DNA of 64,000 nt, from contig NZ_JABFHI010000002.1 in the NCBI RefSeq assembly GCF_013112225.1, positions 1 through 64,000 on the forward strand. Direction: 5' to 3'. Each line of letters opens with the position of its first letter. The stretch's first letter is position 1. The notes beneath the pieces are model-generated. The model ran no database searches. It was not told where the DNA came from and saw only the letters and a list, made by a program, of their open reading frames with translations. This DNA comes from Vreelandella azerica. Lineage in GTDB: Bacteria > Pseudomonadota > Gammaproteobacteria > Pseudomonadales > Halomonadaceae. This document shows positions 1 to 64,000 of this stretch, piece after piece. The translations under genes and the position numbers were made by a program.

Positions 1-1
1 G

Positions 2-976
2 GTCCACCTCATTCAGTCAGGTAAAGAAACTCATCTTTCTGTAGCTACTAGTCTGACGAATACTGGCACTGTTGCTGCAGCTGATGACCTAACCATTAAT
101 GCTACCAGTGTCGACAGCAGTGGAACCCTGGCCGCGGGTCTGAACAGTGAAGGCCAGCTAGCCGACTTTGCCGCAGAGGGTAGCGTACTCACCGTTACCA
201 CCACGGAGGACCTGACCTCCACCGGTACCAACCTAGCGCAGGGCCAGCTGACGCTGGACGGTGATAACGTCGACCTGAGCGAAAGCCAGACTAGTGCCTA
301 CGAGGCTGACATTACGGCGCGTGGTGATCTGGCGAGTTGGCAGGCGAACATCGTCACTAACGAAAGCTTATCGCTCCAAGCTGAGGGGGCGCTTGATAAC
401 ACCGGGGGTACACTTTCTAGCCAGCAAGGTGACTTACGTGTTGGGGCACTAAGCCTGAACAACGATCAGGGGAAACTGCTCGCCGACAATAACCTTGATA
501 TCAGCCTCAGTGAAAGCCTGAGCAACACGGACGGCACGGTATATGCGGGCAATAACGCCAGACTCGATACGGGGGCGCTCACTAACACCGGCACCATCGC
601 TGCCGCCAACCAGCTGACCATAGACGCTTCAAGCGTTGACAGTACGGGTACTCTGGCTGCGGGTCTGAGTACTGACGGTAGCCGCAGAGCGATAGATGCT
701 AATGGTGCTGAACTCAGTATCACTACCCGCGGTGACCTGAAGGCCTCCGGCCAGAATCTGGCGTCGGGCCGTCTGATGCTGGAAGGTGCCAACGTTGACC
801 TGAGCAAAAGCCAGACGAGCGCTTATAGCGCTGATATTGCGGCGCGTCGTGATCTCGATACCTGGCAGGGAAGCATTGTCACTAATGAGAGCTTATCGCT
901 CCAGGCTGAAGGGGGCTTGATAACACCGGTGGCACGCTTTCCAGTGAGAGCGGCGATTTGGTTATCAGGGCGCTGA
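2..976 (+). pseudogene. cdiA segment 1: haemagglutinin repeats
   Basis: This frame is open from base 2, so the gene starts before the window. It encodes nearly two copies of the ~175-residue repeat (motifs SVDSSGTLAAGLNSEG, ASGRLMLEGANVDLS, TDGTVYAGNNA). Near 911-917 the phrase AEGALDNTGGTL, present in other copies, becomes AEGGLITPVARF because one base is missing, and the frame then runs to a spurious stop at 976. Continuation is in the next frame. Confidence 0.75.
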
Positions 977-2217
977 GCTTGAACAACAACCAGGGCGAGT
1001 TGCTCTCAGGTGATGACCTTGGTGTCAGCCTCAGTGAAAGCCTTAGCAATACTGATGGTACTGTTTACGCCGGTGGCGACGTTACGCTTGAGACGGGGGC
1101 GTTGACCAGTACCGGTACCATTGCGGCGCAAAACGACCTAACGATTGACGCGTTAAGCGTCGACAGCAGTGGCACCCTGGCCGCTGGCCTGAACAGTGAA
1201 GGTCAGTTAGCCAACGTTGCGGCAGACGGCAGTGCGCTTAGCATTACGGCGACAGAGGACCTGACGGCCACCGGCACCAACCTGGCCTCGGGCCATCTGA
1301 CGCTGGAAGGCGCTAACATTGACCTGAGCGAAAGCCAGACCAGCGCTGACAGTGCCGGTATTACCGCGCGAGGGGATCTTGCTACCTGGCAGGCGAACAT
1401 CGTCACTAACCAAGGCTTATCGCTTGAGACTAACGGTGCACTCGACAACACCGGGGGTACACTGTCCAGCCAGGAGGGTAACCTACGCGTTGAGGTGCTA
1501 AGCCTGAACAACGACCGGGGCACCCTGGTCGCGGGCAATAACCTTAGCGCCATCACGGAAGACGCCTTTACGAACACGGACGGCACGGTCTATGCGGGCA
1601 ATAACGCCAGTCTCGATACGGGGGCACTTACCAACAACAGCACCATTGCAGCGCAAAACGACCTGACGATTGAGGCGTCAAGCGTTGACAGCACCGGCAC
1701 CCTGGCGGCGGGCTTGAACAGTGAAGGTAACCTGGCCGAATTTGCCGTAGAAGGCGGCGCACTCGACATTACCGCCACGGATGACCTGACCGCCATCGGG
1801 TCCAACCTGGCCTCGGGCAGCCTGACGTTGGACGGTAAGAACATCGATCTGAGCGACAGCCAGACCAGCGCGTTTGAGGCTGACATCGAGGCAAAAGGCA
1901 CGCTCAGCACACGTGAAGCGAATGTGGTGACGAACGACAACCTATCGCTTGAGGTGGAAGGGGCGTTCGACAACACCGATGGCACGCTGTCCAGTGAGGC
2001 CGGTGAGTTGCGTCTTGAGGCACTCAGCCTGGATAACACCGATGGCACGGTTTACGCGGATGGCAATACCACCCTCAACGCCAAGCAATCCATTGATAAC
2101 ACTGGTGGCAGCCTTTACAGCGAACAGGGCGACTTACAGTTGGGGGCAGGTAGCCTCAGCAACACCGGCGGCACGGTCTATGCGGGCAATAACGCTAATC
2201 TCGATACGGGGTGTTGA
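958..2217 (+). pseudogene. cdiA segment 2: haemagglutinin repeats
   Basis: Continuation of the beta-helix repeat region (repeat motifs SLNNNQGELLSGDDL, LSNTDGTVYAGG, ALTSTGTIAAQN). It has no start site of its own; the apparent start lies inside the repeat. The frame ends in LDTGC because the run of G at 2208-2211 has four bases where sister copies have five (LDTGVLTSTGTI continues in the next frame). Confidence 0.75.
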
Positions 2218-5200
2218 CCAGTACCGGTACCATTGCGGCGGCGGAGAACTTAAGCATTGACGCGTTAAGCGTCGATAGCAGTGGCACGCTGGCAGCGGGT
2301 CTGAACACTAAAGGAAGCCTTAACGAAGGCGGCAGTGCGCTTACGATAGAAGCCAACGAGGATCTGACGGCCACGGGTACCAACCTAGCCTCGGGCCATC
2401 TGACGCTGGAAGGCGCTAACATTGACCTGAGCGAAAGCCAGACCAGCGCTGACAGCGCTGATATTACAGCGCGAGGGGATCTTGACACCTGGCAGGCAAA
2501 CATCGTCACTAACGAAAGCTTATCGCTTAAGGCAGAAGGGACGTTCGACAACACCGAGGGCGTGTTGTCTAGCCAGGAAGGTGACTTGCGTGTTGAGGCA
2601 CTAAGCCTGAATAACGACCAGGGTGAGTTGCTCGCAGGTAATGACCTTGATGTCAGCCTCAGTGAAAGCCTGAGTAACACTGACGGCACGGTCTATGCGG
2701 GCAACAACGCCACCCTTGATACGGGGGTGCTCACCAACAACAGCACCATCGCAGCGGAAAATAATCTGACCATTGACGCGTCAAGCGTTGACAGCACCGG
2801 CACCCTGGCGGCGGGCTTGAACAGTGAAGGTAACCTGGCCGAATTTGCCGTAGAAGGCAGCGGGCTCAGCATTACCACCACGGATGATCTGACCGCCACC
2901 GGCACCAACCTGGCCTCGGGCAGTCTGACGCTGGAAGGCGACAACATCGACCTGAGCGACAGCCAGACCAGTGCTTACAGCGCCGATATTACGGCGGGAG
3001 GCACGCTCAGCACACGTGAAGCCAATGTCGTCACTCAAGAAGATTTGTCGATTCAGGCTAACGGCGCTCTGGATAATAATACCCAGGGCACGCTGTCCAG
3101 TGAAAACGGCGAGCTGAGCCTTAAGGCGCTCAGCTTGGATAACACCGACGGCACGGTTTACGCAGGTGGCAGTACCAGTCTCGATGTCAAGCAAGCCGTT
3201 GATAACGTCGGTGGATCGCTGTACAGCGAGCAAGGTGATGTGAGTTTACAAGCAGGTGGTCTGATCAACACCGAAGGCGGCACGGTTTACGCCGGTGGCG
3301 AAGCCAGGTTTGATACCGCTGCGTTAACCAATACCGGCACGATTGCATCGGCTGAAAACCTGACGATTGACGCGTTAAGCGTCGACAGCAGCGGCACCCT
3401 GGCCGCGGGCCTGAACAGTGAAGGTAACCTGGCCGAATTTGCCGTAGAAGGCAGCGCGCTCAGCATTACCACCACAGAAGACCTGACGGCCACGGGTACC
3501 AACCTGGCCTCGGGCCATCTGACGCTGGACGGTAACAACATCGACCTGAGCGAAAGCCAGATGAGCGCTTATAGAGCTGACATTACAGCGCGAGGTGATC
3601 TTGCTACCTGGCAGGCGAACATCGTCACTAACGAAAGCTTATCGCTCCAGGCTGAGGGGGCGCTTGATAACACCGGTGGCACGCTTTCCAGTGAGAGCGG
3701 CGATTTAGTTATCAGGGCGCTGAGCTTGAACAACAACCAGGGCAAGTTGCTCTCAGGTGATGACCTTGGTGTCAGCCTCAGTGAAAGCCTTAGCAATACT
3801 GATGGTACTGTTTACGCCAGTGGCGAAGCCAAGCTTGATACCGCTGCGTTAACCAGTACCGGTACCATTGCATCGGCTGAAAACCTGACGATTGACGCGT
3901 TAAGCGTCGATAGCAGTGGCACGCTGTCCAGTGAGAATGGCTCCCTGAGCCTTGAGGCGCTCAGCCTGGATAACACCGATGGCACGGTATATGCCGGTAG
4001 TGATGTCACCCTTGAGACGGATCAGGCCATTGATAACGTTGGTGGTAGCCTGTACAGCGAGCAGGGTGATCTGCGTTTGCAAGCAGGTGATCTGAGTAAC
4101 ACCGAAGGCGGCACGGTTTACGCCGGTGGCGAAGCCAGGTTTGATACCGCTGCGTTAGCCAATACCGGTACCATTGCATCGGCTGAAAACCTGACGATTG
4201 ACGCGTTAAGCGTCGACAGCAGCGGCACCCTGGCCGCGGGCCTGAACAGTGAAGGTAACCTGGCCGAATTTGCCGTAGAAGGCAGCGCGCTCAGCATTAC
4301 CACCACAGAAGACCTGACGGCCACGGGTACCAACCTGGCCTCGGGCCATCTGACGCTGGACGGTAACAACATCGACCTGAGCGAAAGCCAGACGAGCGCT
4401 TATAGAGCTGACATTACAGCGCGAGGTGATCTTGCTACCTGGCAGGCGAACATTGTCACTAACAAAAGCTTATCGCTTGAGACTGACGGTGCACTCAACA
4501 ACACCGGGGGTACACTGTCCAGCCAGGAAGGTAACCTACGCGTTGAGGGGCATAGCCTGAACAACGATCAGGGCACCCTGGTTGCGGGCAATGACCTCGA
4601 CGCCATCACCACCGGCGACTTGACTAACACCGACGGCACGGTCTATGCGGGCAACAACGCCACCCTCGACACGGGAGCACTGACCAGCACCAGCACCATT
4701 GCGGCGCAAAATAACCTGACCATTGATGCGTTAAGCGTGGACAGCAGTGGCACCCTGGCCGCGGGCTTGAACAGTGAAGGTAAGCTGGTCGACTTTGCTA
4801 AAGACGGCAGTGCGCTTACCGTTACTACCACGGATGACCTGACAGCCACCGGCACCAACCTGGCCTCGGGCCGCCTGACGCTGGAAGGCACCAACATTGA
4901 CCTTAGCCAAAGCCAGACAAGCGCGTATGACGCCGACATTGCAGCGGAAGGCGCGCTCAGTACCCGTGAAGCCAGTGTGGTGACGAATGACAACCTATCG
5001 CTTGTGGCCAAGGGGGCGTTTGATAACACCGAGGGCACGCTGTCCAGTGAGAATGGCACCCTGAGCCTTAAGGCGCTCAGCCTGGATAACAACACCGATG
5101 GCACGGTGTATGCCGGCAGCCATGTCACTCTTGAGACGGATCAAGCCATTGATAACGTTGGTGGCAGCCTGTACAGCGAGCAGGGAGATCTGCGTTTGCA

Positions 5201-6227
5201 AGCAGGTGATCTGAGCAACACCGAAGGTGGCACGGTTTACGCCGGTGGCGAAGCCTCGCTTAAGACGGAAGCGTTGACCAGTACCGGTACCATTGCGGCG
5301 GCTGAGAACCTGGCTATTGACGCGTTAAGCGTCGATAGCAGTGGCACGCTGGCAGCGGGTCTGAACACTAAAGGAAGCCTCAACGAAGGCGGCAGTGCGC
5401 TTACGATAAAAGCCGACGAGGATCTGACGGCCACGGATACCAACCTGGCCTCGGGCCATCTGACGCTGGAAGGCGCTAACATTGACCTGAGCGAAAGCCA
5501 GACCAGCGCTGACAGCGCTGGTATTACAGCGCGAGGGGATCTTGCTACCTGGCAGGCGAACATCGTCACTAACGAAAGCTTATCGCTTGAGACTGACGGT
5601 GCACTCGACAACACCGGGGGTACGCTGTCCAGCCAGGAAGGTGACCTACGCATTGATGCGTTAAGCCTGAACAACGATCAGGGCATCCTGGTTGCGGGTA
5701 ACAACCTCGATGCCACTACCACCGGCGACTTGACTAACACCGACGGCACGGTCTACGCGGGCAATAACGCCAATCTCGATACGGGGGCGCTGACCAGCAA
5801 CAGCACCATTGCGGCGGCGGAGAACCTAAGCATTAACGCGTTAAGCGTTGACAGCACCGGCACCCTGGCGGCGGGGCTGAACAGTGAAGGTAAGCTGGTC
5901 GACTTTGCTAAAGACGGCAGTGCGCTTACCGTTACTACCACGGATGACCTGACAGCCACCGGCACCAACCTGGCCTCGGGTAGCCTGACGCTGAAAGGCA
6001 ACAACATCGACCTGAGCGACAGCCAGACCAGTGCTTACAGCGCCGATATTACGGCAAAAGGCACGCTCAGCACACGTGAAGCCAATGTGGTGACGAACGA
6101 AACCCTATCGCTTGAGGCGGAAGGGGCACTCGACAACACCGGTGGCATGATGTATGCCGGTGGCGAAGCGAACCTGACGACGGGTGGCCTCACGAACACC
6201 AACCTTATGGGCCGGACAACAAGCTGA
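2211..6227 (+). pseudogene. cdiA segment 3: haemagglutinin repeats, longest intact stretch
   Basis: A stretch of 1,338 residues made almost entirely of the ~175-residue repeat, with variant blocks that insert an extra SLYSEQGDLRLQAGDLSNTEG unit. The 3291-3640 and 4122-4471 stretches are almost identical at a distance of 831 bp, indicating a recent internal duplication or gene conversion. The frame ends at NTNLMGRTTS because the G run at 6209-6211 is one base short; with an extra G it reads LMGPDNKLTNIGTIAAAENL. Confidence 0.75.
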
Positions 6228-9200
6228 CGAATATCGGCACCATTGCAGCGGCTGAGAACCTGACCATTAAAGCTGCCAGTATCGAGAGTGATGGCACCCT
6301 GACAGCGGGTCTGAAGGCTGACGGGAGTCTCAACAAAGGTGGCAGCGCGCTTACCATAGAAGCCAAGAAAGTCCTGACCGCTAACGGGACCAACCTGGCC
6401 TCGGGCCATCTTTCGCTGGACGGTAAGAGCATCGACCTGAGCGAAAGCCAGACCAATGCTTACAGCGCCGCCATTACGTCGAAAGAGGCGCTGAATACGG
6501 ACAACGCGAATATTATTACTCGTGTTGACAGCAAGATTGGGGCTAGGAGCCTGAATAATATCAACGGCACCATCTACGCCGGTGGAGAAGCCAATCTGAG
6601 TGTTAAAGGTTCACTCACCAACGAAGGCACGATCGCAGCGGCTGAGAACCTGACGATTAACGCCATCAGCGTCGACAGTGATGGCACTTTGGCCGCTGGC
6701 CTGAACAGTGAAGGCAAATTAGCCGACTTTGCGGAAGGTGGCAGTGCACTCAGCATCACCGCTACTGAAGACCTGACGGCGACGGGTATAAATCTGGCAT
6801 CGGGTAGCCTGACGCTGGAAGGGGGCAATGTTGATATAAGCAAGAGCCAGACCAGCGCTTACAGTGCAATCTTTGATGCTCGAGGTGACCTCGGTATAGA
6901 AGGTGCCTCAATTGCCACTCAGGATAGCTTGTCGCTTACTACATCAGGCGCACTCGATAACACAGGAGGTACGCTGGCTAGCCAGGGTGGCGACCTTAGT
7001 ATTGAGGCGCTAAGCCTGGGCAATGACGAAGGAACCTTGTCAGCGGGTAACAACCTGGATGTCACCCTCGATGAGCACCTGACTAACACCAAAGGAACCA
7101 TTTACGCGGGTAAGGAAGCCACGCTAAACACCGGGGCCCTCACCAGTACAGGCATTATTGCCGCGGCTGATAACCTGACCGTTAACGCAGCCAGTGTTGA
7201 TAGCAGCGGCACCCTGGTGGCGGGACTGAAGGCTGACGGGAAACTCAACGAAGGTGCTCGTGCGCTCACCATTACTGCCTCAGGCAACCTAACTGCCACC
7301 GGTAACAACCTCGCCACTGGAGACATGTTACTGAAAGGTGGCAACATTGACCTGAGTAACAGCCAGAGCAGCGCTGAGACTGCCAACATAACAGCGAAAG
7401 GCGCGCTAAATACCAGCAATGCCAACCTTGTCACCCAAAGTGATGTCACGCTTAATGCTCAAAGCCTGAAGAATGCTAAAGGTAAGGTTTACGCTGGCAA
7501 TGACGCTAACCTTGTTATCGGCACAATGGACAGCTCCGGCGTCATTGCCGCGGCTGATAACCTGGACATTAACGCAGCCAGTATTGATAGCAGTGGCACC
7601 CTGGCCGCGGGCTTGAAGACTGATGGCAGCCTCAATGAAAGCGGTAATCTAAACGTTTCCACCACTGGTAAATTAACCGCCACAGACAATAACCTAGCCG
7701 TGGGCGACTTGGTAATGAAAGGCAGCAGCGTTGATGTCAGCGGCAGCCAGACCAGCGCTGACCGTATAACCCTGAAGGCTGACAGCCCAGCAGGCCCAAT
7801 GGTCCCGTTAGATACCAGTGACGCCAATATTGTGGCGCAGGAAAGCCTGACAATAACAGCTGACCGAGCACTGGATAACACGAACGGCGTTTTGGCATCA
7901 CAGGCAGGCAACCTGAAGATCGATGCCAACGGTGTGATTAACGCCGGCGGCTTGATGGTAGCGGCTGAGGAACTTGGTGTTGAAGCACATGACAGAAACA
8001 TCATTAACACCGGTGGCAGCATGCTTGCCGAAGGTGATATCACGCTCCTAACCAAGGCCGATATTTACAACGAACAAGGCCTTATCCAGTCCAATGCGGG
8101 TGTTTCCCTGAGTGCTGTGACCCTTGGCAACCGCCAGACCAGTGGAGATGACCAGGGTGTTGTCGGCAACAACGCAGACATCACGGCCACTAAAGTTGAT
8201 AACACCGAAGGTCAGATATTAGCCGGGAACAATCTCGCTATTACCGCTGTTGACTCAGCTATTGTTGAAACATCCATTATCAACGATAGCGGTATTCTCA
8301 ATGCTCAGCGCGCACTGACGCTAAAGGATAGCGCCAGTACGGCAGCAAAACGCAACCTTGAGATCAGCAATAATGGCGGGGAGATTGTCGCCAATCATGA
8401 CATCTACCCTGAGGCTGCTTCCGTTACGATTGCAGCCAAATCGCTCGATTTGAGCGGTACCCTGGAAAGCGGCGGCAATATGTCGCTGGACTTGGTCGGT
8501 GACCTGGCAACCGCCGATGGTGAGAAAATGAGCACCGAGGGCGTACTGAGTTTACATCTGCAGGGCGGGGTGAATAACACCTTTACTAACGCTGGAAGCT
8601 GGGAAGGTGGCACCGGCCTTGTGATAAAGGCTGATGAGATTATCAATCAGCAGAGCGGTAAGTTACGCAGTGGCGGCACGACTACGCTAAATACCCAGCA
8701 AGCGAGTAAAGGAAGCATCACCAACCGCGGCTTAATCAACGGCAACGATACGCGCATTAGCAGTCATACGGTAGAAAATGTCGGCAGCGGGCGAATCTAC
8801 GGTGACCATATCGCGATAGAAGCCGACACGCTGACTAACCGAGAAATAGACGAAGATGGAACAATGCAATCGGCGACCATCGCCGCGCGAGAGCGCTTGG
8901 ATATTGGTGCTGCCCATATCACTAACCAAGAAGGCTCAGTGCTTTTAAGCAATGGTGACATGGCCATTGGTGGCAAGCTGTCTAACTACCGTGCCGTGGT
9001 CGATGGTAGTGAAAATGCGACAACGCTTAACAACAATAGCGCCACCATTGAGAGCTTAGGCGATATGACGCTAGCGGCCGATACGCTGCGCAATACCAAT
9101 GAGCATTTTGAAACTAAGGAGGAATATTTAGGTACGACTGAGATGACTTTTATTAAGGTGTTAGGGAAAGATGTTGTTATTGATGATGATGAGCTAATTT

Positions 9201-9457
9201 TTAGGCCAGCTATGGGCTGGAATACCAAGGTGGATGAGGGCCAGCTCTATTGGGTTCAGGATGAGGTGCCAGTACCGGCACCAGAACATCCGGACCCATC
9301 TTTGAATTGGGCAGGTTATTACACCTACCATAATGGATCTGGTGCAGAAGCCATCTACAGCTGGGACCAGTACCTTGTTGAACGTAAAGAATATACAACT
9401 AAAGTGAGCTCTAGTGATCCCGGTTTGATTAGAACAGGTGGAAACCTTACCCTATGA
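6212..9457 (+). pseudogene. cdiA segment 4: end of repeats and non-repetitive haemagglutinin region
   Basis: Repeats become more diverged after about 7000 and fade out near 7750. The rest is typical non-repetitive filamentous haemagglutinin (alternating short hydrophobic strands, NTGGSMLAEGDITL, NQQSGKLRSGGTTTL). It ends at an in-frame TGA at 9455-9457, after which the same frame stays open with normal haemagglutinin wording (LLNDKSRIIVGERI). The TGA is thus a nonsense change, perhaps from CGA or TGG, not a frameshift. An internal start at 6689 would lie within a repeat and is not credible. Confidence 0.75.
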
Positions 9458-12088
9458 GGACAAGATTTATTAAATGATAAAAGTCGTATAATTGTGGGAG
9501 AGAGAATACAAGTTAATGACGGCGATGGATTAGAAGAAATACAAAATGTAGGGGCTGAAGGAATACATCGTATTAGTTCAAGCGGTTACCGGTTTCGATC
9601 TTACAGGTACGCCCCCGCCCCACATGGTAGTGATGGACCATATGGAGGTGCGCAGCCCGCAGGGAGACGCTTCGAATATAAAGGAGACTATTTACCACCC
9701 GACCAAGTTGAAACTTTTGAACTAGAAGTTTCTAAAGTACAGGAAAACGCCTCTTTCTCGAGCAGCGGCGTTGATGCGGGTAAGCATTTTGACGCCAACA
9801 GCACTGCCAGTGGGGTTAAAACCGGCAACTCCGAGACCGCGGGTGACGCGCTCGATGGCCAACAGGTCAGCCACGACCCACATCAAGTCAATGAGGTCGA
9901 GAGCGAGACAGGTGAGGTCAGTGTTAATCCTGAAGTAGTAACGGGTGCCCCTGTACAGTCGGAACTGGAACCGGCGGGTGGTGCTAACGCCCCAGGCACT
10001 GCGGCGAACCGCGCCAACGGTGTGAATACAGATGTTGATAGCGTCAACGGCGCCTCAGTCACTGCGGCCAGTTCAGGCACCGCAACCAACCTTGCCAACG
10101 GCGTGGATACAGAGGTTGATGGCGTCAGCAGTGCCTCAATCACTGCCTCCAGTTCAGGCACTGCGGCGAACCGCGCCAACGGCGTGGATACGGATACTGG
10201 TGGCGTCAACAGCGCCACAGTCACTGCGGCTAGTTCAGGCACCGCAACTAACCGTGCCAACAGCGTGGATACAGATGCTGATGGCGTTAACGGCGCCACA
10301 GTCACTGCTGCCAGTTCAGGCACCGCAACCAACCGTGCTTACGGCGTGAGTACGCAGACGGATGGTGTTAAAAGCGCCTCAGTGACTGCTGCTAATGCTG
10401 GCAACGCCACCACTAACACCAACGGTGTCAATACAGACACTCAGGGAACGACCAAGGCCACGTTAAACACCCGTTCTTCAAGCGTTGCTCAAGGGACGGC
10501 GGCACTTCCCGGTGGTAATGCCCCGCTTGATCATGCAAGCCCTAGCCAGGGCGCACAGGCAACGGCGGGGTTGACCGCACAGTCGGCACCGAGTGTCTTG
10601 CTGCCGACCAGTAGTCTCTTCACCATTGATCCTGGTAGTAACGCGCGTTACCTGGTGGCGACGGACCCTGAGTTCACCAATCACGAAAACTGGCTTTCCA
10701 GCGATTACCTACTCAATGCATTGGAAATGGATCCTACGCGTATCCAAAAACGCCTGGGTGACGGCTATTATGAACAAAGGCTTATTCGTGATCAGATTGC
10801 CGCGCTCACCGGCTACCGCTTCCTGGGTGACTACCACAGCGATGATGCACAATACGCCGACCTGATGAACGCGGGGGCTGCCTTTGCCGATGAGTATAAG
10901 CTGCGCCCCGGTGTTGCGTTGACGTCGGATCAAATGGCCCAGCTCACCAACGACATCGTCTGGCTGGTGACGCAAAGGGTGCAGTTGCCCGACGGCAGCA
11001 CTACCACCGCCCTGATGCCCAAGGTCTATCTGGCTCCCCGCGAAGGCGACCTGGCCGCCAATGGGGATTTGTTAGGCGGCCACAATGGCACCCTGATCAG
11101 CGCCCGTGATGTCGACTTGGCCCTGAGCGGCGACCTTAACAACAGCGGTACCATTGCCGGGCGCAACATGGTCGATATCAGCGCCCAGAACCTCAACAAC
11201 AGTGGCCGCATCCAGGGCGATATCGCGTTAATTGATGCCCGTCAGGACATCAACATTGACGGCGGCAGCATTGCCGCCAATACCGGCATGGCGTTGCAGG
11301 CGGGCGGGGATATCAACATCGCCAGTACGCTCCACAGCGCCGCCAACGAGATCGATGGTAACGAGATCGATGGTAATAGCTTCAGCCTGCAAGGCATCGA
11401 CCGAGTAGCCGGGCTTTACGTCAGCGACGAGGCGGGTAACCTGCTGGTCAGCGCGGGTGGTGCGATTAACCTCTCCGCTGCCGAACTACATAACATCGGC
11501 AGTGGCGTGACTCAGCTCACGGCAGGCAGCGATATCAACCTGGACACCCTGGAGGTTGGCCAACGTCACGAACTCAACTGGGATGCCAACAACTACCATC
11601 ACCAAAGCCATAGCGAAGAGATCGGCAGCGTGATCACCGGCGGCGGGGCGATTAACCTCACTGCCGGGCAGGATATCAACCTGCGCGCCGCCACCGTTGA
11701 CGCTCAAAGCGCGTTGGCCCTGAACGCCATTGGCGGTGATATCACCCTGGAAGCGGGCCAGCGTACCGAGAGCCTGGCCGAAGGGCATAGCTCAAGCAGC
11801 GGTGGCCTGTTCTCCAGCAAAACCAAGGTCACCCGCACCCACAACGCCAGCACCCAGGCATTGGCCAGCGAGCTGGGCGGGCAGACGGTCAGCCTTATCA
11901 GTGGGGAAGACATCCGCGTCAGTGGTGCCAATATCGTTGCCGACCAGGCTCTGGGTATGCATGCCGGGGGCAACCTCACCCTCGATGCCGAACAGAACAC
12001 CCTGAGCAACAGCCATTTCAGCCGCAGCAAAAAAGTGGCCTGTTCAGTGGTGGGTTTGGCATTAACCTCGGTAGCCAACGGCAGATGA
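9458..12088 (+). pseudogene. cdiA segment 5: 27-residue repeat spacer and conserved CdiA core
   Basis: Same frame as the preceding segment, after the TGA. Contains a charged linker, six copies of a 27-residue Thr/Ala/Asn-rich repeat (about 9983-10465), then the CdiA core that is best conserved in the family (motifs LLPTSSLFTIDPGSNARYL, GDGYYEQRLIRDQIAALTGYRFL, LRPGVALTSDQMAQL) and haemagglutinin repeats. The frame ends wrongly after SRSKKVACSV because an A run at 12029-12034 holds six bases; seven gives SRSKKSGLFSGGFGINLGSQ and joins the next frame. Confidence 0.8.
9983..10465 (+). repeat. 81-bp (27-residue) tandem repeat in cdiA spacer
   Basis: The string gttcaggcac recurs at 10071, 10152, 10233 and 10314, exactly 81 bp apart, with degenerate copies before and after. 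The consensus residue pattern is SSGTATNRANGVDTDADGV followed by NGATVTAA. It is low complexity, rich in Thr, Ala, Asn and Ser and without aromatic residues, so it is probably an extended linker between the stalk and the conserved CdiA core. Confidence 0.85.
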
Positions 12089-14088
12089 CCGATGCCACCA
12101 ATACCGCCACCTTCGTTGCCCCCACCACCGTGGGCAGCATCGGCGGCAACGTCACCTTGAGCGCCGGTGACACTTATACCCAGATCGGTTCTGACGTGCT
12201 GGCCCCCAGCGGCGATATCCTGATCGGTGCCAACACGGTCAACATCCTCGAAGGCCGTGAGACCAGTAACAGCCGAACCGAACAGCGCTTCAAACAGAGC
12301 GGCCTGAGCCTCTCCCTCAGCAACCCCGTGATGGACAGCGCCCAAGGCATCAAGGGCCAGATTGACGCGGCTGGCAATACTGACAGCCCGCGGATGCAAG
12401 CCCTGGCAGCGGCCAATACCGCCCTGGCAGTGAAGGATATTCAGCAGCAGATAACAAACGGCAACGCCACCGACCTCAGCCTCAACATCAGCCTGGGCTC
12501 CAGCCAAAGCCGCAGCAACAGCGAAGCGAGTAGCAACACTGTCCGGGGCTCGACGATCACCGCCGGTGGCGACCTCGCTATCCATGCGCTCGGCCAGAGG
12601 GATGGCGAAGGCACTATCACCGTACAAGGCAGCCAGCTGGACGCGGGCCAACAGCTCCAGCTCAACGCCGCCCAGGATATCCACCTGCTGGCCAGCGCCG
12701 ACGCCGTCTCCCAGCACGACCGCCACACCAGCAACAGTGGCAGTATTGGGCTGGGTCTCAGCACGAATGGCATCGCCTTCAACCTGGATGCCAGCCGCGC
12801 CAAGGGCCACGGCAACGGTGACAGCACCTTCTTCAACAACACCCAGCTCAGTGCAGGCAACCAGGTCATTCTCAGCAGCGGTGGCGACACCGCCCTCAAA
12901 GGGGCCGTGGTCAGCGCTTCAAAAATCACCACTAACATCGGCGGCGACCTGACCATTGAAAGCCTGCAGGACACCGCCGTCCACAACGAACGCCACTCAA
13001 GCAGCGGCTTCGGTGCCAGCATCCCACTGGGTGGAATGCCCACGGTCAATCTTGACCTCAGCCGCACGAAGGTTGATAGCGACTTCCAAAGCGTCAATGA
13101 GCAAAGCGGCCTGCGCGCAGGCGACGGCGGCTTCCAGGTCAATGTCGGCGGTATCACCAAACTCACCGGCGGTGCCATCACCAGCACAGATGTGGCGATT
13201 GACGACGACCTCAATACCTTCACCACTGCCGGGCAAACCGCCAGCGAGGCATTGGGAAGCGGCGCGCTCACGCTCACCGATATTGGCAACACCGCCTCCT
13301 ATGACGCGGAAAGTATCAGTGTTAGCTTAAGCAGTGGTGGAAACGGAACCGGCCTCTCCGGCATCGGTATAGGCCGCGACGACGGCGAGGCCAGCAGCAC
13401 CACGGTTGCCGCCATCAGCGGCCTGGCAGGCAATCAAAATGCCAGAACCGGCGACGCAGACACCGGCCTTGCGCCGATCTTCGATGCAGAAAGCGTCAGA
13501 AAAGACGTGCAGGCCCAAGCCACGATTACCCAAGAGTTTGGGTCGCGGGCGAGCAAGTTAGTCGGCGATACCGCCCAAGCCAAGCTCGAAGAAGCGCAAC
13601 ACAAACGTCTGCAAGCCGACGCAGCCCAAGCCGCGGGCGACACAGAACGTGCCAACCAACTCAACGCCCAGGCCGATCAGCTACAAAGCGACTGGGGTGA
13701 CAACGGCACCAAACGCCTCGCTGCCCACACGGCCATCGGCGCACTGACCGGCGGTACGCAAGGTGCCACGGGGGCGGCCATCGGCACCCTCAGCGCCCCA
13801 GCGGTTGCCAGCGCCCTGAAAAACGCCGGCCTCGACGACACCCTCACTGACGGCCTCACGGCACTGGCCAGCACCGCTGCCGGTGCCGCCACGGGTGGCA
13901 CCCAAGGTGGCGCGGCGGCGTTTAATGAGGTGGTGAATAATTACCTGACCACGCGCGCTTTGAACGAAGAACTGGAGCGTTTACGGGCAGAAAGTTACGC
14001 AGGTCTCAGCGAAGAGCAGAAACGCGAAGTGATCGAACACCATCTGCTGAGCGTGCTGCAGGAAGATGCCCTTATACGTGAATGCTAA
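12085..14088 (+). pseudogene. cdiA segment 6: haemagglutinin repeats and pre-toxin region
   Basis: Continues from the repaired 12029-12034 frameshift; the ATG at 12085 (MTDATNTATF) is internal. It holds second-type haemagglutinin repeats (GGDLTIESLQD, SSGGDTALKGAVVSA), a helical Ala/Gln-rich stretch (AKLEEAQHKRLQADAAQAAGD), and a Gly/Ala-rich pre-toxin region with GGTQGATGAAIG and GGTQGGAAAFNEVVNNYL (VENN-like). It ends LSVLQEDALIREC-TAA. The frame stays open directly after this TAA into a CdiA-tip-like sequence, so the stop may be a CAA to TAA change. Confidence 0.8.
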
Positions 14089-14091
14089 GTA

Positions 14092-14778
14092 ATGGGAGGC
14101 GAGTGCAGTGAAGCGTACAAGCTAAGCCAGACTGAGACTTTTGGGACTAGAGCGCCCAATCCACTTGATGTAATCACCAAAACCTTTGATCTGCTGTACG
14201 ATCCTGATGTTCGCCAAGAGCTTGGTGGTGCCCTGACGGATAACTTGATTGCCCGTCAGATGAATGATTATGTAGCGGCCTTGCAGGGTGTCGAATGGAC
14301 GCTTGATCCGGCCAACATTGCACGGGCCGAACAGGCACAACAAATTCTGAGACAACATCGTATGAGTCCTGACATGATCAGCACGCTCTTACCGTCCTCG
14401 ATGTCTGGGTTTGCGCAAGATCCAGCAAAAGCAGACGGGTTGCAATTGCAAGGAGCCCTTCGTAATGACGTTAGTTTACCAGCGGCCTCTACGGCTCTGG
14501 GAGCACCGTTGGTACTTGCACCTGGAGCGCAGGCCCCTGCGGCTATGAATCACCTCAGCCTGATGGGTATAAGCAGAATAGCGACGGTGTCGCCTGGGGC
14601 GGCAGTAGGCGTGGCTAATCCAGCTGTGCAGCAGAGAGCGCTCGATTTTATTGATGGATTAGTTGTGCCAGGGCCGCCAACAAGTGGGATGAATGCTGCA
14701 GCTCAAGCTGCTAGCTTTGGTATTAAAACAATATTCAATTCAGATAATAAAGAGCATGAAGACCATGAAATCGAATGA
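14092..14778 (+). pseudogene. C-terminal (toxin) tip of the main CdiA, separated by an in-frame stop
   Basis: This 228-residue frame is in register with the preceding cdiA frame and is separated only by the TAA at 14086-14088. Reading through gives ALIREC-x-VMGGECSEAYKLS, natural for the cysteine-containing entry into a CdiA tip. The tip is 200-odd residues, in the usual size range of CdiA-CT toxins (LDVITKTFDLLYD, MNDYVAALQGVEWTLDP, LDFIDGLVVPGPPTSG). I do not recognise the toxin fold and see no obvious nuclease motif. Its 3' end overlaps the next small gene, as expected for a toxin-immunity pair. Confidence 0.55.
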
Positions 14779-14962
14779 TGTGGTTTTCTTAACTCTAGGC
14801 GTGTCTTGTATTTGGTTCGGTAGTGTGGTTTTTCAATCACCTTTACAGGAATCTTTAAGTTATGGAGTTATTGATTTTGGAGAACATCACTCACTGATAG
14901 GAGTAGCAATAATAATTTTTGGGTCTATATGTGTTTATAGCGTTGTGAGGAAGAAAAAATAG
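14756..14962 (+). CDS. Small two-helix membrane protein, candidate CdiI immunity protein
   Basis: Encodes MKTMKSNDVVFLTLGVSC... (68 residues) or, from the ATG at 14765, 65 residues. It overlaps the end of the CdiA tip frame. Two hydrophobic segments (VVFLTLGVSCIWFGSVVF and SLIGVAIIIFGSICVYSVV) are followed by a positively charged end (RKKK), giving a small inner-membrane protein. Position directly after a CdiA tip is the classical place of the immunity gene; no sequence match to a named family is claimed. A better ribosome site for choosing between the two ATGs was not evident. Confidence 0.5.
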   Translation: MKTMKSNDVVFLTLGVSCIWFGSVVFQSPLQESLSYGVIDFGEHHSLIGVAIIIFGSICVYSVVRKKK

Positions 14963-14970
14963 CTTTTGCG

Positions 14971-16192
14971 ATGAGTCGGAAAGAAGTTTTTACAGTTCGG
15001 CGATACGGAGCCCTGACCAGCGCCACGCTGATGCCGGAAGTGGAGCGTCTCACGAGTGACATGGATCTACCGGATGGGGTGCGCCAAGGACTAGAGTCAC
15101 TGACGGCCACCCTGGTCGGAGCGGCGCCAGGCGGCACTCAGGGTGGTACAATGGCGTTCAATCTCGATGCCAATAACCGCCAGCTGCATAGCTTTGAGCA
15201 ATCATTAGCGGAAGCGCTGGCCGAAGGCAGCGAGTACACGCCTGAGCAGATCGCCGATGCCCTCAGGGCCATGCATAACGACGAGTTGGAAGAAAGCCCC
15301 GGCTCCAACCTTATCGTCGACTTACAAGACGAAGACGCCGTTGATGACACCTACTTCGATTATGGCGGTGAGTGGGTCGGGACAGACGGTGAAGACAATA
15401 CCATGCGCTATCTGATTCAGATGATACCGGAGAACACCTCACCGGAGCTGATCAGCTACATCATCGAACAGACTGGCGGAGAAGGCTCGCCGTATCGGGC
15501 ATGGGAACCCTCAACCTCATCGGCCTATCCACCGCGTGAGCAAGCAATGCAATATCCCTATGGCGTTGCCCAGGCGGCAGGCCTTACTTATAACCTGAAC
15601 GATACGGACATCAGGACATCAGGACATCAGGACATTAGCACAGATGAAAGAGGATCAGGATACCTTCAGCCGCGGCATGGCCAGCATGGCGGCTATTCCC
15701 GTGATGGCACCCTATACTGCCGCCACCATGACCTTTCGCGGTGCGGCCGGGCTTTTTGCCACCGGGGCGGGCTTCGATGCGGCGGGGCAGATGGTGAAAG
15801 GCGGTGAGTATCGCCCAGGCCAAACCCTGGCGGCGGGCAGCACAGCACTGGTGTACGGGCCGCTGGCCGGGCGGAATCCCTTGCAAAATGCCGCCGTGGG
15901 CGGGGCAGCAGGGGGCTCACTGACCTCAGTAACCAACTGGCTTTATGATGAGGGTGACCCGATAGAGAGGAGTGCAGCCTTAGGTGCGCTAACTGCAGGG
16001 GTGGGTACTTATGCAGGAGGGTTTTTACAGCGAGATTCAGGTTGGTTAACGTCACCCTATCTGCAGATGCCGGCAGCCTTCGGTGTCTCATTGCCCAATA
16101 AAGATGCCGTGTCGAAAGCAACTGAAACGACCATCAGCAATTTGCCATCATTTATTTCCTTGCCAGATGCCAATGACAAGGAGGGACGGTAA
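14971..16192 (+). pseudogene. Orphan CdiA C-terminal (toxin) module, frame-broken at an 8-bp repeat
   Basis: The first ~60 residues (LESLTATLVGAAPGGTQGGTMAFNLDANNRQL) parallel the pre-toxin region of the main CdiA (LTALASTAAGAATGGTQGGAAAFNEVVNNYL), the hallmark of an orphan cdiA-CT that can replace the main tip by recombination. An acidic helical stretch follows, then the frame changes within GGACATCA repeats at 15606-15637. Removing two units or adding one joins NLNDTDIRT to LAQMKEDQDTFSRGMAS. The C-terminal 180 residues are Gly/Ala-rich and hydrophobic (MTFRGAAGLFATGAGFDAAG, AAVGGAAGGSLTSV), suggesting a membrane-acting toxin, and end at TAA 16190-16192. The module has no convincing start codon or ribosome site. 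Confidence 0.65.
15606..15637 (+). repeat. 8-bp direct repeat (GGACATCA x3 plus GGACATTA)
   Basis: Four abutting 8-bp units, three perfect and one with a C to T change. A unit length that is not a multiple of three, located exactly where the reading frame of the orphan CdiA tip breaks, makes copy number the determinant of frame: two fewer or one more unit restores a continuous protein. Confidence 0.85.
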
Positions 16193-16478
16193 TGGAAAGC
16201 GCCAAGGAGTATTTTAAATGGTCAGCATTTGCGAAACGGCAGGCAGGTCTTTTTACAAGCTGTTTGGTTGGTTTCCTTTTTCTTTGGCATGGGTTGGAAC
16301 TGTGGGATCGGATGTGTGAATTAGTAGGCTGGGAGCCGCCAGGTTATACATCGGGTGAACAGCGCAAATACCTTTTTTTGCGATGGAGTTTGTGGGTATG
16401 TATATCTATGGTAAGGCTCTTGGCATTATCAATATGTTGCGCTATCGAAAATACCCAGAGCTCTACGATGACAAATAG
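16192..16478 (+). CDS. Membrane immunity protein candidate for the orphan CdiA tip (homopolymer-shifted 3' end)
   Basis: The ATG overlaps the toxin stop (TAATG) and has a strong ribosome site (AAGGAGGGACG). Raw translation runs to 16521, but the T7 run at 16373-16379 appears one base short: with eight T the protein continues FFAMEFVGMYIYGKALGI and NMLRYRKYPELYDDK, ending at TAG 16476-16478 (about 95 residues). Features are one clear hydrophobic segment (LFTSCLVGFLFLWHGLELW) and a second after the repair. Translational coupling to a hydrophobic CdiA tip suggests a membrane immunity protein protecting against a pore- or membrane-acting toxin; this is inference. Confidence 0.55.
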
Positions 16479-16611
16479 GCGCTGCCCCATGAATCAGCTG
16501 CCGGGCCACACCAAGCAATAACACCATCAACCGAGGCAGCAACACGGACGTTGCTGCATTGATTTGCAGGGAAGGCATGGAATGTCTTGCCAGGCGGTAG
16601 CGTGGTGATAA

Positions 16612-17061
16612 AAGCCGGCTTTCCTGCAGGTCTATCAACCGCGTCTACGCTATTTTCTGATCGATGAAGGGCGCTATACTAATGAAGAATTGGGTTTACG
16701 CCAGACACCGCTCAGCGGTGTGTTTGGGGTAGAAAACGCCGGAGAAAGTTGGGAAGCCCTACAGAACGCGGTGGATCGGCTCGACAGCCTGATGGAGGAC
16801 AAAGACATGTTGGCAGAGAATTTAGAAAACCTGGTCAAGAAAGAACGCCTGGAAGGACGGCAAGAAGGCGAGCAGTTTGGCATTCAGAAAGGACGCTTGG
16901 CTGAAGCACGCGAGGTGGTACGCACCCAGCTCACGTTCAAGTTCGGTGACGTGCCTGACTGGGTAGAAGTGCAGCTTGTGCAAGCCGACCATGATCAACT
17001 AAAAGGCTGGATGCGCGACGTGCTGTTCGCCAATCGCCTGGATGATATGTTCAAGCACTGA
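16612..17061 (+). pseudogene. C-terminal remnant of an Rpn/PD-(D/E)XK family nuclease-transposase-like protein
   Basis: The open frame begins after a stop at 16609-16611 and encodes VYQPRLRYFLIDEGRYTNEEL, LSGVFGVENAGESWEALQ, a charged helix (KKERLEGRQEGEQFGIQKGRLAEAR) and a C-terminal LTFKFGDVPDWVE segment. This is the usual second half of Rpn (recombination-promoting nuclease, formerly transposase_31) proteins; the nuclease half is missing. The first usable start is TTG at 16690. It sits at the boundary of the CDI module, consistent with a degraded mobile-type gene. Confidence 0.6.
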
Positions 17062-17082
17062 GCCGTTGTAAGCTTTACTGCA

Positions 17083-18663
17083 TCACAATAAAGGTGTCAG
17101 CGTCTCCACCTCAAACGCCACTATCTGCCGCTCAGCGCTTGAAAACTCCACACCCACCAGGTGAATCGGTTTGCCACTGGCACGGTATTTATCGGCATAG
17201 CCTTTGGCCTTGATCTGCTCCAGCGCCTTGCCTTGAGGCTCCTGTTCCACAACCTTGAACTCAAACAGGTAGATGTGGCCACCGAAGTCGACGCTCATGT
17301 CCACCTTGCCGTGGTTGCTGGCATCTTCGACAGTGACGCCTACCCCCAGGGCGGCAAAATGGCTGTAGAAAACGCTGGCATAATGGCCTTCGTATTGGGC
17401 AATCGGGTTATTGCGATACCAGTCATGGGGAAGACCCGCGAAGAGGGCTTTCAGGTGCGCTTCCAGCCCATTGAGGTCATGTTCATGCAATACCTTGAAC
17501 AGCGCGAGCTGATAGGTTTGTGCGTCGCTATTTTGTAGACCCAACACGGGGAGCAGAAACTCGTTCAGGCTGCTTTCCACTTCTCGGTTGGGGAAGCCCA
17601 GTGAATAGAGCCGATAGCCGACCATTGGTTCCTGTGCATCCTTGATCGTGATATAGCCGGTCTGGAACAGCAGTGCTTCGGTGGCAATATCCTCTACATC
17701 AAATCGCCCCAGCAACTGTGCCTTGGCCTGAAGTGTGTTGAGCTGCGGCGTAAAGACACCGCGCTCCTTCAGCAGGTTAACCAGAAATGTCGGGGTAGCG
17801 CTTTCAAACCAGTAAGGCCCGAAATCGCGCTCTTCGAGCAATAGAAGTACATCAAAGGGGTTGTAAACACTCGGGACGTCTTGCCCTCCCCAACGGTAGC
17901 CGTTATACCAGCGGCGGATCTCTTCGCGGTCAAGGCCGGGGATTTCCGGGGCAAACACCGTATCGATATCATGATCGGTATAACCGCAAATGGCGGCATA
18001 GTCGGGAGAAAGGGTAATATCCCTAAGGTTGTTAAGCCCTGAAAACAGGCTGACCTTGCTGAATTTGGAGACGCCCGTCAGCAGCACAAAATGCAGATGC
18101 GGGTCAGCGTCCTTGAGTACGCTGTAGAGATTTTTCAGCCCCTCGCGCAGCTCGCGGGCCAGTTCAGGGTTGAGCAGGTTATCCAGAATCGGCTTGTCAT
18201 ATTCATCAATCAGTACCGCCACCCGCTGATTGTGGATACGGTGAGCGTTTTCAAGCAGGTTGGCAAAATCGTCAGCTATCCTTTCTGGTGGTGCGGAATC
18301 AATCCCTAGACGGTTGCGCTGCTGCTGCAGTTGAAAACGAATGTTCGCGTCCAGATCTTCGCGGCTGTTAACCACACCATTAGAGAAGCTGATGCGTACC
18401 ACCGGGTAGTGGGTTTGCCAGTCCCATTTGTCGTGGATATAAAGCCCTTCAAACAGTGCCTCTCGGCCTTCGAACAGGCAGCCAAGGGTATCCAGCAGCA
18501 GGCTTTTACCAAACCGGCGAGGACGAGAAAGGAAGTAATAACCGCCCGTTTCTGCGATGTGGTGAATCAAGGGCGTTTTATCGACGTAGTAATAATGGCC
18601 CTTGCGTAACTTTTCGAAGGACTGGATGCCAATGGGTAGTGTCTGACGGTGCGTGACTGGCAT
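17083..18663 (-). CDS. AAA-ATPase-like protein with C-terminal PD-(D/E)XK nuclease domain, copy 1
   Basis: 526 residues. The N-terminal part has the family opening LPIGIQSFEKLRKGHYYYVDKT and the ATP-binding motif SRPRRFGKSLLLDTL (~residues 44-58), followed by VLIDEYDKPILDNLL (Walker B like) and LTGVSKFSKVSLFSGLNNL. The C-terminal part ends in a nuclease-like core: MSVDFGGHIYLFEFKVVEQ with the D and ExK residues (FEFK). This is the widespread AAA_ATPase-like plus DUF1703/PD-(D/E)XK architecture, of unknown cellular role and often present in several paralogous copies. It is a tandem duplicate of the gene at 18829-20412. Confidence 0.85.
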   Translation of the reverse strand: MPVTHRQTLPIGIQSFEKLRKGHYYYVDKTPLIHHIAETGGYYFLSRPRRFGKSLLLDTLGCLFEGREALFEGLYIHDKWDWQTHYPVVRISFSNGVVNSREDLDANIRFQLQQQRNRLGIDSAPPERIADDFANLLENAHRIHNQRVAVLIDEYDKPILDNLLNPELARELREGLKNLYSVLKDADPHLHFVLLTGVSKFSKVSLFSGLNNLRDITLSPDYAAICGYTDHDIDTVFAPEIPGLDREEIRRWYNGYRWGGQDVPSVYNPFDVLLLLEERDFGPYWFESATPTFLVNLLKERGVFTPQLNTLQAKAQLLGRFDVEDIATEALLFQTGYITIKDAQEPMVGYRLYSLGFPNREVESSLNEFLLPVLGLQNSDAQTYQLALFKVLHEHDLNGLEAHLKALFAGLPHDWYRNNPIAQYEGHYASVFYSHFAALGVGVTVEDASNHGKVDMSVDFGGHIYLFEFKVVEQEPQGKALEQIKAKGYADKYRASGKPIHLVGVEFSSAERQIVAFEVETLTPLL

Positions 18664-20515
18664 ACAGGCCTCCCAGAATGCAGGGCAGAGAAAAACGACG
18701 AATGATGTAATGGACGCCAGTCTAACATGCCGCTGAATTGAGGGAATGAAGAAGGCTCTTTATCCATCTGTTGGATAATCCAGACGGCGTTGTGCTGAAT
18801 GGCCGAGGGTCAAAAATGTCCGGTTCTATTAGACCAGTTCAGGTGTCAGCGTTTCCACCTCAAACGCCACGATCTGCCGCTCAGCGCTTGAAAATTCCAC
18901 ACCCACCAGGTGAATCGGCTTGCCACTGGCACGGTATTCATCGGCATAGCCTTTGGCCCTGATCTGCTCCAGCGCCTTGCCCTGGGGTCCCTGCTCGACC
19001 ACTTTGAATTCAAACATATAGAGTTGGCCACCAAAGTCGACACTCATATCGACCTTGCCGTGGCTGCTGGCATCTTCCACCGTGACGCCCACGCCCAGGG
19101 CAGCAAAATGGCTGTAAAAAACGCTGGCATAATGGCATTCGTATTGGGCGATTGGATTGTTGCGATACCAGTCATGGGGAAGACCCGCGAAGAGGGCTTT
19201 CAGGTGCGCTTCCAGCCCACTGAGGTCATGTTCATGCAATACCTTGAACAGCGCGAGCTGATAGGTCTGTGCGTCGCTATCCTTTAGACCCAAAGCGGGG
19301 AGCAGAAACTCGTTCAGGCTACTTTCCACTTCTCGGTTGGGGAAGCCCAGTGAATAGAGCCGATAGCCGACCATTGGTTCCTGTACATCCTTGATCGTGA
19401 TATAGCCGGTCTGGAACAGCAGTGCTTCGGTGGCAATATCCTCTACATCAAATCGCCCCAGCAACTGTGCCTTGGCCTGAAGTGTGTTGAGCTGCGGCGT
19501 AAAGACACCGCGCTCCTTCAGCAGGTTAACCAGAAACGTCGGCGTGGCGCTTTCAAACCAGTAAGGCCCGAATTCACGCTTCTGCAATAACAGCAGTACA
19601 TCAAAAGGGTTATAAACCGAATCAACCTTTTTGCCGCCCCAGCGGTAGCCGTTATACCAGCGGCGGATGTCTTCCCGATCAAGGCCGGGGAGTTCCGAGG
19701 CAAACACCGTATCGATATCATGATCGGTATAGCCGCAAATGGCCGCGTAAGGCGCATCCAGGGTGATATCGTTGAGGTTGTTAAGCCCTGAAAACAGGCT
19801 GACCTTGTTGAATTTGGAGACGCCCGTCAGCAGCACAAAATGCAGATGCGGGTCAGCGTCCTTGAGCACGCTGTAGAGACTTTTCAGTCCCTCGCGCAGC
19901 TCGCGGGCCAACTCAGGGTTGAGTAGGTTATCCAGAATCGGCTTGTCATATTCATCAATCAGTACCACCACCCGCTGACTGTGGATACGGTGAGCGTTTT
20001 CAAGCAGGTTGGCAAAATCGTCAGCTATCCTTTCTGGTGGTGCGGAATCAATCCCTAGACGGTTGCGCTGCTGCTGCAGTTGAAAACGAATGTTCGCGTC
20101 CAGATCTTCGCGGCTGTTAACCACACCATTAGAGAAGCTGATACGTACCACTGGGTAGTGGGTCTGCCAGTCCCACTTGTCGTAAATATAAAGCCCTTCA
20201 AATAGGGGCTCATGGCCTTCGAATAGGCAGCGCAGGGTATCCAGTAATAGGCTTTTGCCGAATCGTCTCGGGCGGGAGAGGAAGTAGTATTTGTTCTGGT
20301 TGACCAGCTTTTCGATGAAGGGCGTTTTATCGACGTAGTAATAGCCGTCTTCACGGATATCCGAGAAAGTCTGAATCCCAATAGGGAGCTTTCGACGCTG
20401 AATCGATGGCATGCAGGCCTACCGAGATACAGGGCAGAGAAACGGCTGATGACGTTATCGGTATTAGTCTAACATGTGGCTGAGCCGATGGGATGAAGAA
20501 GGCACTTTGTACAGC
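17092..20515. repeat. Tandem direct duplication, unit 1.75 kb
   Basis: The stretch 17092-~18770 is repeated at 18841-~20515, at a constant offset of 1,749 bp measured at both ends (aggtgtcagcg at 17092/18841; caggcct at 18665/20414). The unit includes the gene and about 100 bp upstream (gaatgaagaaggc versus gatgaagaaggc). Identity is high in the body of the gene and lower at the N-terminal codons, suggesting an older duplication kept similar by gene conversion. Confidence 0.85.
18829..20412 (-). CDS. AAA-ATPase-like protein with C-terminal PD-(D/E)XK nuclease domain, copy 2
   Basis: 527 residues, nearly identical over most of its length to the copy at 17083-18663. Differences cluster at the N-terminus (LPIGIQTFSDIREDGYYYVDKT; FIEKLVNQNKYYFLSRP versus LIHHIAETGGYYFLSRP) and in short patches near residue 270. 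It keeps the same RRFGKSLLLDTL nucleotide motif, VLIDEYDKP and MFEFKVVEQ nuclease motif, so both copies look intact. The upstream gene of the pair, same strand, about 165 bp before copy 1. Confidence 0.85.
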   Translation of the reverse strand: MPSIQRRKLPIGIQTFSDIREDGYYYVDKTPFIEKLVNQNKYYFLSRPRRFGKSLLLDTLRCLFEGHEPLFEGLYIYDKWDWQTHYPVVRISFSNGVVNSREDLDANIRFQLQQQRNRLGIDSAPPERIADDFANLLENAHRIHSQRVVVLIDEYDKPILDNLLNPELARELREGLKSLYSVLKDADPHLHFVLLTGVSKFNKVSLFSGLNNLNDITLDAPYAAICGYTDHDIDTVFASELPGLDREDIRRWYNGYRWGGKKVDSVYNPFDVLLLLQKREFGPYWFESATPTFLVNLLKERGVFTPQLNTLQAKAQLLGRFDVEDIATEALLFQTGYITIKDVQEPMVGYRLYSLGFPNREVESSLNEFLLPALGLKDSDAQTYQLALFKVLHEHDLSGLEAHLKALFAGLPHDWYRNNPIAQYECHYASVFYSHFAALGVGVTVEDASSHGKVDMSVDFGGQLYMFEFKVVEQGPQGKALEQIRAKGYADEYRASGKPIHLVGVEFSSAERQIVAFEVETLTPELV

Positions 20516-20726
20516 CGAATAGAAGACACGATGGCGCTACAGATGGCGGGAATCCCTTGTGTCTCATCTTCCCGCGCTGCCTGCGCCCCTTCGATATTAG
20601 CGTAAGCGCAGGCGTACTCCCCTGTTCGTTAAGCGTCTGCATCATCATCAACAGCGTGGTAGTCTTGCCCGTCTGGCGCGGGCCAGCATTATTAAAAAAG
20701 CGTTCCATGGGCGTCCCCGACTTCAC
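20516..20726 (-). pseudogene. Remnant of an AAA-type ATP-binding protein (internally deleted and frameshifted)
   Basis: Starts MERFFNNAGP and then jumps to RQTGKTTTLLMMMQTLNEQG, a P-loop. In the related family, N-terminal RFFNxAGP and the later APRQTGKTT are separated by several dozen residues, so an internal deletion is likely. After NEQG a missing G in the run at about 20620 shifts the frame; repaired it reads EYACAYANIEGAQAARED and GIPAICSAIVSS, typical of the family. The sequence then runs into the upstream flank of the duplicated ATPase unit and homology is lost. The raw frame ends at 20469. Confidence 0.6.
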
Positions 20727-20750
20727 GCTATCAGATGCTTATGCTATCGA

Positions 20751-21185
20751 TCAGCTGCCAGCCAGTTCCAGCACTTTGGCAAACTGTTCTTCGTTCAGCA
20801 CGTCTCGCCAGTGGTCGGTACAGTTGGAACGCATCATTAACAGCTCGGATTCCAGCTGGCCGATATAGGCCGCCTTTTCAGCACGGGCCTGTGGGTCAGC
20901 GCCTTCCAGAATCATGTTACGTAGCTCGCCACGCTGCACAATCACACGGTCTTCAAGGGCTTCACGCACTGCTGGGCTGTTAGCTAGCCAGTCGTCAAGT
21001 GCCGCCTGTTGCTCGGTATTCAATTCAAGTTCCTGAGCATTTTTGGCAACTACCGGCGTCAACATCACAATCGGCGTTGAAAGCTCGGCGACATCACGTT
21101 TGGCATCTTCGGCGTTGGCGGTTGAAACGCTCAGGCTGAGCAGGGCAATACAGGCAGTGGTCAATACGTGCTTGGGAAGTGGCAT
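20751..21185 (-). CDS. Periplasmic Spy/CpxP-like (LTXXQ-type) small protein
   Basis: 144 residues with a clear Sec signal peptide (KHVLTTACIALLSLSVSTANA, cleavage after ANA). The mature part is predicted all-helical, with the motif LNTEQQAALDDWL, resembling the LTxxQ motif of Spy/CpxP periplasmic chaperone or metal-sensor proteins, and a second helix pair (ERLRN... type RGELRNMILEGADPQARAE). A good ribosome site (AAGGAGAG) precedes the ATG. The match is by motif and architecture only, so the specific role is unknown. Confidence 0.6.
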   Translation of the reverse strand: MPLPKHVLTTACIALLSLSVSTANAEDAKRDVAELSTPIVMLTPVVAKNAQELELNTEQQAALDDWLANSPAVREALEDRVIVQRGELRNMILEGADPQARAEKAAYIGQLESELLMMRSNCTDHWRDVLNEEQFAKVLELAGS

Positions 21186-21276
21186 TTAAGTCTCTCCTTG
21201 GTTGTTGAGAAGATCTCTAATTTATAACCTTATGCCATTAACCACGATGTGTGAGATTGTCACACCCTGAGGTGCC

Positions 21277-21465
21277 TCAATCGTTGTCGTTGACACCTGC
21301 ACCAGCGCCGCTGCGTGACGCTTCCGACGACTCCACCAGAATGCGATGAGCCAGGGACTTCAGCCGCGCCCAAATGGCATCATCAACGTCGATACCTTCC
21401 TGCAGCGCGCTCCCTGTGCGCCATAAGATCAGATTCTGAATGGCGTGCCAGCAGGTTGAGGTCAT
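21277..21465 (-). CDS. Small hypothetical protein, possible last gene of the catabolic cluster
   Basis: 62 residues (MTSTCWHAIQNLILWRTGSAL...), in the same orientation and only 27 bp after the DUF3726-like gene. Purine-rich GGGGG lies nine bases before the ATG. Mixed hydrophobic and charged helical content with a Ser/Gly/Ala-rich tail. I recognise no family; it may be a genuine small gene or chance. Confidence 0.35.
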   Translation of the reverse strand: MTSTCWHAIQNLILWRTGSALQEGIDVDDAIWARLKSLAHRILVESSEASRSGAGAGVNDND

Positions 21466-21492
21466 GGTCTGCCCCCAAAGAAGGCAAGAGTT

Positions 21493-22041
21493 CTACATGG
21501 TTGCCATCACCAGGGTAATGCCGTCGTTGGGTTCGTTTTCTTCCGGCACATCGCGTACTGAATAGATGCGTACTTCAGGCGTCGGGTGACCTGCTCTAAA
21601 GCCCACAACCTGTTCGGTCAGCGGCACTTGGGCATTGCGCCAGAAAGCCGTGATATTGATACCTCGCCCGGCCAGGCGGGAAAGATAGCCCATGATCAGC
21701 TGGCGGTTGTGGCAGCGGCGGATCTTGACCACCGATAGACCCCGCGCTCGGGCCTTGGCAAAGCCCAGCTCGGTAGCCAAGCTGATACTGCGCAACACGC
21801 TCTGGCCATGGCCGTCGAGTACCGCCAGGTCGTCATCCTGATAAATCACCTTGGGCAGCGATTCCGGATCTTCGTCAAGCAGGAAATCCAGCCCGCGGTT
21901 GAGCTGGTCAATCGCGTTGAAGCCATGACACTGCATCCAGGCCACCATGTCAGCAGCATCGGCGGCATCGCCATCTTCAAAACCAATCCCGGTGAAGGCT
22001 TTGCGGCACAACCCCTGTAGCTCGTTGAAGGAAACTTTCAT
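21493..22041 (-). CDS. DUF3726-like protein
   Basis: 182 residues. The N-terminus (VSFNELQGLCRKAFTGIGF, ADMVAWMQCHG) resembles the short DUF3726 family and also the first helices of malate/L-lactate (Ldh2-type) dehydrogenases, where the motif ends in SHG; here it is CHG. The C-terminal half (GLSVVKIRRCHNRQLIMGYLSRLAGRGINITAFWRN) again recalls Ldh2 wording (V..N..H.G....) but the NAD-binding middle is missing. The ATG overlaps the end of the preceding 600-residue gene by four bases, so the two are translationally coupled and probably act together. No function is known to me. Confidence 0.55.
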   Translation of the reverse strand: MKVSFNELQGLCRKAFTGIGFEDGDAADAADMVAWMQCHGFNAIDQLNRGLDFLLDEDPESLPKVIYQDDDLAVLDGHGQSVLRSISLATELGFAKARARGLSVVKIRRCHNRQLIMGYLSRLAGRGINITAFWRNAQVPLTEQVVGFRAGHPTPEVRIYSVRDVPEENEPNDGITLVMATM

Positions 22042-23845
22042 GATGTTTCTCCACGCGCAGAAGGATGAACGGAGAGCGCTACTGAGTTGGCATGGGGTGA
22101 TAGCCCGGCCGCGCCAATGACACCGTTCTCAAGCGTTGGCTGTAGCGGAAAGCTCCAGTCATCAAAGTGGCTGAGATCCTGCGGCTCGGCGTTGAGTTCT
22201 TCCACCAGCGGTGCGCCCTGGAACAGTGTAATGCGCACCCAGCGGTCAGATTTGGGATCAAAACGGCTGGCCCCGAAAAACGCGAGTTTGGTGCGCAGCA
22301 GATGCATGGGTTTCATATCCTGGTGCCACAGATTGGTGTGGATATCGCCGTAGGTATCCTTTACCAGGGTCTGTACCCGGCGAATGATTTCTTTGTGGCG
22401 CGGCTTGGCGAGCAGAAAATCCACCACTTTTGCCTTGGGGTTGTCCTCAAGAAATTCGCAGATGGCCGCATGGCTATGGGCGACCCTTGGGCCCATGGCA
22501 ATCAGCATTTCTTTCTCGACGCCGAGTTCTTCATGCCGCACCCCAAGCCGTGGCTCTTCCTTTTCTACCGAGCGGTACCAGAACCAGTAGCTGCCTTCAC
22601 GGCTTTGGTAGTCATGCGTCAGCGCCCAGCTGTAATGGGTTTCGATCAGCTGACGCAGGCGAATCAGCGGCATATCCGGTTGAAGGTCCAGGTTTTCGGT
22701 TACTCCCATCTGCTCTTCCAATGGGTCGACTAGCTCAGGATACAGCTCGATCAGCAGGGTATTGATCAGCTCCTGAGCCTCAAGCGACAGCGTGCGCTCA
22801 CTCCAGGCCGTCAGCTGCGCCCAGAGGTCATCTTCCAGGGGCGCACTTTCAAGCCAGGCCAGCACATCTGGCAGGCTGGCGACTGTCTCAGCATTGCGCT
22901 CGGTCTGTTCGGCATCTTCGGTCACGGTTTCCGTCAGATGCTGCAGGGCGCGCCGAGTCAGCGCTATCATCCGCTGACGGTCTTCCTCGCTGGGGGCCTG
23001 GCGCTGAGCCAAAGCCAGGGCGGTTTCGCGCTGGTTGACCCACTGGGCGATCAGCTGAGGATGATTGATCAGAAACGGGGCCATCCCCAGGCCGGTGGAG
23101 TTGCCAATGCCCAGATAGCGGCGCAGTTCGGTAGCCAGTGCGCAGGCGCTTTCCGGCGCCTGGCTGCGGGCCAGATGTTCGACCTGCTCAATCGAGAAAT
23201 GGCGCAGCAGATAGACACCTGCCATCTGCGCTGAAAAAGGCCGACGAAAATCCGGGTTTTCGTGCAGGCGGGCAAAATCGGCAATGCCGAATTTGCCGTT
23301 GCCGTAGACCGCAGTGGTGCGATACAGGTAGCCGACCCGAGTCAACCACTGAGGGTCAGGCTGCTCCCCCTTGGCCAACGCTTCCACAAAGTGGGCAAAG
23401 TTGCGCAGGCTTTTATTGGCGCGGGAAAGCACCAGCACTCTGGGATGCTGGCGGCCAGCCTCTTGAAGCGGCACATTAGCCGCCATCTGCTCCAGCAGGC
23501 TATCGTCTACATCACCTTCCACCAGGCCAAAGGTAACGTCCCAGGCCTCGGCAATTACTCGGTCGGAGCGACGTGAGTCGTCCAGCGCCTGGGCAAACAT
23601 CACCCCGTGGTAACGCCCGTAGGGCGTCTGCAAGCGGTAGATGGCGGTGCCAAAGCCGTTTTCATCCAGATCAAAACGCTCGCGGCTGACTTGCCAGCGC
23701 TGGCGCCCCATTTGGCGCATCAGGGTACGCACAAAACTCAAGCGGCAGGCATGCAGGCTGCCCAGACGCTCCAGCTGCATGACATCATCAGCACAGCGCA
23801 GGTTAGAGGGGCCAGCGGCGCCAGCCCCCAATCGCGGTTATTCAT
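22038..23845 (-). CDS. Uncharacterised ~600-residue protein of the BCCT/aldehyde dehydrogenase cluster
   Basis: No recognisable domain. Notable segments are YRLQTPYGRYHGVMFAQAL, VLSRANKSLRNFAHFVEAL, GYLYRTTAVYGNGKFGIADF, YLGIGNSTGLGMAPFLINHP and YWFWYRSVEKEEPR. It is soluble (no signal or membrane helix). The continuous frame begins at TTG 23831, but an ATG at 23845 overlaps the BCCT stop codon (ATGAATAA) and reaches this frame if the G run (minus strand, 23825-23829) has six instead of five bases, giving MNNRDWGAGAAGPSNLRCADD; I prefer that start. Coupled by overlap at both ends to the transporter gene and the DUF3726-like gene, so probably part of the same catabolic route. Confidence 0.6.
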
Positions 23846-25442
23846 GAACGATGACCTTCTTACGCGTTGTCAGCCCCTGTGCGCGCGCCATGGCATAAGC
23901 TGCTTTTGGCCCTAACCACAGCGACGGCAACAACACCAGTGAGACAGGAATGGCCGTGATCACGATAAACTGCTGCAGCACACCAATCTGCCCAGCTCCC
24001 ATGTAAAGCAGAATGGCCGCCATCAGCGCCATGGTGATACCCCAGAAGATACGCACGGCCGTATGTGGCTCATCATGGCCGGTACATACCACGGCAATCG
24101 CGTAGCTCATGGAGTCACCTGTGGTCGCCACAAAGATGGTGGTCAGCATCAAAACCGCCAGCGCCATGAAGGTGCCACCCGGTAGCGCTTGAGCTACGGT
24201 CAGGGTGGCGACATCAAACTGGAAATTATTAAGGGCTTCTGCCAGATCAATCGCGCCGCTCATCTGATAGTAGATGCCGGACCCGCCAAGCAGGGTAAAC
24301 CATACGGTGGTGGCAATCGGTGCCATCACGGCAACAGCCAGAATCATCTCGCGAATGGTACGACCACGGGAAATACGCGCCACAAAAATCGCCATCAGCG
24401 GGCCGTAACCGATAAACCAGGCAAAGAAGAACACCGTCCACCACTGCATCCACCAGCCCGGCGCGGTCTCCGAGGTCACGGTGGCCATGGCGAAGAAGGA
24501 GGTAATACTGGCCAAACCCTTGCAGGTAGGCATTAGTGAAAAACAGCGTCGGCCCAAATACAAAAATCACCGCCGCAATCGCCAGCGCCAGAAAGACGTT
24601 AAAACGGCTGAGGATCTGAATGCCTTTATGAATCCCGGTGGCCGCCGAGGTCACGTAAACTGCTCCTAGGCCGATCAGAATCACCAGCTGTGTTATGTAG
24701 CCTTCGCTGATACCGAATAGCTCATGCAGGCCAAAGCTGACTTGAGTGGCCAGAAAGCCGATAGGGCCAACGGTGCCCGCTACAACGGCAATCACACAGC
24801 AGGCATCGACCACGCCGCCCAGCCAACCACGCATCAAACGCTCACCCAGTACCGGGGTCAGCAGGGTGCGCGGCTGCAGCGGCAGGCCCCGTTCGTAGTG
24901 CCAGTAGGCCAACACAATCGCGGTCAGTGAACCCAGCACCGCCCAGGCCAGAAAGCCCCAGTGCATGAACGACTGCGCCAGCGCACTGGCAATGGCTTCC
25001 ACCGTGCCGTGCCGGCTTCAGTATCAAAGGCAGGCGGCGTCACCACAAAGTGATACACCGGCTCACCGGCAGCAAAGAACACGCCACCTCCGGCCAGCAG
25101 GGTACACATGATGATGGAGAGCCATTTGAAGGTGCTCAATTCCGGCTTGTTCAGCCCACCAATCTTGGCGCTGGCCGCCGGGGAAATGGCAAGCCCGATG
25201 GCAATAAAGAAGGTCAGCAACAGAAACAGCTGAAAGTAGGAGCCAAGCACCGCCGCCGTCCAGGCGAACCCGGTGGAAATGAGGCTGGCCACCCCCTCGA
25301 TATTAATCAGAGAGAGCAGTACAAAAAGAATCACGAAACCGCCACTCAGGGCGAGTACGATCGGGTCGCCGAACTTGCCAAGCCCGGAGACATCGTCCTT
25401 GTTGGGGGCGGGTTGGAAGGAGAGTCCATGTTTAAACCTCAT
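23838..25442 (-). pseudogene. BCCT-family (betaine/choline/carnitine) transporter, two frame breaks
   Basis: The three reading frames join into one ~535-residue, 12-helix BCCT protein. Signatures: LSLINIEGVASLISTGF and YFQLFLLLTFFIAIGLAI near the N-terminus, FFAAGEPVYHF, ALAQSFMHWGFLAWAVLGSL, and the core GWWMQWWTVFFFAWFIGYGP with FVARISRGRTIREM. Break 1 is a 5-bp tandem duplication at 25005-25014 (CCGTGCCGTGCC on the plus strand); without it the frame reads FDTEAGTVEAIASALAQ. Break 2 is near 24517-24530 (FGQY then TSFFAMATVTSETAPGWW). These are not homopolymer changes, so this copy may be a genuine pseudogene. BCCT systems import quaternary amines with Na+ or H+, fitting the neighbouring catabolic genes. 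Confidence 0.8.
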
Positions 25443-25528
25443 TATTGATTATTGTGGGTATCAGTCGTTGTGACTGTTGTGTGGTGGACGAGGCACTGCA
25501 GCCAGCCAGCGCCTGCTGAAGTGTCAAC

Positions 25529-26518
25529 TCACTCCATTGGGGTCGTAGTGCGCTCCAGCAATTCGACCCAGTTGCGCCCCATAATGCGGGCAACGTCTTG
25601 CTCAGCGAAGCCTTTAGCGCGCAGGGCTTCCATCAGGTTGGGGAAGTCGCGGCTATCGCGTAGCCAGGCCAGCGGCTTGGGCCAGCCCGCGTTATTGGCG
25701 CTGCCTTCGCCGTAATCCATCTCTTTTGACCAGCGCCCGTTGCGCATCCATTCCAGCACCGAGGTTGGCTGGTTCTGGCACAGGTCGGTTCCCAGGCCGA
25801 CATGTTCAATGCCCATCAGGTCAACGGTGCGAGCAATCATGTCGCAGTAATCTTCCAGGGTGCAGTCCGGGCCGTTTTTCAGATGGAACGGATAGGCTGA
25901 AAAGCCCAGCAGGCCGTCGTTTTCGGCAATGGCCTTGAGCACCTTGTCAGACTTGTTGCGCTTGGCATCATGGAAAAAGCTCGGGTTGGCATGCGAGATA
26001 ATCACCGGGCGCTCGGAAATCTCGATGGCTTCCAGCGTCGAGCGCTCACTGCTGTGAGACATGTCGATCACCATGCCGACCCGGTTCATCTCGCGAATCA
26101 CCTGGCGCCCGAAGCGGGTAATGCCGCTGTCTTCGCTCTCATAACAACCGCAGGCCAACAGGCTCTGGTTGTTATAGGTAAGCTGCATGATCAGCAAGCC
26201 CAGCTGGCGCAGCACTGCGACCATGTCGATGTCGTCTTCAATCGGCGAGCAGTTCTGGGCGCCAAAAAAGATGCCCACTTTGCCCGCCTCACGGGCGCGT
26301 TCGATATCCCCCGGCGCATGCACCGGCATGATCAGGTCGCCGTGGGCTTCAAAGCGGCGATTCCATTCCCCAATCCGGGTTAAGGTCTCGCGCAGGGTTT
26401 CGTGGTAGACCAAGGTAGCGTGGACGGCATCCACGCCGCCCTCGCGCATCTGTTCAAAAATTTCCCGGGACCAGTTGGAATACTGCAACCCATCCACGGT
26501 CAGCATCTGTTGAGACAT
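25529..26518 (-). CDS. M19 (renal/membrane dipeptidase-like) family protein
   Basis: 329 residues from the ATG at 26518, which has a good ribosome site (AAGGAG, 10 bp after the aldehyde dehydrogenase gene). TIM-barrel amidohydrolase motifs of the M19 family are visible: GVDAVHATLVYHE, FFGAQNCSPIEDD, MVIDMSHSS, VIISHANP, GIEHVGLGTDL. The usual first metal motif HxD near the N-terminus is absent (VDGLQYSNWSREIFEQM instead). The same wording occurs in the M19 protein next to the dimethylglycine demethylase genes of Pseudomonas (PA5396 type, from memory). This suggests a role in degradation of betaine-like compounds rather than peptide turnover. Confidence 0.75.
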   Translation of the reverse strand: MSQQMLTVDGLQYSNWSREIFEQMREGGVDAVHATLVYHETLRETLTRIGEWNRRFEAHGDLIMPVHAPGDIERAREAGKVGIFFGAQNCSPIEDDIDMVAVLRQLGLLIMQLTYNNQSLLACGCYESEDSGITRFGRQVIREMNRVGMVIDMSHSSERSTLEAIEISERPVIISHANPSFFHDAKRNKSDKVLKAIAENDGLLGFSAYPFHLKNGPDCTLEDYCDMIARTVDLMGIEHVGLGTDLCQNQPTSVLEWMRNGRWSKEMDYGEGSANNAGWPKPLAWLRDSRDFPNLMEALRAKGFAEQDVARIMGRNWVELLERTTTPME

Positions 26519-26528
26519 GCGCGACTCC

Positions 26529-27968
26529 TTACGCTTTGACGTAGCAGGTCTTGACCACGGTGTAGAACTCACGCGCATAGCGGCCTTGCTCACGCGGGCC
26601 AAAGCTTGAGTCTTTACGGCCACCAAAAGGCACGTGGTAGTCGGTACCCGCCGTTGGCAGATTGACCATCACACAGCCAGTCTCGGCTTGTGCCTTGAAG
26701 CGGTTGGCCAGCGCCAGGGAATCGGTAATGATGCCGGCGGTCAGGCCGAAGTTGGTGTCATTCAGGGTAGCAATCGCCTCGTCCATATCCGCCACCTTGA
26801 TCACACAGGCAATCGGGCCGAAGACTTCTTCACGGTTAATCGCCATCTCATTGGTGGTATCCACAAACAGGGTCGGCGCCATGAAGTGACCGTCGCTGGC
26901 ACACTCGACCCGCTCACCGCCGAAGACCAATTTGGCTCCCTCGGCTTTGGCGCGCTCGATCCAGTTCAGATTGGATTCAAGCTGACGGGCATCGGCCACC
27001 GGGCCAATCTGCACACCCTCTTCTAGCGCTGGGCCAACCTTGGCCTTGGCCAGCCGTGCGGTCAGTTTTTCGACAAAGGCGTCATGCACACCCGCATGGA
27101 CGATCAGCCGCGACGAAGCGGTGCACTTCTGCCCGGTGCCGGAATAGGCGCCGTTGAAGGCGGCTTCGACGGCCAGATCCAGATCAGCATCCTCAGCCAC
27201 AATCAAGGCGTTCTTGGAGCCCATTTCCAGCTGGCACTTGACCAGATTGCCGGCGGTAGCAGCGGCGACGCGACGGCCGACTTCCAGCGAACCGGTAAAG
27301 GTCAGCGCATTGATGGCCGGGCTGGTGATCAGCGCCTCACCGACGCTGCCGCCGCTGCCCATCAGCAGGTTGAAGGTACCTGCCGGAAGCGCCTGACGGC
27401 TGATGATCTCGGTCAGCGCCCAGGCGCTGGCGGGCACCAGGTTGGCGGGTTTGAAAATCACCGCGTTACCAAACGCCAGCGCCGGGGCAATCTTCCATAC
27501 CGCCGTTGCCATGGGGAAGTTCCAGGGGCTGATAATCCCCACCACACCCACCGGTTCACGGCGGGTCTCGACTTCCACGCCAGGGCGCACGGAATCGACC
27601 CGCTCATCCAGCTGGCGCAGCACTTCGGCGGCATAGTAGTGGAAGAACTGCGCCGAACGGGCGACTTCGCCCATACCTTCTGCCAGCGGTTTGCCTTCCT
27701 CACGCGACAGCAGGCGCCCCAGCTCTTCCTTGCGCGCCATCAGCTCATCGCCAATCGCCATCAGCACGCCGTAGCGCTGCTCCAACCCGGTTTTGGCCCA
27801 TTCTTTCTGACCGTTGCGAGCCGCCGTAATGGCATCTTCTACCTGAGCGGCACTGGCCTGGGCGTAATCACCGATCACATCCGTCAGATCAGAGGGGTTG
27901 GCATTGGTAATGTGGCTTGTACCGTCGACCCATTGACCGTTGATATAAAGCGCGTGCGGGGATGACAT
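26529..27968 (-). CDS. NAD(P)-dependent aldehyde dehydrogenase, 2,5-dioxovalerate (alpha-ketoglutarate semialdehyde) dehydrogenase-like
   Basis: 479 residues from the ATG at 27968 (ribosome site AAGGAAA). Complete ALDH superfamily protein: SPWNFP with Asn150, FKPAN, GSLEVGRR, catalytic LEMGSKN (Glu248) and GQKCTASSR (Cys282), and EEVFGPIACV. The C-terminal FGGRKDSSFGPREQGRYAREFYTVVKT is the typical ending of alpha-ketoglutarate semialdehyde dehydrogenases of hydroxyproline, arabinose and glucarate breakdown. Together with the BCCT transporter this points to breakdown of a betaine or imino acid such as a proline or hydroxyproline betaine; the substrate is inferred. First gene of the minus-strand operon. 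Confidence 0.8.
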   Translation of the reverse strand: MSSPHALYINGQWVDGTSHITNANPSDLTDVIGDYAQASAAQVEDAITAARNGQKEWAKTGLEQRYGVLMAIGDELMARKEELGRLLSREEGKPLAEGMGEVARSAQFFHYYAAEVLRQLDERVDSVRPGVEVETRREPVGVVGIISPWNFPMATAVWKIAPALAFGNAVIFKPANLVPASAWALTEIISRQALPAGTFNLLMGSGGSVGEALITSPAINALTFTGSLEVGRRVAAATAGNLVKCQLEMGSKNALIVAEDADLDLAVEAAFNGAYSGTGQKCTASSRLIVHAGVHDAFVEKLTARLAKAKVGPALEEGVQIGPVADARQLESNLNWIERAKAEGAKLVFGGERVECASDGHFMAPTLFVDTTNEMAINREEVFGPIACVIKVADMDEAIATLNDTNFGLTAGIITDSLALANRFKAQAETGCVMVNLPTAGTDYHVPFGGRKDSSFGPREQGRYAREFYTVVKTCYVKA

Positions 27969-28100
27969 AAAGATTTCCTTCAGCAGGGTGAACAACTAGC
28001 GTTTGACGCCATGCTAAAGAAGACGCGAAGATAAGGATAATCAATAATACAGATAAAATGATCAGTAAAACTTACCACCTTAAACGGTTGATAAAAGACC
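27969..28100. promoter_or_regulatory. Divergent LysR-type intergenic control region
   Basis: The 132-bp gap between the divergent dehydrogenase and LysR genes is AT-rich from 28030 to 28090 (gataatcaataatacagataaaatgatcag), in contrast to the flanking genes. LysR regulators normally bind such divergent gaps at T-N11-A sites, and several T-N11-A spacings fit. Promoters for both directions must lie here but no box can be assigned firmly. Confidence 0.45.
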
Positions 28101-28991
28101 ATGCTCCCCGATCTGAAACTGGCGCCTATGCGCTATGTGCTGGCAATTCTTGATGCCGGTGGTTTTCATGCTGCGGCTCGCCAGCTGCACCGCAGCCAGC
28201 CGGCCATTTCCATGGCCGTGCGCGACCTGGAAGAGCGGCTGGGCCAGCCGCTGTTTGAGAAAGGCGGCGGTAAGGCCCTGCTGACCCCTTTCGGCCACTG
28301 GTGCGTACCCCGCTTTCGCGAACTGGTGGCCCACCATGACCGCGTCTGCCGGGATGCCCTGGCGATTGCCCGCCAGCAGCATGGTCGGGTGGATATTGCT
28401 GCCGTGCCTTCGGTGGCCAGCCGCCTGATGCCCGCGCTGCTGGCCGGGTTTCTGCAACGCTACCCAGGGATTGATATCAGCCTGCAGGACGGCCATTCCG
28501 AACGGGTCAACGACATGGTGCTCAAGGGTGAAGTCGAACTCGGCATCACCAGCCTATGGCTGCCCGATGAGGCGCTGAGTTTTGAAGCCCTGCTGCACGA
28601 TGATATTGGCGTGATCTGTCGCGACGACCACCCATTGGCGCAGCAGAAGGCGTTGCACTGGCGGGCGCTCAAGCCCTATACGCTGATTCGTAATGGCACC
28701 TCGCGTTTGCTGGAAGGCTCACCAGCGGCAGAACTTCTCACCCATAGCACCCTGTATATTTCCAATATGATCTCGCTCACCGCCATGCTGGAAGCCGGTA
28801 TCGGCGTCACCACCTTGCCCCGGCTGGCCTTTCAGGAAGAGCACAAGCGGCTGCGCTTTATCCCTCTGGCCACTCCCCACCTTGAACGTCAGATGGGCCT
28901 GTTGCGCCGTTCAGGGCAGAGCCTTTCCCCGGCCGCTGACGCCATGTACCACTACCTGATGGCTCAGCTAGGGGAAGATGAGAAGCGTTGA
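28101..28991 (+). CDS. LysR-family transcriptional regulator
   Basis: 296 residues. The N-terminal winged helix-turn-helix is clear (YVLAILDAGGFHAAARQLHRSQPAISMAVRDLEERLGQPLFEK) and the rest is the two-lobed LysR effector domain (RVDIAAVPSVASRLMPALLAGF, LEAGIGVTTLPRLAF). Divergent from the aldehyde dehydrogenase operon and followed by the M24 gene in its own direction, so it most likely senses an intermediate of this pathway and controls both sides. Confidence 0.9.
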   Translation: MLPDLKLAPMRYVLAILDAGGFHAAARQLHRSQPAISMAVRDLEERLGQPLFEKGGGKALLTPFGHWCVPRFRELVAHHDRVCRDALAIARQQHGRVDIAAVPSVASRLMPALLAGFLQRYPGIDISLQDGHSERVNDMVLKGEVELGITSLWLPDEALSFEALLHDDIGVICRDDHPLAQQKALHWRALKPYTLIRNGTSRLLEGSPAAELLTHSTLYISNMISLTAMLEAGIGVTTLPRLAFQEEHKRLRFIPLATPHLERQMGLLRRSGQSLSPAADAMYHYLMAQLGEDEKR

Positions 28992-29088
28992 AAGCCGCCG
29001 TTAGCACCGGTGTCGCAACGGGGCAGGCGGCTTGCAGCCTTTAAGTCTAGACTCGGCAGGGTTGACTGTATTTTGCCCTGGAGGCCCT

Positions 29089-30276
29089 ATGGATTACTAC
29101 GCTTACCGCCACGCCCTTGCTGCACAGTTGCAAGGCGCTGAGCTGCCCTTCCCGCGCGCAGAATTTGCCGCCCGCCTGGCACGTACCCGCAGCCTGATGC
29201 AGGCCGCTGGCCGTGATGCTCTGCTGCTCACCGATCCGGCAGATATTTTCTACCTGACCGGCTACCACACCTTTGAAGTCTCGGTGCACACCGCCCTGGT
29301 GGTCACCGCTGAGCGCGTCACCTTACAGGTGCCCTCGATAGAAACTGGCCCGGCAGTGGTCACCGCCACCGTGGATGAGATTCTTGGCTATCGCTGGGAA
29401 GGCATTGATGAGGTGATCGCCCCGCTGGCCGACCTGCTGGCGCCGTGTCACGCCATTGGGCTGGATGCGTTCAGTGCTGGCCTGCGTTTTGGTGTTATTC
29501 AGTCACTTCAGGAACGCTTGGGCAGCGAGCGTTTCCACTCGGACGGCGGCAACATTCTTGACGGCCAGCGGCTGGTCAAGCGGGAGCTGGAACTGGATTG
29601 CCTGCGCGAAAGCGCTCGGATTACCGCCGCTGGCCTGGCGGCGGCAGAAGCCATCATTGCCCCGGGCATGACGGATAACGATATCGCCGCCGAAGGCGCC
29701 CGCGCCCTGATTGCTGAAGGCAGCGAATTCATGAGCCTGCAGCCGATCGTCACCAGCGGGCGGCGAATCAGTGTGATTCACGTCAACCACAAGCGCACCC
29801 CGATTGCCCCAGGCGACCCGGTGTTTCTGGAGTTCGGTTCCGCTTACCAACGCTACACCGCGCCCATGATGCGCACCGCTGTGGCGGGCCGCGCGAGCAC
29901 AGAAATGCAAGCAGTGCGAGATACCTGCCGAGGCATTTATGAGGCGCTGATCAGCACCATGCGCCCCGGCAACACCTTTGATGATGCCGCCAAAGCCGCT
30001 GAAGCCGTGCTGGCACCCCATGCAGAACGGCTGTTTTTCTCCGGGGTGTTTGGCTATGCGGTGGGTGCCCAGTTCCCGCCCAGCTGGGTGGAAGGCACCG
30101 GCTATATTGCCCGTGGCCAACAGCGAGTTTTCGAGGAAAACATGGTGTTCCATCTGCCCATCTGCCTGCGCCTGCCCGGCCAGTGGGGGATCGGCATCAG
30201 TGATACCGTGCTGGTTACCGCCAACGGTGGCGTGGCGCTGACGTCTAACGACTGGCAAATCAACCAGACACCTTAA
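29089..30276 (+). CDS. M24 (pita-bread) family hydrolase without the metal ligands, creatinase/ectoine hydrolase-like
   Basis: 395 residues from the ATG at 29089 with ribosome site GGAGG. N-terminal creatinase domain (FAARLARTRSLMQAAGRDALLLTDPADIFYLTGY) and C-terminal pita-bread fold (ITAAGLAAAEAIIAPGMTDNDIA, VNHKRTPIAPGDPVFLEFGSAY). The five metal ligands of M24 aminopeptidases appear replaced: DFG is EFG, the SDITRT aspartate is Pro (APMMRT), the GHGIG histidine is Tyr (YAVGAQFPP), and the two glutamates are Pro (HLPIC) and Ser (GISDTVLVT). Metal-free members include creatinase and the ectoine hydrolase DoeA/EutD, which hydrolyse small cyclic or amidine substrates. Hence probably a C-N hydrolase of this catabolic cluster rather than a peptidase. 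Confidence 0.7.
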   Translation: MDYYAYRHALAAQLQGAELPFPRAEFAARLARTRSLMQAAGRDALLLTDPADIFYLTGYHTFEVSVHTALVVTAERVTLQVPSIETGPAVVTATVDEILGYRWEGIDEVIAPLADLLAPCHAIGLDAFSAGLRFGVIQSLQERLGSERFHSDGGNILDGQRLVKRELELDCLRESARITAAGLAAAEAIIAPGMTDNDIAAEGARALIAEGSEFMSLQPIVTSGRRISVIHVNHKRTPIAPGDPVFLEFGSAYQRYTAPMMRTAVAGRASTEMQAVRDTCRGIYEALISTMRPGNTFDDAAKAAEAVLAPHAERLFFSGVFGYAVGAQFPPSWVEGTGYIARGQQRVFEENMVFHLPICLRLPGQWGIGISDTVLVTANGGVALTSNDWQINQTP

Positions 30277-30317
30277 TAAGTACAAACGATATTTATATTT
30301 ACAAAACCTTAAACAAC

Positions 30318-30335
30318 TGATCATTGAACCGTCAT
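30318..30335 (+). promoter_or_regulatory. Pho-box-like direct repeat upstream of phoX
   Basis: TGATCAT (30318-30324) and CCGTCAT (30329-30335) form a direct repeat with TCAT spaced exactly 11 bp, as in PhoB-binding Pho boxes (CTGTCAT, N4, CTGTCAT). It lies ~90 bp before the phoX start, and a weak -10-like TAGCCT follows 10 bp later at 30346. Match is partial but the downstream gene is a classical Pho regulon member. Confidence 0.5.
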
Positions 30336-30423
30336 AGTCCAGGCCTAGCCTTTGCAGAGTGAAGATACCGACGGTGCGGTATTGACCTGTTTTTCATTCT
30401 TAAAAAAACGAGGCCTGGCCACT

Positions 30424-32565
30424 ATGAGTAAAGAAATCGAAGATCATCGCCTGTTCAACCACAGCGGCAACACTCCCTTTGCCGATGTTCTTGCCAAGCG
30501 GGTTTCCCGCCGCGACGTGATGCGCGGTGGTCTGGGCGTCGCTGCTGCTTCCATGCTGAGCATGGGCACCGCCTCCCAGGCTCTGGCCTCCGCTAGCGAC
30601 AAAAAGCCACTGACCTTGGCGTTTGAAGCCATTCAGGGCGCTCACAAGGATGCCGTTGTGGTGCCAGAAGGCTATACCGCCCAGGTATTGGTGCCCTGGG
30701 GTACGCCGCTCAAAGCCAATGCCCAGTGGAATCCGGCAGACCCCATGACCGCCGCTCAGCAGGCAGAAAGCGTTGGCATGCACCACGATGGCATGGCAGG
30801 GTTTGCACTGGACGACAGCAGCGCTTCCCAGCGTTTTGTCCTGGCGTTGAATAACGAATACATCGACCAGAATGCCCTGTGGCAGCCACAGGGCGGCCCT
30901 ACCAATGCCAAAGAAGGCAAGCGCCCAGCTGAAGAATCCCGCACCGAGATCAACGCCCACGGCGTTACCCTGGTAGAAGTACGCAAGGATGCCGATGGCC
31001 AGTGGTCGCATGTTGCCGACTCCAGCTACAACCGCCGCTTTACCAGCGCCATCGAAATGGATCTGGCCGGGCCGGTCGCGGGTAGCGACTACGTCAAGAC
31101 CCGTTTCTCGCCGGAAGGCACCCAGACCCGTGGCACCAACAACAACTGCGGTAACGGTGTCACTCCTTGGGGCACCTACATTGCCTGTGAAGAAAACTGG
31201 CCGAATATCTTCGTTAATACCGGCGAGCGCTTTATCGATGACGCGCGGATTGGTATTCCCACCGAGCGCAGCCGTTACGCCTGGGAAACCTCTGCCGGTG
31301 ATGCCTCTGAAGCCAACGAAGAATTCGCCCGCTTTGATATCACCCCGCGTGGCGCAAGCGCCACCGATGATTACCGCAACGAAGCGCGCACCTTTGGCTA
31401 CCAGGTCGAGATTGACCCTTACACCCAGCAGAATGCCGTCAAGCGCACGGCCCTGGGCCGCTTCCGCCATGAAGGCTGCTGGATAGGCAAGCTTGAGGCT
31501 GGCCAGCCGGTAGTGTTCTACTCCGGTCACGATGCGCGTAACGAGTACGTCTACAAGTTTGTTTCCGAGGCCAACTGGAACCCGGCAGATGCCAACCGCC
31601 CCGGCGAGCAGTATGACCGCCTGGCCATTGGCGCCAAGTACATGGACAACGGTGTGCTCTATGCCGCCCGCTTTGACGCCGACGGCAACGGCGAATGGCT
31701 GCCCCTGACGCCGGATGCCACCACCCGTGATGGCCGTCGTCTGTCAGCCGCCCTTGGCCTTGCCGATAACGATATGGCGGGCATCATCATCAACACCTGC
31801 GACGCCGCTGACCTGATGGGTGCCACTCCCATGGACCGCCCGGAATGGGCCACCGTGGACCCGGCCTCCGGCGAGGTCTACCTGACGCTGACCAACAACA
31901 GCCAGCGCAGTGAAGAAGGCGTTGATGCCACCTACACCAACGATGGCAGCGACATCACCCAGCCTGGCGTCGGCTTTAAAACCGCCCCGACCAATGCCGC
32001 CAACCCGCGCCCGGATAACGGCGCAGGGCATATCATCCGCTGGCGGGATGCCCCGAACAGCACGGCCTTCAACTGGGAAGTCTTTGTGTTTGGCGCTGCG
32101 GCTGCCGATGCTAACAACCTGTCCGGCCTGACCGAACAGAACCAGTTCGCCAGCCCCGATGGCCTGTGGTTTGACGAGCGTGATGGCGGTGAAGGCATCC
32201 TGTGGATTCAGACTGACAACGGCTACGAAGGCATTACCGAATATACTAACGACCAGCTGTTGGCTGTGGTACCCAGCGCCCTGCGCAACGCACAAGGCGG
32301 TGATTCCACCGTCAAGCAGAGCAACCAGCACCATATGAAGCGCTTTGCGGTAGGCCCCAATGGCTGTGAAGTAACCGGCATCTTCGCCACACCGGACAAG
32401 ACAGCGCTGTTTATTAACATTCAGCACCCCGGCAACTGGCCGGCTGATGCCGCTTCCCTGGCCCAGGATGCCACCCGCGAAGCATCAGGCCAGGTACGCC
32501 CCCGCGCGTCTACTGTGGTCATCCAGAAAAAGATGGTGGCCCGGTCGGGGTTTAACCACGTCTGA
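30424..32565 (+). CDS. phoX: PhoX-family alkaline phosphatase (Tat-exported)
   Basis: 713 residues from the ATG at 30424 (MSKEIEDHRLFN). A twin-arginine motif SRRDVMRGG at about residues 27-35 is followed by a hydrophobic Ala/Ser stretch (GVAAASMLSMGTASQALA), predicting export of the folded protein to the periplasm or beyond. The body is the PhoX/DUF839 beta-propeller (VLVPWGTPLKANAQWNP, FALNNEY-like LALNNEYIDQN, NNNCGNGVTPWGTYIACEENW, GRFRHEGCWIG, ESPDG-like FASPDGLWFDERDGGEG). PhoX enzymes use Ca2+ and Fe3+ to hydrolyse phosphomonoesters during phosphate starvation. Single gene closed by a terminator at 32588-32623. Confidence 0.9.
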   Translation: MSKEIEDHRLFNHSGNTPFADVLAKRVSRRDVMRGGLGVAAASMLSMGTASQALASASDKKPLTLAFEAIQGAHKDAVVVPEGYTAQVLVPWGTPLKANAQWNPADPMTAAQQAESVGMHHDGMAGFALDDSSASQRFVLALNNEYIDQNALWQPQGGPTNAKEGKRPAEESRTEINAHGVTLVEVRKDADGQWSHVADSSYNRRFTSAIEMDLAGPVAGSDYVKTRFSPEGTQTRGTNNNCGNGVTPWGTYIACEENWPNIFVNTGERFIDDARIGIPTERSRYAWETSAGDASEANEEFARFDITPRGASATDDYRNEARTFGYQVEIDPYTQQNAVKRTALGRFRHEGCWIGKLEAGQPVVFYSGHDARNEYVYKFVSEANWNPADANRPGEQYDRLAIGAKYMDNGVLYAARFDADGNGEWLPLTPDATTRDGRRLSAALGLADNDMAGIIINTCDAADLMGATPMDRPEWATVDPASGEVYLTLTNNSQRSEEGVDATYTNDGSDITQPGVGFKTAPTNAANPRPDNGAGHIIRWRDAPNSTAFNWEVFVFGAAAADANNLSGLTEQNQFASPDGLWFDERDGGEGILWIQTDNGYEGITEYTNDQLLAVVPSALRNAQGGDSTVKQSNQHHMKRFAVGPNGCEVTGIFATPDKTALFINIQHPGNWPADAASLAQDATREASGQVRPRASTVVIQKKMVARSGFNHV

Positions 32566-32587
32566 ACCTGCCATCATAAGGGTGCTC

Positions 32588-32623
32588 AAAACGCCGCCTA
32601 CCTTCGGGTATGCGGCGTTTTTT
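32588..32623 (+). terminator. Rho-independent terminator after phoX
   Basis: The inverted repeat AACGCCGC...GCGGCGTT encloses CTACC-TTCG-GGTAT, with a stable TTCG tetraloop, and is followed by a run of six T. Starts 22 bp after the phoX stop codon. Confidence 0.85.
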
Positions 32624-32703
32624 CACAGCCTTAATGCTTGTGATACCGCTACTTGGGCGCGTAGGTTATTCATTCCAACCCCACCACTTATACGGTCGTT
32701 ATC

Positions 32704-33192
32704 ATGCGTTTTGTGCTTTTTGCCCTTGCCCTGTTCATCGCCCCACTGAGCCTTGCTCAGGGCGAAACCACCTCAAGCTCACTTCAAGCAGGTGATACCT
32801 TCCCCTCATTGCAGCTACCGGATGCCTTCGGCAACGTTTACCAACTGCCTTACCCCGGCGTTCGTCACGTGCTGTTCAGTGCGGATATGGATGCCAATGA
32901 CCTGATGGAACAAAGCTTTGGAGAACTGGATAAGGGCGATTTCACCGCCGCCGGCCTGGTGTATGTCGCCGACATCAGCGGCATGCCACGCCTCGTTGCC
33001 CGCCTGTTTGCGATACCGTCTCTACGTGATTACCCCTTCCGGGTGCTGCTAGCCCGCGACGCAGAACAGTTGGCCATGCTGCCCCGACAAGAAGGCGCCG
33101 TCAGCGTTATCTCTCTGTCTCAGGATGGCGAGATCGAAAAGCTTGACTTTGTTAGTAATGAAGCAGGGCTAAAAGAGTTGGTAATTGATTAA
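32704..33192 (+). CDS. Secreted thioredoxin-fold protein without redox cysteines
   Basis: 162 residues with a Sec signal peptide (FVLFALALFIAPLSLAQG). The mature part follows a peroxiredoxin/thioredoxin-like fold (LQAGDTFPSLQLPDAFGNVYQLPYPG, VRHVLFSADMDAND, then a C-terminal strand pair VISLSQDGEIEKL) but contains no cysteine, so it cannot be a classical disulfide enzyme. Such proteins are usually annotated as hypothetical. Separate from phoX (terminator between them). Confidence 0.65.
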   Translation: MRFVLFALALFIAPLSLAQGETTSSSLQAGDTFPSLQLPDAFGNVYQLPYPGVRHVLFSADMDANDLMEQSFGELDKGDFTAAGLVYVADISGMPRLVARLFAIPSLRDYPFRVLLARDAEQLAMLPRQEGAVSVISLSQDGEIEKLDFVSNEAGLKELVID

Positions 33193-33263
33193 TTACTTGC
33201 CGATGTATCCTGGAAAACATCACCCCTTGCTGCCATACGTTAAACGCTCAGCTTTAACAAAGA

Positions 33264-33294
33264 TTGACACTTTCCCTTTAACAGGCGCGATACT
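33264..33294 (+). promoter_or_regulatory. Possible sigma-70 promoter of the PAS kinase remnant
   Basis: TTGACA at 33264-33269 is a perfect -35 box; GATACT at 33289-33294 is a fair -10 box, spaced 19 bp, which is longer than optimal. It lies 35 bp before the ATG at 33329. Confidence 0.35.
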
Positions 33295-33328
33295 ATTAAT
33301 GGAGAGTTTACAATTGAGGCGGTAGTTA

Positions 33329-34210
<882 letters not shown>

Positions 34211-34420
34211 GTAAGCATCCATACCTGCGACGTAGCAGGTAGCGATTTCGTCATCACTGGCATAGGCGGTCATGGCAATAATCGGTAATCTTGCATTGGC
34301 AGCAGTGCCGTACTGATGTTCATGTTCGCGCCAGCGCTGCGTGGCTTCCAGCCCGTCCATGACCGACATCATGCAGTCCATCAGTACGATATCCGCCGGG
34401 CTGCCATACACACCCCGGCC
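34211..34420 (-). pseudogene. Inverted receiver-domain fragment
   Basis: The minus strand encodes the second half of a response regulator receiver: SPADIVLMDCMMSVMDGLEA with the phosphoacceptor Asp, then RLPIIAMTAYASDDE and AGMDAYLKQ, ending exactly where the truncated kinase on the plus strand ends. It has no start codon or own regulatory signals and follows the EAL-HDOD stop by only six bases. It looks like the C-terminal receiver of the same hybrid kinase, flipped, with loss of the ATPase part. Confidence 0.65.
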
Positions 34421-34425
34421 AGCGG

Positions 34426-35639
34426 CTAGCGCGTTTCGCTCAGCAGCGTTTCGGCCCAGGCAACGGCAGCCAAGTAATCTTCATTCAGCAGGGCAATAAT
34501 TTTGGCGCTAAGGCGCTCAAGCTCTCCGCGCTCAAAGCGCTCCACCAGTAAAAGCAGTTTTCCCAGGCTGCCTTCACGGGTGAGAAGTGCCTGCTTAACC
34601 TCATCTGCCAAGGGAATCGACCCGATCATCGACTGCATGCTTTCGCCTTCTACCTGGCCAATCAGCGACAGCAGCCCGAGGGTAAAAGCGGTGCTCTCGT
34701 TGATATCCTTCAGGCGCTTAGCAATCTGGCGACAGACGCCGGCGCGAATGACCACTTGCCTGAGCTGCAGGCGCTGCACCGGGTCGTTGCGCGATAGCGA
34801 TAATGCTGCGGCCATGGAGGTCAAACGCTGGGTGCCAAGCAGCTGGATGGCTTCTCGCAGGCTGCTGATCGGTCTCACCAGGTTGGCGTGAGCGGCGGAA
34901 TTCAACTGACGAAACACCAGATTGCACAAGTGCGGATGCTGGGCCAGCAGGCTTTCAAGCCGGGCGTGATCGGGTTCTGTCAGCGCCAGCTCCGCCAGCA
35001 ACTGCATTTCTGCCGCCGGGTTGCTGGAGCGCCGCCGGTTAAGTGGCTGGACATGGTTAGGGGTGAGAACACGTAGCCCTGAAACAGATCAAAGCCTGCC
35101 AGGCGGGCTTGTTCCAACTGGTCACGGCTTTCCACGAAAGTGGCTATCAGCTGCAAGCCGCGACGGCGATAGCGCTCAGGCCAATCCGTTGCGTCCTCAC
35201 GGCGGATATCAACCTTAAGAAAATCAGCAGCCTGTAGTACAGTATCACCGTCGCTGAGCAGTAAAGTATCATCAATACAGATGCGGTAGCCTTGGGCACG
35301 CAACGCTGAAAAACGCGCTAACATATCCTGCTCGCTCAGCAGGTGGCGAGGAATTTCCGCTACCAGACGCTGGGTGGGCAAGGGCATGATGTCCGGATTG
35401 GCGACCCATTCAGCGGTGGCATTGAAAAACAGGCAGCGCTCACCGACCAGTGCCTGCAGCCCCACCTCGTAGAAGGCCGTGGCACAGGCTCTGGCCGTTG
35501 CCAGCAGCGGGTTATCAATCCGGACACTATCCGCGCCCGGACAGGCACGATATAAAAGCTCATCTGCCACGTGATGAAACTGTCTGTCGCAGATAGGCTG
35601 AATCGCTACGCTATAACCTGATTGAGCGGTTTTATCCAA
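34426..35639 (-). CDS. EAL-HDOD signalling protein with degenerate EAL domain (homopolymer frameshift)
   Basis: About 404 residues when the G run at 35060-35063 (plus strand) is given one more base: FQGYVFSPPNHVQPLNRRRSSNPAAEMQLLAELAL. The N-terminal EAL-type barrel lacks the catalytic set (DELLYR instead of EAL; CIDDTLLLSDG without the DDFGTG motif), so it should not hydrolyse c-di-GMP. The C-terminal HDOD domain is complete (LESLLAQHPHLCNLVFRQLNSA, LREAIQLLGTQRLTSMAAALSLS). This is the YuxH/CdgJ-type architecture linked to motility and regulatory protein contacts. Preceded by other signalling genes on the same strand. Confidence 0.75.
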
Positions 35640-35758
35640 GGCATCTCCTCCTTATTCTTTGTAATCATCAGGAAAAGCTGCATCAGCGTCTTGCAACACC
35701 AAGGGCGAGCCTTCTATGCAGCGGCGGATCAACACGAATTCCTCAGCTTGGTGTATAT

Positions 35759-37565
35759 TCACGACCTTGCAACCGTCAGGTAATGGTTAATGGTATTACT
35801 CAGCTCAGTGACCTTGACGGGCTTGGTAATCACCGCCTGCATACCTGAATCAAGACAGCGTTGGGCATCTTCTGGCATGGCGTTGGCGGTCATCGCCAGT
35901 ATCGGCAGGGTTTCTCCCCGGGCACGTAGCTGCCGGGTGGCTTCAGTGCCATCCATTACCGGCATCTGCATATCCATCAGCACCAGGTCAAAGCCTTGTA
36001 TCGCCAGGATATCCAGCGCTTCCTGGCCGTTCTCCACCACGCTGACGGCGTGACCTAGCTTGGTGAGCTGCTTGCGCGCCAACATCTGGTTAACCGGGTT
36101 ATCTTCCACAACCAGGATGTTGGCGGCCAGGTTGGGTGTTTCCGGCTCTTTGGGAACCACAGATGCCACGGGTTGGGCGGTTTTAAAGGTTAGCTGGAAA
36201 GAAAAGCGGCTGCCGCAGTCCGGCTCGCTTAGCAGCTCGATCTGGCCGCCCATGGCTTCCACCAACTGCTGGCTAATCACCAGCCCAAGCCCAGACCCCT
36301 GGCGGCGTCGGGATAAGGAGCTGTCTACCTGTGAAAAGGGCTGGAACAGCTTGGATTGCTGCTCCTTACTCATGCCACAGCCTGTATCGGTGACGCTGAA
36401 GAAAACATGCAGCTGATCATCATGGCGCTGGGCAATCACATCCAGCGCCACACTGCCTTCATCGGTAAACTTGAAGGCATTGTTAAGCAGGTTCATCAGC
36501 ACCTGGCGCAAACGGTCCGGGTCGGCCACCACTAGCCCCAGCTCCTCGGGTCGGTCACAGTAGAATGTTACCGGGGTGTTTTCAGCACGCAGCCGATAAC
36601 TGTAGCAGAGCGTATGCAAACACTGGTCCAGCGAGAATGGCCGTGGCGCCAATGCCAGCTTGCCGGCGGCAATGCGCGAGTAATCGAGAATGTCGTTGAT
36701 GACGGTGGAAAGCGCTTCAGTGCTAGCGCGCAGGGTGTTCAGGTAGTCACGGCCCTTTTCAGTACGCACCACCTCTTCTTCAAGCAGGTCGGTCAGGCCG
36801 ACAATACCATTCAGCGGCGTACGCACTTCATGACTGACCACGGCCATGAAATCGGATTTGGCTTGGCTGGCTTTTTCAGCCTGCTGCTTGGCTTTTTCAG
36901 CTGGGCATTAGTTTCGCTCAGCGCCCGCTGACGTGATTCCAGCGATAGCTGCTGATGGCGCAGCTGAAAGAGCAGAATCAGACCGGCCAGCATGGTCAGG
37001 GCCACTAGCACCAGCGATGAGCGGATCAGGGTATACAGGGCTTCGCGATCACGTTGGCGCTGGCCAGCAAAATACAGGTTAGTGCGCACCGCCAAGGCGC
37101 CCGTCGCCTCCTGTATCTCGGCAAGCAGTTGGTCAAGCGTTTCACGCTGTGCAGGGAGGGAATCAGGCGTTAGCGCTTGCACCGCCTCATCCAGCGCCCT
37201 GATGTCGGCCAGCATGGTATCAATGTCATGCCCGCGCAATTCAACCCTGCGTATCAGCTCGGCCACTTGCCCGCGTTCAATCACTCTCAAGCGGCTATAG
37301 AGGATATCGTAGGCAAGCGTCAGCTCTGCCATCGAATCAGGGGTCGCCTTTAGAAGAGCGAGACGGACATCCTGCAGTTCACGATCAAGCTGATAGGAAG
37401 CCCACAAGGCATCTTCCAGCAGGCGCTTGTCTGATGCCTGATGCTTGTATAGGGCAATACCCCCAAGGTCATGGAGGCAATAAAAAGTACGCTGATTCCG
37501 AGTACTGACCAGAATCGCTCGCGAATTACAGAACACAGAAATGTCTTTATACGACCTATCTTCAT
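35759..37565 (-). CDS. Hybrid sensor histidine kinase, membrane-bound (two homopolymer frameshifts)
   Basis: About 602 residues after adding one base at the C run 37460-37464 (plus strand; [15 protein letters not shown]) and one at the T run 36893-36897 ([21 protein letters not shown]). Layout: N-terminal membrane helix, an extracytoplasmic four-helix sensor region ([20 protein letters not shown]), a second membrane helix ([16 protein letters not shown]), HisKA box [15 protein letters not shown], ATPase boxes ([38 protein letters not shown]) and a C-terminal receiver ([15 protein letters not shown]). Directly follows the gene for a periplasmic molybdopterin-fold protein, a likely signal partner. 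Confidence 0.8.
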
Positions 37566-37595
37566 CTAAGCCATCCGGTATTGCTTAGGGTCTGT

Positions 37596-38120
37596 TCAGG
37601 GCACCAGCAACCGATTGACCTGCCAGACGGAGCGCGAGTAGATGGTTTCCTTGTGCAGATCAGCGTCACTGTCAAAAGGGTAAATGACAAATACCGGGCC
37701 ATGTTCGCGTACGCTCATCGGCTCGCCGTTGGCATGAGTGGCCAGGATAACGTCATGTTCGTAGAAATCCGCTACCGAGATCTCGGCTTCATAATCATTC
37801 AGGGCAATCGCAATGACGCTATCGCCCTGGGCATCAACGGCTTCAAGCACTGACCTTGCCAGCGGGCCGCTAAACGTCATGGTTTCGTCATGCCAGGGCG
37901 TTGCTGTCACCGTGGTGTGTATACCCAGTTCAGAGAACATCGCATGGTCAAACACCGCCTGTTCGCCTTGGTTGGTTGTACCGATATCGCCGCTGACGGT
38001 GAGTACCACCTGGCCGGTGGGCGCCTCCAGGGCGCTACTGGTCGATACCATAGCTGCCCACACGGCAGCGCTATACAGCATGCATAGCGCGGTGCGCTGG
38101 AAAGGCCGTAAAAAAGACAT
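37596..38120 (-). CDS. Periplasmic molybdopterin-oxidoreductase-fold protein, probable sensor partner
   Basis: 174 residues from the ATG at 38120 (ribosome site AGGAAAC). Signal peptide ends about TSSALEA. The mature sequence (VVLTVSGDIGTTNQGEQAVFD, LGIHTTVTATPWHDETMTFSGPLA, SVIAIALNDYEAEISVADFYEHDVILATHANGEPMSVREHGP) matches the sulfite-oxidase-type molybdopterin-binding fold, reduced to one domain and without its usual cysteine ligand. Such stand-alone proteins commonly sit beside membrane sensor kinases. 30 bp upstream of the kinase gene, same strand, so co-transcription is likely. Confidence 0.65.
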   Translation of the reverse strand: MSFLRPFQRTALCMLYSAAVWAAMVSTSSALEAPTGQVVLTVSGDIGTTNQGEQAVFDHAMFSELGIHTTVTATPWHDETMTFSGPLARSVLEAVDAQGDSVIAIALNDYEAEISVADFYEHDVILATHANGEPMSVREHGPVFVIYPFDSDADLHKETIYSRSVWQVNRLLVP

Positions 38121-38352
38121 AGAAGTTTCCTCGTTTGGCACAGTATTTGAAATTGTATTTGAACATTCCGCTGAAACAGCGTTATTGAGGCGTTGGTGAA
38201 ACCACAAAACAACACTGCTTAACAATTTTCAACGTTTATCCTACGCGATTTTAAAGGCTGAAATGCAAATTTTTGCAACGTTACGCACTCACGCCGAGTT
38301 CGGATCTGACGGCTTTGTATCAGCACTGCGCTGAGAGGGTGGTTTGGGAGAA

Positions 38353-40539
38353 TCAGGGTTTAGGGGGCTCGGCCAGTGCCAGAAAGTCGTCTAGCGTCAT
38401 GGCGTCAGAAGCGCGCAGCGGCGAGCGTTGCGAACGGGGCTGGTAGACCCGCAGGATTTCACTTTTCAGACGCTGGAAATTGATCGGCTTGGTGACATAG
38501 CCTTGCATACCATCTGCCAGATAACGTTCCTGATCGCCTTTCATGGCGTTGGCTGTCAGGGCAATGATGGGGGTCTGTGGCAAGTTATTGAGGCGTTCGA
38601 ACTCACGGATGGCATAGGTCGCCTGCACGCCGTCCATTACCGGCATCATGATATCCATCAGGATAATATCGAAACGGCTGTCACGAACCTTTGTCACCGC
38701 CTCCTGTCCATTCAAGGCTATCTCGCACCTTGCGTTGAGCTTGTCCAGCAGTTTGAGGGCCAGCTTCTGATTGATCCGGTTATCTTCCACTAGCAAAACA
38801 TCCAGTGGCATCTGTGCTTCACTTTCTTCGTTACCGGTCATCCTGGGCAACCCGGAACGGGTCTGGGCATCGCTCTCGGCCAGCACCTGTTGCAGGTCTC
38901 CAAGCGTCAGCGGCTTGGTCAGATACCCGGGGATACCCAGTTCCGTGCAGCGCTGGGCATCGCCAGCCAGGGCTGATGAGGTTGCCAGATACAGCGATGA
39001 CGGTGCCACCAGGGATTCGTCGAGCAGTTTGGCAGCCAGTTCATAGCCACTCATCCCCGGCATATGTACATCCACCAGCACCACGCTGAACGGGCGGTCG
39101 TCATCCTGGGCATGGCGCAGACGGAACAAGGCTTCCGGGCCGCTGCTGCAAAGCTCAAACGCTACGCCAAGCGCCTTCATCATGGCGCTGAAAACATCGC
39201 GGTCCACCGGTTCATCTTCCACAAACAGCACCCGGTGGCGCTGAGCATCAAAGGTGGCCTGGGTGGCCTTGGCGGGTGGTTGCGACAGCGCCAAGGGAAC
39301 ATCAAAGGTCACACAGGTGCCCTGCCCCAGACGGCTGGTGGCAGAAATACTGCCGCCCATCAGCTCCACCAGTTGGCGGGTAATGGCTAATCCAAGGCCA
39401 GTGCCTTCAAAGCGCCGATTGGCTTTGCTGTCAACCTGTTCAAAGGCTTCAAAGATGCTGTCAACCTGCTCGTCAGGAATGCCAATGCCGGTATCCGATA
39501 CGCTGAACGTCAGCCACATAAGCTGGTCGGAGGGGTCCGCCAGTGCTTGGGATGTCAGCTTCACATCCAGGCGAACATGGCCCCTATCGGTAAACTTGAG
39601 CGCATTACCTAGCAGATTATTGAGCACCTGCTGGAAGCGCACCGGGTCTACCCATACGTAGCGCGGCAAGGCGTCATCGAGGTGGTAGAACAGCTTGACA
39701 TCCTTGACCATGGCGCGAGGTGCCTGGGCTTTAATCACTTGGCCCAGATAGTGGTAGAGATCAGTACTTTCAAGTCGCAGATCCAGCTTGTTGGCTTCGA
39801 TTTTGGAGATATCCAGCAGCAAGTTGATGATTTCCAACAGATGCGCGGCGCTGACTCGGGCCAGATTCAGGTATTCATGCTGCTCTTTGTCCAGAGACGT
39901 TTCCAGCACCAGCTCCAGCATGCCCATCACGCCGTTCATCGGCGTGCGGATTTCATGGCTCATGTTGGCCAGAAACTGGCTCTTGGCCATGTTGGCGGCC
40001 CTGGCCTGCTCAATCTGATGCTGCAACTCGCTTTCATACAGGCAGGCACGGGCGGCAATAGCGAGTTTTTCCATCAGCTTGGCCAGCGACATCAGCAGGC
40101 TGTGCGAAAATCCTTCACCTTTGCGATACAGCAGCAGTACCCCAAACTCCGGTAACGCGAACACATAGCGCTCGCCTTCCCCGTTCAAGTCAGCAATACG
40201 CATGGGCAGGCCGGCCGAAAAATCTGTAAGCTGCTGGCGGTTTTCAGGCAGCTGAAGACTGGCAATAAACGCCTGGTGTTCAGGACGCTTATTGAGCGTA
40301 CGAGGAATACATAGCGCATAATCCCAGCTCAACCATTCCTGCTCAGCTATGCCTTCCACTGACCGCTGTTCTGTTTCCGGTGAAGTCGAGGTAGTGAACT
40401 GCAGCACACTGGCACTGACACAGTTCAGCGCACGCACCATGGTGCCAACGCTTTGGGTCAGCATGGGCGCAAGGTTCAGGCTTTGTCCGATCGACAAAGA
40501 AATTTCGTACAATAGCTCGGTTTCTGCCAGCTTGTTCAC
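38353..40539 (-). CDS. Cytoplasmic hybrid sensor histidine kinase with two receiver domains (NahK-like partner of the FIST protein)
   Basis: 728 residues without frame breaks. Residues 1-170 form a GAF-like input domain ([43 protein letters not shown]). HisKA box [13 protein letters not shown] with His195, ATPase boxes ([38 protein letters not shown]), first receiver ([25 protein letters not shown]) and second receiver ([25 protein letters not shown]). No membrane helix. Encoded directly after the FIST-domain gene in the same direction. FIST (NosP) and hybrid kinase pairs control biofilm behaviour in Pseudomonas and others, and a stand-alone Hpt protein and an EAL protein are nearby here as possible downstream partners. 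Confidence 0.85.
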
Positions 40540-40633
40540 GCCGTTTCCAACCTGTTATTCCCCACGTGTTAATGCCATGCCGGCTGGCCAGAGCCAATGC
40601 CTGGCCGTGCTAACGGCACGTCTGAGCGGATGA

Positions 40634-41759
40634 TCAACCCAGCACACCCAGTACAATCGTCTTGTTATAGAACTCCAGGTAATCGCTACCGCTGTTGGCG
40701 ATTTCTCCCAGCGTGAAGGCGCCAAATACCGCCTCGCCCTGCCCGACAGCCTCCAGCTCCTTGGTCATGTCGTCGCCCAGAAACAGCACGCGCGAAATAC
40801 AGTCAATCAGCAGCCAATCAGCTGACGTCGGCGTTGAGCCCTTATGCTGGGCCATTGCCTGCTCGCGGGCATGGGCTGCAGCGGCAATCAGGGTGTTCGG
40901 GTTACCATTAAGCAGCTTGACCATACAGCCTTCCGGCACTTCACCCACACAGGTCAACTCGCCCTGCTCATTCATCATCAGGGGTCACGCACCACCATTT
41001 CAGCCCCGAGCCGCGAGATACCCAGCGGGTAGGATTTAGCCACTGAGAAGAAGTTGTCGATGCTGATATCCTGACCGCTGTGGGCATGAATCATCCGTGC
41101 GTAGAAGGTCGCAGCAGGCTCCCAGTCAATGCTTTTCACTACATTGCGTTCGCTGGAAGTGACGGTAAAGGCTTCGCTGACCGGCTCCCAACCGTGGGTA
41201 ACCCCAATGCTGCTGGGCATCGGCAGCAGCGCAACCAGCGCAGCGTCTTTTTCAGGCCCTGCGGGGTGATCACGCAGGGGCGCTGTTCAAAGCTCAGCGA
41301 ACCGGCGCCGCCGCCAATAAAGTTGTTTTCCAGCCCAAAGGTGTAAAACAGGCTTTCAATCAAGGCACTGATGCGTGATGCCAGCCCATCGACAATCACC
41401 AGATAGGTCTGCTCGCCGCTGGCTTCAGGCCAGCGCTCGGCCAGTGGCAGCAGGGCTTCTTCATACTCGGCGTCTGCATCGCTCAACCCTTCAATCACCC
41501 CAAGCTCAGGCGCTGCCGCCAAGCCTACCAACAGCGTCCCTTTAACATGATTACTGCCCTGATAGGCAATCTGTGGAAAGATGCCGCCGGATACCGGCAC
41601 TTCAGCCGCCAGCAGGAGAGGGTCAACGTCTTCCGGCTGCCAGCCGTTTTCATCACAGGCCAATACCAGTATGGCGGCAACGTCGGCGCGGGATGCCAAC
41701 GTCTGCAGTGATGCTGCAAACCCCTCCACAGATCCACTGGAATCAAATTGTAATTGCAT
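40634..41759 (-). CDS. FIST-domain sensor protein, NosP-like (two homopolymer frameshifts)
   Basis: About 375 residues after adding one base at T run 41248-41252 (GLKKDAALVALLPMPSSIGV) and one at G run 40981-40984 (MVVRDPLMMNEQGELTCVG), both on the plus strand. The ATG at 41759 has ribosome site AGGAAAT. N-terminal FIST part: AAEVPVSGGIFPQIAY, GTLLVGLAAAP, FIGGGAGSLSFEQRPC. C-terminal FIST_C part: ADWLLIDCISRVLFLGDDM and AVFGAFTLGEIANSG with the final YNKTIVLGVL. Length and the operon with a hybrid kinase match NosP, a haem-containing nitric oxide sensor of the FIST family. The haem ligand cannot be assigned by eye, so ligand identity is inference. Confidence 0.75.
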
Positions 41760-41876
41760 CGTGATTTCCTGTTGGTAAGCCAAGTTTTAGGGTAATTATT
41801 TTTAACGCTGTTGGTGAGTCGCTATTCGTTCATTGTTCAGGTGCAAGTCAACGTTGGTTCACGCTGCCTCACGGTA

Positions 41877-43940
41877 TCAGTTGACCACGGCTGACTTAGC
41901 CTGCTTGCGCAGGAACGTCAGGCAGGCTTGTGGTTCCATGGGCCTGGCCAGCAAGAACCCCTGAACGTCATCCACATCAAGTGCATCAAGATAGTCACGC
42001 TGGCGCTGGGTCTCTACCCCTTCAGCTACCGTCTTGAGCCCTAACCCCTGGCACAGAGCCGTCAGTGAGCGCACAATGGCACGATTCTGACGCGCTTCAG
42101 CAACATCAATAATGAAGCTACGGTCAATCTTTAGCGTATCGAGCGGAAAGCGCAGTAAGTATTCATAAGATGAGTGGCCAGTGCCAAAATCATCAATGGC
42201 AAGCTTGAACCCCAGCTTCTTGAGTTCATAGAGGGTCGCAAGCGTTGCTTCCGGGTTACTCATGGCGGTGCTTTCAGTGATCTCCAGCTCGAGCTGCTGG
42301 GGCTTTACACCATACTCGGCCACATGCTGGGCAAGACGCTTGGCAAGCCCAGCCTGCTCGAACTGGCGCGCCGAGATATTAATTGCCATGGCAACCTCAA
42401 TACCTTCCGTCTGCCACTGTGCCAGCTGGCGGCAGGCCTCCCCGGCCACCCAGTCGCCTACATCAATAATCAGGCCACTTTCTTCCAGCAGAGGGATGAA
42501 CTCACCCGGCGACACCACTCCGCGCATAGGATGGCGCCAACGCAGCAGCGCCTCAACGCCGATAAACTGACCGTTGGAAAGCTGCTGTTGCGGCTGGTAA
42601 ACCAGGAAGAACTCTTGATTACCCAGCGCCTTGCGCAGGTCATTTTCAAGACTTAGGGCATTGCTATCATCAAAGGCTTCAACGTCCTGATAGAACATCA
42701 CTCGCTGATTGGCTGTGTGATAGCGGCAAAAGCGTTGAGCCAGCAGCGCCGTTCGCAATAGCTCGTCGCTGTTACTGCCATCCTGAGGGTGCAGGCTGAC
42801 ACCGGCGGTAAAATCAACGAAGATCTCTTCACCTTTTACCTTGTGGGCACGAGCCAGCGGCTGCATCCAGTTGTGGTGGTAAGCCTGCATCTGCTGGCTA
42901 TTGGCATGTGGAATTGCCACCGCAAAAGTATCTGCTTCCAGACGGCACATCAGCGCCTCATGGCCCAGGCTTTGCTTGAGACGCTGGGCAAACATGGCCA
43001 GCACCTGATCACCGGCTTCAATCCCCAAGGCGTCGTTAATTCGGTGTAGGCGGCTGATATCAATCACCCCAATCGACCAGATCATTTTAGTATCTGCCAG
43101 TTGCTCGTCCAGCAGGTTCAGAAACAAACGTCGCTTGGGCAGATCGGTCAGATCGTCATATTCGGCAAGGTAAAGTGCTTTATCCTCAAACGCGCGCAGG
43201 GCCGTCACATCCTGAAAGGCACCAATCAGGTGTCCCTCCTGGGTTTTCGGGTCACTTTGCAGGCGCAAAATACGTTCGGAATGGCTCAGGTGCAGGGTGA
43301 CCTCAAGATTAAGACCCTCTCGGCCTTCTTGAGCGGCTTCCAACGCGGTATTCAGGCGTAGAGCGTCGGTGTCATTCAGCAGCCCCAGCAAGGCTTGGTG
43401 GCTTTCCGGCAACGCAGTACAGTTCAGCACTTCGGCGGCATCTTCCGACCATGTCAGCGCATCATTGCTGAAATTCAGCTGCCAGAAACCTAAACGAGCC
43501 AGCTTGCAGGCACTGGCCTGCTCCATCTGCGCCTCGCGTAGGGCTTTTTCACGTTCGGCCCCGCGTAGGGCATATTTCACCCGTTCCACCAGCAGCGGCA
43601 GATTGATCGGCTTGGTGATAAAATCGGTCGCCCCTGAGGTAAACGCCTGATCAATTGATGTGACGTCGTCGGAGCCGGTCAGCATCAAGAGTGGTCGCTC
43701 CTGATTGGCGATGCCCGCTTCGCCATTACGTACTGCCTGAACAAACTCAAAGCCGTTGCGCCCGGGCATGCTGACATCCACCAGGGCGAGATCAGGTGTG
43801 TTGTCTTGCATCAGGCGCAACGCCTGCTCTGCATCTGCCGCCTGAATCACCTGATAGCCGCGCTTTTTAAGGCCCGATGAAGTCAACAGGCGAACGGTCG
43901 GGTCATCATCAACGACAAGTAGCGTCTGCGCTGGCGCCAT
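41877..43940 (-). CDS. Response regulator c-di-GMP phosphodiesterase (REC-PAS-degenerate GGDEF-EAL)
   Basis: 687 residues. Receiver with Asp55 (LALVDVSMPGRNG), a PAS-like segment (ACKLARLGFWQLNFSNDALTWSED), a GGDEF domain whose active site is lost (CRLEADTFAVAI in place of GGDEF), and an EAL domain with intact motifs: VEALLRWRHPMRG, NISARQFEQ, ELEITESTAM, DDFGTGHSSYEYL and TVAEGVE. It should therefore degrade, not make, c-di-GMP, under control of phosphorylation. The neighbouring FIST/hybrid kinase pair and the divergent Hpt gene are plausible upstream components of one phosphorelay. Confidence 0.85.
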   Translation of the reverse strand: MAPAQTLLVVDDDPTVRLLTSSGLKKRGYQVIQAADAEQALRLMQDNTPDLALVDVSMPGRNGFEFVQAVRNGEAGIANQERPLLMLTGSDDVTSIDQAFTSGATDFITKPINLPLLVERVKYALRGAEREKALREAQMEQASACKLARLGFWQLNFSNDALTWSEDAAEVLNCTALPESHQALLGLLNDTDALRLNTALEAAQEGREGLNLEVTLHLSHSERILRLQSDPKTQEGHLIGAFQDVTALRAFEDKALYLAEYDDLTDLPKRRLFLNLLDEQLADTKMIWSIGVIDISRLHRINDALGIEAGDQVLAMFAQRLKQSLGHEALMCRLEADTFAVAIPHANSQQMQAYHHNWMQPLARAHKVKGEEIFVDFTAGVSLHPQDGSNSDELLRTALLAQRFCRYHTANQRVMFYQDVEAFDDSNALSLENDLRKALGNQEFFLVYQPQQQLSNGQFIGVEALLRWRHPMRGVVSPGEFIPLLEESGLIIDVGDWVAGEACRQLAQWQTEGIEVAMAINISARQFEQAGLAKRLAQHVAEYGVKPQQLELEITESTAMSNPEATLATLYELKKLGFKLAIDDFGTGHSSYEYLLRFPLDTLKIDRSFIIDVAEARQNRAIVRSLTALCQGLGLKTVAEGVETQRQRDYLDALDVDDVQGFLLARPMEPQACLTFLRKQAKSAVVN

Positions 43941-44113
43941 GCGGTTACCTCAATGCTGTTATCGCAAATGGGGGTGAAAATAATGGTTGCGATTAGTGTA
44001 AACTCTCTCGATGTGCAATTTGTTAATGTTTGTTAATATTATAACGATAAACATCGTCGCATTCATTAGCCTTTAAGTACATTTTCAAGACGCGCTGTTA
44101 GAAGAGAACTTTT

Positions 44114-44464
44114 ATGCCCCTGACACTCGACACCCTGAAAGAATTTAATACCAGCGCCGGGCTTGCCTATGCCGATGGCGACGAGGAGCTTTACCGTGAG
44201 GTGCTGGCCATGTTTCACGAGCAGCTGACCGATGAGTTTGCCCAATTACCAGAGCAACTGCGTGCCGGAAGCGACGACACTCTGGCCCGCCAGGTGCATA
44301 CCCTGAAGGGGTCGGCAGGTTCTGTGGGCGCAACACGTATTGAAGGCGTGACTAAAGAGATTGATCAGAATCTCAAGGCAGGCAAGCAGCCCAGCGATGA
44401 ACTGATAGCAGTCCTGCAGGCCTCGGTACAGGCGGCCAGCAATGAGCTGGCAGCGCTGGCCTGA
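44114..44464 (+). CDS. Histidine phosphotransfer (Hpt) protein
   Basis: 116 residues forming a single four-helix Hpt domain. The phosphorylatable residue is His62 in ARQVHTLKGSAGSVGA, the canonical HxLKGxAxxxGA motif. It carries phosphoryl groups between hybrid kinases and receivers. Transcribed divergently from the REC-PAS-GGDEF-EAL gene across an AT-rich gap (43941-44113, with stretches such as ttaatattataacg) and followed by an OmpR-type regulator in the same direction. Confidence 0.9.
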   Translation: MPLTLDTLKEFNTSAGLAYADGDEELYREVLAMFHEQLTDEFAQLPEQLRAGSDDTLARQVHTLKGSAGSVGATRIEGVTKEIDQNLKAGKQPSDELIAVLQASVQAASNELAALA

Positions 44465-44570
44465 TAACGCTGCCTACAGAGCGCAGCCTGGAACCAACCT
44501 CCTGGCACCTCCGCGTCACCGACTAGAACGTTAAAAATTATCATGCCCTTTCGGGGTAACGAGCAGGCCC

Positions 44571-45269
44571 ATGCATATCGGTATACTCGAAGACGATCCG
44601 CTGCAGCGTCGCTTTATCACCACATCGCTCAAGGACTGGGGTGACGAAGACACCCGCGTTGACGCCTTTGAACGCGCCAGCGAGCTATTGGCAGCGTTGC
44701 AGAAGCAAACCTTTGACCTGCTGATTATCGATTGGTACCTGCCGGATGCAGACGGTATGCACTTGGTGCAGCGGTTACGCCAAGATTTTGGCTGGACGAG
44801 TCCGATATTGTTTATTACCGCAAGCCAGGGTGAGAACGATGTGGTAATGGCATTAGAGTGCGGCGCAGATGACTTTCTGACCAAACCTATTCGCCCGGCA
44901 GAGCTGCGAGCGCGCCTTTCCGCCCTGGCACGCCGCGCTGATATCAACAAGGGGATGGTCGCCGAGAATCTGTCCTTTGGCCCTTATACCCTGGCCCCAA
45001 GCAGTCATAGCATTTTGCTGAACGGCCAGGCCATCCCGTTGACTTCACGGGAATATGATCTTGCAGCGCTGTTTTTATCGCATATTGGCCAGCTCTTCTC
45101 TCGCGAGCATATTCTCGAGATTATCTGGGGAATCAGCGCTGACATTACCACTCGGACCATTGATACCCACCTTAGCCGATTACGTAAAAAACTCGCTTTC
45201 GGTGGCCAGTACGGGCTGCGCCTGAAAAGTGTCTACCAGTACGGTTACCGCCTGGAACCGGTGAGTTAA
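44571..45269 (+). CDS. OmpR/PhoB-family response regulator
   Basis: 232 residues. Receiver domain with acidic pocket E7-D8-D9 and phosphoacceptor Asp54 (LLIIDWYLPDADG), the conserved Lys in FLTKPIRPAEL, and a C-terminal winged helix (LTSREYDLAALFLSHIGQLFSREHILEIIWG, RTIDTHLSRLRKKL, LKSVYQYGYRLE). The nearest kinase is not adjacent, so this may be fed by the local Hpt protein, 107 bp upstream. Confidence 0.9.
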   Translation: MHIGILEDDPLQRRFITTSLKDWGDEDTRVDAFERASELLAALQKQTFDLLIIDWYLPDADGMHLVQRLRQDFGWTSPILFITASQGENDVVMALECGADDFLTKPIRPAELRARLSALARRADINKGMVAENLSFGPYTLAPSSHSILLNGQAIPLTSREYDLAALFLSHIGQLFSREHILEIIWGISADITTRTIDTHLSRLRKKLAFGGQYGLRLKSVYQYGYRLEPVS

Positions 45270-45293
45270 CCCCCGCCCCAGGCAGTCAGCCAT

Positions 45294-45542
45294 TTATCGC
45301 GTTTTTGGTGCTGCCTTGGCATCACTGGCTTGACGCCATAGCTTGCGCCTAAACAGGGCAGCGGCGGTGAGCCCTAGGGCGGCAACACCCAGCATCAACC
45401 ACATCATCGGGCTACCCAGGTGGCTGTGTACCTGCGTAGGCGCATGGCCTGAATGTGCCTGAACGCTGTTCATCATTAGCACAGCGATAAAGCCTGTCAG
45501 GCTGATGAGAGTCGTCACGCTATGTTTACGGGTTAGCAGCAT
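45294..45542 (-). CDS. Small His-containing membrane protein after ureG
   Basis: 82 residues. A signal-like first hydrophobic segment (LISLTGFIAVLMMNSVQA) is followed by a short histidine-rich loop (HSGHAPTQVHSH), a second membrane helix (MMWLMLGVAALGLTAAALF) and a basic tail. Located 36 bp after ureG in the same direction. The histidines and location suggest a link to nickel handling for urease, but no named family is recognised. Confidence 0.6.
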   Translation of the reverse strand: MLLTRKHSVTTLISLTGFIAVLMMNSVQAHSGHAPTQVHSHLGSPMMWLMLGVAALGLTAAALFRRKLWRQASDAKAAPKTR

Positions 45543-45578
45543 TATTTTTCTCCTGAAAGTGATTTATCTATGGAAAGT

Positions 45579-46211
45579 TCAAGCACTGGCGGCGGATGGG
45601 CGACGCTCATCAAGCATGCCTTTATCGAGAATGAAGCGGATGATCTCTTCAAGTCCGACGCCGTCGTAGAGGTTGGTAAACACAAAGGGGCGTTCGCCGC
45701 GCATCTTTTTCGAGTCGCGCTCCATCACCTCAAGGGAGGCGTGTACCTGCTCGGCAATATCAATCTTGTTGATAATCAACAGATCTGATTTGGTGATACC
45801 CGGCCCGCCCTTGCGTGGAATCTTGTCGCCCGCGGACACGTCAATCACGTAAAGAGTCAGGTCGGAAAGCTCAGGGCTGAAGGTGGCCGACAGGTTATCG
45901 CCGCCAGATTCCACCAGCACCAGCTCCAGCTTGGGATGACGTGCCTGAAGGTCATCAATCGCGGCCAGGTTCATCGAGGCGTCTTCACGGATGGCGGTAT
46001 GCGGGCAGCCGCCAGTTTCCACTCCGAGGATACGGTCCGCTGGCAGGGCATCGTGCTTGAGCAGAAAGTCAGCGTCTTCACGGGTGTAGATATCATTGGT
46101 GACCACGGCAATATCGTAGTATTCCCGTAGTGCCAGGCAGAGCTGCTTGAGCAGCGCGGTCTTACCCGAACCAACCGGGCCGCCGACGCCGACGCGTAAA
46201 CAGTGGGTCAT
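45579..46211 (-). CDS. ureG: Urease accessory GTPase UreG
   Basis: 210 residues from the ATG at 46211 (ribosome site AAGGAG); a longer frame upstream is not used. P-loop [25 protein letters not shown], the metal motif [17 protein letters not shown] with Cys-Pro-His that binds nickel, [15 protein letters not shown], and the guanine-specificity motif NKID. UreG couples GTP hydrolysis to nickel insertion into apo-urease with UreD, UreF and UreE. Confidence 0.95.
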
Positions 46212-46245
46212 GGTCTTCTCCTTCTTAAAACGGCTTGTTAAGCGT

Positions 46246-46929
46246 CTAGCTTCTGAATAAACGTGAATACTGGGTTTCGTGCAGGGCACTGGCCAGGGCG
46301 ACACCGGGCAGGGCAGGGCCAAGGTCTTCATCGTCAAGATGTTGGGCCTGATCCACAGCGCCAACCAGTTCAAGGCGCAACGCTTCCAGCACCCGCTGGG
46401 CGGCGGTATGCCCTAACGGCAGCGTCTTGCAGGCCACTGCCAGCTGGTTTTCCAGCCAGGCCCAGCCAAACCCGAGCTGCGCCTGGCGTAATGGCACTCC
46501 ACGGATATAGGCGGTATAGGCAAACCAGGTGACATAACCCGCCTGTTCAGGCAGCAGGTTGTTATTCGGCACTAATGCCAGGCTGCCTAACAGACGTTTA
46601 AGAGAAGCCCCCAGACGGCTGTCTTCGGCTGCCAGCTCAGCAGTTTCGCGAGTCGCCGCCAGCCAGTCGTCCCATTCAGCAACCGCAGCGTGGTCGCCAC
46701 ACTCAAAGGCACTGTACAAGCGCGCAATCAGCGGCAGCTCACAGCGAGTCAGGCCATCTTCCAGCACGCCGGAAAGCCACTCGGCCAGGCTGGTTTCACC
46801 TTCCACCCAGCCAAGTTCAAAGGCGCTTTCCAGCCCTTGAGAAAACGCAAAAGCGCCAATCGGCAACGCCGGGCTGACCAGCTGCATCAGGCCGAGCAGC
46901 GCCAGCTGATCACCCTGGTGGGTAGGCAT
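46246..46929 (-). CDS. ureF: Urease accessory protein UreF
   Basis: About 227 residues. The core is typical Ure[62 protein letters not shown] at the end. UreF bridges UreD-urease and UreG during nickel activation. I place the start at the ATG at 46929; ATGs at 46947 and 46953 would overlap the end of ureE and add MNMLTEPG. A much longer upstream frame is only the antisense-like shadow of the His-rich ureE tail. Confidence 0.9.
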
Positions 46930-46936
46930 GCCCGGT

Positions 46937-47473
46937 TCAGTGAGCATGTTCATGGTGGTGCTCATGGGAGTGCTCATGGGAGTGGCTGTGTTCGTGCTCA
47001 TGGCCGTGTTCATGATGATGAGCATGTCCACCGATGCCCTGGTAGGCGCCTGACTCGGGGTCGAAGGTGGCATTATGGTGTTCAAGCCGGGCGCCGAGTA
47101 ACACCGCCAGCTCTTCCAGGACGTGATCTGGCGGGAAGCGCACCCAACCGCCATCAGCATCCTCACCCAGGGCCAGCTGCACATGGCGGTTACCCAGATG
47201 GTAGGCCAGCCGTGCCAGCGGCAGGCCTGCACTGACCCTTGCGGTGACCACCGGTTCAATGGCCGCACACACTCTGACCACCTCGCCGCTTTCAGCCTTC
47301 AAGCCCTCGCCATCGCGCAGCACCGGGCCACGGTCGAGAAACAGCCCTAGTGGCTGGCCGCTGTCGCTTTGCGCTTTCAGGCGACCACGAATACGCAGTT
47401 CAAACGGCAGTGTCAGGGTATCGCTGGCAGCGCTTGCGTCTATTGGCCCCAGGCGTTCTATCAGTTTCAACAT
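46937..47473 (-). CDS. ureE: Urease accessory nickel metallochaperone UreE
   Basis: 178 residues, with ribosome site GAGGAG. N-terminal UreE domain (LGLFLDRGPVLRDGEGLKAE) and metal domain (LARLAYHLGNRHVQLAL, VLEELAVLLGARLEHHNATFDPESGAY). The tail is very rich in histidine, about 17 His in the last 30 residues in HxH patterns (HAHHHEHGHEHEH), indicating high nickel storage capacity, as in the Klebsiella type rather than truncated forms. Confidence 0.95.
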   Translation of the reverse strand: MLKLIERLGPIDASAASDTLTLPFELRIRGRLKAQSDSGQPLGLFLDRGPVLRDGEGLKAESGEVVRVCAAIEPVVTARVSAGLPLARLAYHLGNRHVQLALGEDADGGWVRFPPDHVLEELAVLLGARLEHHNATFDPESGAYQGIGGHAHHHEHGHEHEHSHSHEHSHEHHHEHAH

Positions 47474-47514
47474 AGCGGCTCCTCAAGTAAAAACAGGCTT
47501 GGGACAAAATGGGC

Positions 47515-49230
47515 CTAGAACAGGTGGTAACGTTGGGCCAGCGGCAGCTCCGTGGCCGGCTCACAGGTCAGCAGCTCACCATCGCAATGCACTTCATAGG
47601 TCTGCGGGTCAACGCTCAGCTCGGGGCAAGCATCGTTGAGCTTCATATCCTGCTTGCGTATCTGGCGCACGTTCTTGCAGGCGGCCAGGGGGCTTGCAAG
47701 CCCCAGCCTTTCTTTGACGCCCGCTTCCAACGCGGCCTGGCTGACAAAGCTCACTCGCGTCTGGCTGGCAGCCCTGCCAAAGGCACCGAACATAGGGCGG
47801 TAATGCACCGGCTGCGGCGTGGGAATAGAGGCATTAGGGTCGCCCATGGGGGCAGCGGCAATCATGCCGCCCTTGATAATCATCGCTGGCTTGGTGCCGA
47901 AAAAGGCCGGTTTCCAGAGCACCAGATCCGCCATCTTGCCAACTTCTACCGAGCCGACTTCATGGGCAATGCCGTGGGTCAGCGCCTGGTTGATGGTGTA
48001 CTTGGCGATATAACGCTTGGCGCGGAAGTTATCGGCGCCCAACGTTTCATCTTCGGGCAATAAGCCACGCTGCACCTTCATCTTGTGAGCGGTTTGCCAG
48101 GTTCTGCAGATCGACTCTCCTACTCGGCCCATGGCCTGTGAATCAGAGGCAATCATCGAGATAACCCCCAGATCATGGAGAATATCTTCTGCAGCGATGG
48201 TTTCACGGCGAATGCGCGAGTCGGCAAAGGCCACGTCTTCGGGGATATTGGGGTCGAGGTGGTGACACACCATCAGCATATCGAGGTGTTCATCCACCGT
48301 ATTGACCGTGTAAGGCCGGGTCGGGTTGGTAGATGATGGCAACACATAGGGCTTGGCGCAGGCGGTGATGATATCCGGCGCGTGGCCGCCGCCAGCGCCC
48401 TCAGTGTGATAGGTGTGGATGCAGCGTTCCCTGAAGGCTGCCAGGGTATCTTCGACAAATCCCGATTCATTAAGGGTATCGGTGTGGATGGCGATCTGCA
48501 CATCGTAACGCTCGGCCACGCTCAGGCAGTTATCAATCGACGCCGGGGTGGTTCCCCAGTCTTCGTGCAGCTTCAACCCCATGGCACCCGCTTCCAGCTG
48601 GGCTTCCAGTGCTTCCGGCAGGCTGGCGTTGCCCTTGCCCAGAAAACCGATATTCATCGGCATTTCATCCACGGCCTGCAGCATTTTGCCAATATGCCAT
48701 TCGCCCGGCGTACAGGTGGTGGCATTGGAGCCGGTGGCAGGCCCGGTGCCGCCGCCCAGCATGGTGGTAATGCCGCTCATCAACGCTTCTTCTACCTGCT
48801 GGGGGCAGATAAAGTGGATATGCGCATCAATACCGCCCGCGGTTAGGATCTTGCCTTCCCCAGCGATGACTTCCGTACCGGGGCCGATAATCAGCTCCAC
48901 ATCCGGCTGGGTATCCGGGTTACCGGCCTTGCCGATGGCCGCAATGCGCCCCTTCTGCAAGCCAACATCCGCCTTGACGATACCCCACCAGTCGAGAATC
49001 AGCGCATTGGTGATCACCGTATCCATAACGGCCTCGCTATGCTGCTGGCTTTGCCCCATGCCATCGCGGATCACCTTGCCGCCGCCAAATTTCACTTCAT
49101 CGCCGTAGTGGGTAGCGTCCTTCTCGACTTCAATCCACAGCTCGGTATCGCCCAGGCGCACCCGGTCACCCACGGTGGGGCCATACATATCGGCGTAGGC
49201 CTGACGGCTGATCTTGTTGACCGGCTTCAT
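47515..49230 (-). CDS. ureC: Urease alpha (catalytic) subunit UreC
   Basis: 571 residues, full length. Active-site elements: [13 protein letters not shown] (two nickel His ligands), GLKLHEDWG with the lysine that becomes carbamylated, [36 protein letters not shown] (flap with catalytic His) and SDSQAMGR (Asp ligand). Hydrolyses urea to ammonia and carbamate in the cytoplasm. Start codon overlaps the ureB stop (ATGA), giving translational coupling. Confidence 0.98.
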
Positions 49231-49562
49231 TGGCTGTCTCCTTGCTGAGGATCCATTTCCAGGGGCCCCATGACATCCCCGCGAAACCCATAGATATGAC
49301 GCTTGCCGACAAAGGGAATCAGGGTGACTTCACGGGTCTGGCCTGGCTCAAAGCGGATGGCAGTACCCGCCGCCACATCCAGGCGCAAACCACGCGCTTT
49401 ACTGCGCTCAAACACCAGCGCCGGATTGGCTTCGGCAAAGTGGTAGTGCGACCCCACCTGGATCGGCCGGTCGCCGGTGTTGGCTACCTCCAGCGTGATC
49501 CGCTCGCGGCCTGCGCACAGCTCAATATCACCGTCCTTTAACTGATACTCACCGGGAATCAT
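49227..49562 (-). CDS. ureB: Urease beta subunit UreB
   Basis: 111 residues starting at the ATG at 49562 ([18 protein letters not shown]), the family-typical N-terminus. A longer in-frame extension to 49673 would overlap ureA in another frame and is unlikely. Motifs [22 protein letters not shown] and [12 protein letters not shown] are diagnostic. Beta subunit encases the alpha subunit in the urease trimer. Confidence 0.95.
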
Positions 49563-49587
49563 GATGGCCCCTCCTGATTGTTGATCA

Positions 49588-49890
49588 TTAGCTAATCGGC
49601 GTGTGGACGGTGACCAGCTTGGTGCCATCCGGAAAGGTGGCTTCCACCTGAACCTCATCGACCATCTCAGCAACGCCTTCCATCACATCGTCACGGCTGA
49701 GAACCTCGCGGCCATAACTCATCAGGTCAGCAACGCTTCTGCCGTCGCGGGCACCTTCAATAATCTCAAAGCTGATCAGCGCCACGGCTTCCGGGTAGTT
49801 AAGCTTGAGGCCACGGGCACGGCGGCGCTCGGCAAGCTGGGCAGCTGAAAACAGCAGCAGCTTGTCTTTATCGCGTGGGGTCAATTCCAT
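49588..49890 (-). CDS. ureA: Urease gamma subunit UreA
   Basis: 100 residues, normal length for the separate bacterial gamma subunit. Motifs [50 protein letters not shown] and [18 protein letters not shown]. Follows ureD by 27 bp. Confidence 0.95.
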
Positions 49891-49917
49891 CGGGCATGTC
49901 TCCAGCAGTCCATCGGG

Positions 49918-50808
49918 TCAGGTTAACCAGATACGGGGTGTATGGGCGTCGCGCGCTATCCAGCGCGGGCGCAGCAGCTGCCAGGCCTGTTCGCACAGCG
50001 CCCAGGCTTCATTGCGGCAGTGCCCCAGGTAGCGCAGCAGCAGGACACCGTGGCGAACGGTGACCGCCCAGCGCGGGTTATCCGGCAAGGTGTTTCTGAG
50101 TTCATCAATCGCGCTAATCGCATCACTGACGCCCACTGCCCACAGGGTGGCCTGCACCGTCGCACCGCCTTGCCCCCAGCGCCCGCGGAAACGCGGGTGA
50201 AGCGGGTCCAGGGGTTGGCGCTCCAGCCATAGCGGCTTGCCATCCAGGGTGAGGCGAAAATGCTGCTCAATGCGCCCGGAGGCATAGGGGAGCTGGCTGG
50301 CCGGGCGGCCCAGCGCCATGAGTTCCCAGCCCAGGCAGCGGGCGCTGCCCTGCAGGGCAATATGGGTGCGCTGGGTGCCTTTGGAGCCATCAAAGGCGAT
50401 GGTTTCCTGGGGCAGCCATTCAAGAATGCCGCCATCCTCAACGTTAAGCGTTGTCTGCTGATGCCAGGCAACGCCCTGGCTGTCGGCCTTGTAAAGCTTG
50501 TTGGCGGCGGGGGTGGTCAGCAGTGCATGGGCACCGGGTTCGATATCTGCGCGTATGGTCAGAGCATCACCGCTGACCAGGCCCCCAGGGGGATGGAGGA
50601 CATAGACATGACACGCCTGGGTGCGGCCTTCCGGGTAAAAGGCGCGCTGAACCCTTAAAGGCCCCTGATGGCGCGCCTGCACCAAACGGGTGACCTCATC
50701 ACGGTTAGCAAAGCGCAGCGCCAATGAAGCCGCCCAGTGGCGCTCGCTATCAAAACGATGCCCGGACGTTGGCAAGGATGGCCCACCCGACACAGCCGCT
50801 ATGCTCAT
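49918..50808 (-). CDS. ureD: Urease accessory protein UreD
   Basis: 296 residues. Motifs of UreD/UreH: HVYVLHPPGGLVSGDALTI, HALLTTPAANKLYKAD, GILEWLPQETIAFDGS and LRYLGHCRNEAWALCEQAWQLLRP. Forms the scaffold with UreF and UreG for nickel delivery. First gene of the ure operon, with a sigma-54 promoter match 37-53 bp upstream of its start codon. Confidence 0.95.
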   Translation of the reverse strand: MSIAAVSGGPSLPTSGHRFDSERHWAASLALRFANRDEVTRLVQARHQGPLRVQRAFYPEGRTQACHVYVLHPPGGLVSGDALTIRADIEPGAHALLTTPAANKLYKADSQGVAWHQQTTLNVEDGGILEWLPQETIAFDGSKGTQRTHIALQGSARCLGWELMALGRPASQLPYASGRIEQHFRLTLDGKPLWLERQPLDPLHPRFRGRWGQGGATVQATLWAVGVSDAISAIDELRNTLPDNPRWAVTVRHGVLLLRYLGHCRNEAWALCEQAWQLLRPRWIARDAHTPRIWLT

Positions 50809-50844
50809 AAAAGTCCCATCCGTTGAAGAATCTGACCAGAACAG

Positions 50845-50861
50845 AGCAACCGCTGTACCAA
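50845..50861 (-). promoter_or_regulatory. Sigma-54 (-24/-12) promoter of the ure operon
   Basis: The minus strand reads TTGGTACAGCGGTTGCT, close to the consensus TGGCACG-N4-TTGCT, with GG and GC exactly ten bases apart. Located 37 bp before the ureD ATG, fitting a start of transcription about 12 bp downstream of the GC. An NtrC-like palindrome lies ~110 bp further upstream. Confidence 0.65.
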
Positions 50862-50969
50862 AACGCTCAATTAAACCTTTTTTATAATTTTTTCAGCAAG
50901 TTAGAAACACACACTAGAACGCTCAGACATTGCTTACGCACCAATAAAGGGCGGTAAAAAATTGCCGAC

Positions 50970-50984
50970 GCACCTTTTTGGTGA
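50970..50984. promoter_or_regulatory. NtrC-type enhancer site upstream of ure
   Basis: GCACC-TTTTT-GGTGA(C) matches the NtrC site TGCACC-N5-GGTGCA on both half-sites. It is about 110 bp upstream of the sigma-54 promoter, a typical enhancer distance. It could also form a hairpin after urtE, but no T run follows in the urtE direction. Confidence 0.6.
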
Positions 50985-51011
50985 CATACACGGTCCGGGC
51001 ACTGGTTTTTG

Positions 51012-51717
51012 TCATACCGTCAGGTGCTGCTTGATCAGTTCGTTGGACAGCTCGCCAATGTCGCCTTTGGCCACCGGGCGGCCGCGGTCCATGATCACGA
51101 AGCGGTCGGCGTATTTGCGTGCAAAAGGCAGCTTCTGCTCTACCAGCAGGACTGTCAGGCCGTCTTCTTTGATCAGTTGGCGGATCACCTGACCGATCTG
51201 GGCGACGATATTGGGTTGAATGCCTTCTCCGGGTTCATCGAGAATCAACAGGCGCGGTTCAATCACCAACGCGCGGCCAATCGCCAGCTGCTGCTGTTGA
51301 CCGCCGGATAGATCACCACCACAGCGGTGCTTCATTTCCTTGAGCACCGGGAACAGCTCGTAGATGCGTTCGGGGATTTTCTTCTGGCCATCGCTGCGCG
51401 CGGCAAGACCGGTGCGCAGGTTCTCTTCAACCGTCAGCAGCGGGAATATCTGCCGCCCCTGGGGGACAAAGCCAATCCCCAGCCGCGAGCGCGCTTCAAT
51501 GGCTTTTGGTCAGCTCGATTTCGCCGCTCTTGCCCTGATAGCGCAGCTGGCCACTTTTCACCGCCACTTCACCCATAATGGCTTTCATCAGGGTGGTCTT
51601 GCCTACGCCGTTACGCCCCATCACGCAGGTGCATTGCCCGGCGGGCACCTCAAGATCCAGATCCCAGAGGGTGTGGCTTTCGCCGTAAAACTGATTGAGT
51701 TGTTCAATCGCCAGCAT
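51012..51717 (-). CDS. urtE: Urea ABC transporter ATP-binding protein UrtE (homopolymer frameshift)
   Basis: About 234 residues after removing one base from the T4 run at 51504-51507 (plus strand), giving GEIELTKAIEARSRLGIGFVPQGRQIFPLLTVEENL. Walker A GRNGVGKTTLMK, signature GGDLSGGQQQQLAIGRAL, Walker B RLLILDEPGEG and H-loop region complete the branched-chain-type ATPase. The stop lies just before the ure control region. The overlap with urtD (shared base at 51717) is the usual coupled arrangement. Confidence 0.9.
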
Positions 51718-52553
51718 CAGGCAGCCTCCTCGTCATCCACACCCAGATACACTTCCACCACTTTGGGGTCGTTGGATACCTGATCCATGCTGCCCTCGGC
51801 CAGCACACTGCCCTGATGCAGCACCGTCACCTGGCGGGCAATCGAGCGCACAAAGCCCATATCGTGCTCGACCACCACCACCGACTGCTGGCCGGCCAGG
51901 CTGGTCAATAGCTCAGCGGTGCGCTCCATTTCCTGCTCGGTCATCCCAGCCACGGGTTCATCTACCAGCAACAGGCGCGGGCGCTGCATCAGCAGCATGC
52001 CGATTTCCAGCCATTGTTTCTGGCCGTGGGAAAGAATCCCGGCGGGGCGATGGCGCAGTGCCATCAGCCCGACAGTGCTCAACACTTCTTCGATACGGTC
52101 CTTGATCTCACCGCTCAGGCGCGCCGTCAGGGTAGGCAATATGCGCTTATCGGCAGCCATTGCTAATTCCAGGTTTTCAAACACGCTGAGTGCTTCAAAT
52201 ACGGTAGGCTTCTGGAACTTGCGGCCGATGCCCAGGCTAGCGATATCCGGCTCGTTCATCTGCAGCAGATTATGGCGGCTACCAAACCAGACGCTGCCCT
52301 GGTTGGGGCGCGTCTTGCCGGTGATGATATCCATCATGGTGGTCTTGCCCGCCCCGTTAGGGCCGATAATGCAGCGTAACTCGCCATCATCGATCGTCAG
52401 GTTGAGGTTATTGATGGCCTTAAAGCCATCAAAGCTGACGGTGACATCCTCCATATACAGAATCGGCCCATGGCGCACATCTACCGGCGACGCCTGAGGC
52501 GCCATAAAGTCGAACACCCTGTCCCGGGTGGTAAGCGATTGCAAAAAGCTCAT
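51717..52553 (-). CDS. urtD: Urea ABC transporter ATP-binding protein UrtD
   Basis: 278 residues. Walker A IIGPNGAGKTTMMDIITGK, the long LivG-type insertion, signature-like LSHGQKQWLEIGMLLMQRP, Walker B LLLVDEPVAGMTEQE and VVVEHDMGFV. N-terminal extension of ~40 residues (MSFLQSLTTRDRVFDF) is typical of UrtD. No frame damage. Confidence 0.95.
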   Translation of the reverse strand: MSFLQSLTTRDRVFDFMAPQASPVDVRHGPILYMEDVTVSFDGFKAINNLNLTIDDGELRCIIGPNGAGKTTMMDIITGKTRPNQGSVWFGSRHNLLQMNEPDIASLGIGRKFQKPTVFEALSVFENLELAMAADKRILPTLTARLSGEIKDRIEEVLSTVGLMALRHRPAGILSHGQKQWLEIGMLLMQRPRLLLVDEPVAGMTEQEMERTAELLTSLAGQQSVVVVEHDMGFVRSIARQVTVLHQGSVLAEGSMDQVSNDPKVVEVYLGVDDEEAA

Positions 52554-53694
52554 GCGGCTGCCTCCTTGGGTGGGTGGTCGTCACCTTGCTTACGCTTGAG
52601 ATAGCGGAATAACCCTGCCACGCCCTTGGGCAGGAAGACGGTGACCAGCACAAACATGGCCCCCAGGGCAAACAGCCAGGCATCCGGCATAACACCGGTA
52701 AACACCGTTTTGGCATAGTTGACCAACAATGCTCCGATCACAGCGCCATACAGGGTGGCCCGACCCCCAACGCTACCCAGAGAACAATCTCAATCGAGAA
52801 AATCGGTGAGAACTCGCTGGGGTTGATGATGCCCACCTGAGGCACATAGAGCGCTCCGGCAAGGCCCGCCAGCATGGCGGAGACCACAAACACAAACAGC
52901 TTGAAGCGTTCGACCCGATAGCCTAAAAAGCGCGTGCGCGCCTCGGCATCCCGGGTGGCCACACTGACCCGCCCCAGCTTGCTGGTGACAATCGCCCGGC
53001 ACAGAATATAACCCAGCGCCAGGGCCACACCGGTGGCGATAAACAGCCCCAGTCGGGTGGCATCGCTGCGCAGGTCAAACCCCAGCAGCTCGCGAAAATC
53101 GGTCAGGCCGTTGTTGCCGCCAAACCCCATCTCGTTGCGGAAGAACGCCAGCATCAGCGCGAAGGTCAGCGCCTGGGTAATAATCGACAGGTAAACCCCG
53201 GTGACCCGGGAGCGAAAGGCCAGAAAGCCGAACACCAGTGCCAGCAGACCAGGCGCCAACAGCACCATCAGAAACGCAAACCAGGCCATGTCAAACCCCA
53301 GCCAGTACCAGGGCAGGCTGTCCCAGCTGAGAAACACCATGAAATCCGGCAGGATGGGGTCGCCATAGGTGCCGCGGTCGCCAATCTGGCGCATCAGGTA
53401 CATGCCCATGGCGTAGCCCCCGATGGCAAAGAACGCTCCGTGGCCGAGGCTGAGAATCCCCAGGTAGCCCCATACCAGATCCACCGACACCGCCAGCAGC
53501 GCATAGCTCAAGTACTTGCCCAGCAGGTTGACGGTAAAGGCGCTGACGTAAAGCGGATGCCCCTCAGGCACCATGACGTGCAGCACAGTGACCAGCACCA
53601 GCGCCGCCAGCAGTACGCCCAGAAACAGCTGAGTGGCGCGCTCAAAAAACGGGCGGGTCAGCCAGAACCGCTGTGCAGAATCCATCGCTTGCAT
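52550..53694 (-). CDS. urtC: Urea ABC transporter permease UrtC (homopolymer frameshift)
   Basis: About 381 residues when the C run at 52764-52768 (plus strand) is given one more base: VLWVALGGRATLYGAVIGALLVNYAKTVFTGV. LivM-type permease with about ten membrane helices (YALLAVSVDLVWGYLGILSLGHGAFFAIGGYAMG; RSRVTGVYLSIITQALTFALML). The C-terminal PKGVAGLFRYLKRK is characteristic. The end overlaps the urtD start (ATGA). Confidence 0.9.
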
Positions 53695-53697
53695 TGC

Positions 53698-55304
53698 CTA
53701 GCCCTCCGCCGCGCGGCCCTTCTGGGGAAAGAGCCCCTTGGGTCGCTTTTGAATAAACAGGATGATGAATACCAGCACGATAATCTTGGCCAGTACCGCA
53801 CCCGCCCAAGGCTCGATGACCTGATTGATCACACCCAGCGACAAACCCGCCACCAGGGTGCCCCACAGGTTGCCGACCCCGCCAAACACCACCACCATGA
53901 AGGAATCAATAATGTAGTTCTGGCCGAGGTTGGGGCCGACGTTAGTCAGCTGGGAAAGCGCCACCCCAGCAAGCCCGGCCACGCCTGAACCCAGTGCGAA
54001 AGTCATGATATCGACGCGGGTGGCGCGAATGCCCATGGAGCGGGCCATGGCACGGTTCTGTGTCACCGCGCGCACTTCAAGGCCCAGGCGGGTACGCCGC
54101 ATGATCAGCATCAGGGCGGCAAACACCACCAGAGCAAAGCCCAGCACATAAAGGCGGTTAAGGGTCAGCGAAAGCGCATCGTTGATCACCAGGGAGCCAC
54201 TCATCCATTCCGGGGTGATCACGGTGCGGTTCTGCGGGGATATGACGGTGCGCACCAACTGCTGAAGAATCAGGCTGATACCGAAGGTGGCCAGCAGGGT
54301 TTCCAGCGGACGCCCCTTGAGGAACTGGATCACGCCACGCTCAATGGCGATACCCGCCAGGGCAGCCACCATAAAACCCGCGGGAATAGACAGGATCAGC
54401 GCCATGCCGGGCTGGCCCGGTAGCAGTTGCTGCATCATCCAGGTGGTGTAGGCGCCCAGCATGATCAGCTCGCCATGCGCCATGTTGATGACCCCCATTA
54501 CGCCGAGGTAATCGCCAGGCCAATGGCCGCCAGCACCAGTACCGAGCCTAACGACAGCCCGAAGTAAAGGGTTTCCAGGCCACGGTTGATTTTCAGGTTC
54601 TGCTCGATACTTGCCAGGGCGGCCCTGGCGGCTTCAGCCACCTGAGGGTCAGCGCTTTCAGCAGCACGGCCCAGCGCCACACGGGCGCGGGGATGAAGGC
54701 TTCCTGTCAGAGCTTCAACACCTGCCATTTCACCCTGCTCGGCACGATAAATGGCGACAGCCTGGGTTAAGCGGTTGCGGACATAGTCATCGTCCGCCTC
54801 GCTGATAAGTGGCGTCAGGGTATCTACCATGTCGCCATCCACTTCGCCGAGCAGACGATCCGCCGAGGTGCGCCGCCGTTCTACATTCGGCGAATAAAGA
54901 TCCACCACGGCGATGGCACTGCGCAGCTGATTGCGCAAGGCATTGTTAATGCCAACACGCTCCAGATCGCGGCGCGACATCTCGCCGAGTGATTCGCCGG
55001 TCAAAGCATCTTCAACCGGCCAATCGCGGCCGCGGTTATTGAGCACCACTACAAAGAGGCCCTCATCGGTGCGCTGCAGCTTGCCGTCAAGCAGTGCCTG
55101 CAGCCAGTCACGGGCGCGCTCGTCATCGCTTTGCAGGATGGCGGTGATAGCCTGGCTCTTGTCAGCAAAGGAATCCACATCCAGCGCCGTCAGCAAGGCC
55201 AGCGCTGCTTCATCATCGGTTTGAGGGGACTGCTGGGCCTGGGCGGGCAAGGTCACCGCCAGCAAGAGCACACAGCACAGCGCCCAGGAAAGAAATCGCC
55301 GCAT
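53698..55304 (-). CDS. urtB: Urea ABC transporter permease UrtB (single-base frameshift)
   Basis: About 535 residues when one A is added at 54506 (plus strand): [27 protein letters not shown]. UrtB is longer than other LivH permeases because of its N-terminal secreted region, visible here (signal peptide WALCCVLLLAVTLPAQAQ, then VVVLNNRGRDWPVEDALTGE and LSLGSVLVLAAIGL). The permease half carries [35 protein letters not shown] and LGSGVAGLAGVALSQL. Follows urtA with a hairpin between. Confidence 0.9.
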
Positions 55305-55352
55305 AGGGTTTCTTCCTCAGAAAACAGGATAGGGAAAGGAGAAATAGTGGCT

Positions 55353-55376
55353 TTGCCCCGCACAGCGGCGGGGCAA
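55353..55376 (-). terminator. Hairpin between urtA and urtB
   Basis: TTGCCCCGC (55353-55361) pairs with GCGGGGCAA (55368-55376) around a 6-base loop. No T run follows, so it is probably a stabilising or attenuating hairpin that lets the binding-protein gene be expressed more than the permease genes, as in many ABC operons, rather than a full terminator. Confidence 0.5.
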
Positions 55377-55413
55377 GTCACGCAACAGGATGGGTTGGAA
55401 CTTACTCGTCGGC

Positions 55414-56775
55414 TTACTCGCCACCGCCGCAGCTGCCTTCCACCACGTTGTAGTTACCGCAGACCAGCGGCTGGCGCCAGTCGCTGATCATATCGCGAGA
55501 GCCCGGGAGGTAATCAGACCAGGCATCGCCCACCACGGTAGACGGTGTCTGCCAGACGATATCGAACTGACCGTTATCCTGGATCTCACCAATCAGCACC
55601 GGCTTGGTAATATGATGGTTGGGCATCATGGCCGCATAGCCACCGGAGAGATTGGGCACCGTCACACCGATAATGGCTTCCTTGACCGCATCCACTTCAG
55701 CAGATCCCGCCTTGCGCACCGCTTCGGCCCACATGTTAAAGCCGATATAGTGGGCTTCCATGGGGTCATTGGTAACCGCCATTTCATCGCCGGTGTACTC
55801 GATCCATGCATCGATAAAATCGTAGTTGGCGTCGGTGTCTACGCTCATGAAGTAGTTCCAGGCGGCCAGATGACCTACCAGCGGAGCGGTATCAATACCG
55901 GAAAGCTCTTGCTCGCCCACTGAGAAGGCCACGACAGGAATATCACCTGCATCAATACCCTGGTTGGCAAGCTCACGGTAGAAGGGCACGTTGGCATCGC
56001 CATTGACCGTAGAAACCACTGCCGTACGCTTGCCTTCCTCACCAAAGCGGCGAATTTCGGCAACAATGTTCTGCCAATCGGAATGGCCGAACGGCGTGTA
56101 GTTGACCATGATGTCGTCTTCGGCAATACCGTGCTCTTCCTGCAGATAGGCATTCAGGATACGGTTGGTGGTACGCGGATAGACATAGTCGGTGCCCACC
56201 AGAGCAAAACGCTCGATACCCACTTCATTGATCAGGTAATCTACTGCCGGAATCGCCTGCTGATTGGGCGCCGCGCCGGTATAGAAGACGTTGCCGGAAG
56301 ACTCCTCACCTTCGTACTGCACCGGGTAGAACAGCAAACCATTAAGTTCTTCCACTACCGGCAGCACGGATTTGCGCGAGACCGATGTCCAGTTACCGAA
56401 GATGACATCGACGTCTTCCTGGGCCAGCAATTCACGGGCTTTCTCAGCAAACAGCGGCCAATCAGATGCTGGGTCAACCACCACGGCCTCAAGTTCACGC
56501 CCCAGCAGGCCGCCCGCTTCGTTCTGGCGCTCGATGAGCATTTCAACGGTATCTTTCAGAACCGTTTCACTGATCGCCATGGTGCCAGACAGCGAGTGCA
56601 GAATACCCACCTTGATCGGGTCATCATCCTGGGCCAGCGCCTGGGTGCCCGTTGCGGCAATCGCAGCCGCCAGCAGCGTCATGGAAAGCTTACGCTTGAC
56701 ACCTGAATAGCGGGGCGTGCCAGAAACAGCGTGAGTGCGCGGCTGATGAGAGTTCGAAACGACCTGTGAAGACAT
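55414..56775 (-). CDS. urtA: Urea ABC transporter substrate-binding protein UrtA
   Basis: 453 residues. Signal peptide with a long n-region (KRKLSMTLLAAAIAATGTQALAQ) and then KVGILHSLSGTMAISETVLKD, the urea-binding family start. Further motifs: VDVIFGNWTSVSRKSVLPVVEEL, FYPVQYEGEESSGNVFYTGAAPNQQAIPAVDYL, and IQDNGQFDIVWQTPSTV. ATG at 56775 has ribosome site GAGGAGC. Periplasmic receptor for the UrtBCDE importer, first gene of the operon, with a sigma-54 promoter upstream. Confidence 0.95.
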   Translation of the reverse strand: MSSQVVSNSHQPRTHAVSGTPRYSGVKRKLSMTLLAAAIAATGTQALAQDDDPIKVGILHSLSGTMAISETVLKDTVEMLIERQNEAGGLLGRELEAVVVDPASDWPLFAEKARELLAQEDVDVIFGNWTSVSRKSVLPVVEELNGLLFYPVQYEGEESSGNVFYTGAAPNQQAIPAVDYLINEVGIERFALVGTDYVYPRTTNRILNAYLQEEHGIAEDDIMVNYTPFGHSDWQNIVAEIRRFGEEGKRTAVVSTVNGDANVPFYRELANQGIDAGDIPVVAFSVGEQELSGIDTAPLVGHLAAWNYFMSVDTDANYDFIDAWIEYTGDEMAVTNDPMEAHYIGFNMWAEAVRKAGSAEVDAVKEAIIGVTVPNLSGGYAAMMPNHHITKPVLIGEIQDNGQFDIVWQTPSTVVGDAWSDYLPGSRDMISDWRQPLVCGNYNVVEGSCGGGE

Positions 56776-56853
56776 GCAAAGCTCCTCGCCCTGAAAACAG
56801 GGCCTTGAAATGATGCACCCAGTACACGGATGCCGACAAAGTCCTACAGACTG

Positions 56854-56870
56854 AGCAAGGAGCGCGCCAC
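56854..56870 (-). promoter_or_regulatory. Sigma-54 (-24/-12) promoter of the urt operon
   Basis: The minus strand reads GTGGCGCGCTCCTTGCT: TGGCGCG-CTCC-TTGCT against consensus TGGCACG-N4-TTGCT, with GG-N10-GC spacing exact. About 80 bp before the urtA start. A second independent sigma-54 match upstream of ureD makes the assignment stronger. Confidence 0.7.
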
Positions 56871-57009
56871 AATGGCTAAAATAGGTTAATTTCTTTATAA
56901 TTCAGCTATTTAATCAACACGAAAAATCCCAGCAAGAGATAACTTTCAGGCAAGGCAATTACCGACCTGCTTTTTGATGGTGCGCAGTTAGCGGGCACTG
57001 GTTTTGCGT

Positions 57010-57025
57010 TGCACTAAAATACAGC
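57010..57025. promoter_or_regulatory. Possible NtrC site upstream of urt
   Basis: TGCACTAAAATACAGC resembles the NtrC site TGCACTATATTGGTGC in its left half; the right half is weak. It is ~140 bp upstream of the sigma-54 promoter. A TGGTGC half-site at 56978-56983 adds some support. The whole gap 56776-57071 holds no gene. Confidence 0.35.
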
Positions 57026-57071
57026 TTTGAAGAGACTACTTTGGAAAGTAGTGTTATTAGAACCTGTTGGG

Positions 57072-58289
57072 TCAGTTGGCCGTCGCTTGAAAAGCCGGCA
57101 GGTTATCAGGGTCGAAGTGCTTACGATTTAACGTCCATACCAGCCAGATGGTGGCTGCCTGAATCGTGACGGCAACAAGACTCAGCCCCCAGTACACAGC
57201 TCCCTTGGGAACGATGGCCCCGTTTTTGGCCAACGCCAGATTGATGAAGAAGTGCAACATTACCGCCAGCGCCACACCGGGGCACACTAGGGTATAAGAA
57301 CCAGGCGAACGCTCAGGCCCCGTCACGAAGCGGGCAAAATAACGGTGACGGCGCAGCACAACCCACCCCAATAAAGTAAAGGCTACTTGCACAGCCAGCA
57401 GATTGGTTAACATACTAAAAGTGGCAATACCGCCTGCACCTTCGCCAAGATGGTGGTCAATGCCGTGTGTCTGACGCACCAGCGCAATGGTCAGCACGGT
57501 GATGATAGGCACGACGACCCAGAGCGTCGGGGCAGCTTCCGGGTTAGCTCCCTGAATCAACATATCACGCAGCCCCAATATCAGCTTTACCGCACCAATG
57601 ATGATAGCCATCATCATGAAAAAGCTGGAAAGTATCAGGCTGAGTACTGCCGTGCCAGTATGCTGAGACATTGCCGCGGGAGCAGACAGGCCCACAGCCA
57701 CCATGGCAAGAGCAAAAGCGGGCAACAGTTGGGCAAAGCTGTTGTTACGCTCAACATCAAAACCACCTTCCGTTAGCACACGTCCCCAATAATCCTTCAA
57801 CAGCGCCATTGCCCAGCCACCAATCGCCAACATGGCCAGTGTTGCCAGCGGGAACAGCCATTCTACAACCGACCACACCCCAGGAATAAATACCAAGCTC
57901 ACAATAAAGCAGACGTTAACACTCATCGCCAAGGCCAACGGAGCTGCCAATAGCTGGACTTCATCATTACTGGAGCGCAAAGATTGATAGGATGGCGAAA
58001 CACGAAATTCACGGTAAGACAGCAGATTCCACACCAATAGGCGGAAATGCAGATAGGCAAATAAAGCAACGCCAACACCACCTGCCAGCAGAATAAAGCG
58101 CTGAAAAAGACTGCCCTGTATCAACACTTTATATAAAGCATCAAAGGTGGGCACCGGAATGCTGGGATGCGGCAACCAGAACATCAGCCACATAAAAAAC
58201 GAGACCGTCAGCCCACCTGCTCCTAAGGCAGCCAGAAAATAAAGCGGTGAATAGTGCTCAGCCCTGGTAGGGGGCAGACGAAACAGCAT
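57072..58289 (-). CDS. Ten-helix integral membrane protein, TehA/SLAC1-like (possibly TsoY type)
   Basis: 405 residues with about ten hydrophobic segments (YFLAALGAGGLTVSFFMWLMFWL; LLAAPLALAMSVNVCFIVSLVFIPGV; LAMVAVGLSAPAAMS; LILSSFFMMMAIIIGAVKLILG; VALAVMLHFFINLALAKNG). The opening HYSPLYFLAALGAGGL and the general layout recall SLAC1/TehA-like channels and the TsoY membrane protein family; I recall the latter only by name. No signal for the transported substrate. Stand-alone gene between urtA and the YihY gene. Confidence 0.5.
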   Translation of the reverse strand: MLFRLPPTRAEHYSPLYFLAALGAGGLTVSFFMWLMFWLPHPSIPVPTFDALYKVLIQGSLFQRFILLAGGVGVALFAYLHFRLLVWNLLSYREFRVSPSYQSLRSSNDEVQLLAAPLALAMSVNVCFIVSLVFIPGVWSVVEWLFPLATLAMLAIGGWAMALLKDYWGRVLTEGGFDVERNNSFAQLLPAFALAMVAVGLSAPAAMSQHTGTAVLSLILSSFFMMMAIIIGAVKLILGLRDMLIQGANPEAAPTLWVVVPIITVLTIALVRQTHGIDHHLGEGAGGIATFSMLTNLLAVQVAFTLLGWVVLRRHRYFARFVTGPERSPGSYTLVCPGVALAVMLHFFINLALAKNGAIVPKGAVYWGLSLVAVTIQAATIWLVWTLNRKHFDPDNLPAFQATAN

Positions 58290-58580
58290 GGCAGAACTCC
58301 TTTAGAAATCATCACATCCAGCGGGCTGATACGATTTACTCAGCGCTTGCCTTTCAATGTATGACCAACAAGCCTAAACGTGAATTAAATTCTAAATTTA
58401 GATCAAAAAAGAATATAACGCAATGTATCTCGCTTATCCAGCCTCAATGCCATAGGGCTACTGGCAAAAACAACATTGTCTACAAAGATGACAATATAGG
58501 CCTGTATAGCGTCTTTATCCTGCTACGACGCTGGCATCACGTCTGCGTAAATGGGGGTAGACCCAGGGGATTACCGCTGA
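58290..58580. other. Intergenic stretch without a recognisable gene
   Basis: 291 bp between the membrane protein start and the end of the YihY gene. AT-rich from 58380 to 58500 (aattaaattctaaatttag, caaaaaagaat). A plus-strand frame here (58361-58666) has no family features and overlaps the YihY gene, so I do not count it. It probably holds the promoter of the minus-strand membrane protein. Confidence 0.5.
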
Positions 58581-59507
58581 TTATTCAATCCGCGAGACCG
58601 CCTGATGATCAGGGTCAAGATACCAGGGAAGGCTCACCCGGCTGTTGCGCTCCAGTTCAGCGATAACCTGGGCGCCCAGCAGCAGAATGATGGCGCCTAT
58701 TTCAAGGCTCAGCAGAACAATCACCAGAGTCGCCAGGGAGCCGTAAACGACGCTGACAAAGGACAGGTTGGCAAAGTAGTAGACTAGCAAAAGCCGCACG
58801 GCTTCCCACAGTAAGGCGGCCACGAAACCGCCTACCACCGCTCGGCGCAGGGCAATCTGCACCACGGGAAGCACCTTATAGATGGCACTGAACAGTAAAA
58901 AGACGCCAACAAAACTGCTCAGGTTAAGCACCGGTTCAGACAACACGGCCAATGGCAGCTCACGCTCGAAAAGCGCCAGCACAAGGGTATTCAGTGAACT
59001 GGCCAGGGTTACCACCAGCGTCAACACCATCAGCCCCGCCCCCAGCACCAGAATAAAGGCATAAGGCAACATCACGGACACCCAGGCGCTGCGCTTGATG
59101 TGCGGAGTTTCGGGCGCATGAAAGATGATCGCCAGCGCATCTTCCAGCATGCGAAAAGCAAATGAGCTGAACAGCAGCAGCACCGGAAAGCCCAGAATGC
59201 CCATCACATCGCCGGAATCCAGTAGGCTACGCACTGCCTCCAGCAGGACATCCGCGTGGGAGGGCGCCAGATGGCGCGCCTGAACATCCAGAACCCCGAG
59301 CAAATGCTGCTCATCCACCAGGTGAGTCAGCAACACCACCAAAACGGCAAACAAGGGCACAATGGAAAGCAGGATGTTATAGCCAACCCCACCGGCCAGC
59401 AGGATGCCACGGTTCTTTATAAAGTGACGCAGCACACGCCAAGAAAAGCATGCCAGCCGGGGCAATAACAAAAGGACGGCATTCAGCAAAGGTGATTTTT
59501 GAATCAT
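58581..59507 (-). CDS. YihY/BrkB family inner-membrane protein
   Basis: 308 residues with six membrane segments. The family motifs are clear: RHFIKNRGILLAGGVGYNILLSIVPLFAVLVVLL near the N-terminus, FSAIYKVLPVVQIALRRAVVGGFVAALLWEAVR, YYFANLSFVSVVYGSLATLVIVLLSLEIGAIILLLGAQV. The family was once misnamed ribonuclease BN; its function is unclear. Single gene; 183 bp gap before the next gene. Confidence 0.9.
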   Translation of the reverse strand: MIQKSPLLNAVLLLLPRLACFSWRVLRHFIKNRGILLAGGVGYNILLSIVPLFAVLVVLLTHLVDEQHLLGVLDVQARHLAPSHADVLLEAVRSLLDSGDVMGILGFPVLLLFSSFAFRMLEDALAIIFHAPETPHIKRSAWVSVMLPYAFILVLGAGLMVLTLVVTLASSLNTLVLALFERELPLAVLSEPVLNLSSFVGVFLLFSAIYKVLPVVQIALRRAVVGGFVAALLWEAVRLLLVYYFANLSFVSVVYGSLATLVIVLLSLEIGAIILLLGAQVIAELERNSRVSLPWYLDPDHQAVSRIE

Positions 59508-59690
59508 GGTTTGTCGTCCTCTTTAAGCGCTTAGCCCCATGATACGCTGATGCCACTCGGCTCTGGCCAAGTCTTTCGCTCAACGTATGTAAAAGCGTTT
59601 ATCCTGGGTAGCGGCGTTTAAACGCCCCTTGCTGCAGCGCGGCGGCAAGGTAAACTGTGGGGTCTTTCACCCAAGGTTGGCCTTACCTCT

Positions 59691-60071
59691 ATGTCCATGC
59701 AGATTTACCACTCGCCGATTCAACTTTATGACGTGGTGTTTGTGATCATCCCCCGCCTGGAACAGGCGCGTAACCTGGTCAATAGCACACTGGATACGCT
59801 GATCGACAATGCCAACCACCCCAAGGATTTGCTGCGCTACCGGGAGATGCAGCGCAAGCTGATGCTGGAAATGCAGATGATCCATGCCAACCTGACCCAT
59901 CTGCTGGAGCGTTATCGTGGTGATGTTCAGAAACTGCTACAAAGCCAGGGCGCTCAGGGCAACCGCGAAGCGCAACTGGATGATATGGAGCAGGATGCCC
60001 TGGCCAGGGCGAAGGAAATCTACCAGAAGGTCGTCGAGTTTCAGACCGGACGACGCAGCGTGCCCTGGTAG
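59691..60071 (+). CDS. Small helical hypothetical protein
   Basis: 126 residues, no signal peptide or membrane segment. Predominantly long amphipathic helices (PRLEQARNLVNSTLDTLIDNA, RYREMQRKLMLEMQMIHANLTHLLERYRGDVQKLL, DDMEQDALARAKEIYQKVVEF), so a coiled-coil or helical bundle is likely. Conserved-looking start MSMQIYHSPIQLYD and end GRRSVPW. No family recognised. Convergent with the amphi-Trp gene. Confidence 0.6.
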   Translation: MSMQIYHSPIQLYDVVFVIIPRLEQARNLVNSTLDTLIDNANHPKDLLRYREMQRKLMLEMQMIHANLTHLLERYRGDVQKLLQSQGAQGNREAQLDDMEQDALARAKEIYQKVVEFQTGRRSVPW

Positions 60072-60106
60072 CCAATCAGGAGAGAACACGCCGTGGAAGC
60101 GTCAAT

Positions 60107-60379
60107 TCAATTGCCCGCTTTGATTTTCGGCGCAGTATTGGCGATGGTTTTTTCTTTGATGCGCCATTTGATCTTGACTTCAACTTCCTGCTTATCGCCT
60201 TCATCGCTGGCACGCAGGGAAACCTGCAGCAGTTGCTGAGGCGACAGCACCAGATCATCTTCGCTTTCCTGAAACGCCAGATGCCCTTCATTGATGGCCT
60301 TAGCCAGGGTCACCAGCAACTCTTGGGTGGCTTCCCGGTCAAGCAGCGAGTCATGGCTGAACTTGGTCTTAGACTTCAT
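60107..60379 (-). CDS. Amphi-Trp domain protein
   Basis: 90 residues. The pattern FSHDSLLDREATQELLVTLAKAINEGHLAF, LSPQQLLQVSLRASDEG, and VEVKIKWRIKEK (tryptophan in the last strand) matches the short amphi-Trp domain proteins that accompany GAK-type kinase/ATP-grasp loci (family recalled by name). Last gene of the minus-strand operon, 54 bp after the metallophosphatase end. Confidence 0.65.
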   Translation of the reverse strand: MKSKTKFSHDSLLDREATQELLVTLAKAINEGHLAFQESEDDLVLSPQQLLQVSLRASDEGDKQEVEVKIKWRIKEKTIANTAPKIKAGN

Positions 60380-60433
60380 TGATGGCCCCCATTAAGCCTT
60401 TATCCATATAACCCTTTTCCATTTAATCCCTTG

Positions 60434-61777
60434 TTATGACGCCTTGCTCGACCGCTTCCCTTTGCGCCCAGGGCTGAAGACCTTGGCCACCGGATAGTCG
60501 CCGCTCAACCCCACCAGGCCGCGTTTTTATCAATCAACGTCGCGCCAACGCCTATTCCCTTGAGCCCTTCGCTTTTCCGCGAATTGGCATCCAGGGTGAT
60601 ATCGGCCTCGATATGAATCAGATCATTCTTGAGCGTGACCCGCTGCCCCCATGCTGATTGATATGCCCGTGCACCAGCACCTGAATACCGGCCTTTCTGG
60701 CCACTCGGGCGCCATGCTGGGTCAGCGGCAGGTCAGCCTTGCGATACTTGGTTCTGAAGGTATTAGCCAGCGAGCCATAATAGAAGCTGAACAGGTTCTG
60801 ACTCATCAGGTTCTTTTTGAACGCCCTGTTGGCATGCTTGATGCCGTGGTTGGCCAGCAGCTCCGCCATATTGTCATCCAGACCCGCATGCAGAAACAGA
60901 AAGGAGCCGCGTTTTTAACCAGCTGCATACGGCGGAAGAACCAGCCAAACTCACCGGACGGCTTGAGAAACAGCGAGCGGCATTTCATTGCCGAGGCATA
61001 TACCTGCTGCAATGAAAGCCCATTTTTGGCGCAGTGGCTCTCAAAGCTCTCGGCTTTCTTGTGCATCTTGCTGATTTCACGGTCGATGCCTTCCGGCGTC
61101 AGAAACCCCGCGGCATAGAAGGGAAAATTTTCAAACCAGGCATCGCTAGGAAACAGCGCCTCTCGGCAAGCGTCTTCACTGGGTATATCCCTGTCCCATT
61201 GGCTATCCGCCAGGTACTGGTCAAAAACCTCCTTGAACAGCGGAATGACCTTCTTGCCCATACGCACAAACAGATGCTGGCTGCCGGTATCGGTGTCGCG
61301 TTTCAGCGACAACAGACCCATCAGCAGGCGCAGGTCATGGTTACCGGCCAGCAGGGTAACATTGGCCTTGAGGCGGTAGAGGTGCGCCAGGCTGCGCAAC
61401 AGCATCAGGTTGCTGGGCCCCTTGTCCAGGCAGTCACCGCCTACGATGATTTCTGCTTTCTTGCCAAAACGGGTCAGTTCATATTCACACAGCTGAGCAC
61501 CGTCACGCTCGATGACTCCAGCGGCTAACAGGGAGGCTTCAAATGCTTCAGCATCGGCGTGGGCATCGGAGATAAACACCGCCGGTTTGGCGGGCCAGGC
61601 AAAGCGTTTTTTCTGTGCGCGGCGCTGAAAAATGGCTAACGCATCCTCATGGTTGACGGACGTCGGGTCATCCGGCCAAGGTGCCCACTCGGTTGGCAGC
61701 TGGCTCAGCACGGCATTGTGATAGGCCTGCCTGCTGACCTGCGGAATAAGGTTGAATGCTGTCATGGTCGCCATCAT
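60434..61777 (-). CDS. PPP-like metallophosphoesterase (three homopolymer frameshifts)
   Basis: About 449 residues when one base is added in each of three runs: T run 60913-60917 (LVKKRGSFLFLHAGLDDNMAEL), C run 60646-60650 (INQHGGQRVTLKNDLIHIEAD) and T run 60524-60528 (TLIDKKRGLVGLSGDYPVAKVF, ending KGKRSSKAS). Motifs of a calcineurin-type phosphatase: VFISDAHADAEAF (D-x-H), IVGGDCLDKGPSN, LLAGNHDLRLL and VHGHINQHGG. Start ATG at 61777, 3 bp after the phosphatase gene; a second ATG is at 61765. Probably the phosphatase arm of the kinase system encoded upstream. Confidence 0.75.
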
Positions 61778-61780
61778 CTT

Positions 61781-62464
61781 CTAGTCGAGTGGGTCCGCCG
61801 CCTGACGGTGCTTCCAGTTGCCATAAAGCCGCCTCCAGCCGTCGGCTTGTCTTTCAAGAACGACCGGATGAGCGTGAAACATGCTCAACCGTTTAATATC
61901 GCTGAAAGAGATGACATTAAGATGATAACAGGCATGGCGGATAGAGGCACCGTGGCCGACAACCAGCTGTATCTGGCCATCGGCAGTAGAAGGCAGCGCC
62001 TGCAGATGACGGGCAACCCGCTTACCGGCTTCCAACAGTGACTCCGCTCCTTCAAAGGGCAGCTTAAAGTGGCTGGCGGATTTCCAGCCCTCGGGCAAAG
62101 GCGCCAGACGTGGGTCATCGGCGACGATACCTTCGATTTCGCCAACGCTTAGATTGGCCACGGCCCCTACGCTGCGCTCGCACAGGGCAGAAAAGCTGTT
62201 GACGGACGGCGGCTCGGCAAAAAAAGGGGCGAGTTCCTGGCGGTAGATATCCGCCGTTTGCCAGGCTCTTAACAGCGTCGAGCAGTGAATATCGCTATGT
62301 AACCGCCACCCTGACGCGGCCAGCCAGTCGCCGAACGCACAGGCTTGCGTCTTGACCTCGGCGGCGCCTTTTGCCGTCAGTGGATAGGGTTGCAGTGCGC
62401 TGGGAGTCTCCGCTCGTTGGGTATAATCACCGTGACGAATCAGCGCCAGCCGCTGCATACTCAT
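61781..62464 (-). CDS. Histidine phosphatase superfamily protein
   Basis: 227 residues. Catalytic LALIRHGDYTQ with His11, the second His in LVVGHGASIRH, and the acid residue region LCERSVGAVANLS. ATGA overlap with the end of the HprK-like kinase (repaired) indicates tight translational coupling. The family includes SixA-type phosphohistidine phosphatases; the substrate here is unknown but its place in a kinase operon suggests removal of a phosphate placed by the kinase. Confidence 0.85.
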   Translation of the reverse strand: MSMQRLALIRHGDYTQRAETPSALQPYPLTAKGAAEVKTQACAFGDWLAASGWRLHSDIHCSTLLRAWQTADIYRQELAPFFAEPPSVNSFSALCERSVGAVANLSVGEIEGIVADDPRLAPLPEGWKSASHFKLPFEGAESLLEAGKRVARHLQALPSTADGQIQLVVGHGASIRHACYHLNVISFSDIKRLSMFHAHPVVLERQADGWRRLYGNWKHRQAADPLD

Positions 62465-63568
62465 GCCAACAGGCCTTCTGCTTTGAGCAGTTCAATGGCG
62501 CGCTCAAATCCACAGCACCGGTCAGGCGTAACACCTTTACGCCGGCCAGTTGGCGGGCGTAAAGGTGACAGGAAGGCGCCTGCTCAGGGGAAAGTGGCCA
62601 TCGCCACTCTGAAAAAACGGCCCGGGGCTTTTACGCAGGCCCTCCAGCGCCTCAGGCACTTGCTCAATATCTACGCGGCTTAGCCCGGTGGGCGCGGTGG
62701 AATCAAGCGACCAATCCAGCAGTACCAGAGTGCTCAGCTTGCCTGACAGCGCGGTTTTATCATCACCGTACAGCGCTGGAATCAGCACGTCATATTTTTG
62801 CTCAATGCCCCAGAGTTGCACAGTCGGCATCTGCCCATAGCGCTCGCGCTCAGCAGCGCTCAATAGCCCGGCAAGCCGCGCTGAACTGATCAAAGTGCCT
62901 GGGTTCACCCGGGGATGCTTGGCCACCCCCAGCACCTCGGTGGCGCATCCTTCAGGCTGGGGCTTGAACAGAATACGATCATTGGACAGAAAGCGGGCGC
63001 TGGGGCTTTCCAGGGCTTTCAGCATCAGGGTCGATTTGCCACCGCCTGAGCTGGCGGCAATCGCCGTTGCCTGGCCATTGGCCGTAAAGGCGGAGGCGTG
63101 CCCCAGCAGATAACCGCAGCGCTGCTGCACATTGAGAAACTGGTTGTTGATAAAATTGACGACCTGGGAAAAATGCCGGGTCAGATCGCCTATGGCAAGG
63201 GGGGCGTCCAGGGTCTGGAGAAACACCATGCCGGTGCGGACTTTATGAATCCAGCGACCTTCAGGGGTATCCCGATACGCTTCTTTCAGGCCCAGCGGGC
63301 TGGGTTTATTGCGCTTTACCGGCGTCCAATCGCCACCTTGGATGTTGACCTTCTGGTCGACCAGAAACACCGCTTGCACCGGCTGGCTGTCACTCGAAGC
63401 ACTTGCGGTCAGACCTGCATAATAGCGTTTGAGCAACTCAAGAATGCGCGGATTATCGGCCCATATCTGCAAGGTCAGCCCCTGAAAAGGCAGCAACAGG
63501 CGAGCGGTGCAGTTGGCCTTGAGGCTAGCCAGAGGCAGGTGCTCAAGTGCGTCAAACGTGAGGGTCAT
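62461..63568 (-). CDS. HprK-related kinase (GAK-system type B) with two homopolymer frameshifts
   Basis: About 369 residues after adding one base at G run 62555-62557 and one at A run 62506-62508 (plus strand): TFTPRQLAGVKVLRLTGAVDFERAIELLKAEGLLA, with stop overlapping the next start (ATGA). HprK-like P-loop AASSGGGKSTLML (residues ~171-183), then FLSNDRIL (HprK-like acidic box) and GVAKHPRVNPGTL. N-terminal region (ARLLLPFQGLTLQIWADNP, FLQTLDAPLAIGDL) is specific to the family. HPr kinase relatives phosphorylate a small protein or cofactor; the target here is unknown. ATG overlaps the ATP-grasp stop (TGATG). Confidence 0.8.
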
Positions 63569-64000
63569 CAGGCAGGCTCCCGGTTATCCGTCTGCAGCTC
63601 AGCCAGCACATGATCACACACTGCTCCGGCAGCATCGAGGCCGCAGCCTTTGAGCGCGCCGCTGAACCCGCCAAAAGCAGAGACTTCAAACACCACAGGC
63701 CCGTCATCGGTCAAGGCAATATCCACGGTGGTGAAGCTCAGTTCAAAACAGGCCTGTGCCTGGCGGCCAAGCGCAATCAGCTCAGGGCTGGCATGATAGG
63801 CCTGGTACTTGCCCCCACTGTGAATGGTGGTATTCCAGGTATTGGCGCCGCTCACTCGGGCATAAGTACACATGTACTCCCCACCAATAAACACCATCCC
63901 CAGATCCTGGCCGCCCAGGTTGACAAATTTCTGCAGGTAAAAAAGCCCGTGCCTGTCTCTGAAAGCATCCAGTTTGCGTCGGTTGACCGCCTCATCGTTG
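63568..64000 (-). CDS. ATP-grasp enzyme (GAK-system type), 5' part outside window
   Basis: The C-terminal 144 residues are seen, open to the window edge. Text: HGLFYLQKFVNLGGQDLGMVFIGGEYMCTYAR, AYHASPELIALGRQAQACFELSFTTVDIALTDDGPVVFEVSAFGGFSGAL. VDIALTDDG-VVFEVSAFGGF is the usual ATP-grasp ending (metal-binding Asp/Glu, here D-I-A and F-E-V-S). ATP-grasp enzymes form carboxylate-amine or thiol bonds. First visible gene of the kinase/phosphatase operon; overlaps the kinase start by one base. Confidence 0.8.
   Translation of the reverse strand, partial: NDEAVNRRKLDAFRDRHGLFYLQKFVNLGGQDLGMVFIGGEYMCTYARVSGANTWNTTIHSGGKYQAYHASPELIALGRQAQACFELSFTTVDIALTDDGPVVFEVSAFGGFSGALKGCGLDAAGAVCDHVLAELQTDNREPA

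Follow-up and report, generated by a model that had tools for sequence, protein, structure and literature searches.

A GAK-system operon in Vreelandella azerica and its possible tie to phosphate metabolism

The DNA analyzed here, called the window, is a 64,000-nt stretch of Vreelandella azerica (GCF_013112225.1; contig NZ_JABFHI010000002.1, positions 1-64,000). At its right-hand end lie five genes, all on the minus strand (Table 1), and their spacing is operon-like: the ATP-grasp and kinase genes overlap by 1 base, and the two phosphatase genes are 3 bases apart. The first-pass annotation had singled out this closely spaced set (an ATP-grasp enzyme, an HprK-like kinase, two phosphatases and an amphi-Trp protein) as GAK-type, and profile matches bear it out. 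Both the kinase and the ATP-grasp enzyme pass the cut-offs of their GAK families, the latter with 402.2 bits at full length against a cut-off of 300 (191.6 bits for the part within the window alone). The operon extends past the window's end at 64000, and the contig was read further. Of the two additional GAK genes that the annotation had thought might lie there, the CofD-like gene was found. The XXXCH protein (TIGR04358), on the other hand, scored over cut-off in none of 53 genomes, the window's own included, with three weak matches below it; because those genomes include some that carry the four other families (G000 and G071), XXXCH was not treated as GAK-defining. With four named families over their curated cut-offs, the locus is identified as a GAK-system operon, next to which a YvcK/CofD-like gene runs divergently.

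Table 1. Genes of the GAK locus. Positions are those of the window, or of the contig where stated.
Feature	Position	Strand	Profile match or remark
Amphi-Trp protein, 90 aa, last operon gene	60107..60379	-	TIGR04354, 58.3 bits (cut-off 31)
PPP phosphatase gene, out-of-frame continuation	60618..60869	-	PPP-family profile match, 99 bits
PPP-like (ApaH-like) metallophosphatase, in-frame part	60806..61777	-	PF00149, 26.8 bits (cut-off 21.5)
Histidine phosphatase (branch 1), 227 aa	61781..62464	-	PF00300, 71.3 bits (cut-off 21.7), E 1.1e-19
HprK-related kinase B, 343 aa	62537..63568	-	TIGR04355, 231.8 bits (cut-off 200)
GAK ATP-grasp enzyme, C-terminal part	63568..64000 in the window, to 64491 on the contig (307 aa)	-	TIGR04356
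PhoU-APH family kinase, 545 aa, outside the window	contig 64469-66106	-	sixth operon gene
CofD-like gene, divergent, outside the window	contig 66231-67445	+	TIGR04357, 443.9 bits (cut-off 340)

Two of the window's genes have broken reading frames. The PPP phosphatase frame stops early and resumes in another frame, the continuation being recognized by its profile match; copies of the window's type of operon in seven other genomes are 446-452 aa long. Kinase B passes its family cut-off even with its C-terminal end lost, at 343 aa versus 369 aa in each of 7 other window-type genomes. Alignment with a sister genome (94.1% identity over 7,895 bases) placed three one-base gaps in the PPP gene and two in the kinase gene, and four of these five adjoin runs of at least five equal bases. 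Because of this, and because nearby frames also look split, the breaks are most likely to be assembly errors (indels), and decay of the window copy to a pseudogene is the less likely account. Among the nearby frames, one of 595 aa matches PutA over its first half only; the other half and a transporter were judged by eye to be split.

GAK genes are patchily distributed but spread across the Gamma- and Alphaproteobacteria, and many of the hosts are marine by record title. Among 37 genomes of the window's genus, 8 had an ATP-grasp match over cut-off, as did 1 of 21 further genomes from elsewhere in its order. Kinase B was present in 17 of the 194 genomes sampled across the order, and CofD_GAK in 6 of 398 across the phylum. 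One scan of species genomes yielded at least 487 ATP-grasp-related stretches at E ≤ 1e-3, and the 80 best of these were read. Because these 80 loci were confirmed against a Magnetococcus sequence, the divergent type found in the window is under-sampled among them; its branch is long, the distance to the midpoint root as drawn being 1.65 changes per column. For counts of completeness, 90 loci with an ATP-grasp gene were considered and 45 were dropped for a contig end within 7 kb; three fetched loci (L048, L050 and L051) held CofD only. In the 45 loci kept, each with 7 kb of sequence on both sides, kinase B was always present, while the amphi-Trp protein, the histidine phosphatase and the PPP phosphatase were each found in 44. 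The core genes present shared one strand in 45/45 loci, and the gene set is therefore far from chance. Moreover, 20 fetched loci contained 17 GAK-type amphi-Trp genes, every one with a PPP gene beside it. The phosphatases are thus conserved neighbors, as had been supposed, and since the kinase is hardly more constant than they are, the earlier description of them as additions to the system was wrong. Indeed, the PhoU-APH gene and the two phosphatases are as constant as the named GAK families. As the first-pass annotation had also noted, no paper giving a function for GAK, a system named in public annotation, was found in the literature searched (GAK system, amphi-Trp, HprK-related kinase).

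The two phosphatases retain the motifs of their families: RHG in the histidine phosphatase, and GGDCxDKGP and GNHD, which we take to be metal-site motifs, in the PPP family. The nearest match of the PPP profile was ApaH (2dfj, E 0.0017), and the metallophosphatase scored 23.2 bits against the NCBIfam ApaH-like family, far under its cut-off of 176. Many loci carry further phosphohydrolase genes: two thirds of those read encode a DIPP-like Nudix, and the Nudix half of the SixA-Nudix protein is nearest to DIPPs. Window-type loci have neither the SixA-Nudix nor the Nudix gene, and a full SixA-Nudix was not found in other parts of window-type genomes. In the family of the sixth gene, aligned over 47 members that include none of the window type, the N-terminal half is a PhoU fold by both a PhoU profile and a six-helix fold, and PhoU is joined there to an APH-type kinase; for the sixth protein of the window's own genome, Pfam yielded no PhoU match at E ≤ 0.01. 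No paper on a fusion of PhoU with an APH-type kinase was among the literature matches listed. The nearest solved relatives of the ATP-grasp enzyme are RimK/LysX-type ligases (best E 2.4e-17). An enzyme of the inositol-kinase type was also considered, and neither ITPK nor PPIP5K was among 11 matches at E ≤ 0.01, a profile-search miss not being proof.

PPK1, CHAD, ParA, Nudix and histidine phosphatase genes adjoin GAK in some lineages. Proximity was assessed in 50 selected genomes, mostly with long contigs, in which "near" was judged by eye from positions and which the test treats as independent, with a uniform expectation. Phosphate or polyphosphate neighbors occurred in several lineages, most of the 50 genomes being without one, and none of the eight window-type genomes in the set had CHAD, PPK1 or Na/Pi within 25 kb of GAK. 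Having any such neighbor is strongly clustered by ancestry, with 5 changes versus 11.8 in shuffles, and well-supported branches force only 3 changes of this label, the bootstrap not being settled. With lineages collapsed at 75% identity of the ATP-grasp enzyme, CHAD and ParA each recurred in 3 of 35; Na/Pi, CNNM and PPK1 all stayed below 3, and several generic or artefact clusters reached 4 to 6. Other recurrent flank clusters, named by eye, were an ABC-type ATPase and an antisense artefact (8 loci each), GGDEF-like and LysR-like clusters (7 each), and several of 5. The GAK-bearing Magnetococcus genome (99% complete) gave no PPK1 match at E ≤ 1e-30. Control through Pho boxes was not convincing: the mean best score over 43 intergenic regions was 9.23 versus 8.65 in mononucleotide shuffles, using a Pho-box consensus and including one 6.6-kb region (L131) that is not a true intergenic gap.

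The reversible phosphorylation cycle proposed in the first-pass annotation may fairly be inferred. Because the family of the sixth gene joins PhoU to a kinase and polyphosphate genes lie beside relatives of the operon in some lineages, we tentatively suggest that the cycle could be tied both to phosphate status and to the metabolism of polyphosphate. The PhoU domain would gate the APH-type kinase, or position it, in response to phosphate status, and the APH and HprK-like kinases would phosphorylate a small acidic metabolite, which the ATP-grasp enzyme might extend and the YvcK/CofD-like protein bind or hand over. The histidine and PPP phosphatases, together with the SixA-Nudix and Nudix hydrolases where present, would undo the phosphorylation, and amphi-Trp may be an accessory or output protein. 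The PhoU-kinase gene, the frequent DIPP-like hydrolase and the polyphosphate neighbors that recur in some lineages make phosphate/polyphosphate physiology the field in which to seek a role. If true, bacterial phosphate control would have an extra kinase-phosphatase layer and possibly a new phosphorylated messenger.

CofD and CofF, the latter an ATP-grasp ligase, both work on F420, and the operon could instead make a cofactor or metabolite that is F420-like or has an amino-acid tail. In this scheme the CofD-like protein would transfer a phosphoester-linked acid, the RimK-type ligase would add amino acids, the kinases and phosphatases would process the product, and the phosphate neighbors would be incidental. 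Consistent with this, CofF, MptN and RimK are among the weaker NCBIfam matches of the ATP-grasp enzyme, the CofD-like protein falls within the Pfam CofD family (PF01933, CofD superfamily), and CofD is kept in the genome even where it is gone from the operon. However, the NCBIfam matches of the CofD-like protein at E ≤ 0.01 were TIGR04357 and then the YvcK family, with F420 CofD not among them, and it is not closer to F420 CofD (2-phospho-L-lactate transferase) than to YvcK. It has five relatives of solved structure at E ≤ 0.001, two named UPF0052 and three uncharacterized. Within the Asp/Glu/Asn site of RimK, which has a role in metal binding, the ATP-grasp enzyme keeps Asp and Glu, but the EVN-motif Asn, present in 7/7 RimK-like proteins compared, is Ser in 12/12 aligned GAK members. 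A PhoU-kinase fusion with two to four phosphohydrolases would also be odd for a plain pathway, and we regard this explanation as rather unlikely.

A protein-modification circuit, in which kinase B phosphorylates amphi-Trp as HprK does HPr/Crh, the ATP-grasp enzyme adds amino acids and the phosphatases reverse the mark, is also unlikely in our estimate. The near-constant presence of amphi-Trp fits it, as do the nearest solved relatives of the ATP-grasp enzyme, which include RimK, named for ribosomal protein S6 modification. SixA, by family name a phosphohistidine phosphatase, fits it too. Near the N-terminus of amphi-Trp there is, moreover, an F-x-H-x-S motif with Phe and Ser invariant and His nearly so in 44 aligned GAK members, and it is absent from both non-GAK amphi-Trp proteins read. 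Yet the motif is not universal: six printed sequences from one genus (g32) have His replaced by Tyr in four and Ser by Ala in all. The predicted amphi-Trp model (mean pLDDT 80.4), a helix at 15-31 followed by four strands at 34-72, differs in topology from HPr and is not that of an HPr-like phosphocarrier, and in the sample from the order, 11 of 28 genomes had amphi-Trp without kinase B. Kinase B has an invariant SGGGKST P-loop, one invariant His (window residue 157) and NDR in 29 aligned members. Its match to the HprK structure 1jb1 was marginal (E 0.1, residues 148-204), ranking behind ABC-transporter P-loops in a PDB profile search. Anti-phage defense or another mobile conflict system, to which the patchy distribution and five plasmid records with GAK at E ≤ 1e-40 could be ascribed, is very improbable given no PADLOC match for 8 proteins at E ≤ 0.001 and no defense gene seen among the flank clusters that recur, most of which were identified by eye.

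The phosphorylation cycle linked to phosphate status may be set beside several known systems. All four families of the GAK system (TIGR04354 to TIGR04357) occur here, and two GAK plasmid records (L159 and L160) have the six operon genes in the same order. Hosts with intact copies include Tritonibacter mobilis F1926, where the operon is on a plasmid, and Halomonas eurihalina (L064). GAK naming omits the two phosphatases and the PhoU-APH gene, which those records call "phosphotransferase" or "aminoglycoside phosphotransferase family protein"; the window type differs from GAK elsewhere in its long branch and in having neither the SixA-Nudix nor the Nudix gene. Eukaryotic inositol-pyrophosphate enzymes (DIPP/DDP1 Nudix; PPIP5K with its ATP-grasp kinase) likewise bring an ATP-grasp enzyme and a histidine phosphatase into one system, whereas the GAK ATP-grasp enzyme is of the RimK/LysX kind and the window type has no DIPP-like gene. 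Histidine phosphatases and DIPP-type Nudix hydrolases are two phosphohydrolase classes common to both. It is distinctly doubtful, although conceivable, that GAK is a counterpart of that system in function, not descent, with three ATP-using enzymes making a diffusible, highly phosphorylated metabolite that controls polyphosphate storage and phosphate uptake, PhoU-APH setting its level by phosphate status and phosphohydrolases erasing it. In the parts of their accounts available, the ppk-pptA(CHAD)-nudix operon of Streptomyces and folD-ppk-parA-CHAD operon of Acidithiobacillus contain neighbor families like those beside GAK (PPK1, CHAD, ParA, Nudix, histidine phosphatase) and no GAK kinase, ATP-grasp or CofD-like gene is mentioned. 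The GAK CofD-like protein resembles YvcK/GlmR (UPF0052) through the NCBIfam YvcK family and its profile match to 2ppv, presumably a YvcK-type structure (6e-34, two stretches, 35-116 and 164-388 of 401), but belongs to its own family, TIGR04357, with a conserved TPFDSGGSS stretch. Finally, PhoU and the PhoU-domain Na/Pi cotransporters share the PhoU fold with the family of the sixth gene, in which it is fused to an APH-type kinase.

The operon at the right-hand end of the window (positions 1–64000 of an 818,638-base contig) lies on the minus strand, with close-packed genes for an ATP-grasp protein, HprK-related kinase B (HprKB), a histidine phosphatase, a PPP-like (ApaH-like) metallophosphatase (PPP) and an amphi-Trp protein. 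As the first-pass annotation had proposed, it is of GAK type: in family profile comparisons the ATP-grasp, kinase and amphi-Trp proteins all scored above the curated NCBIfam GAK cut-offs, and both phosphatases exceeded those of Pfam. It thus belongs to a system to which NCBI has already given a name. A sixth gene, of a family that joins a PhoU domain to an APH-type kinase (PhoU-APH), and the CofD-like gene that had been expected beyond position 64000 were both found there; the CofD protein has its closest named relatives in Vreelandella/Halomonas, at 79% and 78% identity.

Coordinates of the features discussed.
Feature	Location	Strand	Remark
545-aa kinase gene (PhoU-APH family)	contig 64469-66106	minus	overlaps ATP-grasp gene; outside window
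GAK CofD-like gene	contig 66231-67445	plus	divergent from operon; outside window
PutA-type frame, in pieces	L003 (window's own contig stretch) 11732-15202; contig 67731-71201		595 aa match only the family's first half
Transporter frame, in pieces	L003 17230-18863; contig 73229-74862		named by eye
126-aa protein	window 59691-60071	plus	convergent with amphi-Trp
126-aa protein, closest relative	L046 4531-4911
Lone GAK CofD region	L050 9312-17942		genus g32
Apparent SixA-CHAD fusion	G008 C2:178396-179625		matching frame lengths
Apparent SixA-CHAD fusion	G016 C1:1781076-1782305		matching frame lengths
Apparent SixA-CHAD fusion	G027 C9:26911-28140		matching frame lengths

In the window copy, the reading frame of PPP is broken, as is that of the kinase gene at its 3' end. 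Aligned with a sister genome, these two genes together show one-base gaps at five places, four of which adjoin runs of at least 5 equal bases; there is no gap in the histidine phosphatase, ATP-grasp, PhoU-APH or amphi-Trp genes, and CofD differs by six bases with its frame kept. All seven other genomes with this divergent, window-type version carry longer copies of the broken genes. From these alignments we read the breaks as probable assembly errors, and consider decay less likely given the homopolymer-adjacent gaps and the longer copies in the seven relatives. Small indels seem to be common in this assembly, the PutA-type, transporter, PPP and HprKB frames all being split. The 126-aa protein next to the operon matched no NCBIfam or Pfam profile; it recurs in the closest relative and is absent from the 11 others of the 12 further-genome loci described next.

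Gene maps were drawn for 93 loci (the window's own, 12 further genomes and the best 80 from a species-genome scan). The raw tally, in which many loci are cut by contig ends, was 90 for ATP-grasp, 87 for PhoU-APH, 82 for HprKB, 80 for histidine phosphatase, 71 for PPP, 65 for amphi-Trp and 52 for CofD. When the count was restricted to loci whose ATP-grasp gene has 7 kb or more of sequence on either side (45 loci), PhoU-APH and HprKB were present in 45, CofD in 33, and amphi-Trp and each of the two phosphatases in 44, bearing out the suggestion that the phosphatases are conserved neighbours; the operon genes present share one strand in all 45. Of 194 genomes sampled from the window's order, 17 have HprKB and 15 have CofD_GAK (both in 14, HprKB alone in 3, CofD alone in 1), and amphi-Trp accompanies HprKB in 17/17 and occurs in 11 more genomes lacking it. 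Six genomes of genus g32 retain both CofD and HprKB with CofD remote or on another contig. Kept across loci, CofD even when remote, the phosphatases, the fused kinase and CofD are thus parts of the GAK system. At L050, the lone CofD adjoins a UgpC-type transporter ATPase and a solute-binding protein, in a region also holding glycerophosphodiester phosphodiesterase (GDPD-family), GlpR-type and HAD-type genes; gene lengths at L051 mirror these, families having been read in L050 only.

In the ATP-grasp tree, window-type GAK forms a separate long-branched clade of the window's genus and the common type occurs in Halomonas eurihalina, halmophila and almeriensis, Onishia and Cobetia; one family holds both versions. 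The system may travel, because operons also sit on large plasmids of Rhodobacterales (L159, Qingshengfaniella; L160, Tritonibacter), the L160 stretch read containing neither a CofD nor a Nudix gene. The GAK operon of a contig labelled 'Halobacteria archaeon' (L087, JABDRC010000298.1) nests among gammaproteobacterial copies, and the label is probably a binning error.

The closest solved relatives of the ATP-grasp protein are RimK, LysX and related ligases (2.4e-17), but its EVN motif carries Ser in place of Asn. Aligned HprKB members retain the P-loop, invariant His and NDR motif, and the match to HprK structure is marginal (E 0.1). PPP is closest to ApaH (E 0.0017), and a structure of phosphoglycerate-mutase type was matched by the histidine phosphatase (3.4e-6). 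By NCBIfam and solved-structure profiles, the CofD-like protein lies closer to YvcK than to F420 CofD. Amphi-Trp, predicted to fold as one helix and four strands, has no clear relative among solved structures; its F-x-H-x-S motif is variable in g32.

A SixA-Nudix protein of ∼320 aa occurs in 30/45 loci, mostly directly after HprKB. Its first half is SixA-like (2rfl, 2.7e-18), and among solved structures its Nudix half is closest to human diphosphoinositol polyphosphate phosphohydrolases (DIPPs; from 9.6e-13) and Ap4A hydrolases. Substrates of DIPPs are inositol pyrophosphates, Ap5A/Ap6A and PRPP (PMC4063336), and eukaryotic polyphosphatases include Ddp1-type Nudix enzymes (PMC6537752). A second, small Nudix gene precedes PhoU-APH in 18/45. 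Both are missing from all eight window-type loci, and a search of the rest of those genomes at E<=1e-20 found no full SixA-Nudix. Three of them, in the window's genus, have a SixA-like stretch away from GAK, seemingly in one 491–503 aa frame with a CHAD domain.

The gene set combines three ATP-using enzymes, one of them a PhoU-tethered kinase, with a YvcK/CofD-like protein and two to four phosphohydrolases. Our leading, tentative reading, held at somewhat below even confidence, is a reversible phosphorylation cycle that reads phosphate status. Gene content, the fusion and the neighbours are observed, while we infer the phosphate sensing, substrate, product and output. The product would perhaps be a small acidic metabolite, and the effect perhaps on polyphosphate storage or phosphate uptake. 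The same genes could instead constitute a biosynthetic route, which we consider unlikely, or, next in order, a protein-modification system, which we doubt; a defence system is very improbable.

Clustered without prior choice, the flanking genes yielded, in addition to the SixA-Nudix and Nudix hydrolases, a PhoU-domain Na/Pi cotransporter (11 loci), CNNM/CorC transporters (11), ParA (8), CHAD (7), PPK1 (5) and, by eye, UspA-like proteins (7); at similar frequency, also by eye, were an ABC-type ATPase and an antisense artefact (8 each) and GGDEF-like and LysR-like proteins (7 each). Pfam confirmed the ten representatives tried, save one short protein without a match. Across 50 GAK genomes, we counted which of these genes share a contig with HprKB at a distance of up to 25 kb: CHAD does so in 8 of the 41 genomes that carry it (0.60 expected, P 1.3e-7), Na/Pi in 9/33 (0.88, 1e-7) and PPK1 in 5/45 (0.61, 3.6e-4), P values that treat genomes as independent and take no matched control operon as reference. 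On the ATP-grasp tree these labels, clearly clustered by ancestry, need at least 5 (CHAD), 5 (Na/Pi) and 3 (PPK1) changes, and therefore several lineages are involved; arrangements differ between them (compare loci L057, L060 and L114). Merging at 85% ATP-grasp identity (61 lineages) left Na/Pi in 8, ParA in 7, CNNM and CHAD in 6 and PPK1 in 4; at 75% (35 lineages), CHAD and ParA remained in 3 each and Na/Pi, CNNM and PPK1 in fewer than 3, with generic or artefact clusters in up to 6. Speaking against a phosphate link, no window-type genome has a CHAD, Na/Pi or PPK1 neighbour within 25 kb, and 43 intergenic regions gave no convincing Pho-box signal.

Searches of the open-access literature, including those on amphi-Trp, on the HprK-related kinase and on HPr kinase together with polyphosphate kinase, Nudix and ATP-grasp proteins, found no function for the GAK system, in agreement with the first-pass annotation; ATP-grasp with HprK returned only unrelated work, judging by titles and opening lines of abstracts. 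Measured against that literature, three observations appear to be new: PhoU-APH as a core gene, the DIPP-like hydrolase and the setting among polyphosphate genes. Genes around ppk elsewhere comprise Ppx/GppA, Nudix, MutT and histidine phosphatases, with CHAD seldom (PMC8003754), and Acidithiobacillus has parA-CHAD beside ppk (PMC10892726). To that extent, ppk surroundings elsewhere share Nudix, histidine phosphatase, parA and CHAD genes with the flanks of GAK operons.
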